This document shows, piece by piece, positions 1 through 64,000 of a stretch of DNA of 64,000 nucleotides. The DNA comes from an uncultured Akkermansia sp. (GTDB lineage: Bacteria; Verrucomicrobiota; Verrucomicrobiia; Verrucomicrobiales; Akkermansiaceae), in NCBI GenBank assembly GCA_947588735.1, contig CANQAD010000001.1:20086-84085 (forward strand), read 5' to 3'. The notes beneath the pieces were generated by a model that saw only the letters and a list, made by a program, of their open reading frames with translations, did no database searches and was not told the origin of the DNA. The position numbers and the translations under genes are program-made. The stretch's first letter is position 1, and the number at the start of each line of letters is the position of its first letter.

Positions 1-339
1 ATGGCTCAGGTGCGTAAAATTGCTCGAGTGCTCGGTCCGCGCGGTCTCATGCCCAATCCGAAGACCGGTACCGTCACCGATGATACGGCCAAGGCCGTGC
101 GCGAGGTGAAGGCGGGGCGTGTGGACTACAAGGTGGACAAGAACGCCAACATCTCGGCGGCCGTGGGCAAGCTTTCCTTTACCGAGGAACAACTTGCGGA
201 AAACCTGCGCTCGCTCATTGCATCTGTCGTGAAAGCCCGTCCGGCCGGGGCCAAGGGCGGCTACATCGCATCCGCAACGGTGGCTTGCTCCATGAACCCG
301 GGCATTACCCTCAACGCCGCGGAATACTCCAAGCTCTGA
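1..339 (+). CDS. rplA: 50S ribosomal protein L1, C-terminal part (5' end cut by window)
   Basis: This is the C-terminal half of ribosomal protein L1, which binds 23S rRNA at the L1 stalk. The segment [16 protein letters not shown] and the following KAG-V-Y--DK and KG-YI blocks are the conserved L1 core. Only 112 residues are present, against about 230 in a full protein, so the ATG at position 1 is an internal Met and not the start. The gene leads the rplA-rplJ-rplL-rpoB-rpoC order typical of bacteria, with rplJ starting 23 bases after its stop. Confidence 0.95.
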
Positions 340-362
340 GAACCCGAATATCTTACCAGATT

Positions 363-872
363 ATGAGTACTGAAAAGAAAGTGAATGCTGATAAAGAGAC
401 CATCATTTCTCAGCTGCTTGAGAAAGTCAATGGCTCTCCCTTCCTTATCGTCATCGATTACACCGGGGTGACAGTACCGGAATTCACCGCGTTGCGCGCT
501 TCGCTCGCAGCGGGAGGTGCCTCTTGCACCGTGGCAAAGAATTCCTACATGGCCAAGGCGCTTGCGCAGGCTGGCCTTCCGGATATCTCTGCCGCACTCA
601 AGGGGCAGACCGCCTATGTGACGGGCCAAAGTGACATTTGCGCCGCTGCCAAGGTGATCAACACCTTTGCCAACGCCTCTAAAAAGGCCGCGTATAAAAC
701 GGGCATCCTGGACGGGGCGGAGCTTATGCCTGACAAGATTCGTGCCTTGGGCGACCTGCCCAGCCGCGAGGTTCTGCTGGCCACTCTGCTTGGTACCATC
801 AACGGCGCCGGTGCGGCTCTGGCTCGCGTCATCCAAGCCCATGTTGACAAGGAGGGGAATTCTGAGCAGTAA
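363..872 (+). CDS. rplJ: 50S ribosomal protein L10
   Basis: L10 anchors L7/L12 dimers to the ribosome to form the stalk. The 169-residue protein has the L10 layout: an N-terminal globular domain (SPFLIVIDYTGVTV, then a basic-hydrophobic KNSYMAKAL segment) and a C-terminal helix for L12 binding (LLATLLGTINGAGAALARVI). I chose ATG 363 because the open frame upstream overlaps rplA and has no family similarity. There is no Shine-Dalgarno sequence; the leader is A/C/T-rich. It sits between rplA and rplL as in most bacteria. Confidence 0.93.
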   Translation: MSTEKKVNADKETIISQLLEKVNGSPFLIVIDYTGVTVPEFTALRASLAAGGASCTVAKNSYMAKALAQAGLPDISAALKGQTAYVTGQSDICAAAKVINTFANASKKAAYKTGILDGAELMPDKIRALGDLPSREVLLATLLGTINGAGAALARVIQAHVDKEGNSEQ

Positions 873-914
873 ATTCTGCGTCATATTAAAAAAAAGTCTT
901 GATCGGATGGCAAT

Positions 915-978
915 GGTGTGGTATCACACCCGCGCCTGAAAAATTAGGTTCTCTGTCGGCTCTCCGGCCGGTGAGAAC
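915..978 (+). promoter_or_regulatory. Two hairpins in the rplJ-rplL intergenic region
   Basis: The 163-base gap between rplJ and rplL contains a perfect 6-bp hairpin (915-920 with 925-930, loop GTAT) and a second one pairing 948-953 with 973-978 and 957-960 with 967-970. Neither is followed by a T run, so they look like RNA processing or attenuation structures rather than terminators. The role is inferred. Confidence 0.4.
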
Positions 979-1035
979 TGAAATGGGTGGGGAGCCCTCA
1001 TCCGCGACAAGAACCAATTAAACTACACTAAAACA

Positions 1036-1416
1036 ATGGCTGATATCAATACAATCGCTGAGGAACTCGGCAAGCTTACCATACTGGAGGCTGCCGAGCT
1101 TGTCAAGCTCCTGGAGGAGAAGTGGGGAGTTTCTGCCGCTGCGCCTGTGGCTGCTGCGGCTGGTGCTGCTGCTGCTGCGCCTGCGGAAGCTGCTGAGGAA
1201 AAGACCGACTTCAATGTTGAGCTCACTGATGCCGGCGCCAACAAGATTGCCGTCATCAAGGCGGTACGCACTGTCAAGACCGGTATGGGACTGGCGGACG
1301 CCAAGAAGCTTGTTGAGAGCGCTCCGGCACTCGTGCTTGAAGGAGCCTCCAAGGAGGATGCCGACAAGGCGAAAGCTGAGCTCGAGAAAGCCGGTGCAAA
1401 GGTTACCATCAAGTAA
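1036..1416 (+). CDS. rplL: 50S ribosomal protein L7/L12
   Basis: This 126-residue acidic protein is the multi-copy stalk protein that recruits translation factors. An N-terminal dimerisation helix ([27 protein letters not shown], roughly residues 5-31) is followed by a long Ala/Pro hinge and a C-terminal domain with the conserved KI-VIKAVR and [10 protein letters not shown] segments. The length fits the family (120-130 residues). The leader has no Shine-Dalgarno motif (AAACTACACTAAAACA before the ATG). It lies between rplJ and rpoB. Confidence 0.96.
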
Positions 1417-1435
1417 CCCGTCGCCTTTTGCGAGA

Positions 1436-1462
1436 GCAGGGGAGGACCGCGTCCTCCCCTGC
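1436..1462 (+). terminator. Strong hairpin after rplL (attenuator or processing site)
   Basis: A perfect 12-bp stem (1436-1447 with 1451-1462) with a 3-base loop lies 20 bases after the rplL stop. It is not followed directly by a T run; T-rich sequence appears only from about 1499. It may be a partial terminator or RNase site that lowers rpoBC expression relative to L7/L12, as is known for this operon in other bacteria. The role is inferred. Confidence 0.5.
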
Positions 1463-1570
1463 GCTTCGCGTACTTGCCCGCTTGCTTCGGCAAGCTGATT
1501 TTCTCTTTTCACCCTTTTACCCACGTCTCACCTAAGATCGACCCGGTGCGCTTCTGCACACGCGCCAGCT

Positions 1571-1627
1571 GCTCCCGGTCGGTTTTAGTTCACCATTAAA
1601 ACCGAACAGTTCCCGGATACCGGGAGC
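1571..1627 (+). promoter_or_regulatory. Structured 5' leader upstream of rpoB
   Basis: An outer 9-bp stem (GCTCCCGGT 1571-1579 with ACCGGGAGC 1619-1627) encloses a perfect inner 8-bp hairpin (CGGTTTTA 1580-1587 with TAAAACCG 1597-1604). A competing hairpin (TCCCGG 1611-1616 with CCGGGA 1620-1625, loop ATA) shares bases with the outer stem, so the two folds exclude each other. The element ends 23 bases before the rpoB ATG. A role in controlling rpoBC is inferred. Confidence 0.55.
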
Positions 1628-1650
1628 AAAACCTAATTTCCGCGCACTCC

Positions 1651-4600
1651 ATGTCCAAGCCCAAGCAAGAGCGAATCAGTTTCGGTAAAATTACAGAAGT
1701 TATTCAGCCGCCGAACCTTATTGAGATACAAACCAAATCCTACGAGGAGTTTTTACAACGCTTCACAGTTCCGGGGAAGCGGCTCAAGATGGGGTTGCAG
1801 GCAGTTTTGTCCGAGCATTTCCCGATTGAAAGCTATGATTCGCAGATCCGCCTGGAGTTTGTGTCCTACGAGGTATCGCCTCCCAAGATCACGGACTTTG
1901 CGGCCATTCGAGCCGGTGAAACCTACAGTTCCTCCCTTTATGTCCGCTTTCGCCTGAAGTGCAACGATTACACTGCCGAGGAAGATGTTTACATGGGAGA
2001 AATCCCCATGATTACCGACCGAGGGACCTTTGTCATCAACGGAGCGGAGCGTGTCATCGTTGCTCAGCTGCACCGTTCTCCCGGCATCTGTTACGAAAAG
2101 ACCCGCCACGCCAACGGAAAAGAGCTTTACTCGTTCCGCATCATCCCGGATCGTGGTTCCTGGCTGGAGGTGCAATTTGATACGAACGATCTCATGTACG
2201 TGTACCTGGATCGCCGTCGCCGTCGTCGCAAATTCCTGGCGACTACGTTTTTGCGTTATTTGGGTTATGAGACGGATCGTTCCATTGTGGAGCAGTTTTA
2301 CACCATTCAGAAACTGCGTGTTGCCGACGTGAGCGGCGACGAGTTGGAGTACCTTGTACCTTTCGAAGATGTGAAGTTCAGTGAGAAGGACTCCACCCGT
2401 CCGGCCTCAGTCATTGCCAAGGCGTATGAGCCCCTCAGTCTTGCGACAATCCGTCGCATGCAGGAGCTGGGCATCAAGACTGTTGAAGTCATTGACCAGC
2501 GCGAGGACGAATTACTCGTGAAGACGCTCAAAAAAGACCTCTCCTATGACCGAGAGAGCGCACTCAAGGAAATTTTCCGCAAGTTTCGTCCGGGCGATCC
2601 GACTTCCGTACAGCAGGCCGCAGCGGCTCTTGACCGGCTCTTCCGGGAAGAGAAACGCTACGATCTCACCCGAGTGGGTCGCTATAAAATCAACCAGAAA
2701 CTTGGTTTGGACGTGCCGGAGGACGTGCGTCTGATTCAGCCCATAGACTTCCTCACTGCCGTCAAATATCTGTTGCGACTTCGCCATGGGGAAGGTGTTG
2801 TGGATGACATTGATCACTTGGGCAACCGTCGCGTGCGCGCTGTGGGCGAGCTCATTGCCAATCAGTGCCGCGTTGGTCTGGCTCGTACGGAGCGCTTGGT
2901 CAAGGAGCGAATGACACTCTGCGATACAACGCGCAGCGATCTTACTCCCAGCAAGCTCATCAACCCGAAAGCCCTCAGCGCTGTCGTGCGTGACTTCTTT
3001 GGACGCAGCCAGCTTTCTCAGTTCATGGACCAGATCAATCCGCTGGCCGAGCTTACCCACAAACGTCGCCTTTCTGCTCTTGGTCCGGGTGGTTTGAACC
3101 GCGACCGTGCCGGCTTTGAGGTACGCGACGTGCACCCCTCGCACTACGGTCGTATTTGTCCCATTGAGACACCGGAAGGTCCAAATATCGGTCTCATTAA
3201 CTCGCTTTGCACCTATGCTCGCATTGATGAGTACGGCTTCATTGAGACGCCTTTCCGCAAGGTCAAGACCATCCAGAAGAAGAATAAAAAGGGGGAGGTG
3301 ACCGACACTGAGGTCATCATTACGAACGAGGTAGAGTATCTCTCCGCCGACAAGGAAGAGTATCACCTCATTGCCCAGGCCAACAATCCCATTGATAACG
3401 ACAACGGTCACGGCCACTTTGTGAAGCCGCGCGTTACGGCGCGTGAGCACGGGGAGTTCATTGAGGTTGATCCCCGCCGCGTGGAGTACATGGATGTTTC
3501 TCCCAAGCAGATTATCTCCATTGCTGCCGGTCTTATTCCCTTTTTGGAGCACGATGACGCCAACCGAGCCCTCATGGGCGCCAACATGCAGCGCCAGGGT
3601 GTGCCGCTGATGGTGAACCAGGCTCCGCTAGTCGGGACAGGGATTGAGGCCAAATGCGCCCGCGACAGCGGCGCTGTCATTGTTGCCGCAGGCCCCGGCA
3701 TCGTCGCTTCCGCGACGGCGGAGTATATCGTCACCACCAAAGATGGCGAGTTGCCTGTGTCCGCCCAGCGTTGGCTGAGCGATCCGGAGAGCATCAAGAC
3801 GGATCCCGACAAGGGCGTCTATGTTTATCAACTGCGCAAATTCATGCGTTCCAACGCCTCCACATGCATCAACCAGCGGCCCATCGTGGCACGTGGCGCC
3901 AAGGTGAAGGCCGGGGATGTGTTGGCCGATGGTCCCTGCACGGATGGCGGCGAGCTTGCTTTGGGTCGCAACGTGTTGGTGGCTTACATGTCGTGGTACG
4001 GCTATAACTTCGAGGACGCCATCATCATCTCCGAGCGTCTGGTGCAGGAGGACGCCTATACTTCCATTCACATTGAAGAGTTCGAGGAGAAAGCGCGTGA
4101 CACGAAGCTCGGTCCGGAGGAAATCACCCGTGATATTCCCAATGTGGGCGATGAAGCTCTCAAGAACCTGGGCAGCGACGGCGTAGTGCGCATCGGGGCC
4201 GAGGTCAAGCCGGGGGACATCCTCGTGGGCAAGATCAGCCCGAAGAGTGAAACTGACCTTGCCCCGGAGGAACGCTTGTTGCGCGCTATTTTTGGTGAAA
4301 AAGCGGCTGACGTGAAGGATACTTCTCTGCGTGTGCCGCCCGGCACCACAGGCGTCGTCATGGACGTGCGCATCGTGCGTTCCGTTGCTCCCGGAGCGCC
4401 GGAGCTTGATTCCGAGAAGGAGGCCCAAAAGCAAAGGAAAAAGGCGGACGAGGAGTATGTGCGCGACAAGAAAAATCTCATTGACTTGCTCACCAGTCGG
4501 CTCTCGGATCGTTTACTTGGCGAGAAAATTCCGCTGGAGGTCACACGTGTGGGTACCGGCGAAGTGCTCATCCCTGCCAATCGAAAGATAACCAAGACCC

Positions 4601-5730
4601 TCCTTCACAATCTGGCTGAACATCACGATCAGATTGACATGAACGAAAGCCCGGTACGCAACCAGATCTTCGAGATCATCAATGCTTACGAGCCTCGCTT
4701 CCGTGACCTTGACGAGGAGCGTGATCGCAGGCTCGACCAGATTGAAGCTGGTGCTGAGATGGAGCCGGGTGTGGTTACCGAGGTAAAGGTTTATATTGCC
4801 ACCAAACGCAAGCTGGGTGTGGGCGATAAGATGGCTGGCCGTCACGGTAACAAGGGCGTTTGCTCCCGCGTGCTCCCTGTGGAGGACATGCCGTACCTGG
4901 AGGATGGCACTCCGGTTGATATCATCCTCAACCCTCTCGGCGTGCCTTCCCGCATGAATGTGGGGCAGGTGCTGGAAGCCCACTTGGGTGTGGCGGCCAA
5001 AGCGCTCGGCTTCAAGGTGGCGACCCCTGTATTTGACGGTATAGATGAAGCCAAGATCTGGGATTACATGAGCCAGGCCAAAAAAGTACCCGGCTTCACG
5101 TGGGTGGGTGATGGCAAGGATGGTTCCGTGGCCGGCAAGAGTCGCCTTATCGACGGTCTGACCGGCGAGTATTTCCACTACCCTGTGGTGGTCGGCTACA
5201 CCTACATGCTCAAACTGAACCACCTTGTCGCCGACAAGGTGCATGCCCGCGCCGTGGGTACCTACTCACTCGTTACCCAGCAGCCGCTGGGTGGCAAGGC
5301 TCAGCACGGCGGCCAGCGTTTTGGCGAAATGGAGGTGTGGGCGATGGAGGCTTACGGCGCCGCATACACCTTGCAAGAGCTGCTCACCGTCAAATCCGAC
5401 GATGTGCAGGGGCGCACGCGCATCTACGAGAATATTGTCCGCGGGGACAACTCGCTGGAAGCGGGCACTCCGGAGTCCTTCAACGTGCTCATCAAGGAAA
5501 TGCAGGCTCTTTGCTTGAATGTTCAGCCGCTTGAGAAGCGGTATCGCGAAGGATCGAAATCTCAAGAGGTGGATGTGTTCCAAGTGCTGGCAGACGTCGC
5601 CGATGAGGAAGAGATCGAGAAAGACGTGCAAGATTACGAAAACATGATAGAGATTCGCCTGGATGGCGAGGATTCTGATATGGCCAATTCCATTGATCTG
5701 CACACCGATGATGATGAAAGCGAGCACTGA
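1651..5730 (+). CDS. rpoB: DNA-directed RNA polymerase subunit beta
   Basis: The 1359-residue beta subunit has all expected blocks: RIIPDRGSWLE near the N-terminus, the rifampicin region (FFGRSQLSQFMDQINPL, then HKRRLSALGPGGL), IETPEGPNIGLI, the GRHGNKGV segment, and the C-terminal GGKAQHGGQRFGEMEVWA clamp-binding region. Length is close to the E. coli protein (1342). In the rifampicin cluster the usual contact residues D, H and S are retained (FMDQ, THKRR, RLSALG); the residue equivalent to E. coli N518 is I and that equivalent to S508 is R. The leader holds a double hairpin and no Shine-Dalgarno sequence. rpoC follows 34 bases after the stop. Confidence 0.98.
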   Translation: MSKPKQERISFGKITEVIQPPNLIEIQTKSYEEFLQRFTVPGKRLKMGLQAVLSEHFPIESYDSQIRLEFVSYEVSPPKITDFAAIRAGETYSSSLYVRFRLKCNDYTAEEDVYMGEIPMITDRGTFVINGAERVIVAQLHRSPGICYEKTRHANGKELYSFRIIPDRGSWLEVQFDTNDLMYVYLDRRRRRRKFLATTFLRYLGYETDRSIVEQFYTIQKLRVADVSGDELEYLVPFEDVKFSEKDSTRPASVIAKAYEPLSLATIRRMQELGIKTVEVIDQREDELLVKTLKKDLSYDRESALKEIFRKFRPGDPTSVQQAAAALDRLFREEKRYDLTRVGRYKINQKLGLDVPEDVRLIQPIDFLTAVKYLLRLRHGEGVVDDIDHLGNRRVRAVGELIANQCRVGLARTERLVKERMTLCDTTRSDLTPSKLINPKALSAVVRDFFGRSQLSQFMDQINPLAELTHKRRLSALGPGGLNRDRAGFEVRDVHPSHYGRICPIETPEGPNIGLINSLCTYARIDEYGFIETPFRKVKTIQKKNKKGEVTDTEVIITNEVEYLSADKEEYHLIAQANNPIDNDNGHGHFVKPRVTAREHGEFIEVDPRRVEYMDVSPKQIISIAAGLIPFLEHDDANRALMGANMQRQGVPLMVNQAPLVGTGIEAKCARDSGAVIVAAGPGIVASATAEYIVTTKDGELPVSAQRWLSDPESIKTDPDKGVYVYQLRKFMRSNASTCINQRPIVARGAKVKAGDVLADGPCTDGGELALGRNVLVAYMSWYGYNFEDAIIISERLVQEDAYTSIHIEEFEEKARDTKLGPEEITRDIPNVGDEALKNLGSDGVVRIGAEVKPGDILVGKISPKSETDLAPEERLLRAIFGEKAADVKDTSLRVPPGTTGVVMDVRIVRSVAPGAPELDSEKEAQKQRKKADEEYVRDKKNLIDLLTSRLSDRLLGEKIPLEVTRVGTGEVLIPANRKITKTLLHNLAEHHDQIDMNESPVRNQIFEIINAYEPRFRDLDEERDRRLDQIEAGAEMEPGVVTEVKVYIATKRKLGVGDKMAGRHGNKGVCSRVLPVEDMPYLEDGTPVDIILNPLGVPSRMNVGQVLEAHLGVAAKALGFKVATPVFDGIDEAKIWDYMSQAKKVPGFTWVGDGKDGSVAGKSRLIDGLTGEYFHYPVVVGYTYMLKLNHLVADKVHARAVGTYSLVTQQPLGGKAQHGGQRFGEMEVWAMEAYGAAYTLQELLTVKSDDVQGRTRIYENIVRGDNSLEAGTPESFNVLIKEMQALCLNVQPLEKRYREGSKSQEVDVFQVLADVADEEEIEKDVQDYENMIEIRLDGEDSDMANSIDLHTDDDESEH

Positions 5731-5764
5731 TTCCTGATCCTCCAACCCCAAAACTTTTACCCCT

Positions 5765-10030
<4,266 letters not shown>

Positions 10031-10054
10031 TTTGCGGTGCTTCAGTTGCTTTTC

Positions 10055-10087
10055 GCCCGCTTTCCTACCACGGAGAGCGGGCTTTTT
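10055..10087 (+). terminator. Rho-independent terminator of the rpl-rpoBC operon
   Basis: An 11-bp stem (10055-10065 with 10072-10082, one G-T pair) is followed at once by TTTTT (10083-10087). It lies 24 bases after the rpoC stop and marks the end of the operon. Confidence 0.9.
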
Positions 10088-10127
10088 CCTTGCCTTCAAA
10101 AGAGGATCTGATAGCATCGGGGGAGAA

Positions 10128-10520
10128 GTGAGTGAGCTTTGTACAGAACAAAACGATACGCCGCGTTTTTCAGATTCGCTGCTCATCCTCTGTATTCTCG
10201 CATCGCCGTTACTTTTCCTGAACATCATTTTTTCATGTGTGGTGTTGCTTTCGGGGATGCTACCCACTGCCTTCGTGTACTTGCTGTTGCGACATAGGTC
10301 CACGCGCTGTCGCTGTGCGTACTGCGCGAGCGGAGCAGGAGTTGCCGTGCCGTGGCTTTTGTTCATGGTGTTTGCTGTGGCTTTTAACGGAGCTTATTCT
10401 CTGTTGGATATTGGATTATGTGTCGCATATACTTTGTGTGTGATAGCGCTGCATGGGCTTACTTTTTCGATATTCTACGCTCTGTGGAGATGGAATCGTG
10501 CAGGACATCCGCAATCATAG
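10128..10520 (+). CDS. Small hydrophobic membrane protein, unknown function
   Basis: I do not recognise a family. From GTG 10128 the frame codes 130 residues, with hydrophobic stretches LLILCILASPLLFLNIIF, VVLLSGMLPTAFVYLLL, AVPWLLFMVFAVAF, LLDIGLCVAYTLCVIAL and LTFSIFYALW, so three to five membrane segments are likely. A C-x-C-x2-C group (CRCAYC) lies in the loop after the second segment. A purine-rich GGGGAG precedes the GTG at very short spacing, so the exact start is uncertain. The open frame continues upstream through the end of rpoC, but that part is a shadow. It starts after the rpoC terminator and would need its own promoter. Confidence 0.5.
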   Translation: MSELCTEQNDTPRFSDSLLILCILASPLLFLNIIFSCVVLLSGMLPTAFVYLLLRHRSTRCRCAYCASGAGVAVPWLLFMVFAVAFNGAYSLLDIGLCVAYTLCVIALHGLTFSIFYALWRWNRAGHPQS

Positions 10521-10762
10521 ACGAACGTCTTCTCTATGCGTCCACGCGTAACCATATCCTGATGATATTCCCGTTACTTGAAGATATGAATTTTTCTCCT
10601 TCCGGTTCCCTTATTTTCTCGGAGCCCTTCATCAGTTCGGAATGCGAGTATTGCTTCCGTTACGACAGTCTGACAAGGCTGCTTCGCTTGCAGTGTCGCG
10701 TGTTGTCCAAGATGCCGTACGAGGGCTATAAGCGTGATGACGCGGTGGTCGGGCAAAAATAG
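10490..10762 (+). pseudogene. Possible gene remnant ending inside a mobile-element end
   Basis: A 90-residue frame starting at ATG 10490 overlaps the end of the membrane protein gene and stops at 10762, inside the left terminal repeat of the 476-bp element that begins at 10751. No family is recognised. It may be a gene whose 3' end was replaced when the element inserted, or a chance frame. The last residues (GQK) are encoded by the element. Confidence 0.25.
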
Positions 10763-11226
10763 CGCACCGAAAAAAGAAAAGTGTTCGGACATAATTAGTG
10801 TACCGAAGTGTCCCGCGATGTTTGACCGTCATTGTTTTTGATGTCCTTTGTAAATGGCGCCGCCAGGGGACAAGATGATCTCATCGATTGCCCCTACCCT
10901 TCTTTCTTCTAATCGCATATATTTTCTCGTTTCGCTAATCTCTCGTAAAATTTGTCGAGCATTACTTTGAGCTTCACCGAGATTTTTACTCCTCCGCTGT
11001 TGCCTTGATGGGCTGTTAATTTTCCTCGCTTACTTCGGGGCGTGCAGCAATTCGCCGCTTGCGAGTGCGTAGCATCCTGTACTTATTGCGAGCCTCAATG
11101 ATGTTCGCAATACCTTCTTGGCCTTTGTCTGTGTTTACCATACAGACATTATGGTACACTATTTTTTGTCCAAACGATCAATCTCATGCCCTCTTTTTCC
11201 CCCGTTCGGTGCACTTATTTTTGTCC
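10751..11226. mobile_element. Decayed IS-like element with paired terminal repeats
   Basis: Two copies of a ~21-bp motif, consensus GGACAAAAATAGTGYACCGAA, lie at the left end (10751-10771 and 10787-10807). Two more lie inverted at the right end (11152-11171 and 11205-11226). Multiple repeated sites at each end are a known trait of IS21-family elements. No transposase frame remains in the ~340 bases between. On the minus strand a 41-codon frame (ATG near 11143) and an adjacent shifted frame downstream look weakly coding but match nothing I know. No clear target duplication is visible. Confidence 0.55.
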
Positions 11227-11247
11227 GATTGCGGTATGCCGTATGCT

Positions 11248-11672
11248 CACGTTCGTCCCAAGAAAGAGCAATCCCCAATAAGTTGTTAACGGCGCATCGT
11301 TCAACGCAAATCGTTGATTATTTACGATTTACGATTTACGATTGACGATTTGGAAAGAAAGCGAGCCGGAGGCTCGGAAAATGCGGAGCGTGGGCGACGG
11401 GAAAAGGCGGAACCAGGCGCAGATTGGTTAGAAAGCGAAGCTCAATTTTCTAAGTCAAGATGCGATGATCAAGGGAAAGCATCCGGTGTTACGCTATGCC
11501 GGGCTGACTCATCGGTCTTACCACCGCTGCGCGTGCGCCCTACCGGGGAGCGTTGACCGCTTTGCTGAATCGTCCATGGTTTGCTGTCTTGCTGGCCTGC
11601 TTCTTTCGCCCTTGGAAAACGCATGGGAAATGGGTTCAATAAGACCGGAGAATATTTTCTTGGGACACGTGT
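11248..11672 (-). mobile_element. Family B repeat, copy 1 (MITE-like, 425 bp)
   Basis: The element is in reverse orientation. Its ends are CACGTTCGTCCCA (left) and, read inward from the right, ACACGTGTCCCA. The 10-bp sequence GCCGTATGCT flanks it directly on both sides (11238-11247 and 11673-11682), which is a target-site duplication. It contains a heptad array (TTACGATT units, about 11316-11350) and GC-rich sequence shared with the copies near 29.1 and 35.7 kb. It has no transposase. It ends 45 bases before the ychF -10 box. Confidence 0.8.
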
Positions 11673-11732
11673 GCCGTATGCTTAGTAATTTTTCTTTTCT
11701 CTTGAGTGGAGGTGCTGTAGAATAGCGGCGTT

Positions 11733-12854
11733 ATGTTGCAAGCAGGTATTGTAGGATTGCCGAATGTTGGAAAGTCAACTTTGTTCAATGCGGTGACTCG
11801 TTCTCGCAAGGCTGAGGCGGCGAATTATCCTTTCTGTACGATTGATCCTAATGTGGGGGTGGTAGAGGTGCCGGACGCGCGTTTGGCGGTGCTGGCGGGG
11901 ATGAGCAAGAGTGCGCAGGTGATTCCGGCGGCCATCGAGTTTGTGGATATTGCAGGCCTTGTGAAAGGTGCGGCGGAGGGTGCGGGATTGGGCAACAAGT
12001 TCCTTTCTCACATCCGTGAGACGGATGCCATTGTGCAAGTAGTTCGCTGCTTTGAAGATTCGGATATCATTCATGAGCTGGGCAGTGTGGATCCCGTGCG
12101 CGATATAGAAATCATCAACAATGAACTCATCCTTGCCGACATTGCCGCACTGGAGAAAAGGCGCGAATCTCGAGCGAAGAAAGCTAAGGGAGGAGATAAG
12201 GAGGCACGCGAAGAGATGGCCCTTATCGAAAAATTATTGCCGCATTTGGACGCCGGCAATCCCGCTATCACGCTGGACCTTTCCGATAACGAACGCAAAC
12301 TGCTGCGTACGTTTTTCCTGCTCTCAAATAAGAAGAGCATTTTTGCCTGCAATGTGAGCGAGGCTGAGCTTGCTGCCGCTGTGAATGACCCGGATTCGCA
12401 TCCGTATGTTTCTGCCGTGCGCCGCTACGTGGCGAAGCAACATCATGCGGAGGCTGTGGTGATTTCTGCGCGCATTGAGGAGGAACTGTCCGATTTGCCG
12501 GAGGAGGAGGCTCGAGAGTACTTGCATGATCTCGGTGTGCAGGATTCCGGCGTGAGTTCGCTCATTCGTTCGGTGTACCACCTGCTCGGGCTGCGCACTT
12601 ATCTGACCACCGGGCCCAAAGAAACCCGCGCGTGGACCATCCCTGCCGGAGCCAAGGCTCCGCAAGCCGCCGGAGTCATCCATACAGATTTTGAACGAGG
12701 TTTTATTGCGGCGCAGGTGGTAGCCTACGAGGATCTCGTGGCGTGCGGTTCCATGCTGAAGGCTAAGGAGGCTGCCAAGCTGCGCATCGAGGGCAAGGAC
12801 TATGTGGTGCAGGATGGCGATGTGGTTGAGTTTCGCTTCAACGTTTCCAAGTAA
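11733..12854 (+). CDS. ychF: Redox-regulated P-loop ATPase/GTPase YchF (OLA1 family)
   Basis: YchF is an Obg-like ribosome-associated nucleotide hydrolase that prefers ATP. The protein (373 residues) has the P-loop [10 protein letters not shown] at residues 8-17, DIAGLVKGA (switch II), the coiled-coil insertion around residues 125-170 with basic [12 protein letters not shown], and a C-terminal TGS-like domain ([28 protein letters not shown]). This matches the family at 360-370 residues. A TAGAAT box at 11718-11723 ends 9 bases before the ATG, so the mRNA may be leaderless. A family B repeat lies directly upstream. Confidence 0.96.
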
Positions 12855-12954
12855 GCGTTCCAACGACTGTTCCGGGAAGGTTGTCGTGCATGCGTTTCCG
12901 GCAAGGGGACGCGCATGCTTTGGGGACCTCATCTGCCAGGGAAACTGCATAGGA

Positions 12955-13030
12955 CATGCGGTTGCCATTTACGATTCCCGAGATGAGATTTACAATTTTT
13001 TGATAACGTGCTCTCTGAGCAGGTTGCTCT
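12955..13030 (+). repeat. Decayed family A repeat fragment
   Basis: The segment reads ATGCGGTTGCCATTTACGATT..., then TTTTTTGATAACGTGC and a CTGAGCAG end. It follows the order of the left part of family A (ATGCGGTTGCTATTTACGATT ... TTTATTGATCATGTGC...GCGCAG) with many changes. It lies immediately upstream of the intact copy at 13043, so it appears to be an older relic. Confidence 0.55.
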
Positions 13031-13042
13031 GATTCTTATGTC

Positions 13043-13283
13043 CACGGCAACCGCATTAGGAAATGCGGTTGCTATTTACGATTGACGATGCACGAATTAC
13101 TATTTATTGATAATGTGCGCGTTGCGCAGTTTTTTATCGAATCGTGAACGTAGGCAGGAGAGTTCTCGAGAGCCATCATCATGATGACTGCTTGTTGTCA
13201 TTTTTTGGTGCGTATCAACGACAATATCAGCCAACAAAGCCATTTTCTCCGTTGATGAATTTCTTTCAAATGCGGTTGCCCTG
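13043..13283 (+). mobile_element. Family A repeat, copy 1 (MITE-like, 241 bp)
   Basis: Terminal inverted repeats are CACGGCAACCGCATT on the left and CAGGGCAACCGCATT read inward from the right. The flanking 10-mers TTCTTATGTC at 13033-13042 and 13284-13293 are identical, giving a target-site duplication. Inside are a left-end hairpin (AACCGCAT/ATGCGGTT), a heptad array, a TGCGCGTTGCGCA hairpin followed by T, and the palindrome TCATCATGATGA. There is no coding capacity. It lies between the convergent ends of ychF and the lemA-like gene. Confidence 0.88.
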
Positions 13284-13346
13284 TTCTTATGTCGTATTGC
13301 CTTGACAAGGCGATTGCTTTCGTAGATGGCGATTCCTCACGCTGTT

Positions 13347-13886
13347 TTACGCGATAGGATGCAACGCAGAGAATCCGAAGAGTTCGGCCACCCACTGCGC
13401 TCCCGGACTTTCCAGCGCTACATTGTAAACGCGCGCTCGGGTGTTGTAGAGCAGCGTTGTCTCATCTTGCCGGAAAAGGCTCAGAGATACGCGGTTCATG
13501 AGCTCAATGAATTCTGTATCCGTGCTCATACCCGCATTGTTTTCCATGGACTGCACTGTACCGATGACGATATTGCGCAGCTTACGTTCGGCGTGGCTGA
13601 GGTGGCGCAATTCGTCGTTTGAAGGCGGTTCAGGAAACAGCGAGAGCACCCGCTGTGTGTCATCCGTCAGCCGCTTGATTCGTCGTGGAAGCACGTCTTC
13701 CCGCGGAAGGAATTCACTCAAATGAACACTTAATTCCAGCAGACAAGAATTACGCCGCCTGGTGGCTTCTCCCCAGCGCTGCCAAGCATCTCGAGCAGCA
13801 TGACGCAAGTGGTTTAGTTTAAAATAGGTTGCAATTATCCATGCGAGCACGGCTACCAAGATTCCCATCGGTACGGCAAATTCCAT
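13347..13886 (-). CDS. LemA-family membrane protein
   Basis: The protein has one N-terminal membrane segment (VPMGILVAVLAWIIATYF) followed by an all-helical domain. The order AW-----E-TRRR--CLLEL and the C-terminal YNTRARVYNVALESP---VAELFGF match the LemA family signature, in which a conserved Y-N pair and a P-----A--FGF end are typical. The molecular role of LemA proteins is not settled. I place the start at ATG 13886 (MEFAVP); a GTG at 13907 is possible. A GACAAT box with an upstream TTGCGC at 17-base spacing ends about 9 bases before ATG 13886, again suggesting a leaderless start. It is a single gene on the minus strand. Confidence 0.72.
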   Translation of the reverse strand: MEFAVPMGILVAVLAWIIATYFKLNHLRHAARDAWQRWGEATRRRNSCLLELSVHLSEFLPREDVLPRRIKRLTDDTQRVLSLFPEPPSNDELRHLSHAERKLRNIVIGTVQSMENNAGMSTDTEFIELMNRVSLSLFRQDETTLLYNTRARVYNVALESPGAQWVAELFGFSALHPIA

Positions 13887-14069
13887 ATGGATGCTATTGT
13901 CCGTCACCGGGCTCGCGTGCGCAAGTTGTTTGAGCTATATGTTTGCAACCGGAGACCGAAATGAGAGCCATTCGGCGCAGAAAAGCGTGAAGCGGCGCGG
14001 TGTTCCTGGCATCGGCATTTGTCCTTTCCCGCTCAAGCTGTTTTGAAGAGACGGACTCTTTTTCCAATC

Positions 14070-14097
14070 TTGACATTCCGTGCAAATGGACTATAAT
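14070..14097 (+). promoter_or_regulatory. Promoter of pgk
   Basis: TTGACA at 14070-14075 and TATAAT at 14092-14097 are separated by 16 bases, a full consensus sigma70-type pair. The pgk ATG is 57 bases after the -10 box, so this gene has a real 5' leader. Confidence 0.8.
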
Positions 14098-14154
14098 GCG
14101 CGCGTGTCGGGGTGATCCCGAGAGGCATTTTTACAACGAAACCCAATCATTATT

Positions 14155-15354
<1,200 letters not shown>

Positions 15355-15381
15355 TCCGCTTGCTCATGTTCATGTTCAAGG

Positions 15382-15407
15382 CGGGGGCTTCGGCTCCCGT
15401 CTTTTTT
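15382..15407 (+). terminator. Terminator of pgk (UUCG tetraloop)
   Basis: Stem CGGGGGC (15382-15388) pairs with GCTCCCG (15393-15399) around a TTCG tetraloop, followed by TCTTTTTT. It lies 28 bases after the pgk stop. Confidence 0.88.
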
Positions 15408-15472
15408 GTTCATTGGCTTTTCATATTTCAATCCGCGGTTGACAAATCGTGCGTTTTTGGTAGTGTTTTCCC

Positions 15473-16303
15473 ATGGCGAGTGGAGAAAACGGAGAATTGA
15501 TTGACACGCATTGTCATTTGGCATCAGAACGCTACGCTGACATTGCGAGCTTGCGCAGCGAATGCGAGGCGTTGGGTCTCTCCCATTGCATTTCGCAGGG
15601 TACTCACCCGGGCGATTGGGATGCCACGCTCGCTTTGGCTCGTTGTATGCCGGACTTTGTATCAGCGTGTCTTGCCGTTCATCCATCCGATTGTACAGAG
15701 GTGAGCGAAGAGCAATGGGAGTGCATGAAACGGCTCTGTTGCGAACACCCGCTGGCGGCCATTGGCGAGGCGGGGTTGGATTATTATTGGGATGCTCCGA
15801 CCGGGTGGACTGAGGATGCTTACCGCGCACGACAACGCAATTTCCTTGAGTGCCATTTTGAATTGGCCCGTACGCTCGGCCTCAACATATCTTTGCACAC
15901 GCGCGATAAGGTCGGCGCGGGGAGCGCTTGCTTTGAGGATGCTTTTGCCATTGCTCGTCAGTTCCCCACAGTGCGACCAGTGTTTCATTGCTTTATCGGT
16001 TCTCGGCAGCAGGCCGAGCGGATATTCGACGAGTTGGATGGCATGGTGTCTTTCACCGGCCTGATCACTTTTAAAAAGACTGAGGCTGTCCAAGCGGTGG
16101 CGGCGTGGTGTCCCGCGGAGCGTATCATGGTGGAGACGGATTCGCCCTATCTTTCTCCCGAGCCGCACCGCGGCAAGCTGAACATACCCGGACGCGTACG
16201 TTTTGTCGCGGAAAAATTGGCGGCATTACGCGGGATCTCTTTGGAAGAGGTATGTCGCATTACATCGTACAATGCTCGCCGCTTTTTCCGCCTCTCCCGC
16301 TGA
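15473..16303 (+). CDS. TatD-family metal-dependent hydrolase (DNase)
   Basis: The 276-residue protein has the TatD metal-site motifs in order: DTHCHL (residues 11-16), the GEAGLDYYW block, ISLHTRD, VFHCFIGS, and the C-terminal ETDSPYLSPEPHRGKLN followed by NARRFF. This supports a two-metal 3'-5' DNase/amidohydrolase fold. The substrate of a given TatD paralogue cannot be read from sequence. Start ATG 15473 is the only Met before the DTH motif. TTGACA at 15439-15444 with a weak TAGTGT box lies just upstream. The gene is separate from pgk, whose terminator precedes it. Confidence 0.9.
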   Translation: MASGENGELIDTHCHLASERYADIASLRSECEALGLSHCISQGTHPGDWDATLALARCMPDFVSACLAVHPSDCTEVSEEQWECMKRLCCEHPLAAIGEAGLDYYWDAPTGWTEDAYRARQRNFLECHFELARTLGLNISLHTRDKVGAGSACFEDAFAIARQFPTVRPVFHCFIGSRQQAERIFDELDGMVSFTGLITFKKTEAVQAVAAWCPAERIMVETDSPYLSPEPHRGKLNIPGRVRFVAEKLAALRGISLEEVCRITSYNARRFFRLSR

Positions 16304-16321
16304 CTTTACCCACACAGAAAC

Positions 16322-16356
16322 AGCCCCTCCTCCCGATTAGACCGGGAAGAGGGGCT
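16322..16356 (+). terminator. Hairpin after tatD
   Basis: A 14-position stem with one mismatch (16322-16335 with 16343-16356) starts 19 bases after the tatD stop. It is GC-rich but not followed by a T run, so it may be a weak or processed terminator. Confidence 0.55.
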
Positions 16357-16458
16357 TATGCTTACTGTCAGCTGCACTCCTTGAGCGTCTTCTCATGTTT
16401 TTGTCGAAGGACGTAACGGTGTATTTCCGATCTACTCAAGGGGGTGAAGGTAGTATAT

Positions 16459-16638
16459 CTTTTTGAAAGAGATAGTCACATGCAAAAGTTACATATCATT
16501 TATAGTAAAAGTTTTACATATTCAACTCCGAATCAATTATCACAGGATTTTTTTGGAAAAATAATAACAAGGAAGGGGCATAGAGGCCCATTCTTGAATG
16601 AGGAATGAAATTTTCCCTTGCTTATCTCTTTCAAAAAG
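16459..16638. repeat. AT-rich 180-bp segment bounded by a 16-bp inverted repeat
   Basis: CTTTTTGAAAGAGATA at 16459-16474 is repeated exactly and inverted at 16623-16638. The enclosed DNA is much more AT-rich than its surroundings and has no open frame of note. It could be a small foreign element or an mRNA/DNA structure; no flanking duplication is clear. Confidence 0.45.
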
Positions 16639-16782
16639 AGGTAAGCAGAGGCCGACGGTGTTGGTACGGATTCATCACGGATGTCTGAAAGATGGTGACA
16701 GAGAAGATATTATGAAGTTCGTAACGAGTGGTTTCCACTGTCATATAAGTGGGTCGTTCAGGATGGGGAGAGGGAGGATGCG

Positions 16783-17024
16783 CACGGCAACCGCATGAGA
16801 AAATGCGGTTGCTATTGACGATTGACGAGTTATGAATTACGATTTATTGATCATGTGCGTGTTGAGCAGTTTTTTTTGAATCATGAACGTAGGCAGGAGA
16901 GTTCTCGAGAGCCATCATCATGATGACTGTTTGTTGTCATTTTTTTTGATGCGTATCAACAATCATATCAGACAACAAGGCCATTTTCTCCGTTGATGAA
17001 CTTCTTTCAAATGCGGTTGCCCCG
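16783..17024 (+). mobile_element. Family A repeat, copy 2 (MITE-like, 242 bp)
   Basis: Left end CACGGCAACCGCAT; right end read inward CGGGGCAACCGCATT. The flanking 10-mers GGAGGATGCG at 16773-16782 and 17025-17034 are identical. Internal layout is the same as the copy at 13043. It lies 94 bases upstream of the uvrA -10 box, in the 827-base gap between tatD and uvrA. Confidence 0.88.
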
Positions 17025-17130
17025 GGAGGATGCGTTTTTGGCGAGACAGTACCCGGATTCATGCATTGAGCAAAGGCAGTCTCATAAATTCGGGCTTTTC
17101 GATTTGGGAAATTGGGAGTACAATTAGGGA

Positions 17131-20100
17131 ATGAAAAGGGATGATGCAGATTCCATCCGCATCCGCGGCGCGGCGGAAAATAATTTGAAGAAGATTGACG
17201 TGGATATACCGTTGGGGAAACTATCGGTGATAACGGGGCCGAGCGGGAGCGGTAAAACGTCTCTGGCGATGGCTACGCTGTATGCCGAGGGGCAGCGGCG
17301 CTACGTGGAGACATTTTCGCCCTATGTTCGGCAATTTATGGATCGCATGGACAGGCCTGCCGTGGATGCCGTGGAAAATGTACCTCCTGCTATCGCGCTC
17401 AGCCAGCGCAATTCCGTCAAAAACTCCCGATCTACAGTCGGGACGATGACAGGTATCAATGAGTATCTGAAGATTGTTTTTTCACGTCTTGCGGTGGGAC
17501 GCGATGCAGAGGGGCGGGAGGTGCGCCCTGCTACGCCGCAGGGGGTGGCGGCAGAGCTGCTGCGCGACCATTCGGGGGCAGATGCCGTGATTCTTTTCAG
17601 AGTGGTTCCTGTGGGCAGCTTCGCAGAGATGCGCGCTGCTTTGGTGGCGCAGGGATATTTGCGTGTGTGGGTAAAGGGAAACATCGTTCGTCTTGAAGAG
17701 GCCTCTGAGAAGCAGTTGGGCATGAAAGGATGGCTAGTGGTTCAGGATCGTCTGCGTTTGTCATCTGAGAATGTCGGGCGTCTGACAGAGGCGCTGGAAA
17801 ATGCGCTGCACTTTGGGGAAAATAGTGTGCAGATATCCTTGCGGACGGGGGAAGGCGGCTGGGGCAAGCCTATTGTGCGTCGCAGCGACTGGTATCCGCT
17901 GCTTGAACCAAAACCGGGACTCTTCAGCGGTAATTCCCCGTTGGGTGCATGTCCGGCATGCAAAGGCTACGGGCGCGCTGTTTCCTATGACTACAACAAG
18001 GGCATCCTTCCTCACCTTTCCATTCGCGACGGCGCTCTCAAAATGCTTTCTACGCCTACGCTCTCTGCCTGCTACCGCGATTTTGTGCGCGTCAACAAAA
18101 AGTGCCAGGCAGTGCGTATGGACGTGCCCTGGAATAAGCTGACTAAAAAAGAGCGCGACTTTGTACTTTCAGGCAATTGTGGGGACATGGATGTATGGGA
18201 AGCCTATGACAAAGGATATTGGTACGGTTACAAGGGCATCTTTGAGGACATGGAGAAGCATGCGCATAAGATGACAGTGCGCGTGTTCCTGTCTTACTAT
18301 CGGGTTTACAGCGTGTGCCCGGAGTGCGGTGGGGGAAGGCTGCGGCCTGAAGCGCTCGCTTTCACCATAGGCGGGCTCACGGTGCCGCAGGTGCAGGCTC
18401 TGCCCATGGATGAGCTGCTGGTGTGGGTTGATGAGCACGTGCTGTCAAAGGTGGAAGGAGATCGCTCGTTGGCGCAGGCCGTGCGTGAGCTGCGCAGTCG
18501 CGTGGCCTACCTGTGCGAGGTGGGACTGCCGTATTTGAGCGCATCGCGGCTCACGAGGTCTCTTTCCGGTGGCGAGATAGAGCGCGTGAGCCTGACAGCT
18601 TGTCTGGGCGCCTCGCTCACGGAAACTCTTTTTGTGCTTGATGAACCAACCGTTGGTTTGCACTCGCGCGATACGGCTCGTCTTATTTCTGCAATGCGTC
18701 GGCTGACAGAGCGCGGGAACACGCTCGTTGTGGTGGAGCATGAGGAGGCCGTGATGCGTGCGGCGGATTACATTGCGGATCTGGGGCCATCCAGTGGTGC
18801 GGCCGGCGGAGAGTTGGTGTATGCCGGAGCCCCTGGGGGATTGCCCGGCGCACCACGTTCGCTCACCGGGCAATATCTGAGCGGCGCGCGCTGCATTCCC
18901 ATTCCACCGAACCGCCGAAAGCCCACTGGCTTCATCAAGATTCGCGGTGCTGAATGTCACAACCTTCATCATTTTGACATAGACATTCCACTGGGGGTGT
19001 ACACGTGCCTTACCGGTGTGTCTGGCAGTGGCAAGAGCACCTTGGCCTGTCAAGTGCTCTATGGACATGTGCATCCTGATGAGCTGGATGATGAGGAGAA
19101 CGTGCGTGTGAAATCCATACGCGGGTTGGAGAGGGTGCAGGGGGTCGTGCTGGTGGATCAGAGTCCCATTGTGCGTACGCCGCGATCCACGCCTGCACTT
19201 TACATGAAAATTTTTGAAGAGATACGCGCGCTTTTTGTGCAGGAACCCGCGGCGCAGGCTCGAGGGCTGAAACCTGGTTATTTTTCTTTCAACAGCGGGG
19301 AGGGACGTTGTCCGCGCTGCGCAGGGTTAGGAATGGAAAAGGTGGAGATGCAGTTTCTTTCGGATATTTTTGTGCCCTGCGAGTTATGCCACGGTACGCG
19401 CTACACGTCCCGCGCGCTCAGTATCACTCATCTCGGACTGAATATGGCAGAGGTGCTGGCGCTGGATGTGAAATCAGCCATTGATTTTTTTGCGCAGGAG
19501 GAGAATGTCCATACAGGACGCATCCTGCAAGGCTTGGAGTTGTTACAGGAGGTAGGACTGGGGCATCTTGGACTCGGGCAGCCGCTGCACACCCTCTCCG
19601 GCGGTGAGAATCAAAGGCTCAAGCTTGCGCGCATTCTTTCAGAATCGGCGTTTTCCATGGAAGGTGGAGGAAGCTTGTTGATACTCGATGAGCCTGGAAC
19701 AGGGCTGCATTTTTCAGATTTGGAGGTGCTGTTGGCGGTCTTCAAACGTTTGGTAGAGCAGGGGCATTCTTTGCTGGTCATTGAGCACAATCTTGATCTC
19801 ATCAAATGTGCAGACTACGTGATTGACCTGGGACCGGAAGGAGGCAAGGACGGAGGGCAGGTCGAGGCTGTCGGAGAGCCGGAACAAATCGTTCGGCAGG
19901 GGCGAGGACATACGGCGTCTTTTTTGAAGCTTGCGCTGACCGGAAAACCCATCGCATCTCAGCTGACTGCTCCTAACTCTGAGCCTTCAAGATCAGAGCG
20001 TATGATTTCACTGCGCGGCGCGCGCCACCATCAACTCAAAAACATAGATGTGGACATCCCCCTGCACAAGATGACCGTAGTTACGGGTCTGTCCGGCAGT

Positions 20101-22644
20101 GGCAAGAGTACACTTGCTTTCGACATTATTTTTGCCGAGGGACAGAAGCGTTTCATGGACGTGATGAGCCCCTACGCCCGGCAGTTCACGGACCAGATGG
20201 AGACGCCGGATATTGACGCGCTTACGGGACTGCCGCCGACGGTGGCCATTGAGCAGAATCGCACGCGGGGCGGAAGTAAATCGACTGTGGGCACGGTGAC
20301 GGAAATATGGCAATATCTCCGCTTGCTTTACGCAAAGTTGGGCGTTCCTCACTGTCCAAAATGCGGGGTGGAGGTAGGGCGCCGTTCCGCAGTTGAGATT
20401 CACGCCGCCGTTCAGCAGGCGATAGGCCGCAAACCGGCGTCGCTGCTCATCGCTGCCCCGGTCGTGCGTAACCGCAAGGGACATTATGCCGACCTCGCCC
20501 GTTGGGCTGCTCGAAAGCATTACCCCTTCCTCATAGCAGACGGCTCACTGGTGGCGCCGGATGATTTTGCCCCATTGGATCGCTATGCCAACCACGATGT
20601 GGATGTGGTGGTGGCGGAGATCAACGTGAAGAACAACGCTATCTTTATGAATGGAGCTGCTTGCGATTTCGCGGCGCTGCAGGAATGCACGGACCATGCG
20701 CTGGAAATGGGAGATGGTTTTCTGAGGCTGATCAACCATCGCGATGTAAAACGCTCCACGCTTCTTGGTACGCGTCTCACCTGTCCGAAGTGCGGGGAAA
20801 CGTATGCCGACCCGGAGCCGTCCACTTTTTCTTTCAATTCGCCCCGCGGTTGGTGCCCCACTTGCCTGGGACACGGTTTTGTGCAGCGGCACACTCGCAT
20901 CCGTCGCGAGGAAGATGCCCGCATCAGCGAACTTGAAAAAGAGCTGCGCTTTGACAGGGAAGCCGAGCAGGCGGCTGAAAAAGGCGACCTCACCTGCGTG
21001 TGCCCCATCTGCGGCGGTAAGCGGTTGAATTCCTTTGCTCTCGGGGTTACTCTTTCCGGGCATTCCATCGCCGATCTTGGCGAGATGGACGCACAAAGCG
21101 CATTACGTATGGTTCAGAGCTGGCGGTTTAGTGGACGCGAGTCCGAGATTGCTCGCAATGTGGTGGCAGAGATTGAACCGCGCCTGCGGTTTTTGCAAGG
21201 GGTAGGGCTGGGCTATCTTTCCATGAATCGGGCAGCCACTACTCTTTCCGGCGGAGAAATCCAACGCATCCGCTTGGCAGCGCAGCTCGGTTCTAATCTG
21301 CGCGGTGTACTCTATGTCCTCGATGAGCCGACCATAGGTTTGCACCCACGAGATAACGAACGCCTGCTTGCCACACTGGATGATCTGAAACACCGTGGCA
21401 ACACGCTGCTGGTGGTGGAGCATGACGAGGATACCATGCGCAGCGCTGACGCCATTATTGACTTGGGTCCGGGCGCCGGGATTCACGGCGGTCGTGTAAT
21501 TGCAGAGGGCACATTGGACGACATCATGAAAAATCCTGCTTCCGTCACTGGCCAGGCCTTTCGCCAAACGGAGGCGCACCCGTACTGCGGTAAATGGCTG
21601 CCGTTGAAAAATGCAGAGTGGCTGGAGCTCACCGGTTGCAATCTGCACAATTTGCAAAATGTGACGCTGCGTATCCCCCGGGGGCGGTTCACGGTGGTCA
21701 CCGGTCCATCCGGCGCGGGTAAAACCTCGCTTGTCATCGACACACTGGGGCCTGCTGTGCGTCGTGCTGCGGGCGATGTGTCCATTCCCAGGACGTGGAA
21801 GACGGCAAAAGGGCTCAAGTCCGTGCACACGCTGTATCAGGTGGACCAAAGTCCGCTTGGCAAGACACCGCGGTCCACCCCGGCCACATACATCGGGATT
21901 TTTGACGAAATTCGCAAACTTTTTGCGCAGTCGGCAGATGCGCGTCGCCTCGGGTTTGATGCGAGTCGGTTTTCTTTTAACACGGCCTCCGGTAATTGCC
22001 CGGACTGCAAGGGCACAGGTTTTACCCGCTGTGAGATGGATTTTCTGCCTCCGTGCGCCGTTCCCTGCGAGACTTGCCGTGGTTCACGCTACAATTCCCG
22101 AACGTTGCAGGTGCGCTACCACGGGAAAAATATTTCTGAGGTATTGGAGATGAACATGGAGCAAGCTGCTGCGTTTTTTGAGAGCCAGCCTCGTCTCGCA
22201 GATCCTCTGCATTTGCTGTGTGACACCGGGTTAGGTTATCTCACCCTCGGGCAGGCGAGCAATACTCTTTCCGGCGGTGAGGCCCAACGCGTCAAACTCG
22301 TTTCCGAGCTCATTAAGGGGCGCCGTGCCGCGCTCACTGCCATTCGCCACGGTCGAACTCTGCCGCAGGATCTCTACCTCATTGAAGAACCGACCATCGG
22401 TCTGCACCCTCAGGATGTGCGTCTTCTTGTCCGCGTACTCCGGCGTCTTGTTGAACTTGGCAATACGGTGGTGGTCATCGAACACAATTTGGACCTCATC
22501 TGCGAAGCCGATTTTGTCGTCGATTTGGGGCCAGGGGCTGGCAATGGCGGCGGACGGATTGTCGCTTCCGGGACTCCCAAGCAAATTGCGCGCTCTCGTT
22601 CTGCACCGACGGCTCCCTTCATCCGTGCTCAGCTTGACAAGTGA
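17131..22644 (+). CDS. uvrA: Tandem (double-length) UvrA, nucleotide excision repair
   Basis: UvrA is the damage-sensing ABC ATPase of nucleotide excision repair and normally acts as a dimer of ~940-residue chains. Here one 1837-residue chain holds two complete UvrA units: four Walker A motifs (starting near residues 36, 629, 986 and 1525), four LSGGE signatures (EIERVSL, ENQRLKL, EIQRIRL, EAQRVKL), and several zinc-finger Cys pairs (CPACKGYG, CPRCAGLG, CPTCLGHG, CPDCKGTG). The second unit is closer to canonical UvrA (KSTVGTVTEIWQYLRLLYAKLG) than the first. Chlamydial UvrA is also about 1.8 kaa, so this fits the PVC group. A TACAAT box ends 6 bases before the ATG. Confidence 0.95.
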   Translation: MKRDDADSIRIRGAAENNLKKIDVDIPLGKLSVITGPSGSGKTSLAMATLYAEGQRRYVETFSPYVRQFMDRMDRPAVDAVENVPPAIALSQRNSVKNSRSTVGTMTGINEYLKIVFSRLAVGRDAEGREVRPATPQGVAAELLRDHSGADAVILFRVVPVGSFAEMRAALVAQGYLRVWVKGNIVRLEEASEKQLGMKGWLVVQDRLRLSSENVGRLTEALENALHFGENSVQISLRTGEGGWGKPIVRRSDWYPLLEPKPGLFSGNSPLGACPACKGYGRAVSYDYNKGILPHLSIRDGALKMLSTPTLSACYRDFVRVNKKCQAVRMDVPWNKLTKKERDFVLSGNCGDMDVWEAYDKGYWYGYKGIFEDMEKHAHKMTVRVFLSYYRVYSVCPECGGGRLRPEALAFTIGGLTVPQVQALPMDELLVWVDEHVLSKVEGDRSLAQAVRELRSRVAYLCEVGLPYLSASRLTRSLSGGEIERVSLTACLGASLTETLFVLDEPTVGLHSRDTARLISAMRRLTERGNTLVVVEHEEAVMRAADYIADLGPSSGAAGGELVYAGAPGGLPGAPRSLTGQYLSGARCIPIPPNRRKPTGFIKIRGAECHNLHHFDIDIPLGVYTCLTGVSGSGKSTLACQVLYGHVHPDELDDEENVRVKSIRGLERVQGVVLVDQSPIVRTPRSTPALYMKIFEEIRALFVQEPAAQARGLKPGYFSFNSGEGRCPRCAGLGMEKVEMQFLSDIFVPCELCHGTRYTSRALSITHLGLNMAEVLALDVKSAIDFFAQEENVHTGRILQGLELLQEVGLGHLGLGQPLHTLSGGENQRLKLARILSESAFSMEGGGSLLILDEPGTGLHFSDLEVLLAVFKRLVEQGHSLLVIEHNLDLIKCADYVIDLGPEGGKDGGQVEAVGEPEQIVRQGRGHTASFLKLALTGKPIASQLTAPNSEPSRSERMISLRGARHHQLKNIDVDIPLHKMTVVTGLSGSGKSTLAFDIIFAEGQKRFMDVMSPYARQFTDQMETPDIDALTGLPPTVAIEQNRTRGGSKSTVGTVTEIWQYLRLLYAKLGVPHCPKCGVEVGRRSAVEIHAAVQQAIGRKPASLLIAAPVVRNRKGHYADLARWAARKHYPFLIADGSLVAPDDFAPLDRYANHDVDVVVAEINVKNNAIFMNGAACDFAALQECTDHALEMGDGFLRLINHRDVKRSTLLGTRLTCPKCGETYADPEPSTFSFNSPRGWCPTCLGHGFVQRHTRIRREEDARISELEKELRFDREAEQAAEKGDLTCVCPICGGKRLNSFALGVTLSGHSIADLGEMDAQSALRMVQSWRFSGRESEIARNVVAEIEPRLRFLQGVGLGYLSMNRAATTLSGGEIQRIRLAAQLGSNLRGVLYVLDEPTIGLHPRDNERLLATLDDLKHRGNTLLVVEHDEDTMRSADAIIDLGPGAGIHGGRVIAEGTLDDIMKNPASVTGQAFRQTEAHPYCGKWLPLKNAEWLELTGCNLHNLQNVTLRIPRGRFTVVTGPSGAGKTSLVIDTLGPAVRRAAGDVSIPRTWKTAKGLKSVHTLYQVDQSPLGKTPRSTPATYIGIFDEIRKLFAQSADARRLGFDASRFSFNTASGNCPDCKGTGFTRCEMDFLPPCAVPCETCRGSRYNSRTLQVRYHGKNISEVLEMNMEQAAAFFESQPRLADPLHLLCDTGLGYLTLGQASNTLSGGEAQRVKLVSELIKGRRAALTAIRHGRTLPQDLYLIEEPTIGLHPQDVRLLVRVLRRLVELGNTVVVIEHNLDLICEADFVVDLGPGAGNGGGRIVASGTPKQIARSRSAPTAPFIRAQLDK

Positions 22645-22795
22645 TCATCATCAGGGCGATTGTGGAAGAACATGCAGAGCAACTGCATTTGAAGGGGGCG
22701 AGTAACGGAGGAAATGTACGAAGAGGTTGACAGGTCTCGTTTTTTTGCCCGATTTCATGGCAAGATTCATATGTTTTTATCCCGCGAAAAAAGGC

Positions 22796-22824
22796 TTGAT
22801 TATCGGGAGGGTGGAAGGCATAAT
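22796..22824 (+). promoter_or_regulatory. Candidate promoter of adk
   Basis: TTGATT (22796-22801), 17-base spacer and CATAAT (22819-22824) lie 29 bases before the adk ATG. The rest of the uvrA-adk gap shows no other feature. Confidence 0.5.
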
Positions 22825-22853
22825 GAGGGAGCGCAGGGTGCGCGAACTGAGCT

Positions 22854-23507
22854 ATGAAGACCTTGAAACGATTTGTGTTGGTGGGTGCGCCAGCATCCGG
22901 TAAGGGGACGCAATCCTCATTTCTTGCGGAAAAGTACGCCTTGAAGCCGCTGAGCACGGGAGCGTTGCTGCGCGCAGAAGTGGCGGCGAAGAGTGAACTG
23001 GGGTTGGAGGCAAAGAAGTACATGGATGCGGCGCAGTTCGTGCCGGATGACGTAGTGAATGGGATAGTGGCGCAGTGGCTTGGCAACAATAAGGATTGCG
23101 GCTGTTTGCTGGATGGCTACCCGCGTACGGTGGCGCAGGCGCAGACGCTGGATGCAAACTTGGCGAACTTGGGACTGGCCGTGGATATTGTGGTGTACCT
23201 GAATGTGGCCCCGGAGCTTATTGAGGCGCGTATGCTCAAGCGTAAGGCGTGTCCGAAGTGCGGCGAAACAACGCGCAATGGCGAGGAAATATGTCCGAAG
23301 TGCGGCACGCCGATGATTGTGCGTACAGATGACAACCCTGAGGCTTTTGCGAAGCGCCGTAAGGATTACGAGATGTTGACGCTGCCGGTGGTGGAGCATT
23401 ACCGCGCGCAGGGGAAGGTGGTGCAGATAGATGTGACGGAGGAGGGCGAGCCGGAAACTGTTTCTGCCCGCATTGCCGCTGCAGTGACTGCCTACTGTGC
23501 GGGTTAA
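22854..23507 (+). CDS. adk: Adenylate kinase, zinc-type LID
   Basis: Adenylate kinase interconverts ATP + AMP and 2 ADP. The 217-residue protein has P-loop GAPASGKGTQ (residues 11-20), the AMP-site STGALLR, the DGYPRT motif and a LID with four Cys in two C-P-K-C pairs (C133/C136 and C147/C150), which marks a zinc-binding long-form enzyme. The segment RTDDNPEAFAKRRKDY is the conserved LID-core junction. Length is standard. It is followed by a clear terminator and seems monocistronic. Confidence 0.96.
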   Translation: MKTLKRFVLVGAPASGKGTQSSFLAEKYALKPLSTGALLRAEVAAKSELGLEAKKYMDAAQFVPDDVVNGIVAQWLGNNKDCGCLLDGYPRTVAQAQTLDANLANLGLAVDIVVYLNVAPELIEARMLKRKACPKCGETTRNGEEICPKCGTPMIVRTDDNPEAFAKRRKDYEMLTLPVVEHYRAQGKVVQIDVTEEGEPETVSARIAAAVTAYCAG

Positions 23508-23535
23508 AGTTGCTTTTTTCAGTGGCTACAAGAAG

Positions 23536-23569
23536 AACCGCCCGGGCTGCCAGCTACGGGCGGTTTTCT
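23536..23569 (+). terminator. Terminator of adk
   Basis: AACCGCCCG (23536-23544) pairs perfectly with CGGGCGGTT (23557-23565), followed by TTCT. It starts 29 bases after the adk stop. Confidence 0.8.
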
Positions 23570-23616
23570 ATATTCTCTTGCAAGGGAAGCCTGGGTAGAT
23601 GTAGGATGCATGAGTG

Positions 23617-25692
23617 ATGAAAACGCGATATCTCATACCATGCACTGCCCTGTTGGCGGCGCTTACAGCGCAGCTGCCCGCACAGGGAGACGAATCTCCT
23701 CAGGAAATTTTTACCAAGTTATCTGCACCTGCAAAGCCCGTGCCCATGCAGGAACAAGAGCGTGCCAGGGCGTTGCCTGCGCTGGCTTTTTTACCGGCCG
23801 AGGCAGAGTTTGTGCTTGCCCTGCGTGATGCTGGCAGCAGCATTCGCGAAATGATGCGCCTGCTGGGGTGTCCGATGAATGAGGAGCATGCCCGTTGTGC
23901 GGAAAGTATCGCAGATGCTGCCATCGTGGTCGGTAGTGGACCAGGGGGTACTCCACGGGACGCCTTACCCATCTTCATGTATGCCTCCCGTACGCGTAAT
24001 TTGGCAAGCTGTGAAGAGCAATGGTGTCAGCGTGCGAAACCGGAATTCGTGTCGGCAATTCAGCAAGCGTTTCGCAAGCAAGCGTCCGTTAACAAGGGCG
24101 AGTTCCTAAGTGCGCTGGAGCGGTTCCACCCAGCTCCCGTGTATTGTGCCGCAACTCCTCGACCGGGGCGTGAAAACGATTTTGCGACGACCCATGCGCA
24201 GATAGTGGAGGCGCTCAAGGGAGTAGCGGATCGCGAGGCGGGCGTGCGTTTTGTACAGCATGGGCCATACAGCGGCTTGCGTATGTCGCAGCTGCGGGCG
24301 CTGGAACTCTTGACCGGAGAAACGCCGCAGGATGCTGATGTGCGACTCGCGCTGGAGCAGCGGGAGCTTTACCTGCTTACCATGATGGTACAAAATGCGT
24401 CACTGAGCATACTTTGCGAGAACCCGGCGGATATATCGCTTCCTCCATCGCCAGAGTTTTCGATGCTCTACTCTCCCAAACTGGATCGCAGCAACCCGCA
24501 CTTGCACCATTTGGTCGCCACGGCATGGGTCAGCTCTGCACTCTCCGCCGCCATACGCACAGCGTCTTTATTGGATCGGTTAAGCGTGGCGCAAGCAGTG
24601 GTCAATTCTCTGCGAGAAGTCTCGATGCAGGATGGAAAGAACCGTCCCGCGTACGAGGCTGCATCCGCCGGTGTGGCGGCTCTTGCGCTGTGTCCCTCTG
24701 CTCTGGATGAAGTGAGTACGCCGCTCACCATGCAAATGTGGCAGCAGGACAATGAACTCACCGTTGAAACGGTGGGGGGAGCGCAAGGGATGACCTTTGA
24801 ACCGGGGAAATTACGCCTCGTGCAAGAAGCCACCGCCCCGGGCAGCTTCTTTTACATGGAAAGCACAGCTTTTTCTGTCCCACATCTTCCGGATTGGGCC
24901 GCCTGTCGCACCAAGCTCTTTACCATGGTGCCGGATATCTGCAATGGCATAGCCTTGACTTTGCGCAAGAGCGAGCGTGGCTCAGCTGAGGCTTGGGCAT
25001 ACTACATGCGCTTGTTTTCGAAAGATGTCGAGTCGCTTGGCGAGGCCTTGAATACGCTCAGTTCCGGCATGTGCGCACCCTTTGCCATCCTGGGCGCTGA
25101 AGTCAAAAAGAACGTTTCTTCCCAGGTCTCGGCGTGGGCGATTGGTGCAGCGGTGAAAAACCGTGAGGCTGTTTCGGACGGCTGGCAGCAGGTTCTCGGG
25201 AGTCTCGGTCAAGCTCTTGGCAAGTTGGGATTGCCCCCCATTCTCATACATGCTGTGCCGATTGAACATAAGACGCTGGGTCAGGAAGGGGACAGCTACA
25301 CACCGATTTTGCCGTTTGCAAGCGATAACGCCACGCCGAGCGTGGCGCTCAGCTCGAACTATTTTGTGCTGGGAAACAATACTGCACTGAATGCGCACAT
25401 GCTGTTGGCGGCGAAAGGGGAGATGCCTTTTACCGGGGCTGTCAATTCCGTGCACATCCCGACGCTTGCCCGTGTGATGAGTGCGACACGTTGCCCGATG
25501 ATTGCCAATTCCGCGTGGGCGTCGCAGGTTGCGGGCTTCCTGCAACGCGTCTCCGAGCGCGTGGAGTGGTTCTTTTCTACATCCACCATCAACAATGACC
25601 TGCGCACAGCCCGTGCACGGATGATTCTTTCACCGGAGAATACAACGTTTGAGCCTGCGCGGCAGGGCACCGAGTCCGTCCCGAAGCAATAA
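23617..25692 (+). CDS. Large secreted protein of unknown function
   Basis: I recognise no family. The 691-residue product starts with a signal peptide (MKTRYLIPCTALLAALTAQLPAQG, cleavage expected near AQG) and has no further membrane segment. The mature part is mixed alpha/beta-looking, with isolated Cys residues. I prefer ATG 23617 over the GTG at 23614 because an AGGA lies about 10 bases upstream. It starts after the adk terminator and ends convergently with the minus-strand ligase-like gene, with a GCTGGCTT/AAGCCAGC stem (25704-25711 with 25740-25747) in the gap. An envelope or extracellular role is inferred from the signal only. Confidence 0.75.
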   Translation: MKTRYLIPCTALLAALTAQLPAQGDESPQEIFTKLSAPAKPVPMQEQERARALPALAFLPAEAEFVLALRDAGSSIREMMRLLGCPMNEEHARCAESIADAAIVVGSGPGGTPRDALPIFMYASRTRNLASCEEQWCQRAKPEFVSAIQQAFRKQASVNKGEFLSALERFHPAPVYCAATPRPGRENDFATTHAQIVEALKGVADREAGVRFVQHGPYSGLRMSQLRALELLTGETPQDADVRLALEQRELYLLTMMVQNASLSILCENPADISLPPSPEFSMLYSPKLDRSNPHLHHLVATAWVSSALSAAIRTASLLDRLSVAQAVVNSLREVSMQDGKNRPAYEAASAGVAALALCPSALDEVSTPLTMQMWQQDNELTVETVGGAQGMTFEPGKLRLVQEATAPGSFFYMESTAFSVPHLPDWAACRTKLFTMVPDICNGIALTLRKSERGSAEAWAYYMRLFSKDVESLGEALNTLSSGMCAPFAILGAEVKKNVSSQVSAWAIGAAVKNREAVSDGWQQVLGSLGQALGKLGLPPILIHAVPIEHKTLGQEGDSYTPILPFASDNATPSVALSSNYFVLGNNTALNAHMLLAAKGEMPFTGAVNSVHIPTLARVMSATRCPMIANSAWASQVAGFLQRVSERVEWFFSTSTINNDLRTARARMILSPENTTFEPARQGTESVPKQ

Positions 25693-25773
25693 GGATACAT
25701 TTTGCTGGCTTACCGCTTCTCGCGCGCTTGAGGGGTGGCAAGCCAGCTCCTCTTTGGTTGCTCCAGTGGAGCG

Positions 25774-26523
25774 TTACAAGGCGGTGGGCTTGCGTCGCCC
25801 GTGGCTCTCATCCTCCCATGCAGGGGTAGTGTACTTGCGTGCGCAAAGCTGTCTCAGTTCGGCATCGAAATTTGGCCAAGGGGAAGCAGCGCTTACCCTG
25901 TTGACGGATGCAGCGAGAAAAGATGCAAAACAGAACTCCCAGCCGGCGCGCGGCGAGCATTGTTGGATGAGTCCCTGGTGGAGCACCGCTCCGTGGTAAC
26001 GACGTTGTCCCGCACCGGCCAGTTTGTGCCCGGCGCAGTCCACAATATCGCTGGCGACCGGGCTCGCCCAGCAGGCCCGTCCGCCGGATGGAGCATCGTG
26101 AGTGAGCAGGGTACACTCTACGCCGGACATTTGCAATGCGCGCGCGAGCGCACCATGGATATGTGCGTAAAGCAGCGAAGATTGCGGGTGCTGTGGCTCA
26201 TTCGCCGACGGAGCTGGCAGGGTAAGGGTGTAAGTGATGCCGTGGCGGTGATCCACGATGCCGCCGCCGGTCCAGCGGCGTATGTAGTAAATGGCGCCGG
26301 GGAATATGGAGCGCGCGGTGTCGGCGGAGTCAAAGTAGCCGAAGCTCACGCAAGCATCCTGCCAGCCATAAATGCGCAGCCAGGCTTCCGTCTGTCCCAG
26401 TAGCAACTCATCTGTCGCCATATTTTCGTAGCCACTGCGCGCGATGGGATCGACCCATACATGAAGCCGTGGCAAGAGCGGCAATTTGCTTTCTTCCGGG
26501 TGAGCCTCTGTCCTCATTGGCAT
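25774..26523 (-). CDS. Lipoate/biotin protein ligase-like protein (LplA/LipB fold)
   Basis: The 249-residue protein has the hallmark order of the lipoate-protein ligase A family: MATDELLL near the N-terminus, RRWTGGGIVDH (the R-x-T-G-G-G lipoyl loop) near residue 84, TYTLTLP, and SDIVDCAGHKLAGAGQRR with the catalytic K, then GAVLHQGLI. The start ATG overlaps the stop of the upstream pseudopilin gene by one base (TAATG), so translation is probably coupled. Its C-terminal accessory domain is short or absent. Whether it ligates lipoate, octanoate or another acyl group is unknown; its link to the pseudopilin genes is unexplained. Confidence 0.8.
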   Translation of the reverse strand: MPMRTEAHPEESKLPLLPRLHVWVDPIARSGYENMATDELLLGQTEAWLRIYGWQDACVSFGYFDSADTARSIFPGAIYYIRRWTGGGIVDHRHGITYTLTLPAPSANEPQHPQSSLLYAHIHGALARALQMSGVECTLLTHDAPSGGRACWASPVASDIVDCAGHKLAGAGQRRYHGAVLHQGLIQQCSPRAGWEFCFASFLAASVNRVSAASPWPNFDAELRQLCARKYTTPAWEDESHGRRKPTAL

Positions 26524-27518
26524 TACAGGGGCTGGGGAAGAGATACGGAGCGCGAGAACGAGCGCGTGTAACGCGAGAAGAATTCTTCCAGTTTGGGTGC
26601 GTGGCGTTGTCCCAAACGCACTTGTTCCACGAGGGCTACTCCTTCCTCGGTCAGCACGGTTATAGAAATCTCCGCTGAAATGACGCGGGCTTTTTCCATG
26701 CTGTCGCCTTCTGCGTCAGCTCGATTGCCATAGAGGCGGAAGCGGTTTTTCCCGCGCTTGGCCGAGCTGGAGAGGATAGGCACACTTACCGTGCGAAAGG
26801 GTGTTTCTCTGGCATCGCCATTTCCTGAGCCGGGATCTACATACTGCACATTCAAGATGAGATTGAGTTCCACGATGTTCTCGCACAGGAAATCCTCATC
26901 CTCCTGCGGTTCAAATTGGGCGTAGCGAGTTTCCAGGTTCTCTGCGCCCAAGATGCGTTCATACGTATCGCGAGGGTTGATAATATGACGGTACAGGGAG
27001 AAGAGGGGGAAGGATTCGGTATCGCCTTTGCGTGCGGGGAGGTTGAGGATATGATCACGGAATTTAAGGCGGTAGGAGACGGCGCTTACGTCACCCTGGG
27101 TTTCAGGCTGGCTGGCGAGGAGAGAGCGATAGCTGTTGCGTTTAGCATTGGATGCGCTTACGGAGGGGTTGCGATCCGGCGGGCATGCAAAGAAGATGAC
27201 GCGCGCGGACTTGGGAATTTCAAGCCCATTGGGCAGCCCTCGCATCATTTCATCCACTTCCGCATACATCCATTGAAAATCTTTGGCGTTAGAATTGATC
27301 TGAATGGATTCGAGGTCGCGCGCGATTGTCTGCAAAGCCAAACGAGCTGCAGCCGACGTATCAGTATCCTGTCGTATTGACTTCCAGAGCGCCACACCTT
27401 GGTTCGTGAGCTGCATGATCACGATAACCAAGATGGCTGTAATAGCCATCGCGGTGATCAGTTCCACCAAGGTAAAGGCTCGCCGGAGTTGCCTGACGCA
27501 TAATGATTGACACATCAT
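26523..27518 (-). CDS. Prepilin-type protein, Verru_Chthon cassette protein C-like
   Basis: The 331-residue protein has a prepilin N-terminus: basic RQLRRA then F-T-L-V-E-L and a hydrophobic helix (ITAMAITAILVIVIMQL), with the expected +5 Glu. The helix continues into NQGVALWKSIRQDTDTSAAARLALQTIARDLESI, typical of Verru_Chthon cassette C proteins. It would be cleaved by a prepilin peptidase and inserted in the inner membrane as part of a type II secretion/type IV pilus-like assembly; the actual function of these cassettes is unknown. It is the third gene of a minus-strand operon and overlaps the ligase-like gene by one base. Confidence 0.8.
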   Translation of the reverse strand: MMCQSLCVRQLRRAFTLVELITAMAITAILVIVIMQLTNQGVALWKSIRQDTDTSAAARLALQTIARDLESIQINSNAKDFQWMYAEVDEMMRGLPNGLEIPKSARVIFFACPPDRNPSVSASNAKRNSYRSLLASQPETQGDVSAVSYRLKFRDHILNLPARKGDTESFPLFSLYRHIINPRDTYERILGAENLETRYAQFEPQEDEDFLCENIVELNLILNVQYVDPGSGNGDARETPFRTVSVPILSSSAKRGKNRFRLYGNRADAEGDSMEKARVISAEISITVLTEEGVALVEQVRLGQRHAPKLEEFFSRYTRSFSRSVSLPQPL

Positions 27519-27537
27519 ATTCGGGAGTAGGGGTAAG

Positions 27538-28281
27538 TCAGCGGCGAATGGACATATTAGTGGAGAAGACAGGTCGTCCTACTCGTGACCACGGACGGTT
27601 CTTATATCGATCCGGATTGGGTGGAGACATCAAATAAAAGTCGGCTCTGAAAAAAATAGCGCCACCCCACGGAGTCTGGTCAGACTCGTTGGAAAAATAC
27701 TTTTGGGGGGAAGATGCTTTCGAAATGACGCCGGGAGACCTGGACAACTTATATTTGCCGGTGTTATCGGGCTCAATTTGAGTGAATTTGACGAGAAAAA
27801 CCGGTCCCTCGGCATTCGGAATATCTTTACGATGGATAGGATTATTCATGGTGCAGGCAATGGAGACAAGTTGGGTGTCTTCTCCAGGGCGGCTTTCCGT
27901 GACGGGGATGGGGGGAAAGGTGCCATCTTCTCGCTGAGCCGCTGAAGTGTCGGCTCGGTAAGAAAAGACCACCACGGACGTGGACGGCTTGGTGGATGCC
28001 TGAATCCAGTAAAAACCTTTGTCGAAAGAACAGGTGTATTTGCCGGGAGCGGAGCCCCTGCTACCCTGAGCGCGTTCGTTTTCGCGCACGGTGTTCAATT
28101 CGGAGCGGAGAATACTTACCACGCGGTCGGATTCCTGTTTGGTGAGGGCTTTCTGAACCATGCCGCGTGCCGGCACAAACACGGTCAGGAAGACGGAAAT
28201 GAGCATCCCGATGAGCGCCACGGCCAGTAAGGTTTCCATGAGCGTGAAAGCTCTGCAGTTGCGCTGGTGTATCATGTTCAT
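27538..28281 (-). CDS. Prepilin-type protein, Verru_Chthon cassette protein B-like
   Basis: From ATG 28281 the product is 247 residues. It begins MNMIHQRNCRAFTLMETLLAV: a short basic leader, F-T-L-M-E prepilin site and a hydrophobic helix (LLAVALIGMLISVFLTVFV). The longer open frame upstream overlaps the preceding gene and has no support; the chosen start leaves a 14-base gap. The globular part is unrecognised. Assignment to the B-type of the cassette rests on order and size, so it is less certain than its prepilin nature. Confidence 0.72.
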   Translation of the reverse strand: MNMIHQRNCRAFTLMETLLAVALIGMLISVFLTVFVPARGMVQKALTKQESDRVVSILRSELNTVRENERAQGSRGSAPGKYTCSFDKGFYWIQASTKPSTSVVVFSYRADTSAAQREDGTFPPIPVTESRPGEDTQLVSIACTMNNPIHRKDIPNAEGPVFLVKFTQIEPDNTGKYKLSRSPGVISKASSPQKYFSNESDQTPWGGAIFFRADFYLMSPPNPDRYKNRPWSRVGRPVFSTNMSIRR

Positions 28282-28295
28282 AATCAGGGAAGAAT

Positions 28296-29030
28296 TTATT
28301 CGAACATCTGCGATCGAGTGCGCAGCAGCGTGGTGTAGCCGGTAGGCCAAACCACAAGACCTTTCACCCCGATGGGGCGATGCTGCTTGTCCTGCTGAAG
28401 CGGAACAAGACCATCTACGGCACCGGCTCCGATGCCTCTGCGAGCATGCACGAGGATGATGCGTTGCGGCTGGGGCGGGGATGAAGGGTCAGCTCCGGGA
28501 GCAACGAAGCGTCCCTTTTCATCAAATTCGAAGTAGTACACGCGGGTTTTCCGTTTTTTGCCGATGGGTGAGAGTGCGCTGCCTATCCTGTTGGTGGAAC
28601 CCTCGGCCCATGAGAGGGACTTGCTGTAGGAGGGAGAGAAGTAAACACCTGCGGGCAACATTGCCCCGGCGGAGGTAGAAACCCACTTGCCCTGGATGGA
28701 GACGTTCGAGGCATCGTAAGTGCCGTTTTCCTTCAAGTCCCGCTTAAGCATTTGCACGACCATGTAGCGCAGATGGCGAGAGTTCGCACCGGTATCGGAG
28801 GGGTCATTGACGATGACAAGTCGCGTGTAAGTGTCATTGCCTTGGGCAGTGGCTCGAGCCTCTTCGATCATACTGGCAACTAAATCCACCCCGGAATCGA
28901 GCGTGCGTCCGGTGCCCGGATCTCTCAGCACGGTGGCGGCCAGCGACATCATAATGGCTATGATCGTCATTACAACCAACAGCTCAATGAGCGTGAACGC
29001 GGTCGTTCTTCCGGCGTATTGTCTCTTCAT
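28296..29030 (-). CDS. Prepilin-type protein, Verru_Chthon cassette protein D-like
   Basis: This 244-residue protein opens the operon. The N-terminus MKRQYAGRTTAFTLIELLVV is a classical prepilin signal (F-T-L-I-E-L) followed by MTIIAIMMSLAATVL. The segment GVDLVASMIEEARATAQGNDTYTRLVI resembles the region after the helix in GspH/FimT-like and cassette D proteins. The family's role is unknown; export or surface assembly is inferred from the prepilin signal. A family B repeat ends 98 bases upstream. Confidence 0.8.
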   Translation of the reverse strand: MKRQYAGRTTAFTLIELLVVMTIIAIMMSLAATVLRDPGTGRTLDSGVDLVASMIEEARATAQGNDTYTRLVIVNDPSDTGANSRHLRYMVVQMLKRDLKENGTYDASNVSIQGKWVSTSAGAMLPAGVYFSPSYSKSLSWAEGSTNRIGSALSPIGKKRKTRVYYFEFDEKGRFVAPGADPSSPPQPQRIILVHARRGIGAGAVDGLVPLQQDKQHRPIGVKGLVVWPTGYTTLLRTRSQMFE

Positions 29031-29128
29031 GGATCGGTGTAGCTGGCAGTTCGACTTCTACCCACTTGTGTTTTACCAAAAATTGTCCATCTCTTCAATC
29101 TTTTTTTGCGTGAAAATGAATGAAAAGC

Positions 29129-29467
29129 ACACGTGTCCCAATAAAAATATTCTCCGGGCGCATTGAACGCATTCTCCATGCGTTTTCTATGGACGAAGAA
29201 AGTAAATCAAGCAAGACGGCAACCCGCGGACGATTCAGCAAAGCGGCCGACGACCCCGGTAGGGCGCACGCGAAGCGAGCGGTAAGAACGTTTCCCTTGA
29301 TCATCGAATCTCGTCTTCGAAAATTCCGCTTCGCATTTACTGCGCATCCCACGCGCAGGCGCGCCAGCATTCAAATCGTCATTCGTCAGTCGAAAATTAT
29401 GAATAGTTTATGCTACATGATGCGGCGACAATCGCCTGCTGGGATTGCTGTTTCCTGGGACGGATGT
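29129..29467 (+). mobile_element. Family B repeat, copy 2 (MITE-like, 339 bp)
   Basis: The left end ACACGTGTCCCA is intact; the right end TGGGACGGATGT is diverged. The inner sequence (TTCTCCGGGC near the left end, CCCCGGTAGGGCGCACGCG, and a heptad array at about 29372-29400) matches the copies at 11.2 and 35.7 kb. No flanking duplication remains. It lies between the divergent cassette D gene and the family A copy at 29489. Confidence 0.7.
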
Positions 29468-29488
29468 ACCTTGGGGCAGGTGTATCCA

Positions 29489-29728
29489 CGGGGCAACCGC
29501 ATTAGGAAATGCGGTTGCTATTTACGATTGACGATGTACGGATTACGATTTATTGATCATGTGCGCGTTGCGCAGTTTTTTCGAATCATGAACGTAGGCA
29601 GGAGAGTTCTTGAGAGCCATCATCATGATGACCGCTTGTTGTCATTTTTTTGATGTGTATCAACGATCATATCAGCCAACAAGAGCATTTTCTCCGTTGA
29701 TGAACTTCTTTCAAATGCGTTTGACCTG
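29489..29728 (+). mobile_element. Family A repeat, copy 3 (MITE-like, 240 bp)
   Basis: Left end CGGGGCAACCGCATT; right end read inward CAGGTCAAACGCATT. The flanking 10-mers GGTGTATCCA (29479-29488 and 29729-29738) are identical. The right-hand duplication ends 3 bases before the -35 box of the next gene's promoter, so the element forms the upstream edge of that promoter. Confidence 0.88.
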
Positions 29729-29741
29729 GGTGTATCCAAGC

Positions 29742-29771
29742 TTGACAGGATTATCTGGGCACGGATATAAT
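29742..29771 (+). promoter_or_regulatory. Promoter of the PA14-like gene
   Basis: TTGACA (29742-29747) and TATAAT (29766-29771) with an 18-base spacer are both consensus. The ATG at 29796 is 24 bases downstream of the -10 box. Confidence 0.75.
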
Positions 29772-29795
29772 AGCGTCAGGTTTGTAGCACCGGTC

Positions 29796-31070
29796 ATGGC
29801 CATCAGGTTTCGCCCAGCAGATACCGTACGTGGTAGCATAGAGTTGCTGCGTTTTCGCACGCGGCGCCGCGCGATCATTTTGATGACGATCATTCTGGCT
29901 GCGCTAATGACTATTCTGTATGTGACCAAGATCCTCATTGGCACGCCGCCTCAGCCGGAGTTCATCGTGTACCAGGAGCAAAACGTCGAAGAGCTTGTGC
30001 CGACTACGCCAAAAGTGCGCGACATCTCTGGCGGAAAGCCGCCTGCCACCCCGCCAGTGGCCACTATTATTGCTGCTAATTCGGATGTTGCGAATCCAGA
30101 CTTCACCATGGATGTGGATATGGATGCGCCGATAATGTCAACGAGTGATATGGACTCCCTTGGTGGGGGGGGGCTGGGAGAGGGCTTGGGTGAAGGTTCC
30201 GGTCGCGGAGGCATGGGCGGCAAGAAGGTGGACTCTGCATTCGCCGGCTATTTCTGGGATTTGAAGCGCACGGTCAATGGCAAACCATCTGCTTACGAGG
30301 GCGCGATTAGCAACGAGCAGGTGCTTGAGTTTGAGAGCAATTTTTACAATAAAGGGTGGGATTTGGGTATGCTTGTGATGTTCATGCAAGCCAGGATGCC
30401 GCTTTACAGCACCTGTTTTTTCATGCCAAACTGTAAAGACGAAGAGGCTGTGCATGCCTATGACCCTACGGGCAAGCAGGGCCTCAAGAAAAGCCGCTGG
30501 CTGGTTGTGTATCGCGCGAAGGTGAAGGCGCCGACCAGCGGGACATTCCGCTTTGTGGGCGCGGCAGACACAGTGATGGCGGTGCGTTTTGACGGGCGCA
30601 ATGTCTTGGCGTGCGGTCTGCACAACCTGCGCAACGCCACATGGAACGAGTGGCTTACCGCCGCTGATATCAAGAAGGAACGCCCTCTTGTACAGTACAA
30701 AGGAATCGAAGTTTGGAATGAATCTATGGGGGGATTTGAGATAGGCGATCCCATCAAGGTAGAAGCCGGCAAATGGTATGAAATGCAGGTGATGATTTCA
30801 GAAATCGGCGGCGGCGAGTTTGGCTTCTGCCTGCTTATTGATGAGGAGGGCGAAGAAAAGAAAACAATCAAAGAGGGGAAGCCTCTCTTTCAGCTTTTCC
30901 GTACTGCCTTTTCCTCTCCAACCATCCAATCTGCTTATGCGGCCATCCCCGAAAAGAACAAAGAAAGCGATGAAACGGCTGATGTGATGTTGCTCAAGGA
31001 TATCCCCTACGATCCGGACAGCCGCATCTGGGAAGCCAAGCCGGTGGATGTTTCTGTGAAGATGAAATAA
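29796..31070 (+). CDS. Membrane-anchored protein with PA14-like domain, unknown function
   Basis: The 424-residue product has an Arg-rich start, one membrane segment (ILMTIILAALMTILYVTKILIG, about residues 29-50), a Pro-rich stretch, a Gly-rich linker (GGGGLGEGLGEG) and a C-terminal beta-rich domain. The blocks SGTFRFVGAADTVMAVRFDG and VEAGKWYEMQVMISE-GGGEFGF resemble PA14 carbohydrate-binding-type domains; I give this as a likely but unproven match. The open frame begins earlier (29610) inside a family A repeat, which is not a credible start; ATG 29796 follows the consensus promoter. A Pro-rich periplasmic arm after a single helix is reminiscent of TonB-like architecture but no TonB C-terminal domain is seen. 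Confidence 0.72.
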   Translation: MAIRFRPADTVRGSIELLRFRTRRRAIILMTIILAALMTILYVTKILIGTPPQPEFIVYQEQNVEELVPTTPKVRDISGGKPPATPPVATIIAANSDVANPDFTMDVDMDAPIMSTSDMDSLGGGGLGEGLGEGSGRGGMGGKKVDSAFAGYFWDLKRTVNGKPSAYEGAISNEQVLEFESNFYNKGWDLGMLVMFMQARMPLYSTCFFMPNCKDEEAVHAYDPTGKQGLKKSRWLVVYRAKVKAPTSGTFRFVGAADTVMAVRFDGRNVLACGLHNLRNATWNEWLTAADIKKERPLVQYKGIEVWNESMGGFEIGDPIKVEAGKWYEMQVMISEIGGGEFGFCLLIDEEGEEKKTIKEGKPLFQLFRTAFSSPTIQSAYAAIPEKNKESDETADVMLLKDIPYDPDSRIWEAKPVDVSVKMK

Positions 31071-31182
31071 CTTGCCTCTCAAAATAACTTCCATTTCCGG
31101 CCGTTTTGTATTGGCAAAAGCAAGAGGATATGCTACCATACCCCTGCGATCATCCTCTTTCTTTTAACTTTTCCGTAATAAC

Positions 31183-31329
31183 ATGGGCGTATTCATGAGA
31201 CGGACCGTCATAGTTTTGGCACTGCTGGTTTGTGTGTGCGGCCTCAATAGCTGCACAACAGTCACGCAGCTTATGCGCTATCTGCTGAACATACCTGGAC
31301 AATTGTTAAATTCCGTTACGCCGCGATGA
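31183..31329 (+). CDS. Tiny lipoprotein (48 residues)
   Basis: The frame encodes MGVFMRRTVIVLALLVCVCG, then LNSC, a lipobox-like site, followed by only about 25 residues. A candidate promoter TTGGCA (31111-31116), 17 bases, TACCAT (31134-31139) precedes it. The stop TGA overlaps the ATG of the next lipoprotein gene (ATGA), which supports it as a real, translationally coupled gene. It resembles small entericidin-type lipoproteins in size only. Confidence 0.6.
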   Translation: MGVFMRRTVIVLALLVCVCGLNSCTTVTQLMRYLLNIPGQLLNSVTPR

Positions 31330-31721
31330 GCACAAGCCGACAAATAATGAAGTTGGCTCCGGTGTTGGTCGCGATGGTTTCGTGTCAGCAGGGACCGCCG
31401 GCCGGAGGCAGCGTGGGCGTGCGCACCTATTCAGACGCCGTGGTGCATATTGGTCAGGTGGATCCTGCTTATCGGGCCTATTTCCGCGAGCAGAATGCCG
31501 CCAATTATTCCCTCAGCGACCAGAGGCGTGCTTACATAGCTGCTGCACAGACGGCACGCACGCCAGTGCGAGCCTCTGATTATCGCCCGGGGGATGTACG
31601 GCGCGTTTCTTCGGACCGGAGCCGCCGCGCCTCCGGGAGGGCTCGCGTGATACGCCGCAGGTCGACGAGCAGTCAGAGACGAGCGGTAGCTTCCCGAAAG
31701 CGTCCATCGCGCCGTCGTTAA
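31326..31721 (+). CDS. Small basic lipoprotein, unknown function
   Basis: The 131-residue protein begins MSTSRQIMKLAPVLVAMVSC, a short signal peptide with Cys at residue 20, though V-S-C is a loose lipobox. The middle part has YSDAVVHIGQVDPAYRAYFREQNAANY, and the C-terminal 50 residues are very rich in Arg and Ser (RRRSTSSQRR, RKRPSRRR), suggesting binding to an acidic partner such as cell-wall polymer or nucleic acid; this is inference. Its start overlaps the stop of the tiny lipoprotein gene by 4 bases. Confidence 0.65.
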   Translation: MSTSRQIMKLAPVLVAMVSCQQGPPAGGSVGVRTYSDAVVHIGQVDPAYRAYFREQNAANYSLSDQRRAYIAAAQTARTPVRASDYRPGDVRRVSSDRSRRASGRARVIRRRSTSSQRRAVASRKRPSRRR

Positions 31722-31755
31722 TTTCCCCTCCTTTTTCCCCGGAAACATATCCCGC

Positions 31756-32433
31756 ATGGTTCAGGAGAGGAATACCGAACTTTCAAAAGAGGAGCCGCCA
31801 TTATCTCTGGCTGCTCAGGATCGTCAGACGGGGCATGCGAAGGAGCACGAGGTACAGGTGCAGGGGATTCCTGCCAATTTGCTCGGAGCGCTGTGGGGTA
31901 CCGGATTGCTTTTGGCGGCGCTTGGAGCGCTTTATGAACTGTACGCGTGGGATAGCGAGTCTCGCGTGCGCTGGCTGCTTCTGCTCTTGTTGACGGCGCT
32001 TCCCCTGGCCGCAGCAGTGGTGCATGTGCGTCAGACACAAAGGCTTCGGCAACCTGTCTTTACACTTTGTTTCGTCGTGTTTTTCGGGATGAATGCACTG
32101 GCGATTCCATTCATCCTGTATCTGCCGCAGCTGTGGCTTAAATTGCTAGGGCCGTTTTTTGCGCTAGGTTATGGACTGAGCCTTCTGTGGTACGGAGCGT
32201 TTTACAACAGCCTGCCGTATCTCCTCATTGCGTGTGCGTTTGTGCTCGGCTCTGTGGTCAGCATTCCTTTCTGTTACAGTTTACCTCCGACCTTGGGCGG
32301 GTTGATTCTTTTTATCGCAGGGGTTGCGATTCTCGGCTTGGCTCAGCGTCTGAACAAGCTCCGGGAGACCCGTCTGGCGATTCGGGAGCAGGCCTTACGC
32401 AGGCAGGAGGTTCATCGAACAAAGGCCGAGTAA
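31756..32433 (+). CDS. Multi-spanning membrane protein, unknown function
   Basis: The 225-residue protein has a hydrophilic N-terminus of about 40 residues, then about six hydrophobic segments (LLGALWGTGLLLAALGALY, WLLLLLLTALPLAAAVV, FTLCFVVFFGMNALAIPFI, a pair around LLGPFFALGYGLSLLWY, LLIACAFVLGSVVSI, GGLILFIAGVAILGL) and an Arg-rich tail. No family is recognised. It starts 34 bases after the basic lipoprotein gene and could be in the same unit. Its last 122 bases overlap the 3' end of the convergent pfkB-type gene. Confidence 0.65.
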   Translation: MVQERNTELSKEEPPLSLAAQDRQTGHAKEHEVQVQGIPANLLGALWGTGLLLAALGALYELYAWDSESRVRWLLLLLLTALPLAAAVVHVRQTQRLRQPVFTLCFVVFFGMNALAIPFILYLPQLWLKLLGPFFALGYGLSLLWYGAFYNSLPYLLIACAFVLGSVVSIPFCYSLPPTLGGLILFIAGVAILGLAQRLNKLRETRLAIREQALRRQEVHRTKAE

Positions 32434-33364
32434 CTCCTGCCCGGTCGGCAAGCAATGCACTGAGTCGCACCACTTCCCCACGCGTGAGCTGCACCAGTCC
32501 ATCCGTGCTGAATGTCTTGCAAGTGCAGGCAGCAACAGCGCTTGCGCACAGCGTGCCGCGCTGCATTTCCTCCCACGAGGGTTGAGCTGCTTGCATGTGA
32601 CTGCTCAGGTAGCCGGCAAGAGCGCCCAAGTAACTATCGCCCGCGCCAGTGGGGTCAACAGCGTGTTCAACAGGCAGCGCCGGGCAGTGAAAAGACTCCA
32701 CTTTGCCGTCCTTGCGTCGGTGGTAGAGGTCGGAGCCTGCGCTGCCGTGTTTTACGATGGCAAAGCCGGGACCGGCATGAAGCAAGGCCAGTCCAGCGGC
32801 GCGGGGATCATCTGTTTGAGCGTATTCGCAAGCTTCTTCATCATTCATCAACACAACATCCACGCAGCCGAGCAACTTGCGTGTGTATTCCGGTTCTCGG
32901 ATGATCCAGCTCTTCATGAAGTCCGCCATTTTGAAAGCCGACGGATTGCATTGTTCAATCATGGCTGCTTGCAGAGGTGGGGTCACGTTGGCTGCCACGA
33001 CAATGCGGCTTTGACGAAGAGACTGTGGCAGCTTCGGCTGCCACAACGCCTGTACTCCTTCAATGGTTTCCAGCGTGGTGCGCAGATTCATATCCTGCTC
33101 ATACTTGCCTGTCCAAGCGAAGGTTTTCCCATGCATGTGAGAGACGTACCGGAAACTCACCCCTTTGCTCTCAAAGTTTTTTTCCCACTCAGCCGGATAA
33201 TCATCCCCTACCACTCCGATGAGAGCATGCGTTTGACAGAGCAGGCGGGCTGCCAGCGCAGCATATATGCCGGATCCTCCGGCTACGGCCTCCGCCCGCC
33301 CGCTCGGTGTAATGAGCGTGTCGATGGCAATTGTGCCGTAAATGGAGAGCGGGTGAGAGATCAT
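32312..33364 (-). CDS. PfkB/ribokinase-family carbohydrate kinase
   Basis: The protein (350 residues) has the N-terminal G-I-A-D block (YGTIAIDTLITP), the Gly-Gly motif GGSGIYAALAARLL, and the C-terminal catalytic signature DPTGAGDSYLGALAGYL with the Asp base. Substrate is not determined; the sequence resembles sugar or nucleoside kinases of the PfkB group. The C-terminal 40 residues are Pro/Ser-rich and lie in the region overlapping the convergent gene. The ATG overlaps the ligA stop by 4 bases (ATGA), so it is translated from the ligA transcript. Confidence 0.85.
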   Translation of the reverse strand: MISHPLSIYGTIAIDTLITPSGRAEAVAGGSGIYAALAARLLCQTHALIGVVGDDYPAEWEKNFESKGVSFRYVSHMHGKTFAWTGKYEQDMNLRTTLETIEGVQALWQPKLPQSLRQSRIVVAANVTPPLQAAMIEQCNPSAFKMADFMKSWIIREPEYTRKLLGCVDVVLMNDEEACEYAQTDDPRAAGLALLHAGPGFAIVKHGSAGSDLYHRRKDGKVESFHCPALPVEHAVDPTGAGDSYLGALAGYLSSHMQAAQPSWEEMQRGTLCASAVAACTCKTFSTDGLVQLTRGEVVRLSALLADRAGVTRPLFDEPPACVRPAPESPDGSPGACSDAEPSRESQPLR

Positions 33365-35661
33365 GGCGTATTTGGACTCTGAATCATGCGCAGTAGGGTG
33401 GCTTCATCAATAATGGGAATGCCAAGAGCTGCCGCTTTTTCGCGCTTACTTCCTCCTCCGTTTCCCGCCACTAAATAATTTGTTTTTTTGGTAATGGAAG
33501 CAACAGATTTTCCGCCGGCTGCCGCAATGCGCCGTTCCATTTCATCGCGCGGCACACTCAAACTTCCCGTCAGCACAAAGCAGAGCCCGGTCAGCGGTCC
33601 TTGCACCCCGGTCATTCTATTTTCTGCATAGCAATCGGAGACCGGGTTAATCCCTAACCTTTGCAGGGTGGTAAGGACATGTTGTCCGGCAGCAGAGTCC
33701 AAGTACGCTTTCAATTTTCGGCACGAAACGGTTCCAATTGGATTGACAAGGTGCAGGCCGTTTTTCCCCTCGGGCTCCGTCGCCAAGTAGCCACGTGCGG
33801 CATATGGCTCTGATATTTGACGGATGTTCCGGAGCAGCTCGGCCCGTTTTTCCTCCAGGACGGTTTTATCTTTGCCTTTGTTGGCAGGGGAACCCGGATT
33901 GAGCTTGTTGTAGCGGGCAATAGCATCCTCCAGTTCCACGAGTGTGCACAAATAAGAGGAGTTTGCCAATTCCTGCATGTCGCGGTGGTATTTGGCGACC
34001 TCCCGCGCGGTGACGGAGCCGATGGAAGGAATGCCGAAAGCTGTGATCCAACGCTCAAGCGGAAGGGAGCGGGCTTTTTCCAGCGAGTCGATGGCTTTGG
34101 CGGCATTTTTCTCGCCGAAACGCCGAGGTTCATCAGCAGTGCCCAGATTCAGGGCTCCAAGCTCAGTCTGGGTGAGAACAAAAAGATCCAGCGGGGTGTG
34201 AATCATGCCGGTATTCACCAGAGCCTCCGCCACTACTCCTCCCAGGTTTTCAATATCCAGAGCTGTTCGTGAGCAGAAATAGGTTGTGCGTGTGACTGCT
34301 TGAGCAGGACAGGCAAAGTTAGTGCATCGCCACGCTACTTGCCCCTCCTCTTGTGCGATGGGGGCGCCGCAGCTTGGGCAGACGCCACCCACTGCGTCCG
34401 TCAATTGATAGGGGATGGCATCACTCGGCCTTTTCGCTTCAATGACTTTCACAACAGAGGGTATGATTTCCCCCGCCTTTTCGATAAGCACTGTATCGCC
34501 GATGCGGATGTCCTTGCGCGCAATTTCATCTTGATTGTGCAGCGTGGCGCGTGAGACGGTAGAACCGGAGATGAACACTGGCGAGAGTTGGGCTACCGGA
34601 GTAAGCACCCCGGTGCGTCCAACCTGCACGGTGATGCCCAGCAATGTGGTTTCCTTTTGTTCGGGCAGATACTTGAAGGCGGCCGCCCACCTCGGCGCCC
34701 GCGCAGTGGCTCCCAGCGCATCGCGCCGTGCAAAATCATTCAGCTTCACCACAGCGCCATCCGTGCCGAAACCAAGTCCGCGCCGCAGAGTATCCATCTT
34801 CTTTGCTGCGGCGCGCAGTTCTTCCAGATTATGTGCATGCAGGACGGGCTTGTTGTAGGGTATTTGCATGGATGTGAGCAGGCGCTCATAATCATCCATA
34901 TTGCGCAAGGTCTCGCCATCATACGCACCCATGCCGTGCGCCAGGAATCGTAACGGACGGCGCGCGACTTCCGCCGAATCAAGCAACTTAATCGTACCGG
35001 CCGTCGCATTGCGCGGGTTAGCGAAAGCCGGCAGCCCTTCTGCGTCACGTTGTGCGTTGAGTGCACCAAACTCGGCTAACGGCATGTAAATCTCGCCCCG
35101 CACCTCCAGCGTCTTCGGCGCTCCCGCCGGGAGTTGCTGCGGCACACTGCGGATCGTGCGCACATTTGCGGTAATGTCGTCCCCTACAGAACCGTCCCCA
35201 CGAGTAGCAGCATAAGCGAGCTTTCCATTGCGGTACATGAGCGTGACCGCGCAACCGTCTATTTTTGGCTCCACCACAACATGCGGCGATGGATCATCAA
35301 GCGCCTGGCAAAGTCTTTCATAAAAATCTACCAGCTCTTCGTCCGATTCCTGCCCATTTGCGGGCATATGTTCAAATACATCGTCGATACTCAGCATCGG
35401 TACGGGATGCTTGATTTTTGCAAAGCCTTCCGCCAAATCATTCCCCACGCGTTGGGTTGGCGACTCCGCAGTCCTGTACTCTGGATGCCGCGTTTCTATT
35501 TCCTCAATTTCCCGGTACAGACGGTCATATTCCGCATCGGTGATTTCCGGAGTCGCTTTTGCATAATAAAGCTCATTATTGTGGCGCACCACGCGACATA
35601 GCTCCTCGTATCGCTCCCGCTCATCCGGTGTCTGCTGGTCTGCGTATTCAAACAGGTCCAT
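33361..35661 (-). CDS. ligA: NAD-dependent DNA ligase
   Basis: LigA seals nicks during replication and repair. From ATG 35661 (MDLFEYADQ) the protein is 766 residues: Ia domain (YYAKATPEITDAEYD), adenylation domain with catalytic Lys in EPKIDG (K133), GRTGVLTPVAQL, OB-fold (IGDTVLIEKAGEIIP), a four-Cys zinc finger (CPSCGAP, CTNFACPAQA), HhH domain and a C-terminal BRCT domain (TGLCFVLTGSL). It is about 95 residues longer than the E. coli enzyme, mainly because of an insertion in the HhH region (around YNKLNPGSPANKGKDKTVLE). The longer frame to 35700 would start inside the promoter. pfkB overlaps its stop. Confidence 0.96.
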   Translation of the reverse strand: MDLFEYADQQTPDERERYEELCRVVRHNNELYYAKATPEITDAEYDRLYREIEEIETRHPEYRTAESPTQRVGNDLAEGFAKIKHPVPMLSIDDVFEHMPANGQESDEELVDFYERLCQALDDPSPHVVVEPKIDGCAVTLMYRNGKLAYAATRGDGSVGDDITANVRTIRSVPQQLPAGAPKTLEVRGEIYMPLAEFGALNAQRDAEGLPAFANPRNATAGTIKLLDSAEVARRPLRFLAHGMGAYDGETLRNMDDYERLLTSMQIPYNKPVLHAHNLEELRAAAKKMDTLRRGLGFGTDGAVVKLNDFARRDALGATARAPRWAAAFKYLPEQKETTLLGITVQVGRTGVLTPVAQLSPVFISGSTVSRATLHNQDEIARKDIRIGDTVLIEKAGEIIPSVVKVIEAKRPSDAIPYQLTDAVGGVCPSCGAPIAQEEGQVAWRCTNFACPAQAVTRTTYFCSRTALDIENLGGVVAEALVNTGMIHTPLDLFVLTQTELGALNLGTADEPRRFGEKNAAKAIDSLEKARSLPLERWITAFGIPSIGSVTAREVAKYHRDMQELANSSYLCTLVELEDAIARYNKLNPGSPANKGKDKTVLEEKRAELLRNIRQISEPYAARGYLATEPEGKNGLHLVNPIGTVSCRKLKAYLDSAAGQHVLTTLQRLGINPVSDCYAENRMTGVQGPLTGLCFVLTGSLSVPRDEMERRIAAAGGKSVASITKKTNYLVAGNGGGSKREKAAALGIPIIDEATLLRMIQSPNTP

Positions 35662-35671
35662 ACCTGCCCGG

Positions 35672-35700
35672 AGTATAGCATTTCCCCACACTCCGGTCAA
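35672..35700 (-). promoter_or_regulatory. Promoter of ligA, very short leader
   Basis: On the minus strand TTGACC (35700-35695), a 17-base spacer and TATACT (35677-35672). Only 10 bases separate the -10 box from the ATG at 35661, predicting a leader of about 3 bases or none. Confidence 0.72.
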
Positions 35701-35738
35701 TTAGCATCTCTTTTTGATCTTCGTTTTGTCATTTGAGG

Positions 35739-36107
35739 CACACGTGTCCCAATAAAATCTTCTCCGGGCTCATTCAATCCATTTCCCATGCGTTTTCTTC
35801 GGACGAAAATGGCAGCGCTTCGCCTCCCCGAGCGTCAGCGTGCAAATTCCCCAAATCGAAAATCAAAAATCGTAACTCGAAAATCCCCTTGTGATTCAAC
35901 TTCGCTCCCCCACTCAGCTTTCTCATTAGTCATGCGCGCGGTTCCGCCCTCCCCCGTCGCTACCGCTCCGCATTTCCCGAGCCTCCGGCTCGCTAGCTTT
36001 TGCAAATCGTCAATCGTCAATCGTCATTCATAAATAACCAAAGGCTTATGCTTCATAATGTGCCGTTAACGACCTGTCGGGGGTGCTTTTTTCTCGGGAC
36101 ACGTGTG
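35739..36107 (+). mobile_element. Family B repeat, copy 3 (MITE-like, 369 bp)
   Basis: Perfect 12-bp terminal inverted repeats CACACGTGTCCC / GGGACACGTGTG bound the element. The flanks CATTTGAGG and GATTTGAGG differ at one base, a decayed target duplication. It carries two heptad arrays, at about 35853-35886 and 36004-36033 (AATCGTC units). The left end is 39 bases upstream of the ligA -35 box. Confidence 0.82.
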
Positions 36108-36117
36108 GATTTGAGGG

Positions 36118-36262
36118 TATGTCGGATTCGTGCGTATTGCGCAGATTTTTTTCACGACTTAATGCACGGAATGGGGCCATTGAGCTGATTTCAGCAAATA
36201 GTTTCCATTTCATGACGTTGCTGCCATGCGATTGCCATGTCTTTCTTCATGCGGTTGCACAA
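36118..36262 (+). repeat. Decayed family A repeat
   Basis: GTGCGTATTGCGCAGATTTTTTTC matches in part the GTGCGCGTTGCGCAGTTTTTT hairpin of family A, and CTTCATGCGGTTGC near 36246-36259 matches its right end. The intervening sequence is diverged. It lies directly upstream of the tRNA-Thr promoter. Confidence 0.5.
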
Positions 36263-36269
36263 AAAAGTC

Positions 36270-36298
36270 TTGCATGCGACTTCCCCCTCGTGTAGAAT
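36270..36298 (+). promoter_or_regulatory. Promoter of tRNA-Thr(TGT)
   Basis: TTGCAT (36270-36275), 17-base spacer and TAGAAT (36293-36298), with the tRNA starting 15 bases after the -10 box. Confidence 0.65.
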
Positions 36299-36313
36299 CC
36301 GCCCACTCACCCC

Positions 36314-36385
36314 GCCGGTTTAGCTCAGTGGTAGAGCACCCGCCTTGTAAGCGGACGGTCGTCAGTTCGAATCTGACAACCGGCT
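36314..36385 (+). tRNA. tRNA-Thr (anticodon TGT)
   Basis: A full cloverleaf is visible: 7-bp acceptor GCCGGTT/AACCGGC, D arm GCTCAGTGGTAGAGC, anticodon loop CTTGTAA with anticodon TGT, and T arm GTCAG-TTCGAAT-CTGAC. The 3' CCA is not encoded. The discriminator base is T. Confidence 0.93.
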
Positions 36386-36446
36386 TGAGGAGGGGAGGAT
36401 AGACTAAAAGAACGGGAGAGACGGGGGAGGTCAAGCTGTGCGGGCG

Positions 36447-38318
36447 CTACTTGCCGTACATAGCTCGGATGGAGTTGAGGACGCAGAGAATGAGGACGCC
36501 TGCATCTGCGAAGATGGCGAACCACATATTGGCCAGTCCAAGGGCTCCGAGAATGAGGCATGTGAACTTGGCGGTCAGGGCGAAGGTGATATTTTGGCGG
36601 ACAATGCGCATACACTTGCGGGCGATACGCATGGCGAGCGGTATGCGAGCCGGGTCATCGTCCATAATAACCACGTCGGCGGCCTCAATGGCTGCATCAC
36701 TGCCAAGGCCTCCCATGGCAATACCCACATCGGCACGGGCAAGCACAGGGGCATCATTCACCCCATCACCCACAAAGAAGAGGTGACCAATGTTGGAGCG
36801 CATGAGTTGTTCCACTTCAGCCACTTTGTGGGCGGGGAGCAGCTCGCAATGCACTTCATCCAAGGCCAACTCGCAGGCCACGGCTTCGGCAGTGCGCTGG
36901 TTATCTCCGGTGAGCATGACCGTCTTACGAATTCCCATGGCCTTGAGCTCAGCTAAGGCCCGGGCTGAGGTTTCCTTGAGCGAGTCGGAGATGAGAATGT
37001 GCCCGGCATAGCGGTGGTCGATGGCGATGTGGACGATGGTGCCTACGCAGTGGCAGGGCAGGGCCTCAGCCCCCTCCTGCTCCATGAGTTTTTCATTGCC
37101 TACAGCTACGCGCAGATTTTTCACCGTAGCGATGACACCCAAGCCCTGCAGCTCCTGCGTGTTTGCGATGTCGGAGAGAGGGAGCGCTTGCTGACAGGCC
37201 TGGCGCAGGCTGGTACCGATGGGATGTGAAGAGGAACTCTCCGCCGCCGCCGCGAGTTGGAGCAGATCTTGCAGGGAATACGGACTGTGGTGCGCAGCTA
37301 CCACCTCAAACACGCCGCGGGTGAGTGTGCCGGTCTTGTCAAAAACGGCTACCTGCGCTTGCGCGAGCGTTTCCATGAAGTGCGAGCCCTTGATAAGGAT
37401 CCCGGCGCGCCCCGCCCCGCCGATGCCGGCGAAGAATGAAAGAGGAATGCTGAGCACGAGCGCGCAGGGGCAGCTGATGACCAGGAAAATGAGCGCGCGA
37501 TACAGCCAGGTCGTCCATTCGGCAGGGTGCCCCATGACGAGCAACACGACCGGCGGAAGAAGGGCGAGCAAAAGCGCAGCCCCACACACAATGGGGGTGT
37601 AAATCCGCGCAAACTTCGTGATAAATTGTTCGGATTTGGATTTGCGGCTCGTGGCTTCCTGCATGAGTTGCAGGATTTTGGTGACGGTGGATTCCCCAAA
37701 CTCGCGCGTCGTGCGAATGCGTAGTGGGGAACGCATGTTGATACAGCCGCTCATGACCTCCTCCCCCGGGTGGACAGCACGCGGCACGCTCTCACCGGTA
37801 AGGGCCGATGTATCGAGGGCGCTATCGCTCTGCTCGGCAATGCCGTCCAGCGGCACTTTCTCGCCCGGTTGCACCACGATGATGCTGCCGATGGGTACAT
37901 CATCCGGAGAGACGGTGCTCAGTTGACCGTCTCTTTCTACGTGAGCGTAATCCGGTCGGATATCCATGAGCGCAGTGATGCTGCGGCGACTTTTGGAGAC
38001 CGCGCAGCTCTGAAAAAGTTCGCCCGTTTGGTAAAAGAGGATAACGGCAATGGCTTCGTTGAAATCATTACTGCCGTCGCACACGCCGAGCGCAAAGGCG
38101 CCGAGGCTTGCCACTGCCATGAGAAAATTCTCATCCAACAGTTGACCCGCCAGTATCCCCTTGGCTGATTTGATCAGAACGTCGTACGCCACGATCAGGT
38201 AGATTCCCAAACTTGCGCCCAGTTTCCACGCTCCCTCGAGAGGCGCAAATTGCAGGGCGATGAATAGCATGCCCGCCACGACGATGCGCCCCGTCATCTT
38301 CTTTTGCTTCTTCGTCAT
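36447..38318 (-). CDS. Heavy-metal P1B-type ATPase (zinc/cadmium type likely)
   Basis: The 623-residue pump has the P1B layout: membrane helices, TGES actuator motif (ALTGESVP), metal-site SCPCAL in a membrane helix, phosphorylation motif DKTGTLT, SSSHPIG (the HP motif), and MLTGDN and GDGVNDAP hinge motifs. The CPC site and overall sequence suggest Zn/Cd/Pb export, but Cu cannot be excluded. It lacks an N-terminal metal-binding domain, which is encoded separately just upstream. I chose ATG 38318 because AAGGAG lies 7 bases before it; the earlier TTG overlaps the HMA gene. Confidence 0.92.
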   Translation of the reverse strand: MTKKQKKMTGRIVVAGMLFIALQFAPLEGAWKLGASLGIYLIVAYDVLIKSAKGILAGQLLDENFLMAVASLGAFALGVCDGSNDFNEAIAVILFYQTGELFQSCAVSKSRRSITALMDIRPDYAHVERDGQLSTVSPDDVPIGSIIVVQPGEKVPLDGIAEQSDSALDTSALTGESVPRAVHPGEEVMSGCINMRSPLRIRTTREFGESTVTKILQLMQEATSRKSKSEQFITKFARIYTPIVCGAALLLALLPPVVLLVMGHPAEWTTWLYRALIFLVISCPCALVLSIPLSFFAGIGGAGRAGILIKGSHFMETLAQAQVAVFDKTGTLTRGVFEVVAAHHSPYSLQDLLQLAAAAESSSSHPIGTSLRQACQQALPLSDIANTQELQGLGVIATVKNLRVAVGNEKLMEQEGAEALPCHCVGTIVHIAIDHRYAGHILISDSLKETSARALAELKAMGIRKTVMLTGDNQRTAEAVACELALDEVHCELLPAHKVAEVEQLMRSNIGHLFFVGDGVNDAPVLARADVGIAMGGLGSDAAIEAADVVIMDDDPARIPLAMRIARKCMRIVRQNITFALTAKFTCLILGALGLANMWFAIFADAGVLILCVLNSIRAMYGK

Positions 38319-38337
38319 GCCTGACTCCTTTTCCTGT

Positions 38338-38556
38338 TCAGCACTCAATCTCGCAATCGGGTTCCACTTTTTTGCAAGCTTTCACCACGGCTGTCATCAC
38401 GGCCTTGATATCCGCTCCCTCTTCAAATTCCACGGTCAGCTGCTGCATGATGAAATTGATGACAGCTCCCCTTACTCCGCTGACTCCTCTTGTGGCTTGC
38501 TCCATTTTTGCCGCGCAATTCGCGCAGTCCACTTCGATTTCATAATTCTTTTTCAT
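38338..38556 (-). CDS. Separate heavy-metal-associated (HMA) domain protein
   Basis: This 72-residue protein is a single HMA domain. It has the metal motif D-C-A-N-C-A (the usual M/H-x-C-x-x-C core) near residue 10, then GV--AVINFIMQQLTVEF and a C-terminal CEIEC that could add a metal ligand. It ends 19 bases before the ATPase start, so the two form an operon and the domain probably serves that pump in trans. The upstream gap to gyrB holds an imperfect repeat ATTGC-N8-GCAAT (38582-38599), a possible metal-sensor operator. Confidence 0.85.
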   Translation of the reverse strand: MKKNYEIEVDCANCAAKMEQATRGVSGVRGAVINFIMQQLTVEFEEGADIKAVMTAVVKACKKVEPDCEIEC

Positions 38557-38691
38557 TGTCGGTTTCAGTTATTTAATAATAATTGCACGAATAAGCAATC
38601 ATTTCATGTAAAATATACCCAAAATCATGACGCGTCAAGGGGAAAATGCGGGAGGGAAAAAATAAAAGAGAGAAAATGACAGCCTTTTTCC

Positions 38692-38720
38692 TTGAGCGCG
38701 CGCGCGTACGCGCGTAGAAT
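38692..38720 (+). promoter_or_regulatory. Promoter of gyrB with alternating-CG spacer
   Basis: TTGAGC (38692-38697), a 17-base spacer and TAGAAT (38715-38720). The spacer is almost entirely CG repeats, and 38696-38716 alternates purine and pyrimidine for 21 bases, a Z-DNA-prone tract. The ATG is 9 bases after the -10 box. Confidence 0.65.
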
Positions 38721-38729
38721 AGGCTGCGT

Positions 38730-41291
38730 ATGAGTGAAGAAACAACGACCGGAGAGCCTGCGCAGCAGGTGAGCACGGGAGCACAGCAGGAGTACAGTGC
38801 GGCGCAGATTGACAAGCTGGAGGGCTTGGAAGCCGTGAGAAAGCGTCCAGGCATGTACATAGGGGACCCGGATGAGAGAGGCTTGCACCACTGCGTATTT
38901 GAGGTATTGGATAACTCCATCGACGAACATTTAGCAGGGTATTGCACGCGCATTGAGATCGTGATCCATGTGGACGGGTCCATTTCCGTAATCGACAACG
39001 GGCGCGGCATCCCGGTGGACATCCACCCGAAGTTCGGGATACCGGCGGTGGAGTTGGTGCTCACGAACTTACACGCGGGCGGAAAGTTCGGGCAGGGGGC
39101 GTACAAGTACAGCGGCGGGTTGCACGGCGTGGGCGCCAAGTGCGTGAATGCACTGTCCGACTGGTTCAAGGCCGAGGTGAGGCGCGACGGCAAGAGGCAC
39201 GTCATCACCTTTGAACGAGGCAAGACGAAAGAGAAGCTGCACGTGGTAGGGTCATGTCCCGCGCAGCAGACCGGCACGACCATCACCTTCCTGCCGGATC
39301 CCACCATTTTTACGGACACGACGGAATTTCAGTTTGACCACCTGACACGGCGTTTGCGCGAGCTGGCGTTCCTGAATCCGGGACTTATCATCGAACTGGT
39401 GGATGAGCGCACTCAGCCGGAGCACAGAAGGGAAACCTTCCTGTACAAGGACGGCATTCGCGAATTTGTCCGCCAGCTGGGCGAGAACAAGACGCTGATC
39501 ACCCCGGATCCGATCGCTGTGTCCGGCGTGCGCCACATTGAGGTGGAATACGACGGCAAGACCATGGAGGATGACGTCATTGTGGATGTGGTGATGCAGT
39601 ACAACGACAGCGACCGCTACCAGGTGCTCTGCTTTGCGAACAGCATCTTCAACGGCGACGGCGGCACGCATCTCTCCGGCTTCCGCAGCGCGCTTACCCG
39701 CGCCATCAATCAGTATGCCAAGAGCAACAATATGCTCAAGGACAAAGATCCGAGCCTCACCGGCGATGACGTGCGCGAGGGACTGGTGGCGGTCATTTCG
39801 GTGAAGATGCCCAACCCTCGCTTCTCCAGTCAGACCAAGGACAAGCTGGTGAACACCGAGATTGAGGGCGTGGTGAGCGGTGTGGTGTACGAGGAGTTGA
39901 AGGAATACTTCGAAGAACATCCGGCGGAGGCCAGGGTGATTATCGAGAAATGCCTCATTGCCTCCCGAGCTCGCGAGGCGGCTCGCAAGGCGCGCGAGGC
40001 GGTTCGTAAAAGCTCCATGAGCGTGGGTGGCGGATTGCCCGGCAAGCTGGCCGACTGCTCCAACCGCGACCCGGAGCAGTGCGAGCTCTTCATCGTCGAG
40101 GGTGACTCCGCCGGCGGCTCCGCCAAGATGGGACGCGACCGGCGTACGCAGGCCATCCTCCCCTTGCGCGGGAAAATCCTCAACGTGGAAAAGGCGCGTT
40201 TGGACAAAGCGCTGGGCAGCGAGACCATTCAGAACATCATCACGGCCATCGGCGCCGGCGTGGGGGATGGCGAAGGCGAAGGCTCCTTCGACCTTTCCAA
40301 GGCTCGCTACCACAAGATCATCATTATGGCGGATGCCGACGTGGACGGCGCGCACATCTGCACCCTGCTGCTCACGCTGTTCTGTCGGCACATGCCGCAG
40401 CTGGTCCGCGCCGGCTACCTTTACATTGCCCAGCCGCCGCTTTACCGCGTGATTCATCGCAAGGTGGAGCAGTACGTGCAGGACGAGGTGGCGCTCAACC
40501 GCAAACTGATCTCTCTGGGCGCCGGGGATGTCTCCCTGCGCTCGGCGGACGGCAAAAAGGAGTTTGACGCCGACTCCCTGATGGGCATTTTAGAGACGCT
40601 TATATCGCTGCAGAAGTACGAAGCCAGCGTGGCACAGCATGGCGGCGACTTTAAGGAACTCCTGCGGCACCGTGCCGCCAACGGCGACTTCCCGCAATAC
40701 CTTGTCAAGGTTCGCTGCGGGAATGACGAAACCGTGGAGTATTTTGCCAACGAAGAAGCGTTGACGGCGTATTCTGATGCCAATCCGGATCTTTTCCTTT
40801 TCGGCGAGCCGAGCGAGGAGGAACTGGCTGCGCATCCCCTGCCGGAGCGAGAGGGACCCAGTCGTCGTGCTCTGCTGCACGAGCTGCATGAGGCGAAAGC
40901 CATCACCCGTCTCATTGACCGGCTCGAGGAATTCGGCATTCTCGGGAACAAGCTTCTCTCCGAGGACGCCCCCATCTACGAGCTCCAGGAAAAGGGCAAG
41001 GAGGTACCCACTCCGATCTTCTACGTCCCGGATATCCTCACCCGCATGCTGGAGATCGGAGGACGCAGCGTGACCATCACGCGCTTCAAGGGTCTCGGTG
41101 AGATGGACGCCAAGGATTTGTACGCCACCACCATGGATCCGGAAAAGCGAGAACTGCTGCGCGTGCGCTTTGACGATACCAACGCCGTGCAAGCGGACAA
41201 GATGTTCACCATCCTCATGGGCGACCTGGTGGAACCGCGCCGCCGCTTCATTGAGGACAATGCTCTGAATGTGCGCAACCTCGATGTGTAA
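38730..41291 (+). CDS. gyrB: DNA gyrase subunit B
   Basis: GyrB is the ATPase subunit of gyrase. The 853-residue protein has RKRPGMYIG, the Bergerat-fold motifs EVLDNSIDEH, DNGRGIPV and GGLHGVGAK, and the TOPRIM motifs EGDSAGGSAKMGRDR (from residue 457) and DADVDGAHI (from residue 535). It ends with the C-terminal GLGEMDAKDLY---M-P block. It is longer than the ~640-residue Gram-positive form because of an insert of roughly 170 residues after TOPRIM (about 590-760), like the E. coli type. gyrA starts 25 bases after its stop, so the two are co-transcribed. Confidence 0.97.
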   Translation: MSEETTTGEPAQQVSTGAQQEYSAAQIDKLEGLEAVRKRPGMYIGDPDERGLHHCVFEVLDNSIDEHLAGYCTRIEIVIHVDGSISVIDNGRGIPVDIHPKFGIPAVELVLTNLHAGGKFGQGAYKYSGGLHGVGAKCVNALSDWFKAEVRRDGKRHVITFERGKTKEKLHVVGSCPAQQTGTTITFLPDPTIFTDTTEFQFDHLTRRLRELAFLNPGLIIELVDERTQPEHRRETFLYKDGIREFVRQLGENKTLITPDPIAVSGVRHIEVEYDGKTMEDDVIVDVVMQYNDSDRYQVLCFANSIFNGDGGTHLSGFRSALTRAINQYAKSNNMLKDKDPSLTGDDVREGLVAVISVKMPNPRFSSQTKDKLVNTEIEGVVSGVVYEELKEYFEEHPAEARVIIEKCLIASRAREAARKAREAVRKSSMSVGGGLPGKLADCSNRDPEQCELFIVEGDSAGGSAKMGRDRRTQAILPLRGKILNVEKARLDKALGSETIQNIITAIGAGVGDGEGEGSFDLSKARYHKIIIMADADVDGAHICTLLLTLFCRHMPQLVRAGYLYIAQPPLYRVIHRKVEQYVQDEVALNRKLISLGAGDVSLRSADGKKEFDADSLMGILETLISLQKYEASVAQHGGDFKELLRHRAANGDFPQYLVKVRCGNDETVEYFANEEALTAYSDANPDLFLFGEPSEEELAAHPLPEREGPSRRALLHELHEAKAITRLIDRLEEFGILGNKLLSEDAPIYELQEKGKEVPTPIFYVPDILTRMLEIGGRSVTITRFKGLGEMDAKDLYATTMDPEKRELLRVRFDDTNAVQADKMFTILMGDLVEPRRRFIEDNALNVRNLDV

Positions 41292-41316
41292 TTCCAACCC
41301 AAAACCTTTCTGAACT

Positions 41317-43917
41317 ATGAGCGAAACCAGAATACGACCCGTGGATGTGGCTGAGGAAGTTTCCCGCAGCTTCCTGGATTATTCCATGTCCGTGATTATT
41401 TCCCGCGCCCTGCCGGATGCCAGGGACGGACTCAAACCCTCTCAACGCCGCGTGCTTTACGCCATGCATGAGTTGGGGTTGGTTCCGAGCAAGGGCACGA
41501 TCAAGTGCGGCAAGATCGTGGGTGACACCATCGGTAACTACCACCCGCACGGCGATCAATCTGCGTATGGCACGCTGGTCACCATGGCGCAGCCGTGGAA
41601 TATGCGCGATGTGCTGGTACAAGGGCAAGGCAACTTTGGCACGCCGGAAGGCGACCCGCCTGCGGCCATGCGATACACCGAGGCGAAACTCAGTGCGCTG
41701 GGCGTGGCTCTCATGGACGACTTGGATAAGGATACCGTGGATTTCCAGCCCAACTACGACAATCGACTAACGGAGCCCGTTGTGTTCCCCTCCGCCTTCC
41801 CGAACCTCCTGGTTAACGGAGGCACGGGCATTGCCGTAGGTATGGCGACCAACATGGCGCCGCACAATCTCGGCGAGGTGGTGGACGGCATCTGCGCATG
41901 CATTGACGACCCGCACATCACCGCGGAGCAGCTGCGCGCTTATATTCAGGGACCGGACTTCCCGACCGGTGGTTACATCCTCGGCTACAAGGGCATCGAC
42001 AACTATTTCCGTACGGGGCGTGGGAGCGTACTGATGCGCGGCAAGATGGAGGTTGTGACCAGTGACAGCGGGCGGGAGTACATTCACATATCGGATGTCC
42101 CCTACGGCGTCAACCGTGCCGTCCTGCAGGAGCGAATCGCCGAGCTGGTGCGAGATAAGGTCATCAACGACATTGCGGGCATGCGTGATCTTACGGACTA
42201 CATTGAAATTGAACTGAAGCGCGATGCCCGTCCGCAAGTGGTCATGAACCAGCTCTACAAGCTCACCAGCTTGGAGACCTCCTTCGCGGTGAACATGTTG
42301 GCCATCCATGAGGGGAGACCGAAGGTGCTCACCATCAAGGACGCCATCAACTTTTACGTGGAACACCGCCGCGAGGTGGTGGTACGTCGTACCAAGTTCC
42401 TGCTGGGTAAGGCGGAAGACCGGGCGGAGGTGCTGGAGGCCTACCTGATAGCGCTGGCAAACATGGATGAATTCATCCGCATCATCCGTGACTCCAAAAA
42501 CCGCGATGAAGCACGCGCTCGTCTCATGCAATTCCGTTTCCCCACCAAACTGGCAGAGGGTCTGGGCATCCTCATTCACGCGCAGCCTTCCGTTCAAGGC
42601 GACCAGTACGTCTTTACCGAACGCCAGGTGAACGCCATCCTTGAGTTGCGCCTCTACCAGCTCACCGCGTTGGAGAACGACAAGATCACCGATGAGTACA
42701 AGGGCTTGCTGGAGCAGATTGAGGATTACCTTGACATACTCGCCAAGGAGAGCCGTGTGCTGGGTATCGTGAAGGATGAGCTGCGTGCTATCAAGGAGAA
42801 ATACGCCACGCCGCGCATGACGCATATTATCCCGTTTGAGGGGGATATGGCCATTGAGGATCTCATCCCGAACGATTCCATGGTGGTCACCATTACCCAC
42901 AGCGGGTACATCAAACGTACGAAGACGGATGAGTACCGCTTGCAAGGACGTGGGGGAAAAGGCATCAAGGCCGCATCCACCAAGAACAAGAAAGACACTG
43001 TGGATTACGTGGAGCATCTCTTCTCCGCGCAGAATCACGACTACATCATGTTCTTCACCAACACCGGGCGCGTGTACGTGGAGCGCGTGTACGACATCGA
43101 TGAGGCCGCACGCAGTGCGCAGGGACGTTCCATCAAGAACCTGCTCGACCTGCAGGCGGAAGAACGCATTGCCGCTGTGTTGCGCTTGGAACGCAAGGTG
43201 GATGACGACGGCAAGGACATCACCTTCGCGGAGGGATCCGGCAATGTGGTGTTTGCTACTCGTGACGGCACGGTGAAGAAGACGGCGCTGAACGATTTTG
43301 TGAACTACCGCAAGGCCGGTATCATCGCCATCAATCTGGAGGAAGGCAACTCGCTCGTTATGGCTGCGCTCACTTCCGGTTCGCAGGATGTCGTTCTCGT
43401 GACGCACAATGGCATGAGCATCCGCTTCAATGAGGCCGACATGCGCACTCAGGGGCGCAACACCATTGGCGTGCGCGGTATCAGGCTGCGCGAGGGGGAC
43501 TATGTGGTCTCGCTCGCGGTGGTTCATGATGACGCGGCACACCTGCTGGTTGTGGCGGAAAATGGTCTCGGAAAGCGCACGGCTTTCTCCGAGTACCGCC
43601 TGCAATCCCGCGGAGGTATTGGCCTCAAGACGATGAACTGCACGGAGAAAACAGGTAAGGTTGTTTCTGCCACGACTGTGACGGATGAAGACGAGCTCAT
43701 GATCATGACATCTGCCGGCCAGTCCGTCCGCATCAAGGTGAACACCATCCGCGAGACGGGGCGGGCCACTCAAGGTGTGAAGCTCGTCACGCTCAATCCC
43801 AAAGAGTCTATCCAAGATATCTCCCTTGTCATTCCCGATGATGAAGATGAGGAGGACGCTTCAGAAACAGTCTCTGACAGCGCCGACGAACAACCGTCTT
43901 CAGAGCAGCAGAGTTGA
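41317..43917 (+). CDS. gyrA: DNA gyrase subunit A
   Basis: GyrA carries the active-site Tyr (AAMRYTE, Y120) that cleaves DNA. The 866-residue protein has the winged-helix domain (HPHGD), coiled-coil region, the GyrA box QGRGGKG that identifies gyrase rather than topoisomerase IV, and six-bladed C-terminal repeats ending in an acidic tail. At the two residues best known for quinolone contact (E. coli S83 and D87) it has Q81 and G85. The leader TCCAACCCAAAACCTTT is nearly the same as that of rpoC. A terminator follows. Confidence 0.97.
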   Translation: MSETRIRPVDVAEEVSRSFLDYSMSVIISRALPDARDGLKPSQRRVLYAMHELGLVPSKGTIKCGKIVGDTIGNYHPHGDQSAYGTLVTMAQPWNMRDVLVQGQGNFGTPEGDPPAAMRYTEAKLSALGVALMDDLDKDTVDFQPNYDNRLTEPVVFPSAFPNLLVNGGTGIAVGMATNMAPHNLGEVVDGICACIDDPHITAEQLRAYIQGPDFPTGGYILGYKGIDNYFRTGRGSVLMRGKMEVVTSDSGREYIHISDVPYGVNRAVLQERIAELVRDKVINDIAGMRDLTDYIEIELKRDARPQVVMNQLYKLTSLETSFAVNMLAIHEGRPKVLTIKDAINFYVEHRREVVVRRTKFLLGKAEDRAEVLEAYLIALANMDEFIRIIRDSKNRDEARARLMQFRFPTKLAEGLGILIHAQPSVQGDQYVFTERQVNAILELRLYQLTALENDKITDEYKGLLEQIEDYLDILAKESRVLGIVKDELRAIKEKYATPRMTHIIPFEGDMAIEDLIPNDSMVVTITHSGYIKRTKTDEYRLQGRGGKGIKAASTKNKKDTVDYVEHLFSAQNHDYIMFFTNTGRVYVERVYDIDEAARSAQGRSIKNLLDLQAEERIAAVLRLERKVDDDGKDITFAEGSGNVVFATRDGTVKKTALNDFVNYRKAGIIAINLEEGNSLVMAALTSGSQDVVLVTHNGMSIRFNEADMRTQGRNTIGVRGIRLREGDYVVSLAVVHDDAAHLLVVAENGLGKRTAFSEYRLQSRGGIGLKTMNCTEKTGKVVSATTVTDEDELMIMTSAGQSVRIKVNTIRETGRATQGVKLVTLNPKESIQDISLVIPDDEDEEDASETVSDSADEQPSSEQQS

Positions 43918-43938
43918 TTCTTCTTCGAGATTTTCTTC

Positions 43939-43972
43939 AAACGCCTCCGGCAGCCATCTGTCGGAGGCGTTT
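43939..43972. terminator. Terminator after gyrA, possibly bidirectional
   Basis: AAACGCCTCCG (43939-43949) pairs perfectly with CGGAGGCGTTT (43962-43972). The A's and T's at the stem ends could support termination from both the gyrBA and the convergent acyltransferase side. Confidence 0.75.
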
Positions 43973-44081
43973 CAGGCGCGGCGCAAACTTGGGCGCAAAT
44001 TCCTTAAGCGAACTGAGATAATGAGAGTCTTGAGCACAGAAAAGACGTCTGGGGAGAGGCAACGAACTGCAGGATGGGATT

Positions 44082-46034
44082 CTAACGGTGACTTTGCCCG
44101 CTTCGGATGTATTCGATGATGGGCTTGGCAGCGTAGTAGGAACCATGGAGTGACAGGTGATCGGAATCTCGGTAGAGGAGCTTCCTCTCCGGGGAAATGA
44201 AACACAAATCGCCCGTTTCGCATGAGAGGTGATCCGACACGTCCAGCAGTTCGATACCAGCAGAGCGCACAGCTTCATAGAAGTCGGCATCCTGATTAAG
44301 GAGTTTCTCCCACTGCTCCCGTGAGAGGGATGGCAGCCTGCGCTTGGGATCACGGTAATATGTGTCAACTGGATCGCGATCACCCGAAAAATGCGGAGTA
44401 TCTGCCACGATGATAACCCGCTTGCCACACGCTTGCAGGCGTTTGCAGTAGTCGATGATGGCAGAGATGAGGTAACGACGGCATTCTTCTGGCGGTATGC
44501 GCCGGAAATCCCAGTCCGACAGATTAGTATTCGAAAGACGCAGGTGCCAGAATACCGAGATGATCACGGTTTCAATTTGTGGTGAATTCTTGAGCCAGGC
44601 GAGAATTCCTTCGCCCTTGTTACGATCCCAGCAGGCCTTCCCGGCGATGAGGCGCGTGAAGCAATTTGTTGCCGGAATGCAAGGGTTGTTCAGGTAGATG
44701 CCGCGCATGTCGGCGGTTTCATTGCAACATTGATTCAAACCGCCGTGCAAATGCCAGCTGTGACTATCCCCCAATAGCAGAAAACTGAAAGGAGTTTTAC
44801 TCTTATCACCGATCACCAGTGGGGGATCAGCGAGAGCTCCCGATGGAAACCCGTCCAAGAAATCTTTACTCACCGGGCAGTATGAGCCGCAGTTCATCCT
44901 CTCATACCCGATGCAGCCTCCTATAATCGCCACTCCTGCCACCATGACTCCCATCGTTACCCCAAACGCTTTCTTGCCGAGGTGTTCCTTCCACCCGATA
45001 CAGCGTCTCTCTACTCCCTCATACAGCAACCAAGCCAGCAAAAGTGACACGATGAACAGTACGGCGTACTCCCACCAGAAGAGCTCTCGAAACACAACGT
45101 ATTTCCAAAGCACAATCAGTGGCCAATGCACGAGGTACAGAGAGAAGGACACCTTACCCAACCATTGGATGGGGGGCACTCTCAACAGCTTGCCCGCAAG
45201 TCCCGTATCCGCATAACGCAGAAGCAGTACGCAGCCGACAACCGCCCCGTAGCATAGGGATGTCCCCGTGCTGAGCGTCCATACCGGCGCCAGCGCTAGT
45301 GCAGCGCCGAGTAATGCCATGCCGGCGCGCAGAGCCCGGTGCTCCTGCCATGACGGTAACGTAAGAATCACTGACGCAGCAAGTGGTTCCCAAAGACGCG
45401 TCATTGTGCTGTAGTATGGAAAAACGAACTGGCTGATTCCTTGAGTGTGGGCGGTAATCTCAAAAGAAGATTCCCTGATGTTCAGCAGGACATACAAGCA
45501 GAGGGAAACAACTCCGGCAGTCCACAGTACAGCCCCGCGAATTCTTTCCCGGAGACGGACAACAAACCCCACTACCAGATATAACTGCATGACCACTCCC
45601 ACATACCACAGGTGCAGAAAGGGATTCTCCTGTGCATGAAGATCGAAATACCCGCCGCAACGTGCCACCATTTCATTGCCTATGCCGGCCATTGTGCCGC
45701 CCAGCACAAAAGCAGCACGCTCAATCCGATCCGGGTGCATCCAAAGCAGGCAGCAGGCAAATACCGGCAGGCAGACAATGAACACTGCCGGAAAAATCCT
45801 CCACCACTTCTTCAGCAGGTAGGATCCATAGCGGTTCATATCCCATTGATTCGTACCGTTCCTGAGTATCAAAAAGCCGCTTATAACCAGAAAAAGATCG
45901 ACACCGAAGTACCCGCACGGACACACCTCCGGGTTCAAGTGGTACATCACAACGAGCGCTATGGCTAAACCACGCAGACCCTGCACATGAGCCATCCATG
46001 CCTTTTTCCCTTCCTTTGCGACGGGCCCCGCCAT
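44082..46034 (-). CDS. Acyltransferase 3 / SGNH-hydrolase fusion (OafA-like)
   Basis: These two-domain inner-membrane proteins O-acetylate cell-surface glycans. The N-terminal part has the acyltransferase-3 blocks QGLRGLAIALVVMYHL, YFGVDLFLVISGFLI and WWRIFPA, with about ten membrane helices; LGKVSFSLYLVHWPL marks the end of this domain. The C-terminal ~230 residues are an SGNH domain with GDSHSWHLH (D423, S424) and DSDHLSLHG (catalytic D and H). From ATG 46034 the length is 650 residues. The target (LPS or other polysaccharide) is unknown. A family A repeat lies 18 bases upstream of its promoter. Confidence 0.88.
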   Translation of the reverse strand: MAGPVAKEGKKAWMAHVQGLRGLAIALVVMYHLNPEVCPCGYFGVDLFLVISGFLILRNGTNQWDMNRYGSYLLKKWWRIFPAVFIVCLPVFACCLLWMHPDRIERAAFVLGGTMAGIGNEMVARCGGYFDLHAQENPFLHLWYVGVVMQLYLVVGFVVRLRERIRGAVLWTAGVVSLCLYVLLNIRESSFEITAHTQGISQFVFPYYSTMTRLWEPLAASVILTLPSWQEHRALRAGMALLGAALALAPVWTLSTGTSLCYGAVVGCVLLLRYADTGLAGKLLRVPPIQWLGKVSFSLYLVHWPLIVLWKYVVFRELFWWEYAVLFIVSLLLAWLLYEGVERRCIGWKEHLGKKAFGVTMGVMVAGVAIIGGCIGYERMNCGSYCPVSKDFLDGFPSGALADPPLVIGDKSKTPFSFLLLGDSHSWHLHGGLNQCCNETADMRGIYLNNPCIPATNCFTRLIAGKACWDRNKGEGILAWLKNSPQIETVIISVFWHLRLSNTNLSDWDFRRIPPEECRRYLISAIIDYCKRLQACGKRVIIVADTPHFSGDRDPVDTYYRDPKRRLPSLSREQWEKLLNQDADFYEAVRSAGIELLDVSDHLSCETGDLCFISPERKLLYRDSDHLSLHGSYYAAKPIIEYIRSGQSHR

Positions 46035-46041
46035 GGTTGGG

Positions 46042-46070
46042 ATTCTATCATTTACCTCATGCACAGTCAA
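46042..46070 (-). promoter_or_regulatory. Promoter of the acyltransferase gene, no leader
   Basis: On the minus strand TTGACT (46070-46065), 17-base spacer and TAGAAT (46047-46042). Only 7 bases separate the -10 box from ATG 46034. A TTG start at 46070 would lie in the -35 box and is rejected. Confidence 0.72.
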
Positions 46071-46088
46071 GTGTGTCGGATCCTGTCT

Positions 46089-46330
46089 CAGGGCAACCGC
46101 ATTAGGAAATGCGGTTACTATTTACGATTGACGAGTTACGAATTACGATTTATTGATCATGTGCGCGTTGCGCAGTTTATTTCGAATCATGAACGTAGGC
46201 AGGAGAGTTCTTGAGAGCCGTCATCATGATGACGGCTTGTTGTCATTTTTTTTGATGCGTATCAACAATAATATCAATCAACAAGGCCATTTTCTCCGTT
46301 GATGAACTTCTTTCAAATTCGTTTGCTCTG
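46089..46330 (+). mobile_element. Family A repeat, copy 4 (MITE-like, 242 bp)
   Basis: Left end CAGGGCAACCGCATT; right end read inward CAGAGCAAACGAATT. The flanking 10-mers GATCCTGTCT (46079-46088 and 46331-46340) are identical. Directly after the right duplication another copy of the left-end sequence starts (46341). Confidence 0.88.
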
Positions 46331-46340
46331 GATCCTGTCT

Positions 46341-46355
46341 CAGGGCAATCGCATT
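46341..46355 (+). repeat. Solitary family A end next to copy 4
   Basis: CAGGGCAATCGCATT differs from the family A left end at one base and abuts the target duplication of copy 4. What follows does not match the element. It suggests that copy 4 inserted exactly at the outer edge of an older element, or that a second copy was lost. Confidence 0.6.
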
Positions 46356-46480
46356 CGGGAAAATGAGAGAAAACTCCCAGCCGCCAGATCACGACTGTTT
46401 TGGAATTTGTCGGGTGATTTATGGTGTGGCGTATAATAAAACACCTCCTTAACTATTGATTGTTAAAGAGGTGGATGTGC

Positions 46481-46552
<72 letters not shown>

Positions 46553-46564
46553 TTGTGTGGGCGG

Positions 46565-46593
46565 AGTATAGACAGACTTTGGGGATTTGTCCA
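46565..46593 (-). promoter_or_regulatory. Promoter of the CAT tRNA
   Basis: TGGACA (46593-46588), 17-base spacer and TATACT (46570-46565) on the minus strand, 12 bases before the tRNA 5' end. Confidence 0.6.
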
Positions 46594-46627
46594 GCAAAAT
46601 TTTTATAAGATAAGAAAATTAAAAGGA

Positions 46628-46657
46628 ACCGGCGCAGCGGTGGGAGCCACTGCGCCG
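46628..46657 (-). terminator. Terminator of the porin gene
   Basis: CCGGCGCAG (46628-46636) pairs with CTGCGCCGG (46649-46657); read on the minus strand it is followed by TTCCTTTTAATTTT. It lies 31 bases beyond the porin stop. Confidence 0.7.
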
Positions 46658-46688
46658 GGTGCATACACATTACAGCACCGACAAAAGA

Positions 46689-47906
46689 TCAGAAAGAAAA
46701 GACGCCCTGTACGCCAAACACGCAGGCGTCGGAGTTTGCCGAGTAAGCGGGGTTGTGGATGTACTGGAAATGCGGCACTACCTTGAACCACTCCATGAGC
46801 TGCAGGTTGTACATGAGTTCCAACACGCTCTCACGGTTGTGCTCGGTGGGGTCATCGATGGAGTTGGCGCCCTTGAAAACGCCGTAGGAGATGCCGATGA
46901 AGTCATCGGCACGGCGCGAAAAGGGGTGAAGGTGTGCGCCCAGGGAAAGTTCAGCAGAGCTGCCGAGATCCTGTTTGGCGCCGAAGCCGGAGCGAACATA
47001 GACGGTGACGTGCTCGTTGGGGGAGAATTCCACACTGCCGACGAGACCGGCGTTGCGGCGATGATGGACGCCTTCTTCGCGTTCTTCATCGATCATTTGG
47101 AAGAAGGGATTGAGACGAATCGTTCCCTTTCCTTCACAGAAAATGTGTCCATATTCGCCGACTACGCAGTACCCATCGCTTTGCCCGTTGAAGGGGTCGT
47201 AGCCCATCTCGACACCGGTGCGGGAGACGGCCGCCATCACGTAGTTTTTCCTGCCTAGCTCCACCTGCAATACGGCGCCGACATTGCTGTCCACCAAGGG
47301 CAGGATGGTGGAGTTCACAAAACCGGAGTTGACGAAGGAGGAGAAGGTGTCATTGGCGATGCTTACGGCGTCAAAGTAGTTGGTGAGATTCACAACGCCG
47401 GCGATGAGGCAGGCTCGCTTGTCGGCGAAGTAGTGCATGAGAGCCACTTCCGGAAAGAAGAGATCATGCGGGCCCATCACATCCGGATGCACGGAGGTGG
47501 AGGTGCCGAAGCCCTCCACGTACGTCGCCGAATCATTGGCGCGGGCAGAATCAGGATCGAGCGCCCATGAACCGGATATCTCCACGCGCAGCCAAGTGCC
47601 GCCGTTGACATCGTCTTTGATGAGGCGCTGATTGAGTTGCCCGTGGATGAGGGCGAAGTTGTTGTTGCACGGCGTATCTGTGGAGGCGCGATGGGTTCCC
47701 CAGTAGCCGTATGCCAGGTCAAGCCCCCACTGAGTACCGTATGTTGCGTGGGCTCGCACTTTGTAGGCGGGGTCACCCTCCTCGGGGGTGAACATGTTGA
47801 TGCCTTCCAGAATATCGCCCGGCTGTGGAGTTTCATCAGCCGGGGAGAGTGACGGCATAGCCACGAGGCCAGCCAGGATGCTTCGAATGATTGTTTTTGT
47901 TTTCAT
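46689..47906 (-). CDS. OprB-like outer-membrane porin
   Basis: The 405-residue protein has a signal peptide (MKTKTIIRSILAGLVAMPSLSPA) and a beta-barrel pattern of alternating residues throughout, ending in the aromatic residue Phe (GVQGVFSF), as outer-membrane barrels do. WLRVEISGSWALDP, FFPEVALMHYF, VMAAVSRTGVEMGYDPFNG and FKVVPHFQYIHNP follow the carbohydrate-selective OprB porin layout, where a W/F--P--QY--NP block precedes the last strands. Sugar specificity is not predictable. It has its own terminator. Confidence 0.75.
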   Translation of the reverse strand: MKTKTIIRSILAGLVAMPSLSPADETPQPGDILEGINMFTPEEGDPAYKVRAHATYGTQWGLDLAYGYWGTHRASTDTPCNNNFALIHGQLNQRLIKDDVNGGTWLRVEISGSWALDPDSARANDSATYVEGFGTSTSVHPDVMGPHDLFFPEVALMHYFADKRACLIAGVVNLTNYFDAVSIANDTFSSFVNSGFVNSTILPLVDSNVGAVLQVELGRKNYVMAAVSRTGVEMGYDPFNGQSDGYCVVGEYGHIFCEGKGTIRLNPFFQMIDEEREEGVHHRRNAGLVGSVEFSPNEHVTVYVRSGFGAKQDLGSSAELSLGAHLHPFSRRADDFIGISYGVFKGANSIDDPTEHNRESVLELMYNLQLMEWFKVVPHFQYIHNPAYSANSDACVFGVQGVFSF

Positions 47907-48003
47907 GGTTTATTTTGTTGTTTTATGGGAGAATGATGGCACAGCAGGTGCCGAACTCGATCTGTCTCAACGAGTTGGAAAAGCAGCTGCCGAACAGCAT
48001 AGT

Positions 48004-48210
48004 TTAAACGTTCGGAGGCTTAGAATCAGAGGTTTCTCCGGGCTGGGAGGAGTTAAGACAACGAGTGACGCTGCGACCGCAGCATGCACGGGAACAGTTG
48101 GCGCATGGGCTGGTGCCTGAGCATGATGTGCAGCCGCGCTTGCGCAGACAGGAGAAAAGAGCCCATATGCCGGCGATGACAAGAAGACCTATGATGATGA
48201 TATCGCCCAT
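48004..48210 (-). CDS. FeoB-associated Cys-rich membrane protein
   Basis: The 68-residue product starts MGDIIIIGLLVIAGIWALFS, one membrane helix, then Lys/Arg and a Cys cluster (CTSCSGTSPCANCSRAC, five Cys). This is the architecture of the small Cys-rich proteins encoded after feoB in many anaerobes, which occupy the place of FeoC. Their exact role is unknown; iron or redox sensing is often suggested. It begins 15 bases after the feoB stop. Confidence 0.8.
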   Translation of the reverse strand: MGDIIIIGLLVIAGIWALFSCLRKRGCTSCSGTSPCANCSRACCGRSVTRCLNSSQPGETSDSKPPNV

Positions 48211-48225
48211 AGAACAGCGGGATAT

Positions 48226-51003
48226 TTAGAGTTTTTGAAGGGGTTGAGGTTTGCGCCGCAGCAGCATGTAGAGGATACCCAGACCGACCGCGCAGGCCAT
48301 TAATTGTCCGGTGGCAAAGACGCCGGTACTCACCCAGGTGCCGATCTGATAGACGAGCAAAGCCATGAAATACGCCCATACGCACATGTAGCCGATGGCA
48401 AACCATGTCCACAGTCCGCTGTTCATCTCGCGCCGGATAGCGCCGCAGGCTGCGAAACACGGGGCGCAGAGCAGGTTGAAGAGCATGAATGAAAGCGCAC
48501 TGAGGGAGGTGAAGGCCCCGGATGCCTGAATTGCCGCGGCCACGCCGCTTGTTTCTTCATTTTCCTCCACGCCGAAGAAAAATTGCGTGAGGGAGGTCAA
48601 CCAACTTTGCTCGGCATCCGTGTCCTCTGGCGTGTTTTCTGCCGGAGGGGCGGGTTCAGCTGGGGAGGCGGAGCGTATATCGGCGTCCGCCTGGCACAAA
48701 AGCATGGTGAGGGCTGTGAGCATGTTGCATTTTGGAAGGATGGAGGAGTTGGGCAGGGAATCCTCACCCTCCTCTGCCGGAGCCTGGGCAGCGTCAGGAG
48801 TCGTCTGAGGTGCCTCGATTGGATCGTCTTTTTTATCCGCATTGCCGGCGTAGAGGACGCCGAAAGTCCCCACCACATTTTCTTTGGCAACGAGACCGGT
48901 GACCGTGGCTACGGCGGGACGCCAATCTCCCCAGCCGAGCGGCGCAAAGATGGGAGCAAACTGGTGGCCTACATCGGCGAGCATGCTCTGCTCGATGGCG
49001 GCTTCATTTTCCGACGTATCGAGGAAGCGCATGGTCCAGGTATAGTTGCTGGTGAACCAGATGATGGCCGAGGCGATGAATATGATGGTGCCTGCCTTGT
49101 GCACGAAAGCTTTGCAGCGTTCCATGGCGCGCAAGTTGATGTTGGTGCCGCGCGGGATATGGTAGGGCGGCAATTCCATGACAAAGGGAGTGTAGCCGCC
49201 GGCAAACATGTGGGTCTTACGCAGCATGAGGCCGCCGAGGATGACAGAGGCGATGCCGGCAAAGTAGGCGATGGTGGCGATGGTGGGACTTTGTCCGACC
49301 ACGGCGCCGATGAGCGCGATGATGGGCAGCTTGGCGCCGCAAGGTACGAAGGTGGTGAGCATGATGGTCATGCGGCGATCCTTTTCATTCTCGATGGTGC
49401 GCGTGGCCATGACCCCCGGCACGCCGCAGCCCATGGAAACGAGCAGGGGAATGAAGGATTTACCGGACAAACCGATGGTCCGGAAGATGCGATCCATCAT
49501 GAAAGCTACACGTGCCATGTACCCGCAATCTTCCAGCAGCGAGAGCAGGAGAAAGAGCACCGCCATTTGCGGCAGGAAACCCAACACGGCTCCTACGCCC
49601 GCCACAATGCCGTCCGTGAGCAGGGAACTGAGTTGTGCGCTGCAGCCCAACCCGACTCGACCGAGTAGGGATACGCCGACGCTCACGCCACTGAGCAGGA
49701 CCAGCCACAGGATGTACTCCGTACGGGCGGCGCGTCCCTCCAGTCGAAAAGGATGCAGACCCACGCCGGAAGGCACGCTGCCGTACTGATTCGCATGAGC
49801 CGTACCGCGGAAGCAGATGCAGGCGAGCAGCAGAAAAGCGTTGGCGATGTTGAGCAGGTACATGACGCCTGAGTGCAGCCAGCTCGGCAGGTGTGGGCAC
49901 ATGTACTCCAAAAGGAAGGGGGCGATGGCCAGGTAGAGCCACGAGCCATTCAGACCGACATCGTGCAGACGGCGCAGCGTCGCCGGGAAGATGAGGCACA
50001 TGGACAGCACGGCGCCGAACAGAGTGAGACTCTCCGCCGATGCGGGATCGGTGCCGATGAATCCGGCAAGCCAGCCGCCCACGACCGGGCCGAAAAGTAC
50101 GTCATTTGCCCAATCGGTTCCCCAACTGCCTACTGTGCCGATGGAGATGTAGTAGATGGCCCACATGACCAGCACGAAAATGACCAGACCCCACACACGA
50201 TGCGTCAGCAGGCGATCCACGCGAGCAGAAAAGCTTTCAACCTGTCTCTCACCATGCAGCACTTCTTTCATGAACGAGCAAATGGCATCGTAGCGACCAC
50301 CGGCGATGATGGAAGCCATGTCGTCGTCCGCTTCCTTTTCCAGCGCCAGCCTTTTGTCCTCGATTTCGTGACGCTCGGCCGTGTTGTGTCCCTCCAGCGC
50401 GCGCGGATCGTCCTCCAGCATTTTTACGGCTTGCAGGCGGCTGCAGGAAAAACGGGTGCGCAGTTCCGCGATGACCGCCTCCACTGACCCCCGGAACTTG
50501 AGCGGTGCAGGCGCAGCGGGCAAAGCGCCGAGCAACAAGTCTGTCAGCTCGCGTATGCCGGTGTGGTGCAGCGCGCTTATCTTGACCACAGGGCAACCCA
50601 GCTTGCGGCTCAGCGCCTCGGCATCGATGCGCCTTCCCCGCTGCTCTGCCAGGTCAATCATATTCAATGCCACGATCATCGGCAGCCCGGCCTCCATGAG
50701 TTGCGAAGTGAGGTAGAGGTTGCGCTCCATATTCGTGGCATCGATCACGTTCACGATCAGATCCGGCTTCTCATCCAGCAGGTAGCGGCGCGTAATTACC
50801 TCCTCTGGTGAATACGGTGAAAGGGAATAGATGCCCGGCAAATCCAACAGCTCGACTCCGGCGTGTTCCTTCAATTCGCCCGTCTTGCGCTCTACTGTCA
50901 CTCCGGGCCAATTCCCTACGTATTGATTCGCTCCCGTCAGTTCATTGAAGAGGGATGTCTTCCCGCTGTTCGGATTTCCCGCTAGTGCTATTTTCTTTTT
51001 CAT
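48226..51003 (-). CDS. feoB: Ferrous iron transporter FeoB with embedded DUF805-like segment
   Basis: FeoB imports Fe2+ across the inner membrane. The 925-residue protein has the N-terminal G domain (GNPNSGKTS at residues 8-16, LLDLPGIYSL, LNMIDLA), then the membrane domain with the Gate motifs ATRTIENEKDRRMTIMLTTFVPCGAKLPI and PFVMELPPYHIP. Between the first membrane helix block and GAVLGFLPQMAVLFLLLSLLEDCGYMARVAF lies an extra segment (roughly residues 325-445) containing RRLHDVGLNGSW, ANQYGSVP and GRAARTEYILW, which look like DUF805 motifs. A second low-complexity acidic insert lies near residues 735-800. feoA precedes it. Confidence 0.93.
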   Translation of the reverse strand: MKKKIALAGNPNSGKTSLFNELTGANQYVGNWPGVTVERKTGELKEHAGVELLDLPGIYSLSPYSPEEVITRRYLLDEKPDLIVNVIDATNMERNLYLTSQLMEAGLPMIVALNMIDLAEQRGRRIDAEALSRKLGCPVVKISALHHTGIRELTDLLLGALPAAPAPLKFRGSVEAVIAELRTRFSCSRLQAVKMLEDDPRALEGHNTAERHEIEDKRLALEKEADDDMASIIAGGRYDAICSFMKEVLHGERQVESFSARVDRLLTHRVWGLVIFVLVMWAIYYISIGTVGSWGTDWANDVLFGPVVGGWLAGFIGTDPASAESLTLFGAVLSMCLIFPATLRRLHDVGLNGSWLYLAIAPFLLEYMCPHLPSWLHSGVMYLLNIANAFLLLACICFRGTAHANQYGSVPSGVGLHPFRLEGRAARTEYILWLVLLSGVSVGVSLLGRVGLGCSAQLSSLLTDGIVAGVGAVLGFLPQMAVLFLLLSLLEDCGYMARVAFMMDRIFRTIGLSGKSFIPLLVSMGCGVPGVMATRTIENEKDRRMTIMLTTFVPCGAKLPIIALIGAVVGQSPTIATIAYFAGIASVILGGLMLRKTHMFAGGYTPFVMELPPYHIPRGTNINLRAMERCKAFVHKAGTIIFIASAIIWFTSNYTWTMRFLDTSENEAAIEQSMLADVGHQFAPIFAPLGWGDWRPAVATVTGLVAKENVVGTFGVLYAGNADKKDDPIEAPQTTPDAAQAPAEEGEDSLPNSSILPKCNMLTALTMLLCQADADIRSASPAEPAPPAENTPEDTDAEQSWLTSLTQFFFGVEENEETSGVAAAIQASGAFTSLSALSFMLFNLLCAPCFAACGAIRREMNSGLWTWFAIGYMCVWAYFMALLVYQIGTWVSTGVFATGQLMACAVGLGILYMLLRRKPQPLQKL

Positions 51004-51004
51004 G

Positions 51005-51018
51005 TTAAATAAGACTAA
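51005..51018. promoter_or_regulatory. Candidate DtxR-type box between feoA and feoB
   Basis: On the minus strand TTAGTCTTATTTAA has the pattern TTAG-N6-YTAA shared with two sites upstream of feoA. It abuts the feoB ATG. Confidence 0.3.
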
Positions 51019-51033
51019 CTTAAAAGTAAAAAA

Positions 51034-51270
51034 TCATTTCATCAGGATGCACGCGGCTTCCGCCTTGCGCAGCGAGAGTTCGTACCCGCGTACCGTTACT
51101 TCAATCGGATCCCCCAGCGGCGCCACCTTGCGGACGGTTACCTCGGCGCCTTTCGTGAGTCCCATATCGAGTATCCTTTGGCGCAATGCTCCTTCTCCTC
51201 CCACTTTCAGCACCTTTCGCCTTTCCCCGGTGCCGACTTCTCGTAATGTCATGTTTTCTGTTGTGTTCAT
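51034..51270 (-). CDS. feoA: Ferrous iron transport protein FeoA
   Basis: FeoA is a small SH3-fold cytoplasmic protein needed for FeoB function. The 78-residue sequence has the typical RQRILDMGLTKGAEVTVRKVAPLGDPIEVTVRGYELSLRK core in order: the DMGL motif, the P-LGDP loop and the final strand before the A-I C-terminal end. It is the first gene of a feoA-feoB-Cys-rich operon and starts about 20 bases after the predicted transcription start. Confidence 0.93.
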   Translation of the reverse strand: MNTTENMTLREVGTGERRKVLKVGGEGALRQRILDMGLTKGAEVTVRKVAPLGDPIEVTVRGYELSLRKAEAACILMK

Positions 51271-51271
51271 G

Positions 51272-51326
51272 TTAGAGAGATCTAATTTTTCGGCAGGATA
51301 TTAGCCTTGACTAACTAGCATGTCAA
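51272..51326 (-). promoter_or_regulatory. feo promoter with two candidate iron-regulator boxes
   Basis: On the minus strand TTGACA (51326-51321), 17-base spacer and TAATAT (51303-51298) form the promoter. TTAGTCAAGGCTAA (51314-51301) overlaps the spacer and -10, and TTAGATCTCTCTAA (51285-51272) lies in the leader. Both are TTAG-N6-CTAA, resembling DtxR/IdeR-type operators; repression by iron is inferred. Confidence 0.6.
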
Positions 51327-51529
51327 GATTTTTTTCGAAAAAAAAGAAAAAAAGCTACAAGAGATGGTACGCGGATATGTGGAGAGGCAGGAAACATACA
51401 GGGCAAGGGCATTAGAAACATCATCCCGGGAAGAGGAACGCCAGACATTGGATCGCAGGTGAGGAAAAAGGACATGGGGCAACACGGATTCGCCGCAGGG
51501 GAGAGACTTGCGCTGTAGTTTGCCCGCGG

Positions 51530-52648
51530 TCAGAAAAGCTGCAAAATTTCCCGTGCAGCCGTGGCAGCAGATCCACCGCTTTGCGCGAGGCAGCATACGG
51601 CAGAGCTCATGTCATGCAGCGTTTGCTCACGTTCGGTCGGCTGCATCAGTCGCTCAAGCTCTGCGATACAGTTGGCGGCATTGAAGTCGCGCTGAATAAG
51701 CTCTCGTGTGACGGCGGCTTCCGCCAGGATATTAACCATGCCGATGAAACGGATGGTGAGCAGCAGACGTCCCAGCAGATAAGTGCCCCACGCTACTTTG
51801 TACACCAAAGCGAAAGGTAGATTGTGCAGCGCGGCTTCCAGTGTGGCGGTGCCGGAAGTGACGAGTGCTGCCTGTGCTCGATCCATGAGCGAATGGTAGT
51901 TGCCCAAGTGGATGTTGAGGGTTTCCTCCGGTACACCGGCGCGAGCTGCCATGCGCTGCATTTTTTGCAGCAGTTTCGGGGATGAGGCGGACGTCTCTAT
52001 TTTCCATTCCGGGTGCAGCGTACGCAGACGCGTGGCAACCTGGAGAAAGACGGGGAAATGGCGTTCCACCTCGCGCATACGAGAACCTGGAAAGAGTCCA
52101 ATGAGCTGTGCCTCGCGAATGTTCCCATTGCGTGTGGCTAGGATGTCATCGGCAAGAGGATGACCCACAAATCGGGTGCGCAGCCCAGCCTTCTCGAAGA
52201 GCGGTTGCTCGAAAGGAAAGGTGCATAGCATGAGATCCAGCATGGCGGCGAGTTTGGGGATGCGGCTCTTGTGCCAAGCCCACACCATCGGTGCAATAAA
52301 CCAGATGATTTTGATGCCCGGACAGCGCGCGCGCACCCGCTTGGCAAGGCGCTGATTGAAACCGGGGTAGTCGATGAGCAGCAGACCGTCCGGTTTGTCG
52401 GTTGCAATGCGTCGTTCCATTTCCTTAAGGCGGCGCAGAAAGAAGCGCACGTGGCGCAGAACCTCCACCACACCGATGACGGCGGCTTGCTCTGCCCAGT
52501 CCTCAATGGAGTCTGGCGACAGGGCATGCATACGAGCGCCGCCCAAGCCGGCAAAGGAGATATCCGGGCGACGATTGAGCAATTCTTGCATGAGCAAAGC
52601 CCCTTGTTTATCGCCGCTCTTCTCGCCAGCTACCACATAGAACTTCAT
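51530..52648 (-). CDS. lpxB: Lipid-A-disaccharide synthase
   Basis: LpxB joins lipid X and UDP-diacylglucosamine to make the lipid A disaccharide at the inner membrane. The 372-residue protein has the start FYVVAGEKSGD, GLGGARM, LIDYPGFNQRLAK, the PMVWAWHKSRIPKLA block, FVGHPLADD, LFPGSRMREVERHFP, TSGTATLEAAL and LVYKVAWGTYLLGR, in family order. It shows the organism makes LPS-type lipid A. The gene stands alone, with a TAGAAT box 6 bases before the ATG. Confidence 0.95.
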   Translation of the reverse strand: MKFYVVAGEKSGDKQGALLMQELLNRRPDISFAGLGGARMHALSPDSIEDWAEQAAVIGVVEVLRHVRFFLRRLKEMERRIATDKPDGLLLIDYPGFNQRLAKRVRARCPGIKIIWFIAPMVWAWHKSRIPKLAAMLDLMLCTFPFEQPLFEKAGLRTRFVGHPLADDILATRNGNIREAQLIGLFPGSRMREVERHFPVFLQVATRLRTLHPEWKIETSASSPKLLQKMQRMAARAGVPEETLNIHLGNYHSLMDRAQAALVTSGTATLEAALHNLPFALVYKVAWGTYLLGRLLLTIRFIGMVNILAEAAVTRELIQRDFNAANCIAELERLMQPTEREQTLHDMSSAVCCLAQSGGSAATAAREILQLF

Positions 52649-52654
52649 GTCTGC

Positions 52655-52683
52655 ATTCTAGCACGGCCCTTGTGCAGGCGCAA
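52655..52683 (-). promoter_or_regulatory. Promoter of lpxB, no leader
   Basis: TTGCGC (52683-52678), 17-base spacer and TAGAAT (52660-52655) on the minus strand; 6 bases to the ATG. Confidence 0.7.
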
Positions 52684-52726
52684 GAAAAGTCTTTCCAAAC
52701 CGCCGCATGACGGGCATAATAGGCGC

Positions 52727-53389
52727 ATGCATGCATGGCTGGTTATCTGGATGCAGTGGGTAGCAGATCTCGGTTACGCAGGTGTGGTCTTGCTCATGGC
52801 GATGGAGAGCTCTGTTCTGCCGGTGCCCAGCGAGGTTGTCGTGCCGCCGGCGGCAATTCTGGCGGCGCATCCCGAGGCTGCAATGAGCTTCTGGGGCGTG
52901 GTGGCAGCAGGCACAGTGGGGTCATATGCCGGCTCATGCGTCATGTACGCCCTGGCGCTGTGGGCTGGGCGCCCTTTTATCCTGAGGTTTGGTAAATGGT
53001 TTTTCATGCCGCGGCAGAAGGTGGAGAAAGCGGAGCTGTTCATGCAACGCTACTCGGCGCCGGGTATCTTTTTCTCACGTTTCCTGCCGGTGGTGCGCCA
53101 CCTCATCTCTATCCCTGCGGGATTGGCACGTGTGAACTTTCTCACCTTTTCCATCGCTACCATATCCGGGTCTGCCATTTGGTGTGCCGTGCTCGCATGG
53201 TTTGGCGATAAAATTGGCCGTAATCATCCGGATATTTTAAGTTCCCCGGAGAACCTGATTCGCGCTGTGAAGGATGAAACGGGGCTTATCGTGGGCGGCG
53301 TATTGCTGCTGGTAGTCCTCTATGCGCTCATGCGCTGGATGACGCTCGGGGAGGACCGTGAAACTCAGAGCCGCGAGAGGGCCGATTGA
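52727..53389 (+). CDS. DedA-family membrane protein
   Basis: DedA proteins are inner-membrane proteins; several recycle undecaprenyl phosphate or phospholipids. The 220-residue protein has MESSVLPVPSEVVVPPAA (the E-x-x-x-P-x-P-x-E re-entrant loop), GSYAGSCVMYALALWAGRP, FFSRFLPVVRHLISIPAGLARV (F-x-R-x-x-P--R---P-G-A) and a final helix pair, which fit the family. The longer open frame upstream is antisense to lpxB. CATAAT at 52715-52720 is 6 bases before ATG 52727. The last 25 bases overlap the 3' end of purN. Confidence 0.88.
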   Translation: MHAWLVIWMQWVADLGYAGVVLLMAMESSVLPVPSEVVVPPAAILAAHPEAAMSFWGVVAAGTVGSYAGSCVMYALALWAGRPFILRFGKWFFMPRQKVEKAELFMQRYSAPGIFFSRFLPVVRHLISIPAGLARVNFLTFSIATISGSAIWCAVLAWFGDKIGRNHPDILSSPENLIRAVKDETGLIVGGVLLLVVLYALMRWMTLGEDRETQSRERAD

Positions 53390-53943
53390 ATGGCAGCGGG
53401 GTAGAGGATATGCTCCTGCACTTGAATACGGGCATGGAGCGATTCGGGAGTGTCGTCGGGCAGCACGGGCACATAGGCTTGCATAATGATTTCCCCCGTG
53501 TCCATACCTGCATCCACATAATGCACGGTACAGCCGGTTTGTGAGGCGCCGGCTTCAAGGGCTTGTTTCCATGCCTCCACACCCGGAAATTGGGGCAGCA
53601 GGGCAGGGTGGATATTCAAGATGCGGCGGGGAAAAGCATCCAATAGCGGCTGCTTCACCAGGCGCATGAAGCCTGCCAGACAAACTAAATCCACCTGCAT
53701 TTCCCGGAGCCGTTGAGCCAGGTCTGCTTGCTCCTCCTCCGGAAACTTATTTTTGAAGCCATGGCAGTTCAGAATACCAGTAAGCACGCCGCGCTGAGCT
53801 GCCCGTTTCAGGATGAAAGCATTTTGATTGTCAGAAAGCACGATGACGACCTCGGCATCCAGTCGTCCGTCATCAATCGCGTTGAAAATCGATTGGCAAT
53901 TAGATCCGGATCCGGAACCAAGTACAGCAATACGCGTCTTCAT
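53365..53943 (-). CDS. purN: Phosphoribosylglycinamide formyltransferase
   Basis: PurN adds the first formyl group in purine synthesis, using 10-formyl-THF. The 192-residue protein has the start IAVLGSGSGSNCQSI, the CLAGFMRLV segment, the catalytic ILNIHPALLPQFPG (N-x-H), GCTVHYVDAGMDTGEIIMQ (catalytic D) and the end IQVQEHILYP. All active-site residues are present. It is monocistronic and convergent with the DedA gene. Confidence 0.95.
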   Translation of the reverse strand: MKTRIAVLGSGSGSNCQSIFNAIDDGRLDAEVVIVLSDNQNAFILKRAAQRGVLTGILNCHGFKNKFPEEEQADLAQRLREMQVDLVCLAGFMRLVKQPLLDAFPRRILNIHPALLPQFPGVEAWKQALEAGASQTGCTVHYVDAGMDTGEIIMQAYVPVLPDDTPESLHARIQVQEHILYPAAIQSALSRL

Positions 53944-53952
53944 ACGCCACTA

Positions 53953-53981
53953 ACTCTATCGTAAACCCCTTCGTTTGTCAA
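53953..53981 (-). promoter_or_regulatory. Promoter of purN, very short leader
   Basis: TTGACA (53981-53976), 17-base spacer and TAGAGT (53958-53953) on the minus strand; 9 bases to the ATG. A truncated family A element begins 18 bases upstream of the -35 box. Confidence 0.72.
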
Positions 53982-53999
53982 TTCGTTGACTTCTCCGGC

Positions 54000-54060
54000 C
54001 AGGGCAACCGCATTAGGAAATGCGGTTGCTATTTACGATTGACGAGTTACGAATTACGAT
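54000..54060 (+). repeat. Family A repeat, copy 5, right part missing
   Basis: The left end CAGGGCAACCGCATT, the TAGGAA loop hairpin and the heptad array are nearly identical to the intact copies, then similarity stops abruptly after ACGAATTACGAT at 54060. The remaining 180 bases of the element, and any right-hand duplication, are gone. Confidence 0.8.
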
Positions 54061-54124
54061 GTCAGTTTTGCGCATGCTGCGCTTCCTCGGTCTTTGCTTC
54101 TCCCCGTGATTTTTCTCCGCCGAC

Positions 54125-54161
54125 AAAAAAGACGGCGTGCCGACCTATGACCGGCACGCCG
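54125..54161 (-). terminator. Terminator of the TRL-like lipoprotein gene
   Basis: CGGCGTGCCG (54133-54142) pairs perfectly with CGGCACGCCG (54152-54161). On the minus strand the stem is followed by TCTTTTTT. It lies 26 bases beyond the stop. Confidence 0.9.
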
Positions 54162-54186
54162 CTATAGTAACCGTAGTTAACCTCTG

Positions 54187-54504
54187 TTAATTGCCGTGCA
54201 CCACGGTGGTGTAGGAGGTAATAATGCCCAAGATGTTCTTGCGCTTCACATCCACGCTGGATACCGTGCTGATGCCACCCGCACGCTTTGCTGCGTCAAC
54301 GGAACTGTCACCAAGAGCAACAACTCCCAGGTAAGAGGTGGAAGTGGCTTCACCCACGCGACTGCCAGCATTGCCGGAAACGGCCACGGGATCAGCGACG
54401 TCAGCATACACAGCCCCAACCGGGCGAGTGCTGAATGCACCGGCGCAGCTGGTGAAGATAAATCCAACGGCGGTAAGAGCAACTAGTGCTATGGTCTTTT
54501 TCAT
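54187..54504 (-). CDS. TRL-like family lipoprotein
   Basis: From ATG 54504 (MKKTIALVALTAVGF) the protein is 105 residues with a lipobox FTSC, so it is a probable lipoprotein. The rest, VGAVYADVADPV, GEATSTSYLGVVALGDSSVDAAKRAGGISTVSSVD and a final TTVVHG, fits the TRL-like family, where a G-D-x-S-x-x-A-A motif and a terminal x-V-x-G are typical. The function of the family is not established. The frame extends 11 codons upstream but lacks a signal-like start. It has its own promoter and terminator. Confidence 0.78.
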   Translation of the reverse strand: MKKTIALVALTAVGFIFTSCAGAFSTRPVGAVYADVADPVAVSGNAGSRVGEATSTSYLGVVALGDSSVDAAKRAGGISTVSSVDVKRKNILGIITSYTTVVHGN

Positions 54505-54585
54505 CGTAGTAATGATCATTTGATTGTTTTGTGCCAAGCATGCTTTCCTTCCACTCTCTGTGGCGATCGCTCACTCAGCGGGGCC

Positions 54586-54615
54586 ACTATATTACATCAT
54601 AACTGGTATTGTCAA
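54586..54615 (-). promoter_or_regulatory. Promoter of the TRL-like lipoprotein gene
   Basis: TTGACA (54615-54610), 18-base spacer and TATAGT (54591-54586) on the minus strand, giving a leader of about 75 bases. Between here and 54771 I see nothing else. Confidence 0.7.
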
Positions 54616-54814
54616 CCAAAAACTGTTATAAAAAGCAAACTCCTTCCCGCGTGCTTCCGCTGTCCAAAATAGATCTGTGCAACGGATGCGAACTCAATAA
54701 ATCGCAAAGAGTTAACCGGAGATCGTAAATAATAAACGCATTTTCTCACGCGTCCGGCGCGGATATTTGCCTTGCAGCGGCGTGCAAGTTATGGCATACT
54801 CACAGCGTCAAGCT

Positions 54815-55435
54815 ATGCCTCGTATATTTATCAAGGAGCCCAATCATTTCTACACCTATGAACTTCCGGTAGCTCCGGGGAGTGAGGTTGTGATAGGCAG
54901 CGCGCCCACATGTCAACTTGCCCTGCCTGGTGTTGGCGGGCTGTCGCCGGTTCACGCGCGCATCGTGTGCCAGCCGCAGGGTTATGTGATTGAGGATTTG
55001 AAAAGTCAGTACGGAACGCTGCAGAACGGGCGTCCTGTGCAGGCCGTGTACATGATGCCCGGGGCTGAGTATATGCTTGGCGCTGCATGCATCACGCTGG
55101 ATCCTCAGAGCCTGGTCACGCAACCCGCACAAGCCGAGCAGCCGCAGACTGTCGCCCCGGGGCAGCCCTCTCCTGATCAAGAAGCGGCACAACCACCGGT
55201 GAAAAAGGTATCTGTTCTGAAGAGGTCGTCTTCCGGGACGCCCTCCTCTGCAAAAACAGGCGCGACCGAACTGAACAAACTCGCTAAAAAATATGACCGC
55301 AGCAAGGGAGGGTCCAAGCTTATGCTGATATACGTGGTTGTACTGCTCCTGCTGGCCTTTTATGCCGGCATGGCATTGCGGCATAAGGAGCGTACGGGAA
55401 ATTACCTGCCCGGTATTCAGGCGGACGGAAAGTAA
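54815..55435 (+). CDS. FHA-domain protein with C-terminal membrane anchor
   Basis: From ATG 54815 (MPRIFIKEP) the protein is 206 residues. The first ~95 residues are a forkhead-associated domain, which reads phosphothreonine: a GS motif in VIGSAPTC, S-P-V-H-A-R-I, and GTLQNGRPV (the usual G-T-x-x-N-G). A Pro/Gln/Ser-rich linker leads to one membrane helix (LMLIYVVVLLLLAFYAGMAL) and a short tail, so the FHA domain faces the cytoplasm. TTGCAG-17-CATACT (54772-54800) is a likely promoter. The lipoprotein gene follows 48 bases later. No Ser/Thr kinase is encoded nearby. Confidence 0.82.
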   Translation: MPRIFIKEPNHFYTYELPVAPGSEVVIGSAPTCQLALPGVGGLSPVHARIVCQPQGYVIEDLKSQYGTLQNGRPVQAVYMMPGAEYMLGAACITLDPQSLVTQPAQAEQPQTVAPGQPSPDQEAAQPPVKKVSVLKRSSSGTPSSAKTGATELNKLAKKYDRSKGGSKLMLIYVVVLLLLAFYAGMALRHKERTGNYLPGIQADGK

Positions 55436-55483
55436 TTGTTCTCCCGTCTTTCCTGGGGTAGTAAGGGGCAACCGGTGAAACAT

Positions 55484-56824
55484 ATGAACATGAGCAGAAG
55501 CAATGAAAGGGCAATGCAGATGCTGTTGGCAGCGGCAGCGGTTTGCTTGTTTGCGGGCTGCAAAGGTAAAGATGAAGAGACGCAGGAGGCTGCGAGCAAC
55601 CGACAGCAGCACATGGACTTGCCTCTTCAGGCGGTGGAGCCTGTAGAACCGGAGGCACAGGATGTGCGGTTCACCTTACTGCCGTTGCTGGCAGATTTTC
55701 CGATGGTCAAGTTAGGTGATGTGCAGATGGTTTGCACGCCGAAGGATGATGGCAGAGTGTCAGTGACGGCTCGCGCGATGATCAGCGTTGAGGAGAATTT
55801 GTACAGCACGGAGGATGCCCCGGCCATCTTCAACACCGAGCGAAAAGAAATTAACGATGCTCTGAATCGTGCCATGCTGCCGGAATCTGCTTATTTGCTT
55901 CAGGTGGGCGCCGATCCTGCTGGTATCACAGAGGAGGATCGCGCGGCAAAACCTCTTCCGAAGGATTTGCAAAAGCTTGCCGATGAAATTAAATCGCTTG
56001 CTGAGCGCTCGGTGTACCGCCTGCTCACTCCTGCTCAAACAACGGTGGAAATACCTGCCTCCATGATTGCGTCGCGCGCGGATGGTCGCTGGACGATGAG
56101 TGACATTAGTTTTGACACGCAGCCTTTGCGTAGTTTGTTGTCACTTATCCCGGAACGGGCTCTACCTCAGGATGCCATGGTGGCAACGGATGGATTTGAG
56201 GAAAAACAGCGTGCGCTGATGCGCGAAAAAACAGAGGCATTTAATGCCGCAGCCAAGCCCTATATCGATGGTCGTGAAACTGCAGCGAGGACACGCATGC
56301 TTGAGGCCAGGGCGCGACGCGATGAGGCCGTGAAAGCTGCCCAACAGGAGGCTGCTGCATGCGAGGAACGACGAAAAGCATGGGAGAACGCATGCGCAAA
56401 GTTTTTCTTTGACTCGGCGGCCTACACAGGGGAATGGAAGCGCGGGGATGCCTTCGGCAAGTTCACTCTGCGTATCTCGCGCGCTGAAAAATATCCCGAT
56501 TCCGTGCAATTCATCGGCACCCTTTCGGATACTGATCTCCCGCAGGCGGAAATGCGCATCGTTGGTCGCTGTGAATCTGCCCCGAAGAACGGTGACCCCA
56601 TCCCCTGTGTCGTGCATGTGTACAACGGTCGCTACGATCCGGATGTAGCTACGGCGGAAGTATTCGATAAGCAGGATGGCATTTTACGCTTGTCTCTGAC
56701 GGAGGATGGCGCGCTCACCGGCAAGTTGACCTGCGAATCATGGGATAAGGAGCCGGAAAAGGCCTTTGATGTGCGGTTAAATCTGGCGCAGAAAAAGTCT
56801 GCGCGCCGGGTGCAGCGTCGTTGA
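55484..56824 (+). CDS. Coiled-coil lipoprotein, unknown function
   Basis: The product (446 residues from ATG 55484; ATG 55490 is also possible) begins with a signal peptide ending in a lipobox (AAAAVCLFAGC). A mainly alpha/beta domain follows, then an Ala/Arg/Glu-rich coiled coil (around residues 240-295, RTRMLEARARRDEAVKAAQQ) and a C-terminal beta domain (YTGEWKRGDAFGKFTLRIS onward). I recognise no family. It sits directly after the FHA gene, probably in the same transcript, and converges on the kdsD-type gene. Confidence 0.72.
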   Translation: MNMSRSNERAMQMLLAAAAVCLFAGCKGKDEETQEAASNRQQHMDLPLQAVEPVEPEAQDVRFTLLPLLADFPMVKLGDVQMVCTPKDDGRVSVTARAMISVEENLYSTEDAPAIFNTERKEINDALNRAMLPESAYLLQVGADPAGITEEDRAAKPLPKDLQKLADEIKSLAERSVYRLLTPAQTTVEIPASMIASRADGRWTMSDISFDTQPLRSLLSLIPERALPQDAMVATDGFEEKQRALMREKTEAFNAAAKPYIDGRETAARTRMLEARARRDEAVKAAQQEAAACEERRKAWENACAKFFFDSAAYTGEWKRGDAFGKFTLRISRAEKYPDSVQFIGTLSDTDLPQAEMRIVGRCESAPKNGDPIPCVVHVYNGRYDPDVATAEVFDKQDGILRLSLTEDGALTGKLTCESWDKEPEKAFDVRLNLAQKKSARRVQRR

Positions 56825-56864
56825 TCTGCCATCCGCGCTTCGCGGGTGCTTGCCGGTGCTCGTA

Positions 56865-57833
56865 CTAAATAAGCTTGAGGCGTACGAGATCCTGCGTATC
56901 GATAAGCCCGACCGGGTGGCTTTGCGCATCAAGCACCACCAAATCGTCAATACGGCGATCGCGCAGTGTTTTGACGGCGGCAATGGCCAATTGGTCCGCT
57001 TGCACAAATACCGGGGAAACTGTCATGAACTGGGCTACCGGCAATTTTCCGCAATCCGGATGCGTTTGGAAAGTGCGCGCAAAATCGCCATGCGTGAAGA
57101 TGCCGGCGAGTGAGCCATCTTCCCTGGTGAGCACGCAGGCGCCACTACGCGCCTTTGTCATGGCCACCAGGCAGTCCATCACCGTTGCCCCACTCGGCAA
57201 TACAGCCAAATCCTTGCGCATGATGTCCGAAATGCGGGTAAGAAGTGCGCGTCCCAATGAACCACCGGGGTGGCTGCGCGCAAAGTCTTCTTTAGTGAAA
57301 TGCCGCGCCTCCAGCAGTGCCATTGCCAATGCGTCGCCCATTACCAGCATTGCGGTGGAGGACGACGTAGGCGCCAGATTCAGTGGATCGGCCTCGCGCT
57401 TCACCGATGTATCCAGCACAATGTCCGACAGCTGCCCGAGAGTGGAGGTCGGTTTGCCGGTCATGCCGATGAGAGGCATATCGTAGCGTTTCAGAAAGGG
57501 AAGAAGCGTAAGCAGCTCCGAGGTCTCACCCGAAAAGGACATCGCAATGCAGGCGTCGCCGTCTTGCACGATACCAAGGTCGCCGTGCATGGCATTCATG
57601 GAATCCAACACAACGGATGGGGCGCCGGTAGAGGTGAGAGTGGCAGCAATTTTATTGCCCACCAGACCACTTTTGCCCACTCCTACGACGATAATTTTGT
57701 GCCCGCTCTCCACGGCGCTTTTCATCGCATCTACCGCACGGTTAAAAGAGTCATCCAGTTGATTTCCGATGATTTGAAGCGCCTCGATTTCATCTTCAAA
57801 AACCTTTTTGCCACGTATGGTATGTTCAGTCAT
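56865..57833 (-). CDS. kdsD: Arabinose-5-phosphate isomerase (KdsD/KpsF family)
   Basis: This enzyme converts ribulose-5-phosphate to arabinose-5-phosphate, the first step to KDO for LPS. From ATG 57833 the protein has 322 residues: an N-terminal SIS sugar-isomerase domain (VVGVGKSGLVGNKIAATLTSTG, SFSGETSELL, HPGGSLGRALL) and two C-terminal CBS domains (from about residue 205, ending DDLVVLDAQSHPVGLIDTQDLV). GutQ-type paralogues look alike, so the exact paralogue is uncertain; lpxB nearby supports an LPS role. Confidence 0.9.
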   Translation of the reverse strand: MTEHTIRGKKVFEDEIEALQIIGNQLDDSFNRAVDAMKSAVESGHKIIVVGVGKSGLVGNKIAATLTSTGAPSVVLDSMNAMHGDLGIVQDGDACIAMSFSGETSELLTLLPFLKRYDMPLIGMTGKPTSTLGQLSDIVLDTSVKREADPLNLAPTSSSTAMLVMGDALAMALLEARHFTKEDFARSHPGGSLGRALLTRISDIMRKDLAVLPSGATVMDCLVAMTKARSGACVLTREDGSLAGIFTHGDFARTFQTHPDCGKLPVAQFMTVSPVFVQADQLAIAAVKTLRDRRIDDLVVLDAQSHPVGLIDTQDLVRLKLI

Positions 57834-57859
57834 TATGCAGGGTGTAAGTTGCCGCGGGC

Positions 57860-57888
57860 ATGTTAGCACAGGCAATTTGGCGTGTCAA
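57860..57888 (-). promoter_or_regulatory. Promoter of kdsD
   Basis: TTGACA (57888-57883), 17-base spacer and TAACAT (57865-57860) on the minus strand, 26 bases before the ATG. Confidence 0.68.
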
Positions 57889-57910
57889 GGTGCGCTGGCA
57901 AGCAGTTGCG

Positions 57911-58732
57911 TCAGCGCAAACCTTGAGTGATGAGCAGGAGCATGAGCGCAGCGGCGGCCAGACGATACCAGCCGAAAATTGCGAGGTTGTGCCGCTGAAG
58001 GAAGGAGACCATCCATTTGACAGCTACGATAGAGCTTGCCCATGCCACGAGAGTGCCGATGACCATCGGTTGCCAGCCGATCTGTTGCAGCATATCCGCA
58101 CCGTGTGTCACGGCATCGTGGCAGGTGGCGGCGCCGAGCGTGATAAGCCCGAGCAAGAAACTGAACTCCACCGCAGCGGCAAGGCTGAGTCCCATGCAGA
58201 GACCGCCGAGCATGGTCATCAAACTGCGGCTGACTCCGGGGCACATCGCAATGCACTGCATCAATCCAATTCCGAGCGCACCACGTGTGGAGAGCTGTTC
58301 GAGCGGTGTGCCGGAATCAGCGAGACCGGAACGCTTGCGCGACCGCACGTAGAGCAGGATGACAATGCCGCCGAGCGCCCAGCTCACCATCACCGTGGGC
58401 GCGTTAAACAGGTAGGTCTTAATCAAACGCGAGCAGAGCAGCCCCACCACGGCAGCGGGAAGAAATCCAATGATGAGATTCACCATCAGTCGCCGACCTT
58501 CCGGGCACTTGCCCAAGAGACCACGCCACATCTGTGCAACACGCGGGAAGTATAGTCCCAGCACCGCCAGAATAGCCCCGCCTTGAATGCAAACTTCAAA
58601 TGCACTCAGGGCGGAACTCTCCCCCATGCCCAGCAGGTATTGCGCAATAATCAAGTGCCCGGTAGAGGAAATAGGCAGGTACTCCGTAAGCCCCTCCACG
58701 ATTCCCAGGACGATGGCTTGCAAAATATCCAT
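57911..58732 (-). CDS. uppP: Undecaprenyl-diphosphatase (BacA-type)
   Basis: UppP regenerates the undecaprenyl phosphate carrier lipid used for peptidoglycan and LPS. The 273-residue polytopic protein has both family motifs: EGLTEYLPISSTGHL (residues 13-27, with catalytic E and S) and PGVSRSLMTMLGG (with the essential R), plus about eight membrane helices. It begins 3 bases after the lepA stop, so the two are co-transcribed. Activity against bacitracin is a known side effect of the family. Confidence 0.95.
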   Translation of the reverse strand: MDILQAIVLGIVEGLTEYLPISSTGHLIIAQYLLGMGESSALSAFEVCIQGGAILAVLGLYFPRVAQMWRGLLGKCPEGRRLMVNLIIGFLPAAVVGLLCSRLIKTYLFNAPTVMVSWALGGIVILLYVRSRKRSGLADSGTPLEQLSTRGALGIGLMQCIAMCPGVSRSLMTMLGGLCMGLSLAAAVEFSFLLGLITLGAATCHDAVTHGADMLQQIGWQPMVIGTLVAWASSIVAVKWMVSFLQRHNLAIFGWYRLAAAALMLLLITQGLR

Positions 58733-58735
58733 GGT

Positions 58736-60541
58736 TCAATTGCCGCTCTTGAGGACATTGATGAAAGCCTCCTGCGGGATGTTGACGCGTCCGATAGCTT
58801 TCATGCGCTTCTTGCCTTCTTTTTGCTTTTCGAGGAGCTTGCGTTTGCGCGTCACATCGCCGCCGTAGCATTTTGCTGTCACGTTTTTGCGCATGGGCGA
58901 GATGCTTTCGCGGGCGATGATTTTGCCGCCGATGCAGGCTTGAATCGCCACGGTGAAAAGCTGGCGTGGGATGACCTCCTTGAGTTTGAGCGCCAGTTCA
59001 CGTCCTTGCGCCTCTGCGCGCTGGCGATGCACAATCATGGAGAAAGCGTCCACCGGTTCGCCGGCGATGAGCATGTCCATCTTCACAAGCTGGGCGGGGT
59101 TGTAGCCGTCAAACTCATAGTCCATGCTCCCGTAGCCGCGGGTGATGCTCTTGAGCTTGTCGTTGAAGTCCACCAGGATTTCTGCCATGGGGATGCGACA
59201 GGTGAGCATCACGCGTGTGTCATCAATCGTTTCAGTATGCACCACCTCGCCGCGCTTTTCCATGACCAGGCGCATGATATCGCCGATGTACTCGCTGGGC
59301 AGCATGACGAACACCTTCACCATCGGCTCGCGGATCTGTTGAATTTCCTGCGTTTCCGGGAGCATGCCGGGGTTGTCCACGATGAGTTCCGATCCGTCCG
59401 TTTTGGTGACCTCATAAATGACGGAGGGGTACGTCGAAATGACATCCATGTTGAATTCGCGGCGCAGGCGCTCTTGGATAATTTCCATGTGCAGCAGCCC
59501 GAGGAATCCGCAGCGAAAACCGAAACCGAGCGCCACGGAGCTCTCTGCCGTGTAGGTAAAGGCAGCATCGTTGATCTGCAGCTTTGCCATGGCGGCTTTC
59601 AGGTTCTCGTAATCCGACGCATCCACCGGGTAAATGCCGGAAAAGACCATGGGGTGGATTTCCTTGAACCCCGGTAGTGGCTCGCCGCATGGGTTTTGCA
59701 GGTCAGTGTAGGTGTCGCCTATTTTCACATCGGCGGTACTCTTCATATTGGCGATGATGTAGCCCACATCGCCGGTTGTCAACTCGTCTGCAACCTGCAT
59801 GCCGGGAGTAAAGACGCCCACTTCTTTCACCTCAAAAGTATCCGGCGTGGCGAAAAGCTTCACTTTCATCCCGCGAGCCACGCGCCCACTCACTACCCGC
59901 ACATACGACACGACCCCTCGGTACGCATCGTACACTGAATCAAACACCAGCGCGCGCAGCTTGTCGTCACCTGCCTGCGCCGGGGCAGGGATGCGCTGCA
60001 CGATGGCTTCCAGTACTTCATCAATGCCAATGCCTGCCTTTGCCGAGCACAGAACAGCTTCCTCCCGCGGAATGCAGATGAGCTCTTCGAGTTGGCGATA
60101 CACCTTGGGCAGATTGGCGCCGGGAAGGTCAATTTTGTTGATGACCGGTACAATTTCGAGCTTCTGCTGCATGGCCAGGTGCATGTTGGCCAGAGTCTGC
60201 GCCTCCACTCCCTGTGCGGCGTCCACGATGAGCAGCGCCCCGTCGCAGGCCGCCAGCGAGCGCGACACCTCGTAGGAAAAATCCACATGCCCCGGCGTAT
60301 CGAGCAGGTTCAATTCATAGGTCTCTCCATCTTGCGCCGTGTAGCGCATGGTGACCGGGTGGGATTTGATGGTGATGCCTTTCTCGCGCTCCAAGTCCAT
60401 GGCATCCAGGAGTTGATCCTGTCTGTCGCGCTCGGCGATGGTGTGCGTGCGCTCCAGCAAGCGGTCCGAAAGTGTTGTCTTGCCGTGGTCGATGTGCGCA
60501 ATAATCGAAAAGTTGCGCTTGAGTCGTATATCCGTGGGCAT
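58736..60541 (-). CDS. lepA: Elongation factor 4 (LepA)
   Basis: LepA is a ribosome-associated GTPase related to EF-G. The 601-residue protein has the G1 motif AHIDHGKTTL (residues 13-22), DTPGHVDFSYEVSRSLAACDGALL, NKIDLPGA, domains II-III-V, and the LepA-specific C-terminal domain with VKMDMLIAGEPVDAFS and KAIGRVNIPQEAFI. Size and ends match the family. It follows three tRNA genes on the same strand, probably in one transcript, and is followed by uppP. Confidence 0.97.
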   Translation of the reverse strand: MPTDIRLKRNFSIIAHIDHGKTTLSDRLLERTHTIAERDRQDQLLDAMDLEREKGITIKSHPVTMRYTAQDGETYELNLLDTPGHVDFSYEVSRSLAACDGALLIVDAAQGVEAQTLANMHLAMQQKLEIVPVINKIDLPGANLPKVYRQLEELICIPREEAVLCSAKAGIGIDEVLEAIVQRIPAPAQAGDDKLRALVFDSVYDAYRGVVSYVRVVSGRVARGMKVKLFATPDTFEVKEVGVFTPGMQVADELTTGDVGYIIANMKSTADVKIGDTYTDLQNPCGEPLPGFKEIHPMVFSGIYPVDASDYENLKAAMAKLQINDAAFTYTAESSVALGFGFRCGFLGLLHMEIIQERLRREFNMDVISTYPSVIYEVTKTDGSELIVDNPGMLPETQEIQQIREPMVKVFVMLPSEYIGDIMRLVMEKRGEVVHTETIDDTRVMLTCRIPMAEILVDFNDKLKSITRGYGSMDYEFDGYNPAQLVKMDMLIAGEPVDAFSMIVHRQRAEAQGRELALKLKEVIPRQLFTVAIQACIGGKIIARESISPMRKNVTAKCYGGDVTRKRKLLEKQKEGKKRMKAIGRVNIPQEAFINVLKSGN

Positions 60542-60608
60542 GTGCGCGCATCCGTGGAAGCAGAGCAGGGCGGTCTCGTGCAGAGGCTGTCTTCCCTCCC
60601 CATGTATC

Positions 60609-60681
60609 TACCCCCGCACGGGCTCGAACCGTGGACAAACTGATTAAGAGTCAGCTGCTCTACCAACTGAGCTACGGAGGC
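60609..60681 (-). tRNA. tRNA-Lys (CTT), copy 2
   Basis: On the minus strand: acceptor GCCTCCG/CGGGGGT, D arm GCTCAGTTGGTAGAGC, anticodon loop ACTCTTAAT with anticodon CTT, T arm CACGG-TTCGAGC-CCGTG, discriminator A. It is identical to the copy 116 bases upstream. CCA is not encoded. Confidence 0.92.
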
Positions 60682-60724
60682 TTTGCCGATGGTACAGCTC
60701 ACCGCTGCCGCTGTGCGCTGTGCT

Positions 60725-60797
60725 TACCCCCGCACGGGCTCGAACCGTGGACAAACTGATTAAGAGTCAGCTGCTCTACCAACTGAGCTACGGAGGC
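60725..60797 (-). tRNA. tRNA-Lys (CTT), copy 1
   Basis: Same sequence and structure as the copy at 60609-60681, in tandem. The 43-base spacer between them is unrelated to the tRNA. Confidence 0.92.
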
Positions 60798-60831
60798 CTT
60801 CTTGTAGCGCCCACATTGTGCCTTGGAAGCA

Positions 60832-60903
60832 AGCCGCTGGTCAGATTTGAACTGACGACCCACGCATTACGAATGCGTTGCTCTACCACTGAGCTACAGC
60901 GGC
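60832..60903 (-). tRNA. tRNA-Thr (anticodon CGT)
   Basis: On the minus strand: acceptor GCCGCTG/CAGCGGC, D arm GCTCAGTGGTAGAGC, anticodon loop TTCGTAA with anticodon CGT, T arm GTCAG-TTCAAAT-CTGAC. It heads the tRNA cluster (Thr-Lys-Lys) upstream of lepA. Confidence 0.93.
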
Positions 60904-61004
60904 GGCGTGTGCGCGGGGGAAGTAAAGCACATTTCCTTGAGGATTGCAAGCTTAAAGTCGCGTTTTTTTTGGGGAATGCAAAGAATCGCATGCTGCGGCA
61001 GACA

Positions 61005-61210
61005 CCTCATGCGTTTTGCTTGACGGCAGGCAATGGAATTTTCACTTCTCCCGTCTTTTCCCGGGATTATTACTGCGCGTCCCGCGCGCAAGCGTGCATT
61101 CTTCCCAAATCGTCAATCGTAAATCGAAGATCGAAAATTACCAATGGGTTATTCTTCGTGATGCGGCGATAACCGCCATTGAGATCGCTTGTTTTCGGGA
61201 CAAATGTGTG
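61005..61210 (+). repeat. Family B repeat, copy 4, left end lost
   Basis: The right end GGGACAAATGTGTG (61197-61210) is a diverged family B end. Upstream, ATTACTGCGCGTCCC, a heptad array (AATCGTC, AATCGTA; about 61106-61140) and TGATGCGGCGATAACCGCC match the copy at 29129. The left terminal repeat is not recognisable. It ends 30 bases before the promoter of the next gene. Confidence 0.6.
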
Positions 61211-61239
61211 GAAATTGTGGACAGCCGTCCATTTTCTCA

Positions 61240-61267
61240 TTGATTCGTCTGCGGGATGTGCTATGAT
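61240..61267 (+). promoter_or_regulatory. Promoter of the cassette A gene
   Basis: TTGATT (61240-61245), 16-base spacer and TATGAT (61262-61267), 52 bases before the ATG. Confidence 0.6.
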
Positions 61268-61319
61268 GGAGCTGTGAGAAGTGGCCGTTGTAACGGCTTG
61301 GTACAACCTTGAACCGGAT

Positions 61320-64000
61320 ATGAAATATTTTAGAAGTAAACTGAAAACAGATGGGGGGGGGGCGCCCGTGCGCAGGCGTGGGTTCGCGCTTGTGGCGAGC
61401 CTCACGTTGATGATGCTGCTCGGGCTGATTGCGGTTGGCATTTTAGCGGTGGCCTCCTCGCAGAACCGTATTGCAGCTCAAACCATTTTGCAGGCAGAGG
61501 CGCGCCAGCAGGCGCTCATCGGACTGGATGCCGCTATCTCTGATTTACAGATGGAGATTGGACCGGATCAGCGCGTCACCGCTTCCTCCGGCATTCTGTC
61601 AGAGGATGAGTCCACTCCTCAGCATATTCTCGGTGTCTGGGACAGTTGGAAGGCCCCTCTCTACAGCCGCAGCGATGGCGCAGCCATCGACTCCACCTAC
61701 AACCAGGGGCGTTCTTCCATGTTCCGCCGCTGGCTCATCTCCAGCGACAATGTCACCACCCTGCGCCAACTAGATGCTATCTCAGATTTGGGACGTTCCA
61801 AACCCGGTCGGCGTATTTGCATGGTGGGCGAGGGAACTCTGGGCGCCGATGCGAGTGACCGGGAGTATGTGTACGCTGACCTTATCGAAATGCCCTCTGC
61901 CGGACGTAATCAGACCTGCTTTGCCTGGTGGGTAGGAGGTGAGAATCAGAAGGCGAATGTGGCCATAGCCGACCGCGAGCCTACTAATGACCCCGTTGAA
62001 ATCCTGCGTCGCACTTGGGATACCCCGGCCCCCGATTTTAGCGAGAGTTCCAATTTTTCTTTCATGCCGGATGAAGTTGAGGACGCCCGTAAGATTCTCA
62101 CCCTGCGTACGCTGCCTCTGGTGGACCGAGGCGCCGTGCCTGCCGGCATGCCCTATTTCTTTGATGCCACAGCTTTCTCCTATTCCTTGCTTACCAACGT
62201 GCGCGATGGCGGACTGAAACTCGACCTTAACCTCCTGCTCAATAAGCGCTCTCTGGATGGCACCGGTCTGCAAGAGCGCTCTGACCAGGACTGCCCCATC
62301 GCCGAGGGAGACGGCTTGCCAACCGGCACTGTCCGTAATTTTCCCATCGGCTCCTGGCAGACCATGCATGCCTTCTACAATATGTGGCCTGACGGCTCCG
62401 GGCAGGATAGCGACTTTTCTTCCTTCCGCCTCATCGGTAACGTCACCAATGCCCATACCCGCATGGGTGGCTATCTCCAGTCGGCAACTACCAACAAAGG
62501 CGATGCCGTCACCTGTTACGATGAGCGCGCTGCGCTCAATCGATCGGGAGCCTCGGGCTATCCTCGCATCCCCGTTCTCCTTGCGTTTTATGGGGCGTAC
62601 GGGCTGGCTCTCTCTGACTCGAAGAATCAAGCGGAAGCCCAATACAGTCACGGTACATGCTATGCGCCTTTCATGCTGTGGTGGAATCCCTATAATGTGC
62701 AGATGCGTGTAGGCCCCAAAAAATTGTGGGTCATGAGTTTGCCCTATCGAACGTTTCCTGTGTTGTTATACAGCAGTTATGAGCCTGGTCGACCATGGTT
62801 CCGACATAGCCTCGTACCTTCCATCTCATTTAAGCAGCCTTTTGACGGCGGCGGCAACGGCATCGCTCAAGGCAATGTGTACGGGAGCGACTGGGGAAAC
62901 TACTTCGTGCGATCCAAGGAAGATCAGAGCGGCGACATCGTTTTCGAGCCCGGTGAAATTCTCATGTTCTCCATGAGTGAGGGGTGGAATAATTTGACTT
63001 ATGCACTTGATCACCCTGGTGAAGAACGAACGAAATGTTTCAGCCAGCCCCAGGCAATCCCCTTCGTGCAGGGGGACCAAGTGGGCATGCTCCATAATTA
63101 CTTCCAATCCTCGTATTCCCATGGCCAATTCTTTCAATTTGAAACCAGACTTGCTTTTGAAAGCCAGGCTGTGATGGATATCATGAGCAACTATGTTCAG
63201 CAGTTGGATCCCGGAGACGGCGACTACAGCAACGGCAAATACAAGTACGACACCATAGGAGAGGTGGTAGGGCCCGGCATGCGCGAGGCTTATGTAGTGC
63301 CCCATGGATTCAATGGAATCGACTCGTCCTCAGCTAAAGGAAAGGATCCTGATACGAGCCGCCTGTTGGCCAAGGAGGATCGTTTCCTGGGGGCGGAAGG
63401 GATGAGTCCTTACGTGTTTACCTTGGGATGGTACGATTACAATACAGTCTCCATTGATGACGTGACTTTTGTGAAAGGCGCTCATTGGAACGTGAGCATG
63501 TACAACAACCCGTACTACTATGCGGCAGTCGGTGTAGCGCCCAAATCGTATAATCCCTCTCTCAGCGAGGCGATGCCCATGTTTGCCAACAAAAGCTATC
63601 GCACGCGCAACTGGCTGCACTCCAGTCCGGCACTGGGAGGGGGGGTGCTCTACAAGCCGGATGAGCAGCAGCGCCAGTACCACCCCTTCCAGCTTTCGGC
63701 CATCAAGGTGGATGGCGAACGGGTGCTTGATACGGTGAACACGAAGAATGGTCTCTTTGGCATTTCAAGCGTCGGCATTGGCGGCGGTGAGGCTGTTTCT
63801 TTCATCTCTGTGTTGGAGCTGCCTGCGCACCCGCCTTTCTCTCTGGCGGGCTTTGCAGGCATGCGGTTAAAACCCGGGTGGTACAACTCAGGCGGCAGTG
63901 GGGGCGAGGCCATGATCTCCAACATGCGGCGTGCGCAATATCAGGCCGGGGTGCCGGGAGTGGGCATTGGCAATTCTTTTGCAGATCCCACCATACCGCC
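61320..64000 (+). CDS. Verru_Chthon cassette protein A-like, 3' end beyond window
   Basis: A single frame is open from ATG 61320 to the window edge (893 codons seen). It is absent from stop-to-stop style listings because it has no stop here. The N-terminus is basic, then RRRGFALVASLTLMMLLGLI, a prepilin-like/type II secretion K-type membrane helix, followed by AVASSQNRIAAQTILQAEARQQALIGLDAAISDLQ. The large exported part has WNPYNVQM and many aromatic and Gly residues. This resembles the largest of the four Verru_Chthon cassette proteins. A run of ten G's (61353-61362) lies within the first 15 codons. Its partners B, C, D types are 32 kb upstream, or a second set lies beyond the window. Confidence 0.75.
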   Translation, partial: MKYFRSKLKTDGGGAPVRRRGFALVASLTLMMLLGLIAVGILAVASSQNRIAAQTILQAEARQQALIGLDAAISDLQMEIGPDQRVTASSGILSEDESTPQHILGVWDSWKAPLYSRSDGAAIDSTYNQGRSSMFRRWLISSDNVTTLRQLDAISDLGRSKPGRRICMVGEGTLGADASDREYVYADLIEMPSAGRNQTCFAWWVGGENQKANVAIADREPTNDPVEILRRTWDTPAPDFSESSNFSFMPDEVEDARKILTLRTLPLVDRGAVPAGMPYFFDATAFSYSLLTNVRDGGLKLDLNLLLNKRSLDGTGLQERSDQDCPIAEGDGLPTGTVRNFPIGSWQTMHAFYNMWPDGSGQDSDFSSFRLIGNVTNAHTRMGGYLQSATTNKGDAVTCYDERAALNRSGASGYPRIPVLLAFYGAYGLALSDSKNQAEAQYSHGTCYAPFMLWWNPYNVQMRVGPKKLWVMSLPYRTFPVLLYSSYEPGRPWFRHSLVPSISFKQPFDGGGNGIAQGNVYGSDWGNYFVRSKEDQSGDIVFEPGEILMFSMSEGWNNLTYALDHPGEERTKCFSQPQAIPFVQGDQVGMLHNYFQSSYSHGQFFQFETRLAFESQAVMDIMSNYVQQLDPGDGDYSNGKYKYDTIGEVVGPGMREAYVVPHGFNGIDSSSAKGKDPDTSRLLAKEDRFLGAEGMSPYVFTLGWYDYNTVSIDDVTFVKGAHWNVSMYNNPYYYAAVGVAPKSYNPSLSEAMPMFANKSYRTRNWLHSSPALGGGVLYKPDEQQRQYHPFQLSAIKVDGERVLDTVNTKNGLFGISSVGIGGGEAVSFISVLELPAHPPFSLAGFAGMRLKPGWYNSGGSGGEAMISNMRRAQYQAGVPGVGIGNSFADPTIP

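Follow-up and report, generated by a model that had tools for sequence, protein, structure and literature searches.

A gene-less, ISAs1-type MITE family of Akkermansia preferentially inserted at a fixed distance from sigma70-type promoters and probably steered there by RNA polymerase

The repeat family and its surroundings

The stretch of DNA analysed here (the window) comprises 64,000 nucleotides of contig CANQAD010000001.1 from an uncultured Akkermansia sp., and it carries four full copies of a short repeat, termed family A, whose element is a gene-less MITE of about 241 bp. Partial members at 12937, 46341 and 54000 add to the four copies listed by an earlier reading made from the sequence alone (the sequence-only reading). 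The features are as follows.

12937-13032, plus strand: older truncated relative, left part only, adjoining copy 1
13033-13042, no strand: target duplication TTCTTATGTC left of copy 1, exact repeat
13043-13283, plus strand: MITE copy 1, 241 bp, with inverted-repeat ends, 10-bp target duplication and 42 near full-length genome matches
13043-13072, plus strand: left-end hairpin of copy 1, GCAACCGCATT-AGGA-AATGCGGTTGC, by folding; same in other family copies
13284-13293, no strand: target duplication TTCTTATGTC right of copy 1, exact repeat
13302-13307, plus strand: TTGACA facing away from copy 1, 8 bp past the duplication, good -10 absent at 16-18 bp
16783-17024, plus strand: MITE copy 2, 242 bp, target duplication GGAGGATGCG, without an in-register promoter
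29489-29728, plus strand: MITE copy 3, 240 bp, by its ends and target duplication GGTGTATCCA
29742-29771, plus strand: perfect sigma70-type promoter TTGACA-N18-TATAAT facing away from copy 3, 3 bp (not 8) past the duplication
46042-46070, minus strand: promoter TTGACT-N17-TAGAAT facing away from copy 4, -35 exactly 8 bp past the duplication
46089-46330, plus strand: MITE copy 4, 242 bp, by its ends and target duplication GATCCTGTCT
46341-46355, plus strand: second inverted repeat CAGGGCAATCGCATT directly after copy 4's right-hand duplication, left over from a tandem neighbour
54000-54062, plus strand: left part of another family member, with a minus-strand TTGACA (53976-53981) 18 bp from its edge

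Both the positions of the four copies (240-242 bp in length) and their 10-bp flanks had been given exactly by the sequence-only reading. Its remark that all copies share one orientation holds for the four full copies of the window, all on the plus strand; genome-wide, both orientations are present. The ends are imperfect, with CACGG on the left at 13043 and 16783 and CGGGG at 29489, and on the right ...GCCCCG at 16783, ...TTTGACCTG at 29489 and ...TTTGCTCTG at 46089. Directly inside the left end lies an inverted copy of the terminal repeat, forming the hairpin listed above, and the right end has none. As a single strand the whole element folds modestly better than its shuffles (z=-2.2), and an Rfam search with the element gave no match. 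Perfect 34-bp palindromes (CAGGGCAACCGCATT-N4-mirror) were considered as stand-alone minimal elements and rejected, as none had a flush duplication; they belong to longer elements as left-end hairpins, or are remnants.

The source genome (G000, a draft of 2.2 Mb in 110 contigs, 89% complete) holds at least 42 near full-length copies, matching at 83-100% identity, with a median pairwise identity of 93% among copies and at least one further copy (L271) found later. With 42 genome matches and a duplication of its own at each verified copy, the four-copy repeat is far beyond chance. The 15-bp end has 421 near matches in this genome vs 50 for a control pattern, hence several families, the 241-bp one among them, have these ends in common; several congeners contain related families, at about 72-87% identity. 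Some family A copies stand head to tail with one duplication common to both, in the order TSD-E-TSD-E-TSD (TSD, target duplication; E, element), as at C13:7523-8009 (L012), C42:8044-8357 and window 46089-46355, as if insertion recurs at the element's own edge.

A second gene-less repeat family is also present, at window 35739-36108, 11248-11675 and 29127-29432 and at many other loci of the genome. Its members measure about 370-420 bp, have the ends CACACGTGTCCC and are flanked by duplications of 8-9 bp (ATTTGAGG for the one at 35739); copies of the two families are nested in each other. Directly after copy 2, window 17131-22644 encodes a UvrA-like protein of 1837 aa, apparently double-length as judged by eye from the translation, and at 60609-60903 two near-identical tRNA-Lys(CTT) genes lie in tandem, adjoining a tRNA-Thr(CGT) gene.

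Transposition and the ISAs1 connection

A perfect direct repeat of 9-10 bp, different each time, flanks most of the 42 copies examined, and beyond these 9-10 bp the flanks differ at each site, so the 10-mers are target duplications and do not belong to any larger repeated block. Empty sites were sought by searching the joined flanks of nine insertions against 76 congeneric genomes, and at four loci relatives were found with gapless flanks and a single 10-mer: C7:45468 (empty in G020, at 99%, and also in G095 with a diverged 10-mer), C23:6139 (G077, G014), C6:25981 (G064, G068) and C21:6083 (G096, G016). Duplications and empty sites together bear out the earlier claim of real transposition, and neither of the two outcomes that the sequence-only reading had named as refuting it was observed. 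The closest relatives by the phosphoglycerate kinase gene are Akkermansia MAGs of a rabbit series (L092-L094). Window copies 1 and 2 were tried as empty-site loci and given up; the intergenic DNA of L092 and L093 is too diverged there, and the empty sites were therefore drawn from other copies. L093 is without the element at site 1, yet gives no clean alignment. At two of the empty-site promoters other species carry a separate element, placed on the same box or a few bases away from it (G077:C12:16950-17780, L337; G068:C37:19500-20250, L336), and for this reason the two shared promoters look like recurrent targets and are possible hot spots.

The sequence-only reading had called the element a MITE moved by a transposase encoded elsewhere, with ISAs1 named as one candidate type. 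Searching other Akkermansia genomes with the NF033564 model revealed full ISAs1 elements, about 1.31 kb long, and most of the intact ones carry CAGGGCAAACGCATT at both ends; both ends are found in G014, G016 (frame broken), G035, G060, G064 and G095. Their transposase consists of PF13808 and PF01609 (Pfam), and exact 10-bp duplications flank at least the copies L061 (GTGACTGTAT) and L226. The hint was thus a good one, and the full insertion sequence with matching ends that the sequence-only reading had proposed to look for exists in other species of the genus. The end motif CAGGGCAA[A/C]CGCATT is common to MITE and ISAs1, and in some MITE copies the final 20 bp are identical to those of the insertion sequences L059 and L062. 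ISAs1 elements of other phyla likewise begin CAGGGCAATCGCAT and have a 10-bp duplication; those from Chromatiales, Pseudomonas and Azospirillum begin CAGGG(C/G)AATCGCAT, again with 10-bp duplications.

ISAs1-type ends, a target duplication within 8-10 bp, a short, gene-less and multi-copy build and an autonomous partner in the genus are what identify the element as an ISAs1-type MITE. Because its 15-bp ends match those of the genus's full ISAs1 elements (PF13808 + PF01609, 10-bp duplication), its transposase family is, judged from sequence, ISAs1. From the ends, the duplication length and the target rule described below, we infer that an ISAs1 transposase mobilises the MITE in trans. MITE and insertion sequence are alike over the terminal 15-20 bp or so and nowhere else detectably, and an origin by internal deletion of an ISAs1 element, known for some MITEs but no prerequisite, was rejected, the interior being without homology; as only the ends align, 'ISAs1-mobilised' is a safer label than 'deletion derivative'. 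The NF033564 search detected no ISAs1 transposase in the source genome, an 89%-complete draft, a degree of completeness at which absence is not proven; a MITE usually has an autonomous partner in its own genome but does not need one there. This missing enzyme, and the fact that promoter targeting is typical of the Mutator-like ISLre2 and ISKra4 (PMC3942029), might suggest that a transposase of another kind, for example IS4-type or Mutator-like, moves the MITE and that the common ends are coincidental. We regard this as very improbable, given that the genus's true ISAs1 elements have the same 15-20-bp ends, the same 10-bp duplication and the same target register.

A fixed distance to sigma70-type promoters

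The target rule was first sighted as a TTGACA recurring at offset 18 when read outward from element edges. Among 52 duplication-verified insertions (104 flanks), picked regardless of promoters, TTGAC lies 8 bp past the duplication, that is 18 bp from the element edge, in 24 flanks, vs 0-2 at any other distance. Hexamers resembling a -35 box peak at the same +8 position (27). Those resembling a -10 box, for which scoring took no account of the -35, are commonest at +31/+32, with 14 over the two positions and no more than 2 at any other distance. The best full promoter is in register at 28 of the 52 sites, and a 38-site subset gives P~5e-18 when compared with random window positions. Aligning the 28 sites gives the consensus cTTGACA-N17-TGnTATAAT, sigma70-like and facing away from the element, and no consensus inside the duplication. 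In the MITE copies the box stands next to the hairpin end in 17 cases and the plain end in 9, and is unclear in 8. The register is without a TTG at 18 of the 52 verified sites, several of them apparently within genes.

The register also holds for autonomous ISAs1 copies (L061, L062, L063, L069, L226). A pattern search of 76 genomes with TTGCCCTG-N5..35-TTGACA found spacing 18 in 41 of 150 among the matches listed, with 24 at spacing 19 and 12 at 13, some of which look like repeat matches in conserved genes (near-identical strings). We regard the register, with 8 bp between the duplication and the -35 downstream of it, as established from comparison of sequences at sites taken from draft MAGs. 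The sequence-only reading is supported as far as it went, and the fixed-distance preference for TTGAC, or a -35 box, is an addition that was not visible to it.

In Verrucomicrobiota outside Akkermansia, a search for ISAs1-type ends that was selected for TTGAC and not for spacing found spacing 19 in 11 and spacing 18 in 3 of 49 cases, in several families. In one of these distant families an element of 241 bp with ISAs1 ends (L368, G247:C25:9300-10300) is flanked by an exact duplication of 10 bp and has TTGACG at +19 with a -10, and similar MITEs may occur phylum-wide. Proteobacterial ISAs1 elements with duplications do not clearly show the rule, the duplication-bearing sites being few: ISPa60 has one context only, adjoining msrB, with a -10 at +41, and a Methylosinus ISAs1 has TTGAAA at +18, both no more than hints. 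We propose tentatively, as somewhat less probable than its opposite, that ISAs1 elements in general, or those of the Verrucomicrobiota lineage if not all, recognise sigma70 polymerase bound at a promoter and insert at the upstream edge of the enzyme. If true, bacteria would have evolved polymerase-guided integration independently a second time, and MITEs would have carried it to hundreds of ends per genome.

For family A itself our preferred reading, with a probability of roughly 0.6, is a non-autonomous, ISAs1-mobilised Akkermansia MITE that is steered to promoters, probably by polymerase contact. The transposase, a DDE enzyme of the ISAs1 family, would come from elsewhere, be it another strain, a copy since lost or a stretch that the MAG is missing, and would bind the 15-bp ends; a 10-bp staggered cut at insertion would give rise to the 10-bp duplication. 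The integration complex would be steered to sigma70-type promoters so that, given a -35 in its ordinary position, the duplicated 10 bp correspond to about -53 to -44 from the transcription start. By position arithmetic and textbook knowledge, the upstream edge of the polymerase lies at about -53 to -44. Contact with promoter-bound sigma70 RNA polymerase is in our judgement the most likely cause of the register, and its effect would be that the core promoter and the -53 to -44 segment stay intact, presumably making for a low-cost site.

The same MITE and the same ISAs1 enzyme could also produce the register if the transposase read TTGAC in naked DNA 8 bp past the cut, promoters being hit only because TTGAC between genes commonly serves as a -35 box and insertions in genes are purged. 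Full-TTGAC sites have a -10 in 14 of 24 vs a 45% intergenic TTGAC background (P=0.13, no enrichment); the 10 register TTGAC sites that are without a -10 of at least 4/6 include L025, apparently in a gene, and window copy 1 at 13043, whose TTGACA at 13302 sits between convergent reading frames. As the -10 is unenriched at TTGAC sites and copy 1 has a TTGACA without a clear -10, TTGAC alone may suffice. Where the -35 at the register is weak (TTG, not TTGAC), however, a good -10 at 17 bp is found in 8 of 10 vs a 14% background (P=5e-6), a trade-off expected of sigma70 holoenzyme and not of a TTGAC reader. Because the weak -35 boxes mostly carry a good -10, we favour polymerase contact over direct reading of TTGAC, which we consider a serious but distinctly less probable cause.

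Random insertion followed by selection that retains harmless sites just upstream of promoters would need no targeting; such places are plausibly neutral, and one third of the sites are without an in-register box. Selection alone, however, would permit any distance and would not set a single-base one, whereas the observed spacing is exact to a single base, with 24 flanks at +8 and no other distance above 2, and the second repeat family described above, with its own 8-9-bp duplications, shows no promoter register, having 0 at 18 among about six usable sites, a small sample. We consider selection alone highly unlikely.

Comparison with known systems

In the open literature we found nothing on promoter targeting by ISAs1 or on Akkermansia MITEs, most subscription papers lying outside the search, and fixed-distance promoter targeting appears to be new for the ISAs1 family. 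Such targeting in bacteria has been described as an unusual property of Mutator-like transposases (Guerillot et al., 2014; PMC3942029), whose main text does not mention ISAs1. The same base-pair-exact behaviour in ISAs1 and its MITEs suggests that promoter-complex targeting evolved more than once. Dozens of independent insertions per genome constitute a natural set for testing the polymerase-contact model, and they indicate that the upstream regions of Akkermansia promoters have been repeatedly rebuilt by mobile DNA. For a gut lineage that is largely uncultured, the insertions also offer a signal by which promoters can be mapped.

With the ISAs1 insertion sequences (ISAs1, ISPa60, ISKpn31, ISAzs12 and others) the MITE shares the ends CAGGGCAAnCGCAT and the 10-bp duplication, and the PF13808 + PF01609 transposase is a feature of its autonomous partner. 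Unlike them it has no gene and only the ends in common, and targeting at a fixed distance upstream of promoters was not found described for ISAs1. Correia elements are bacterial MITEs that are likewise short, gene-less, bounded by inverted repeats, multi-copy and moved in trans, and differ in parent family and target rule. The same likeness and the same two differences apply to the Tn3-derived TIMEs (PMC4133298). Ty3 of yeast would resemble the MITE if the polymerase contact is right, in that initiation factors guide integration and the host gene is spared, the analogy drawn in PMC3942029; unlike the MITE, it uses an unrelated enzyme and the Pol III machinery.

The closest functional parallel is found in TnGBS and ISLre2 (p-MULT 3) and part of the ISKra4 group (p-MULT 4), all Mutator-like, which insert 15-17 bp upstream of promoters, at a fixed short distance from the sigmaA/sigma70 -35, and for which contact with the polymerase initiation complex has been proposed by analogy with Ty3 (Guerillot et al., 2014; PMC3942029). 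Their transposases belong to the Mutator superfamily, whereas the partner of the MITE is ISAs1 (PF01609/PF13808) and its distance is 18-19 bp; TnGBS and ISLre2 insertions are mostly in one orientation, and those of the MITE in both. The MITE works like the Mutator-like promoter-targeting elements and is not a member of them.
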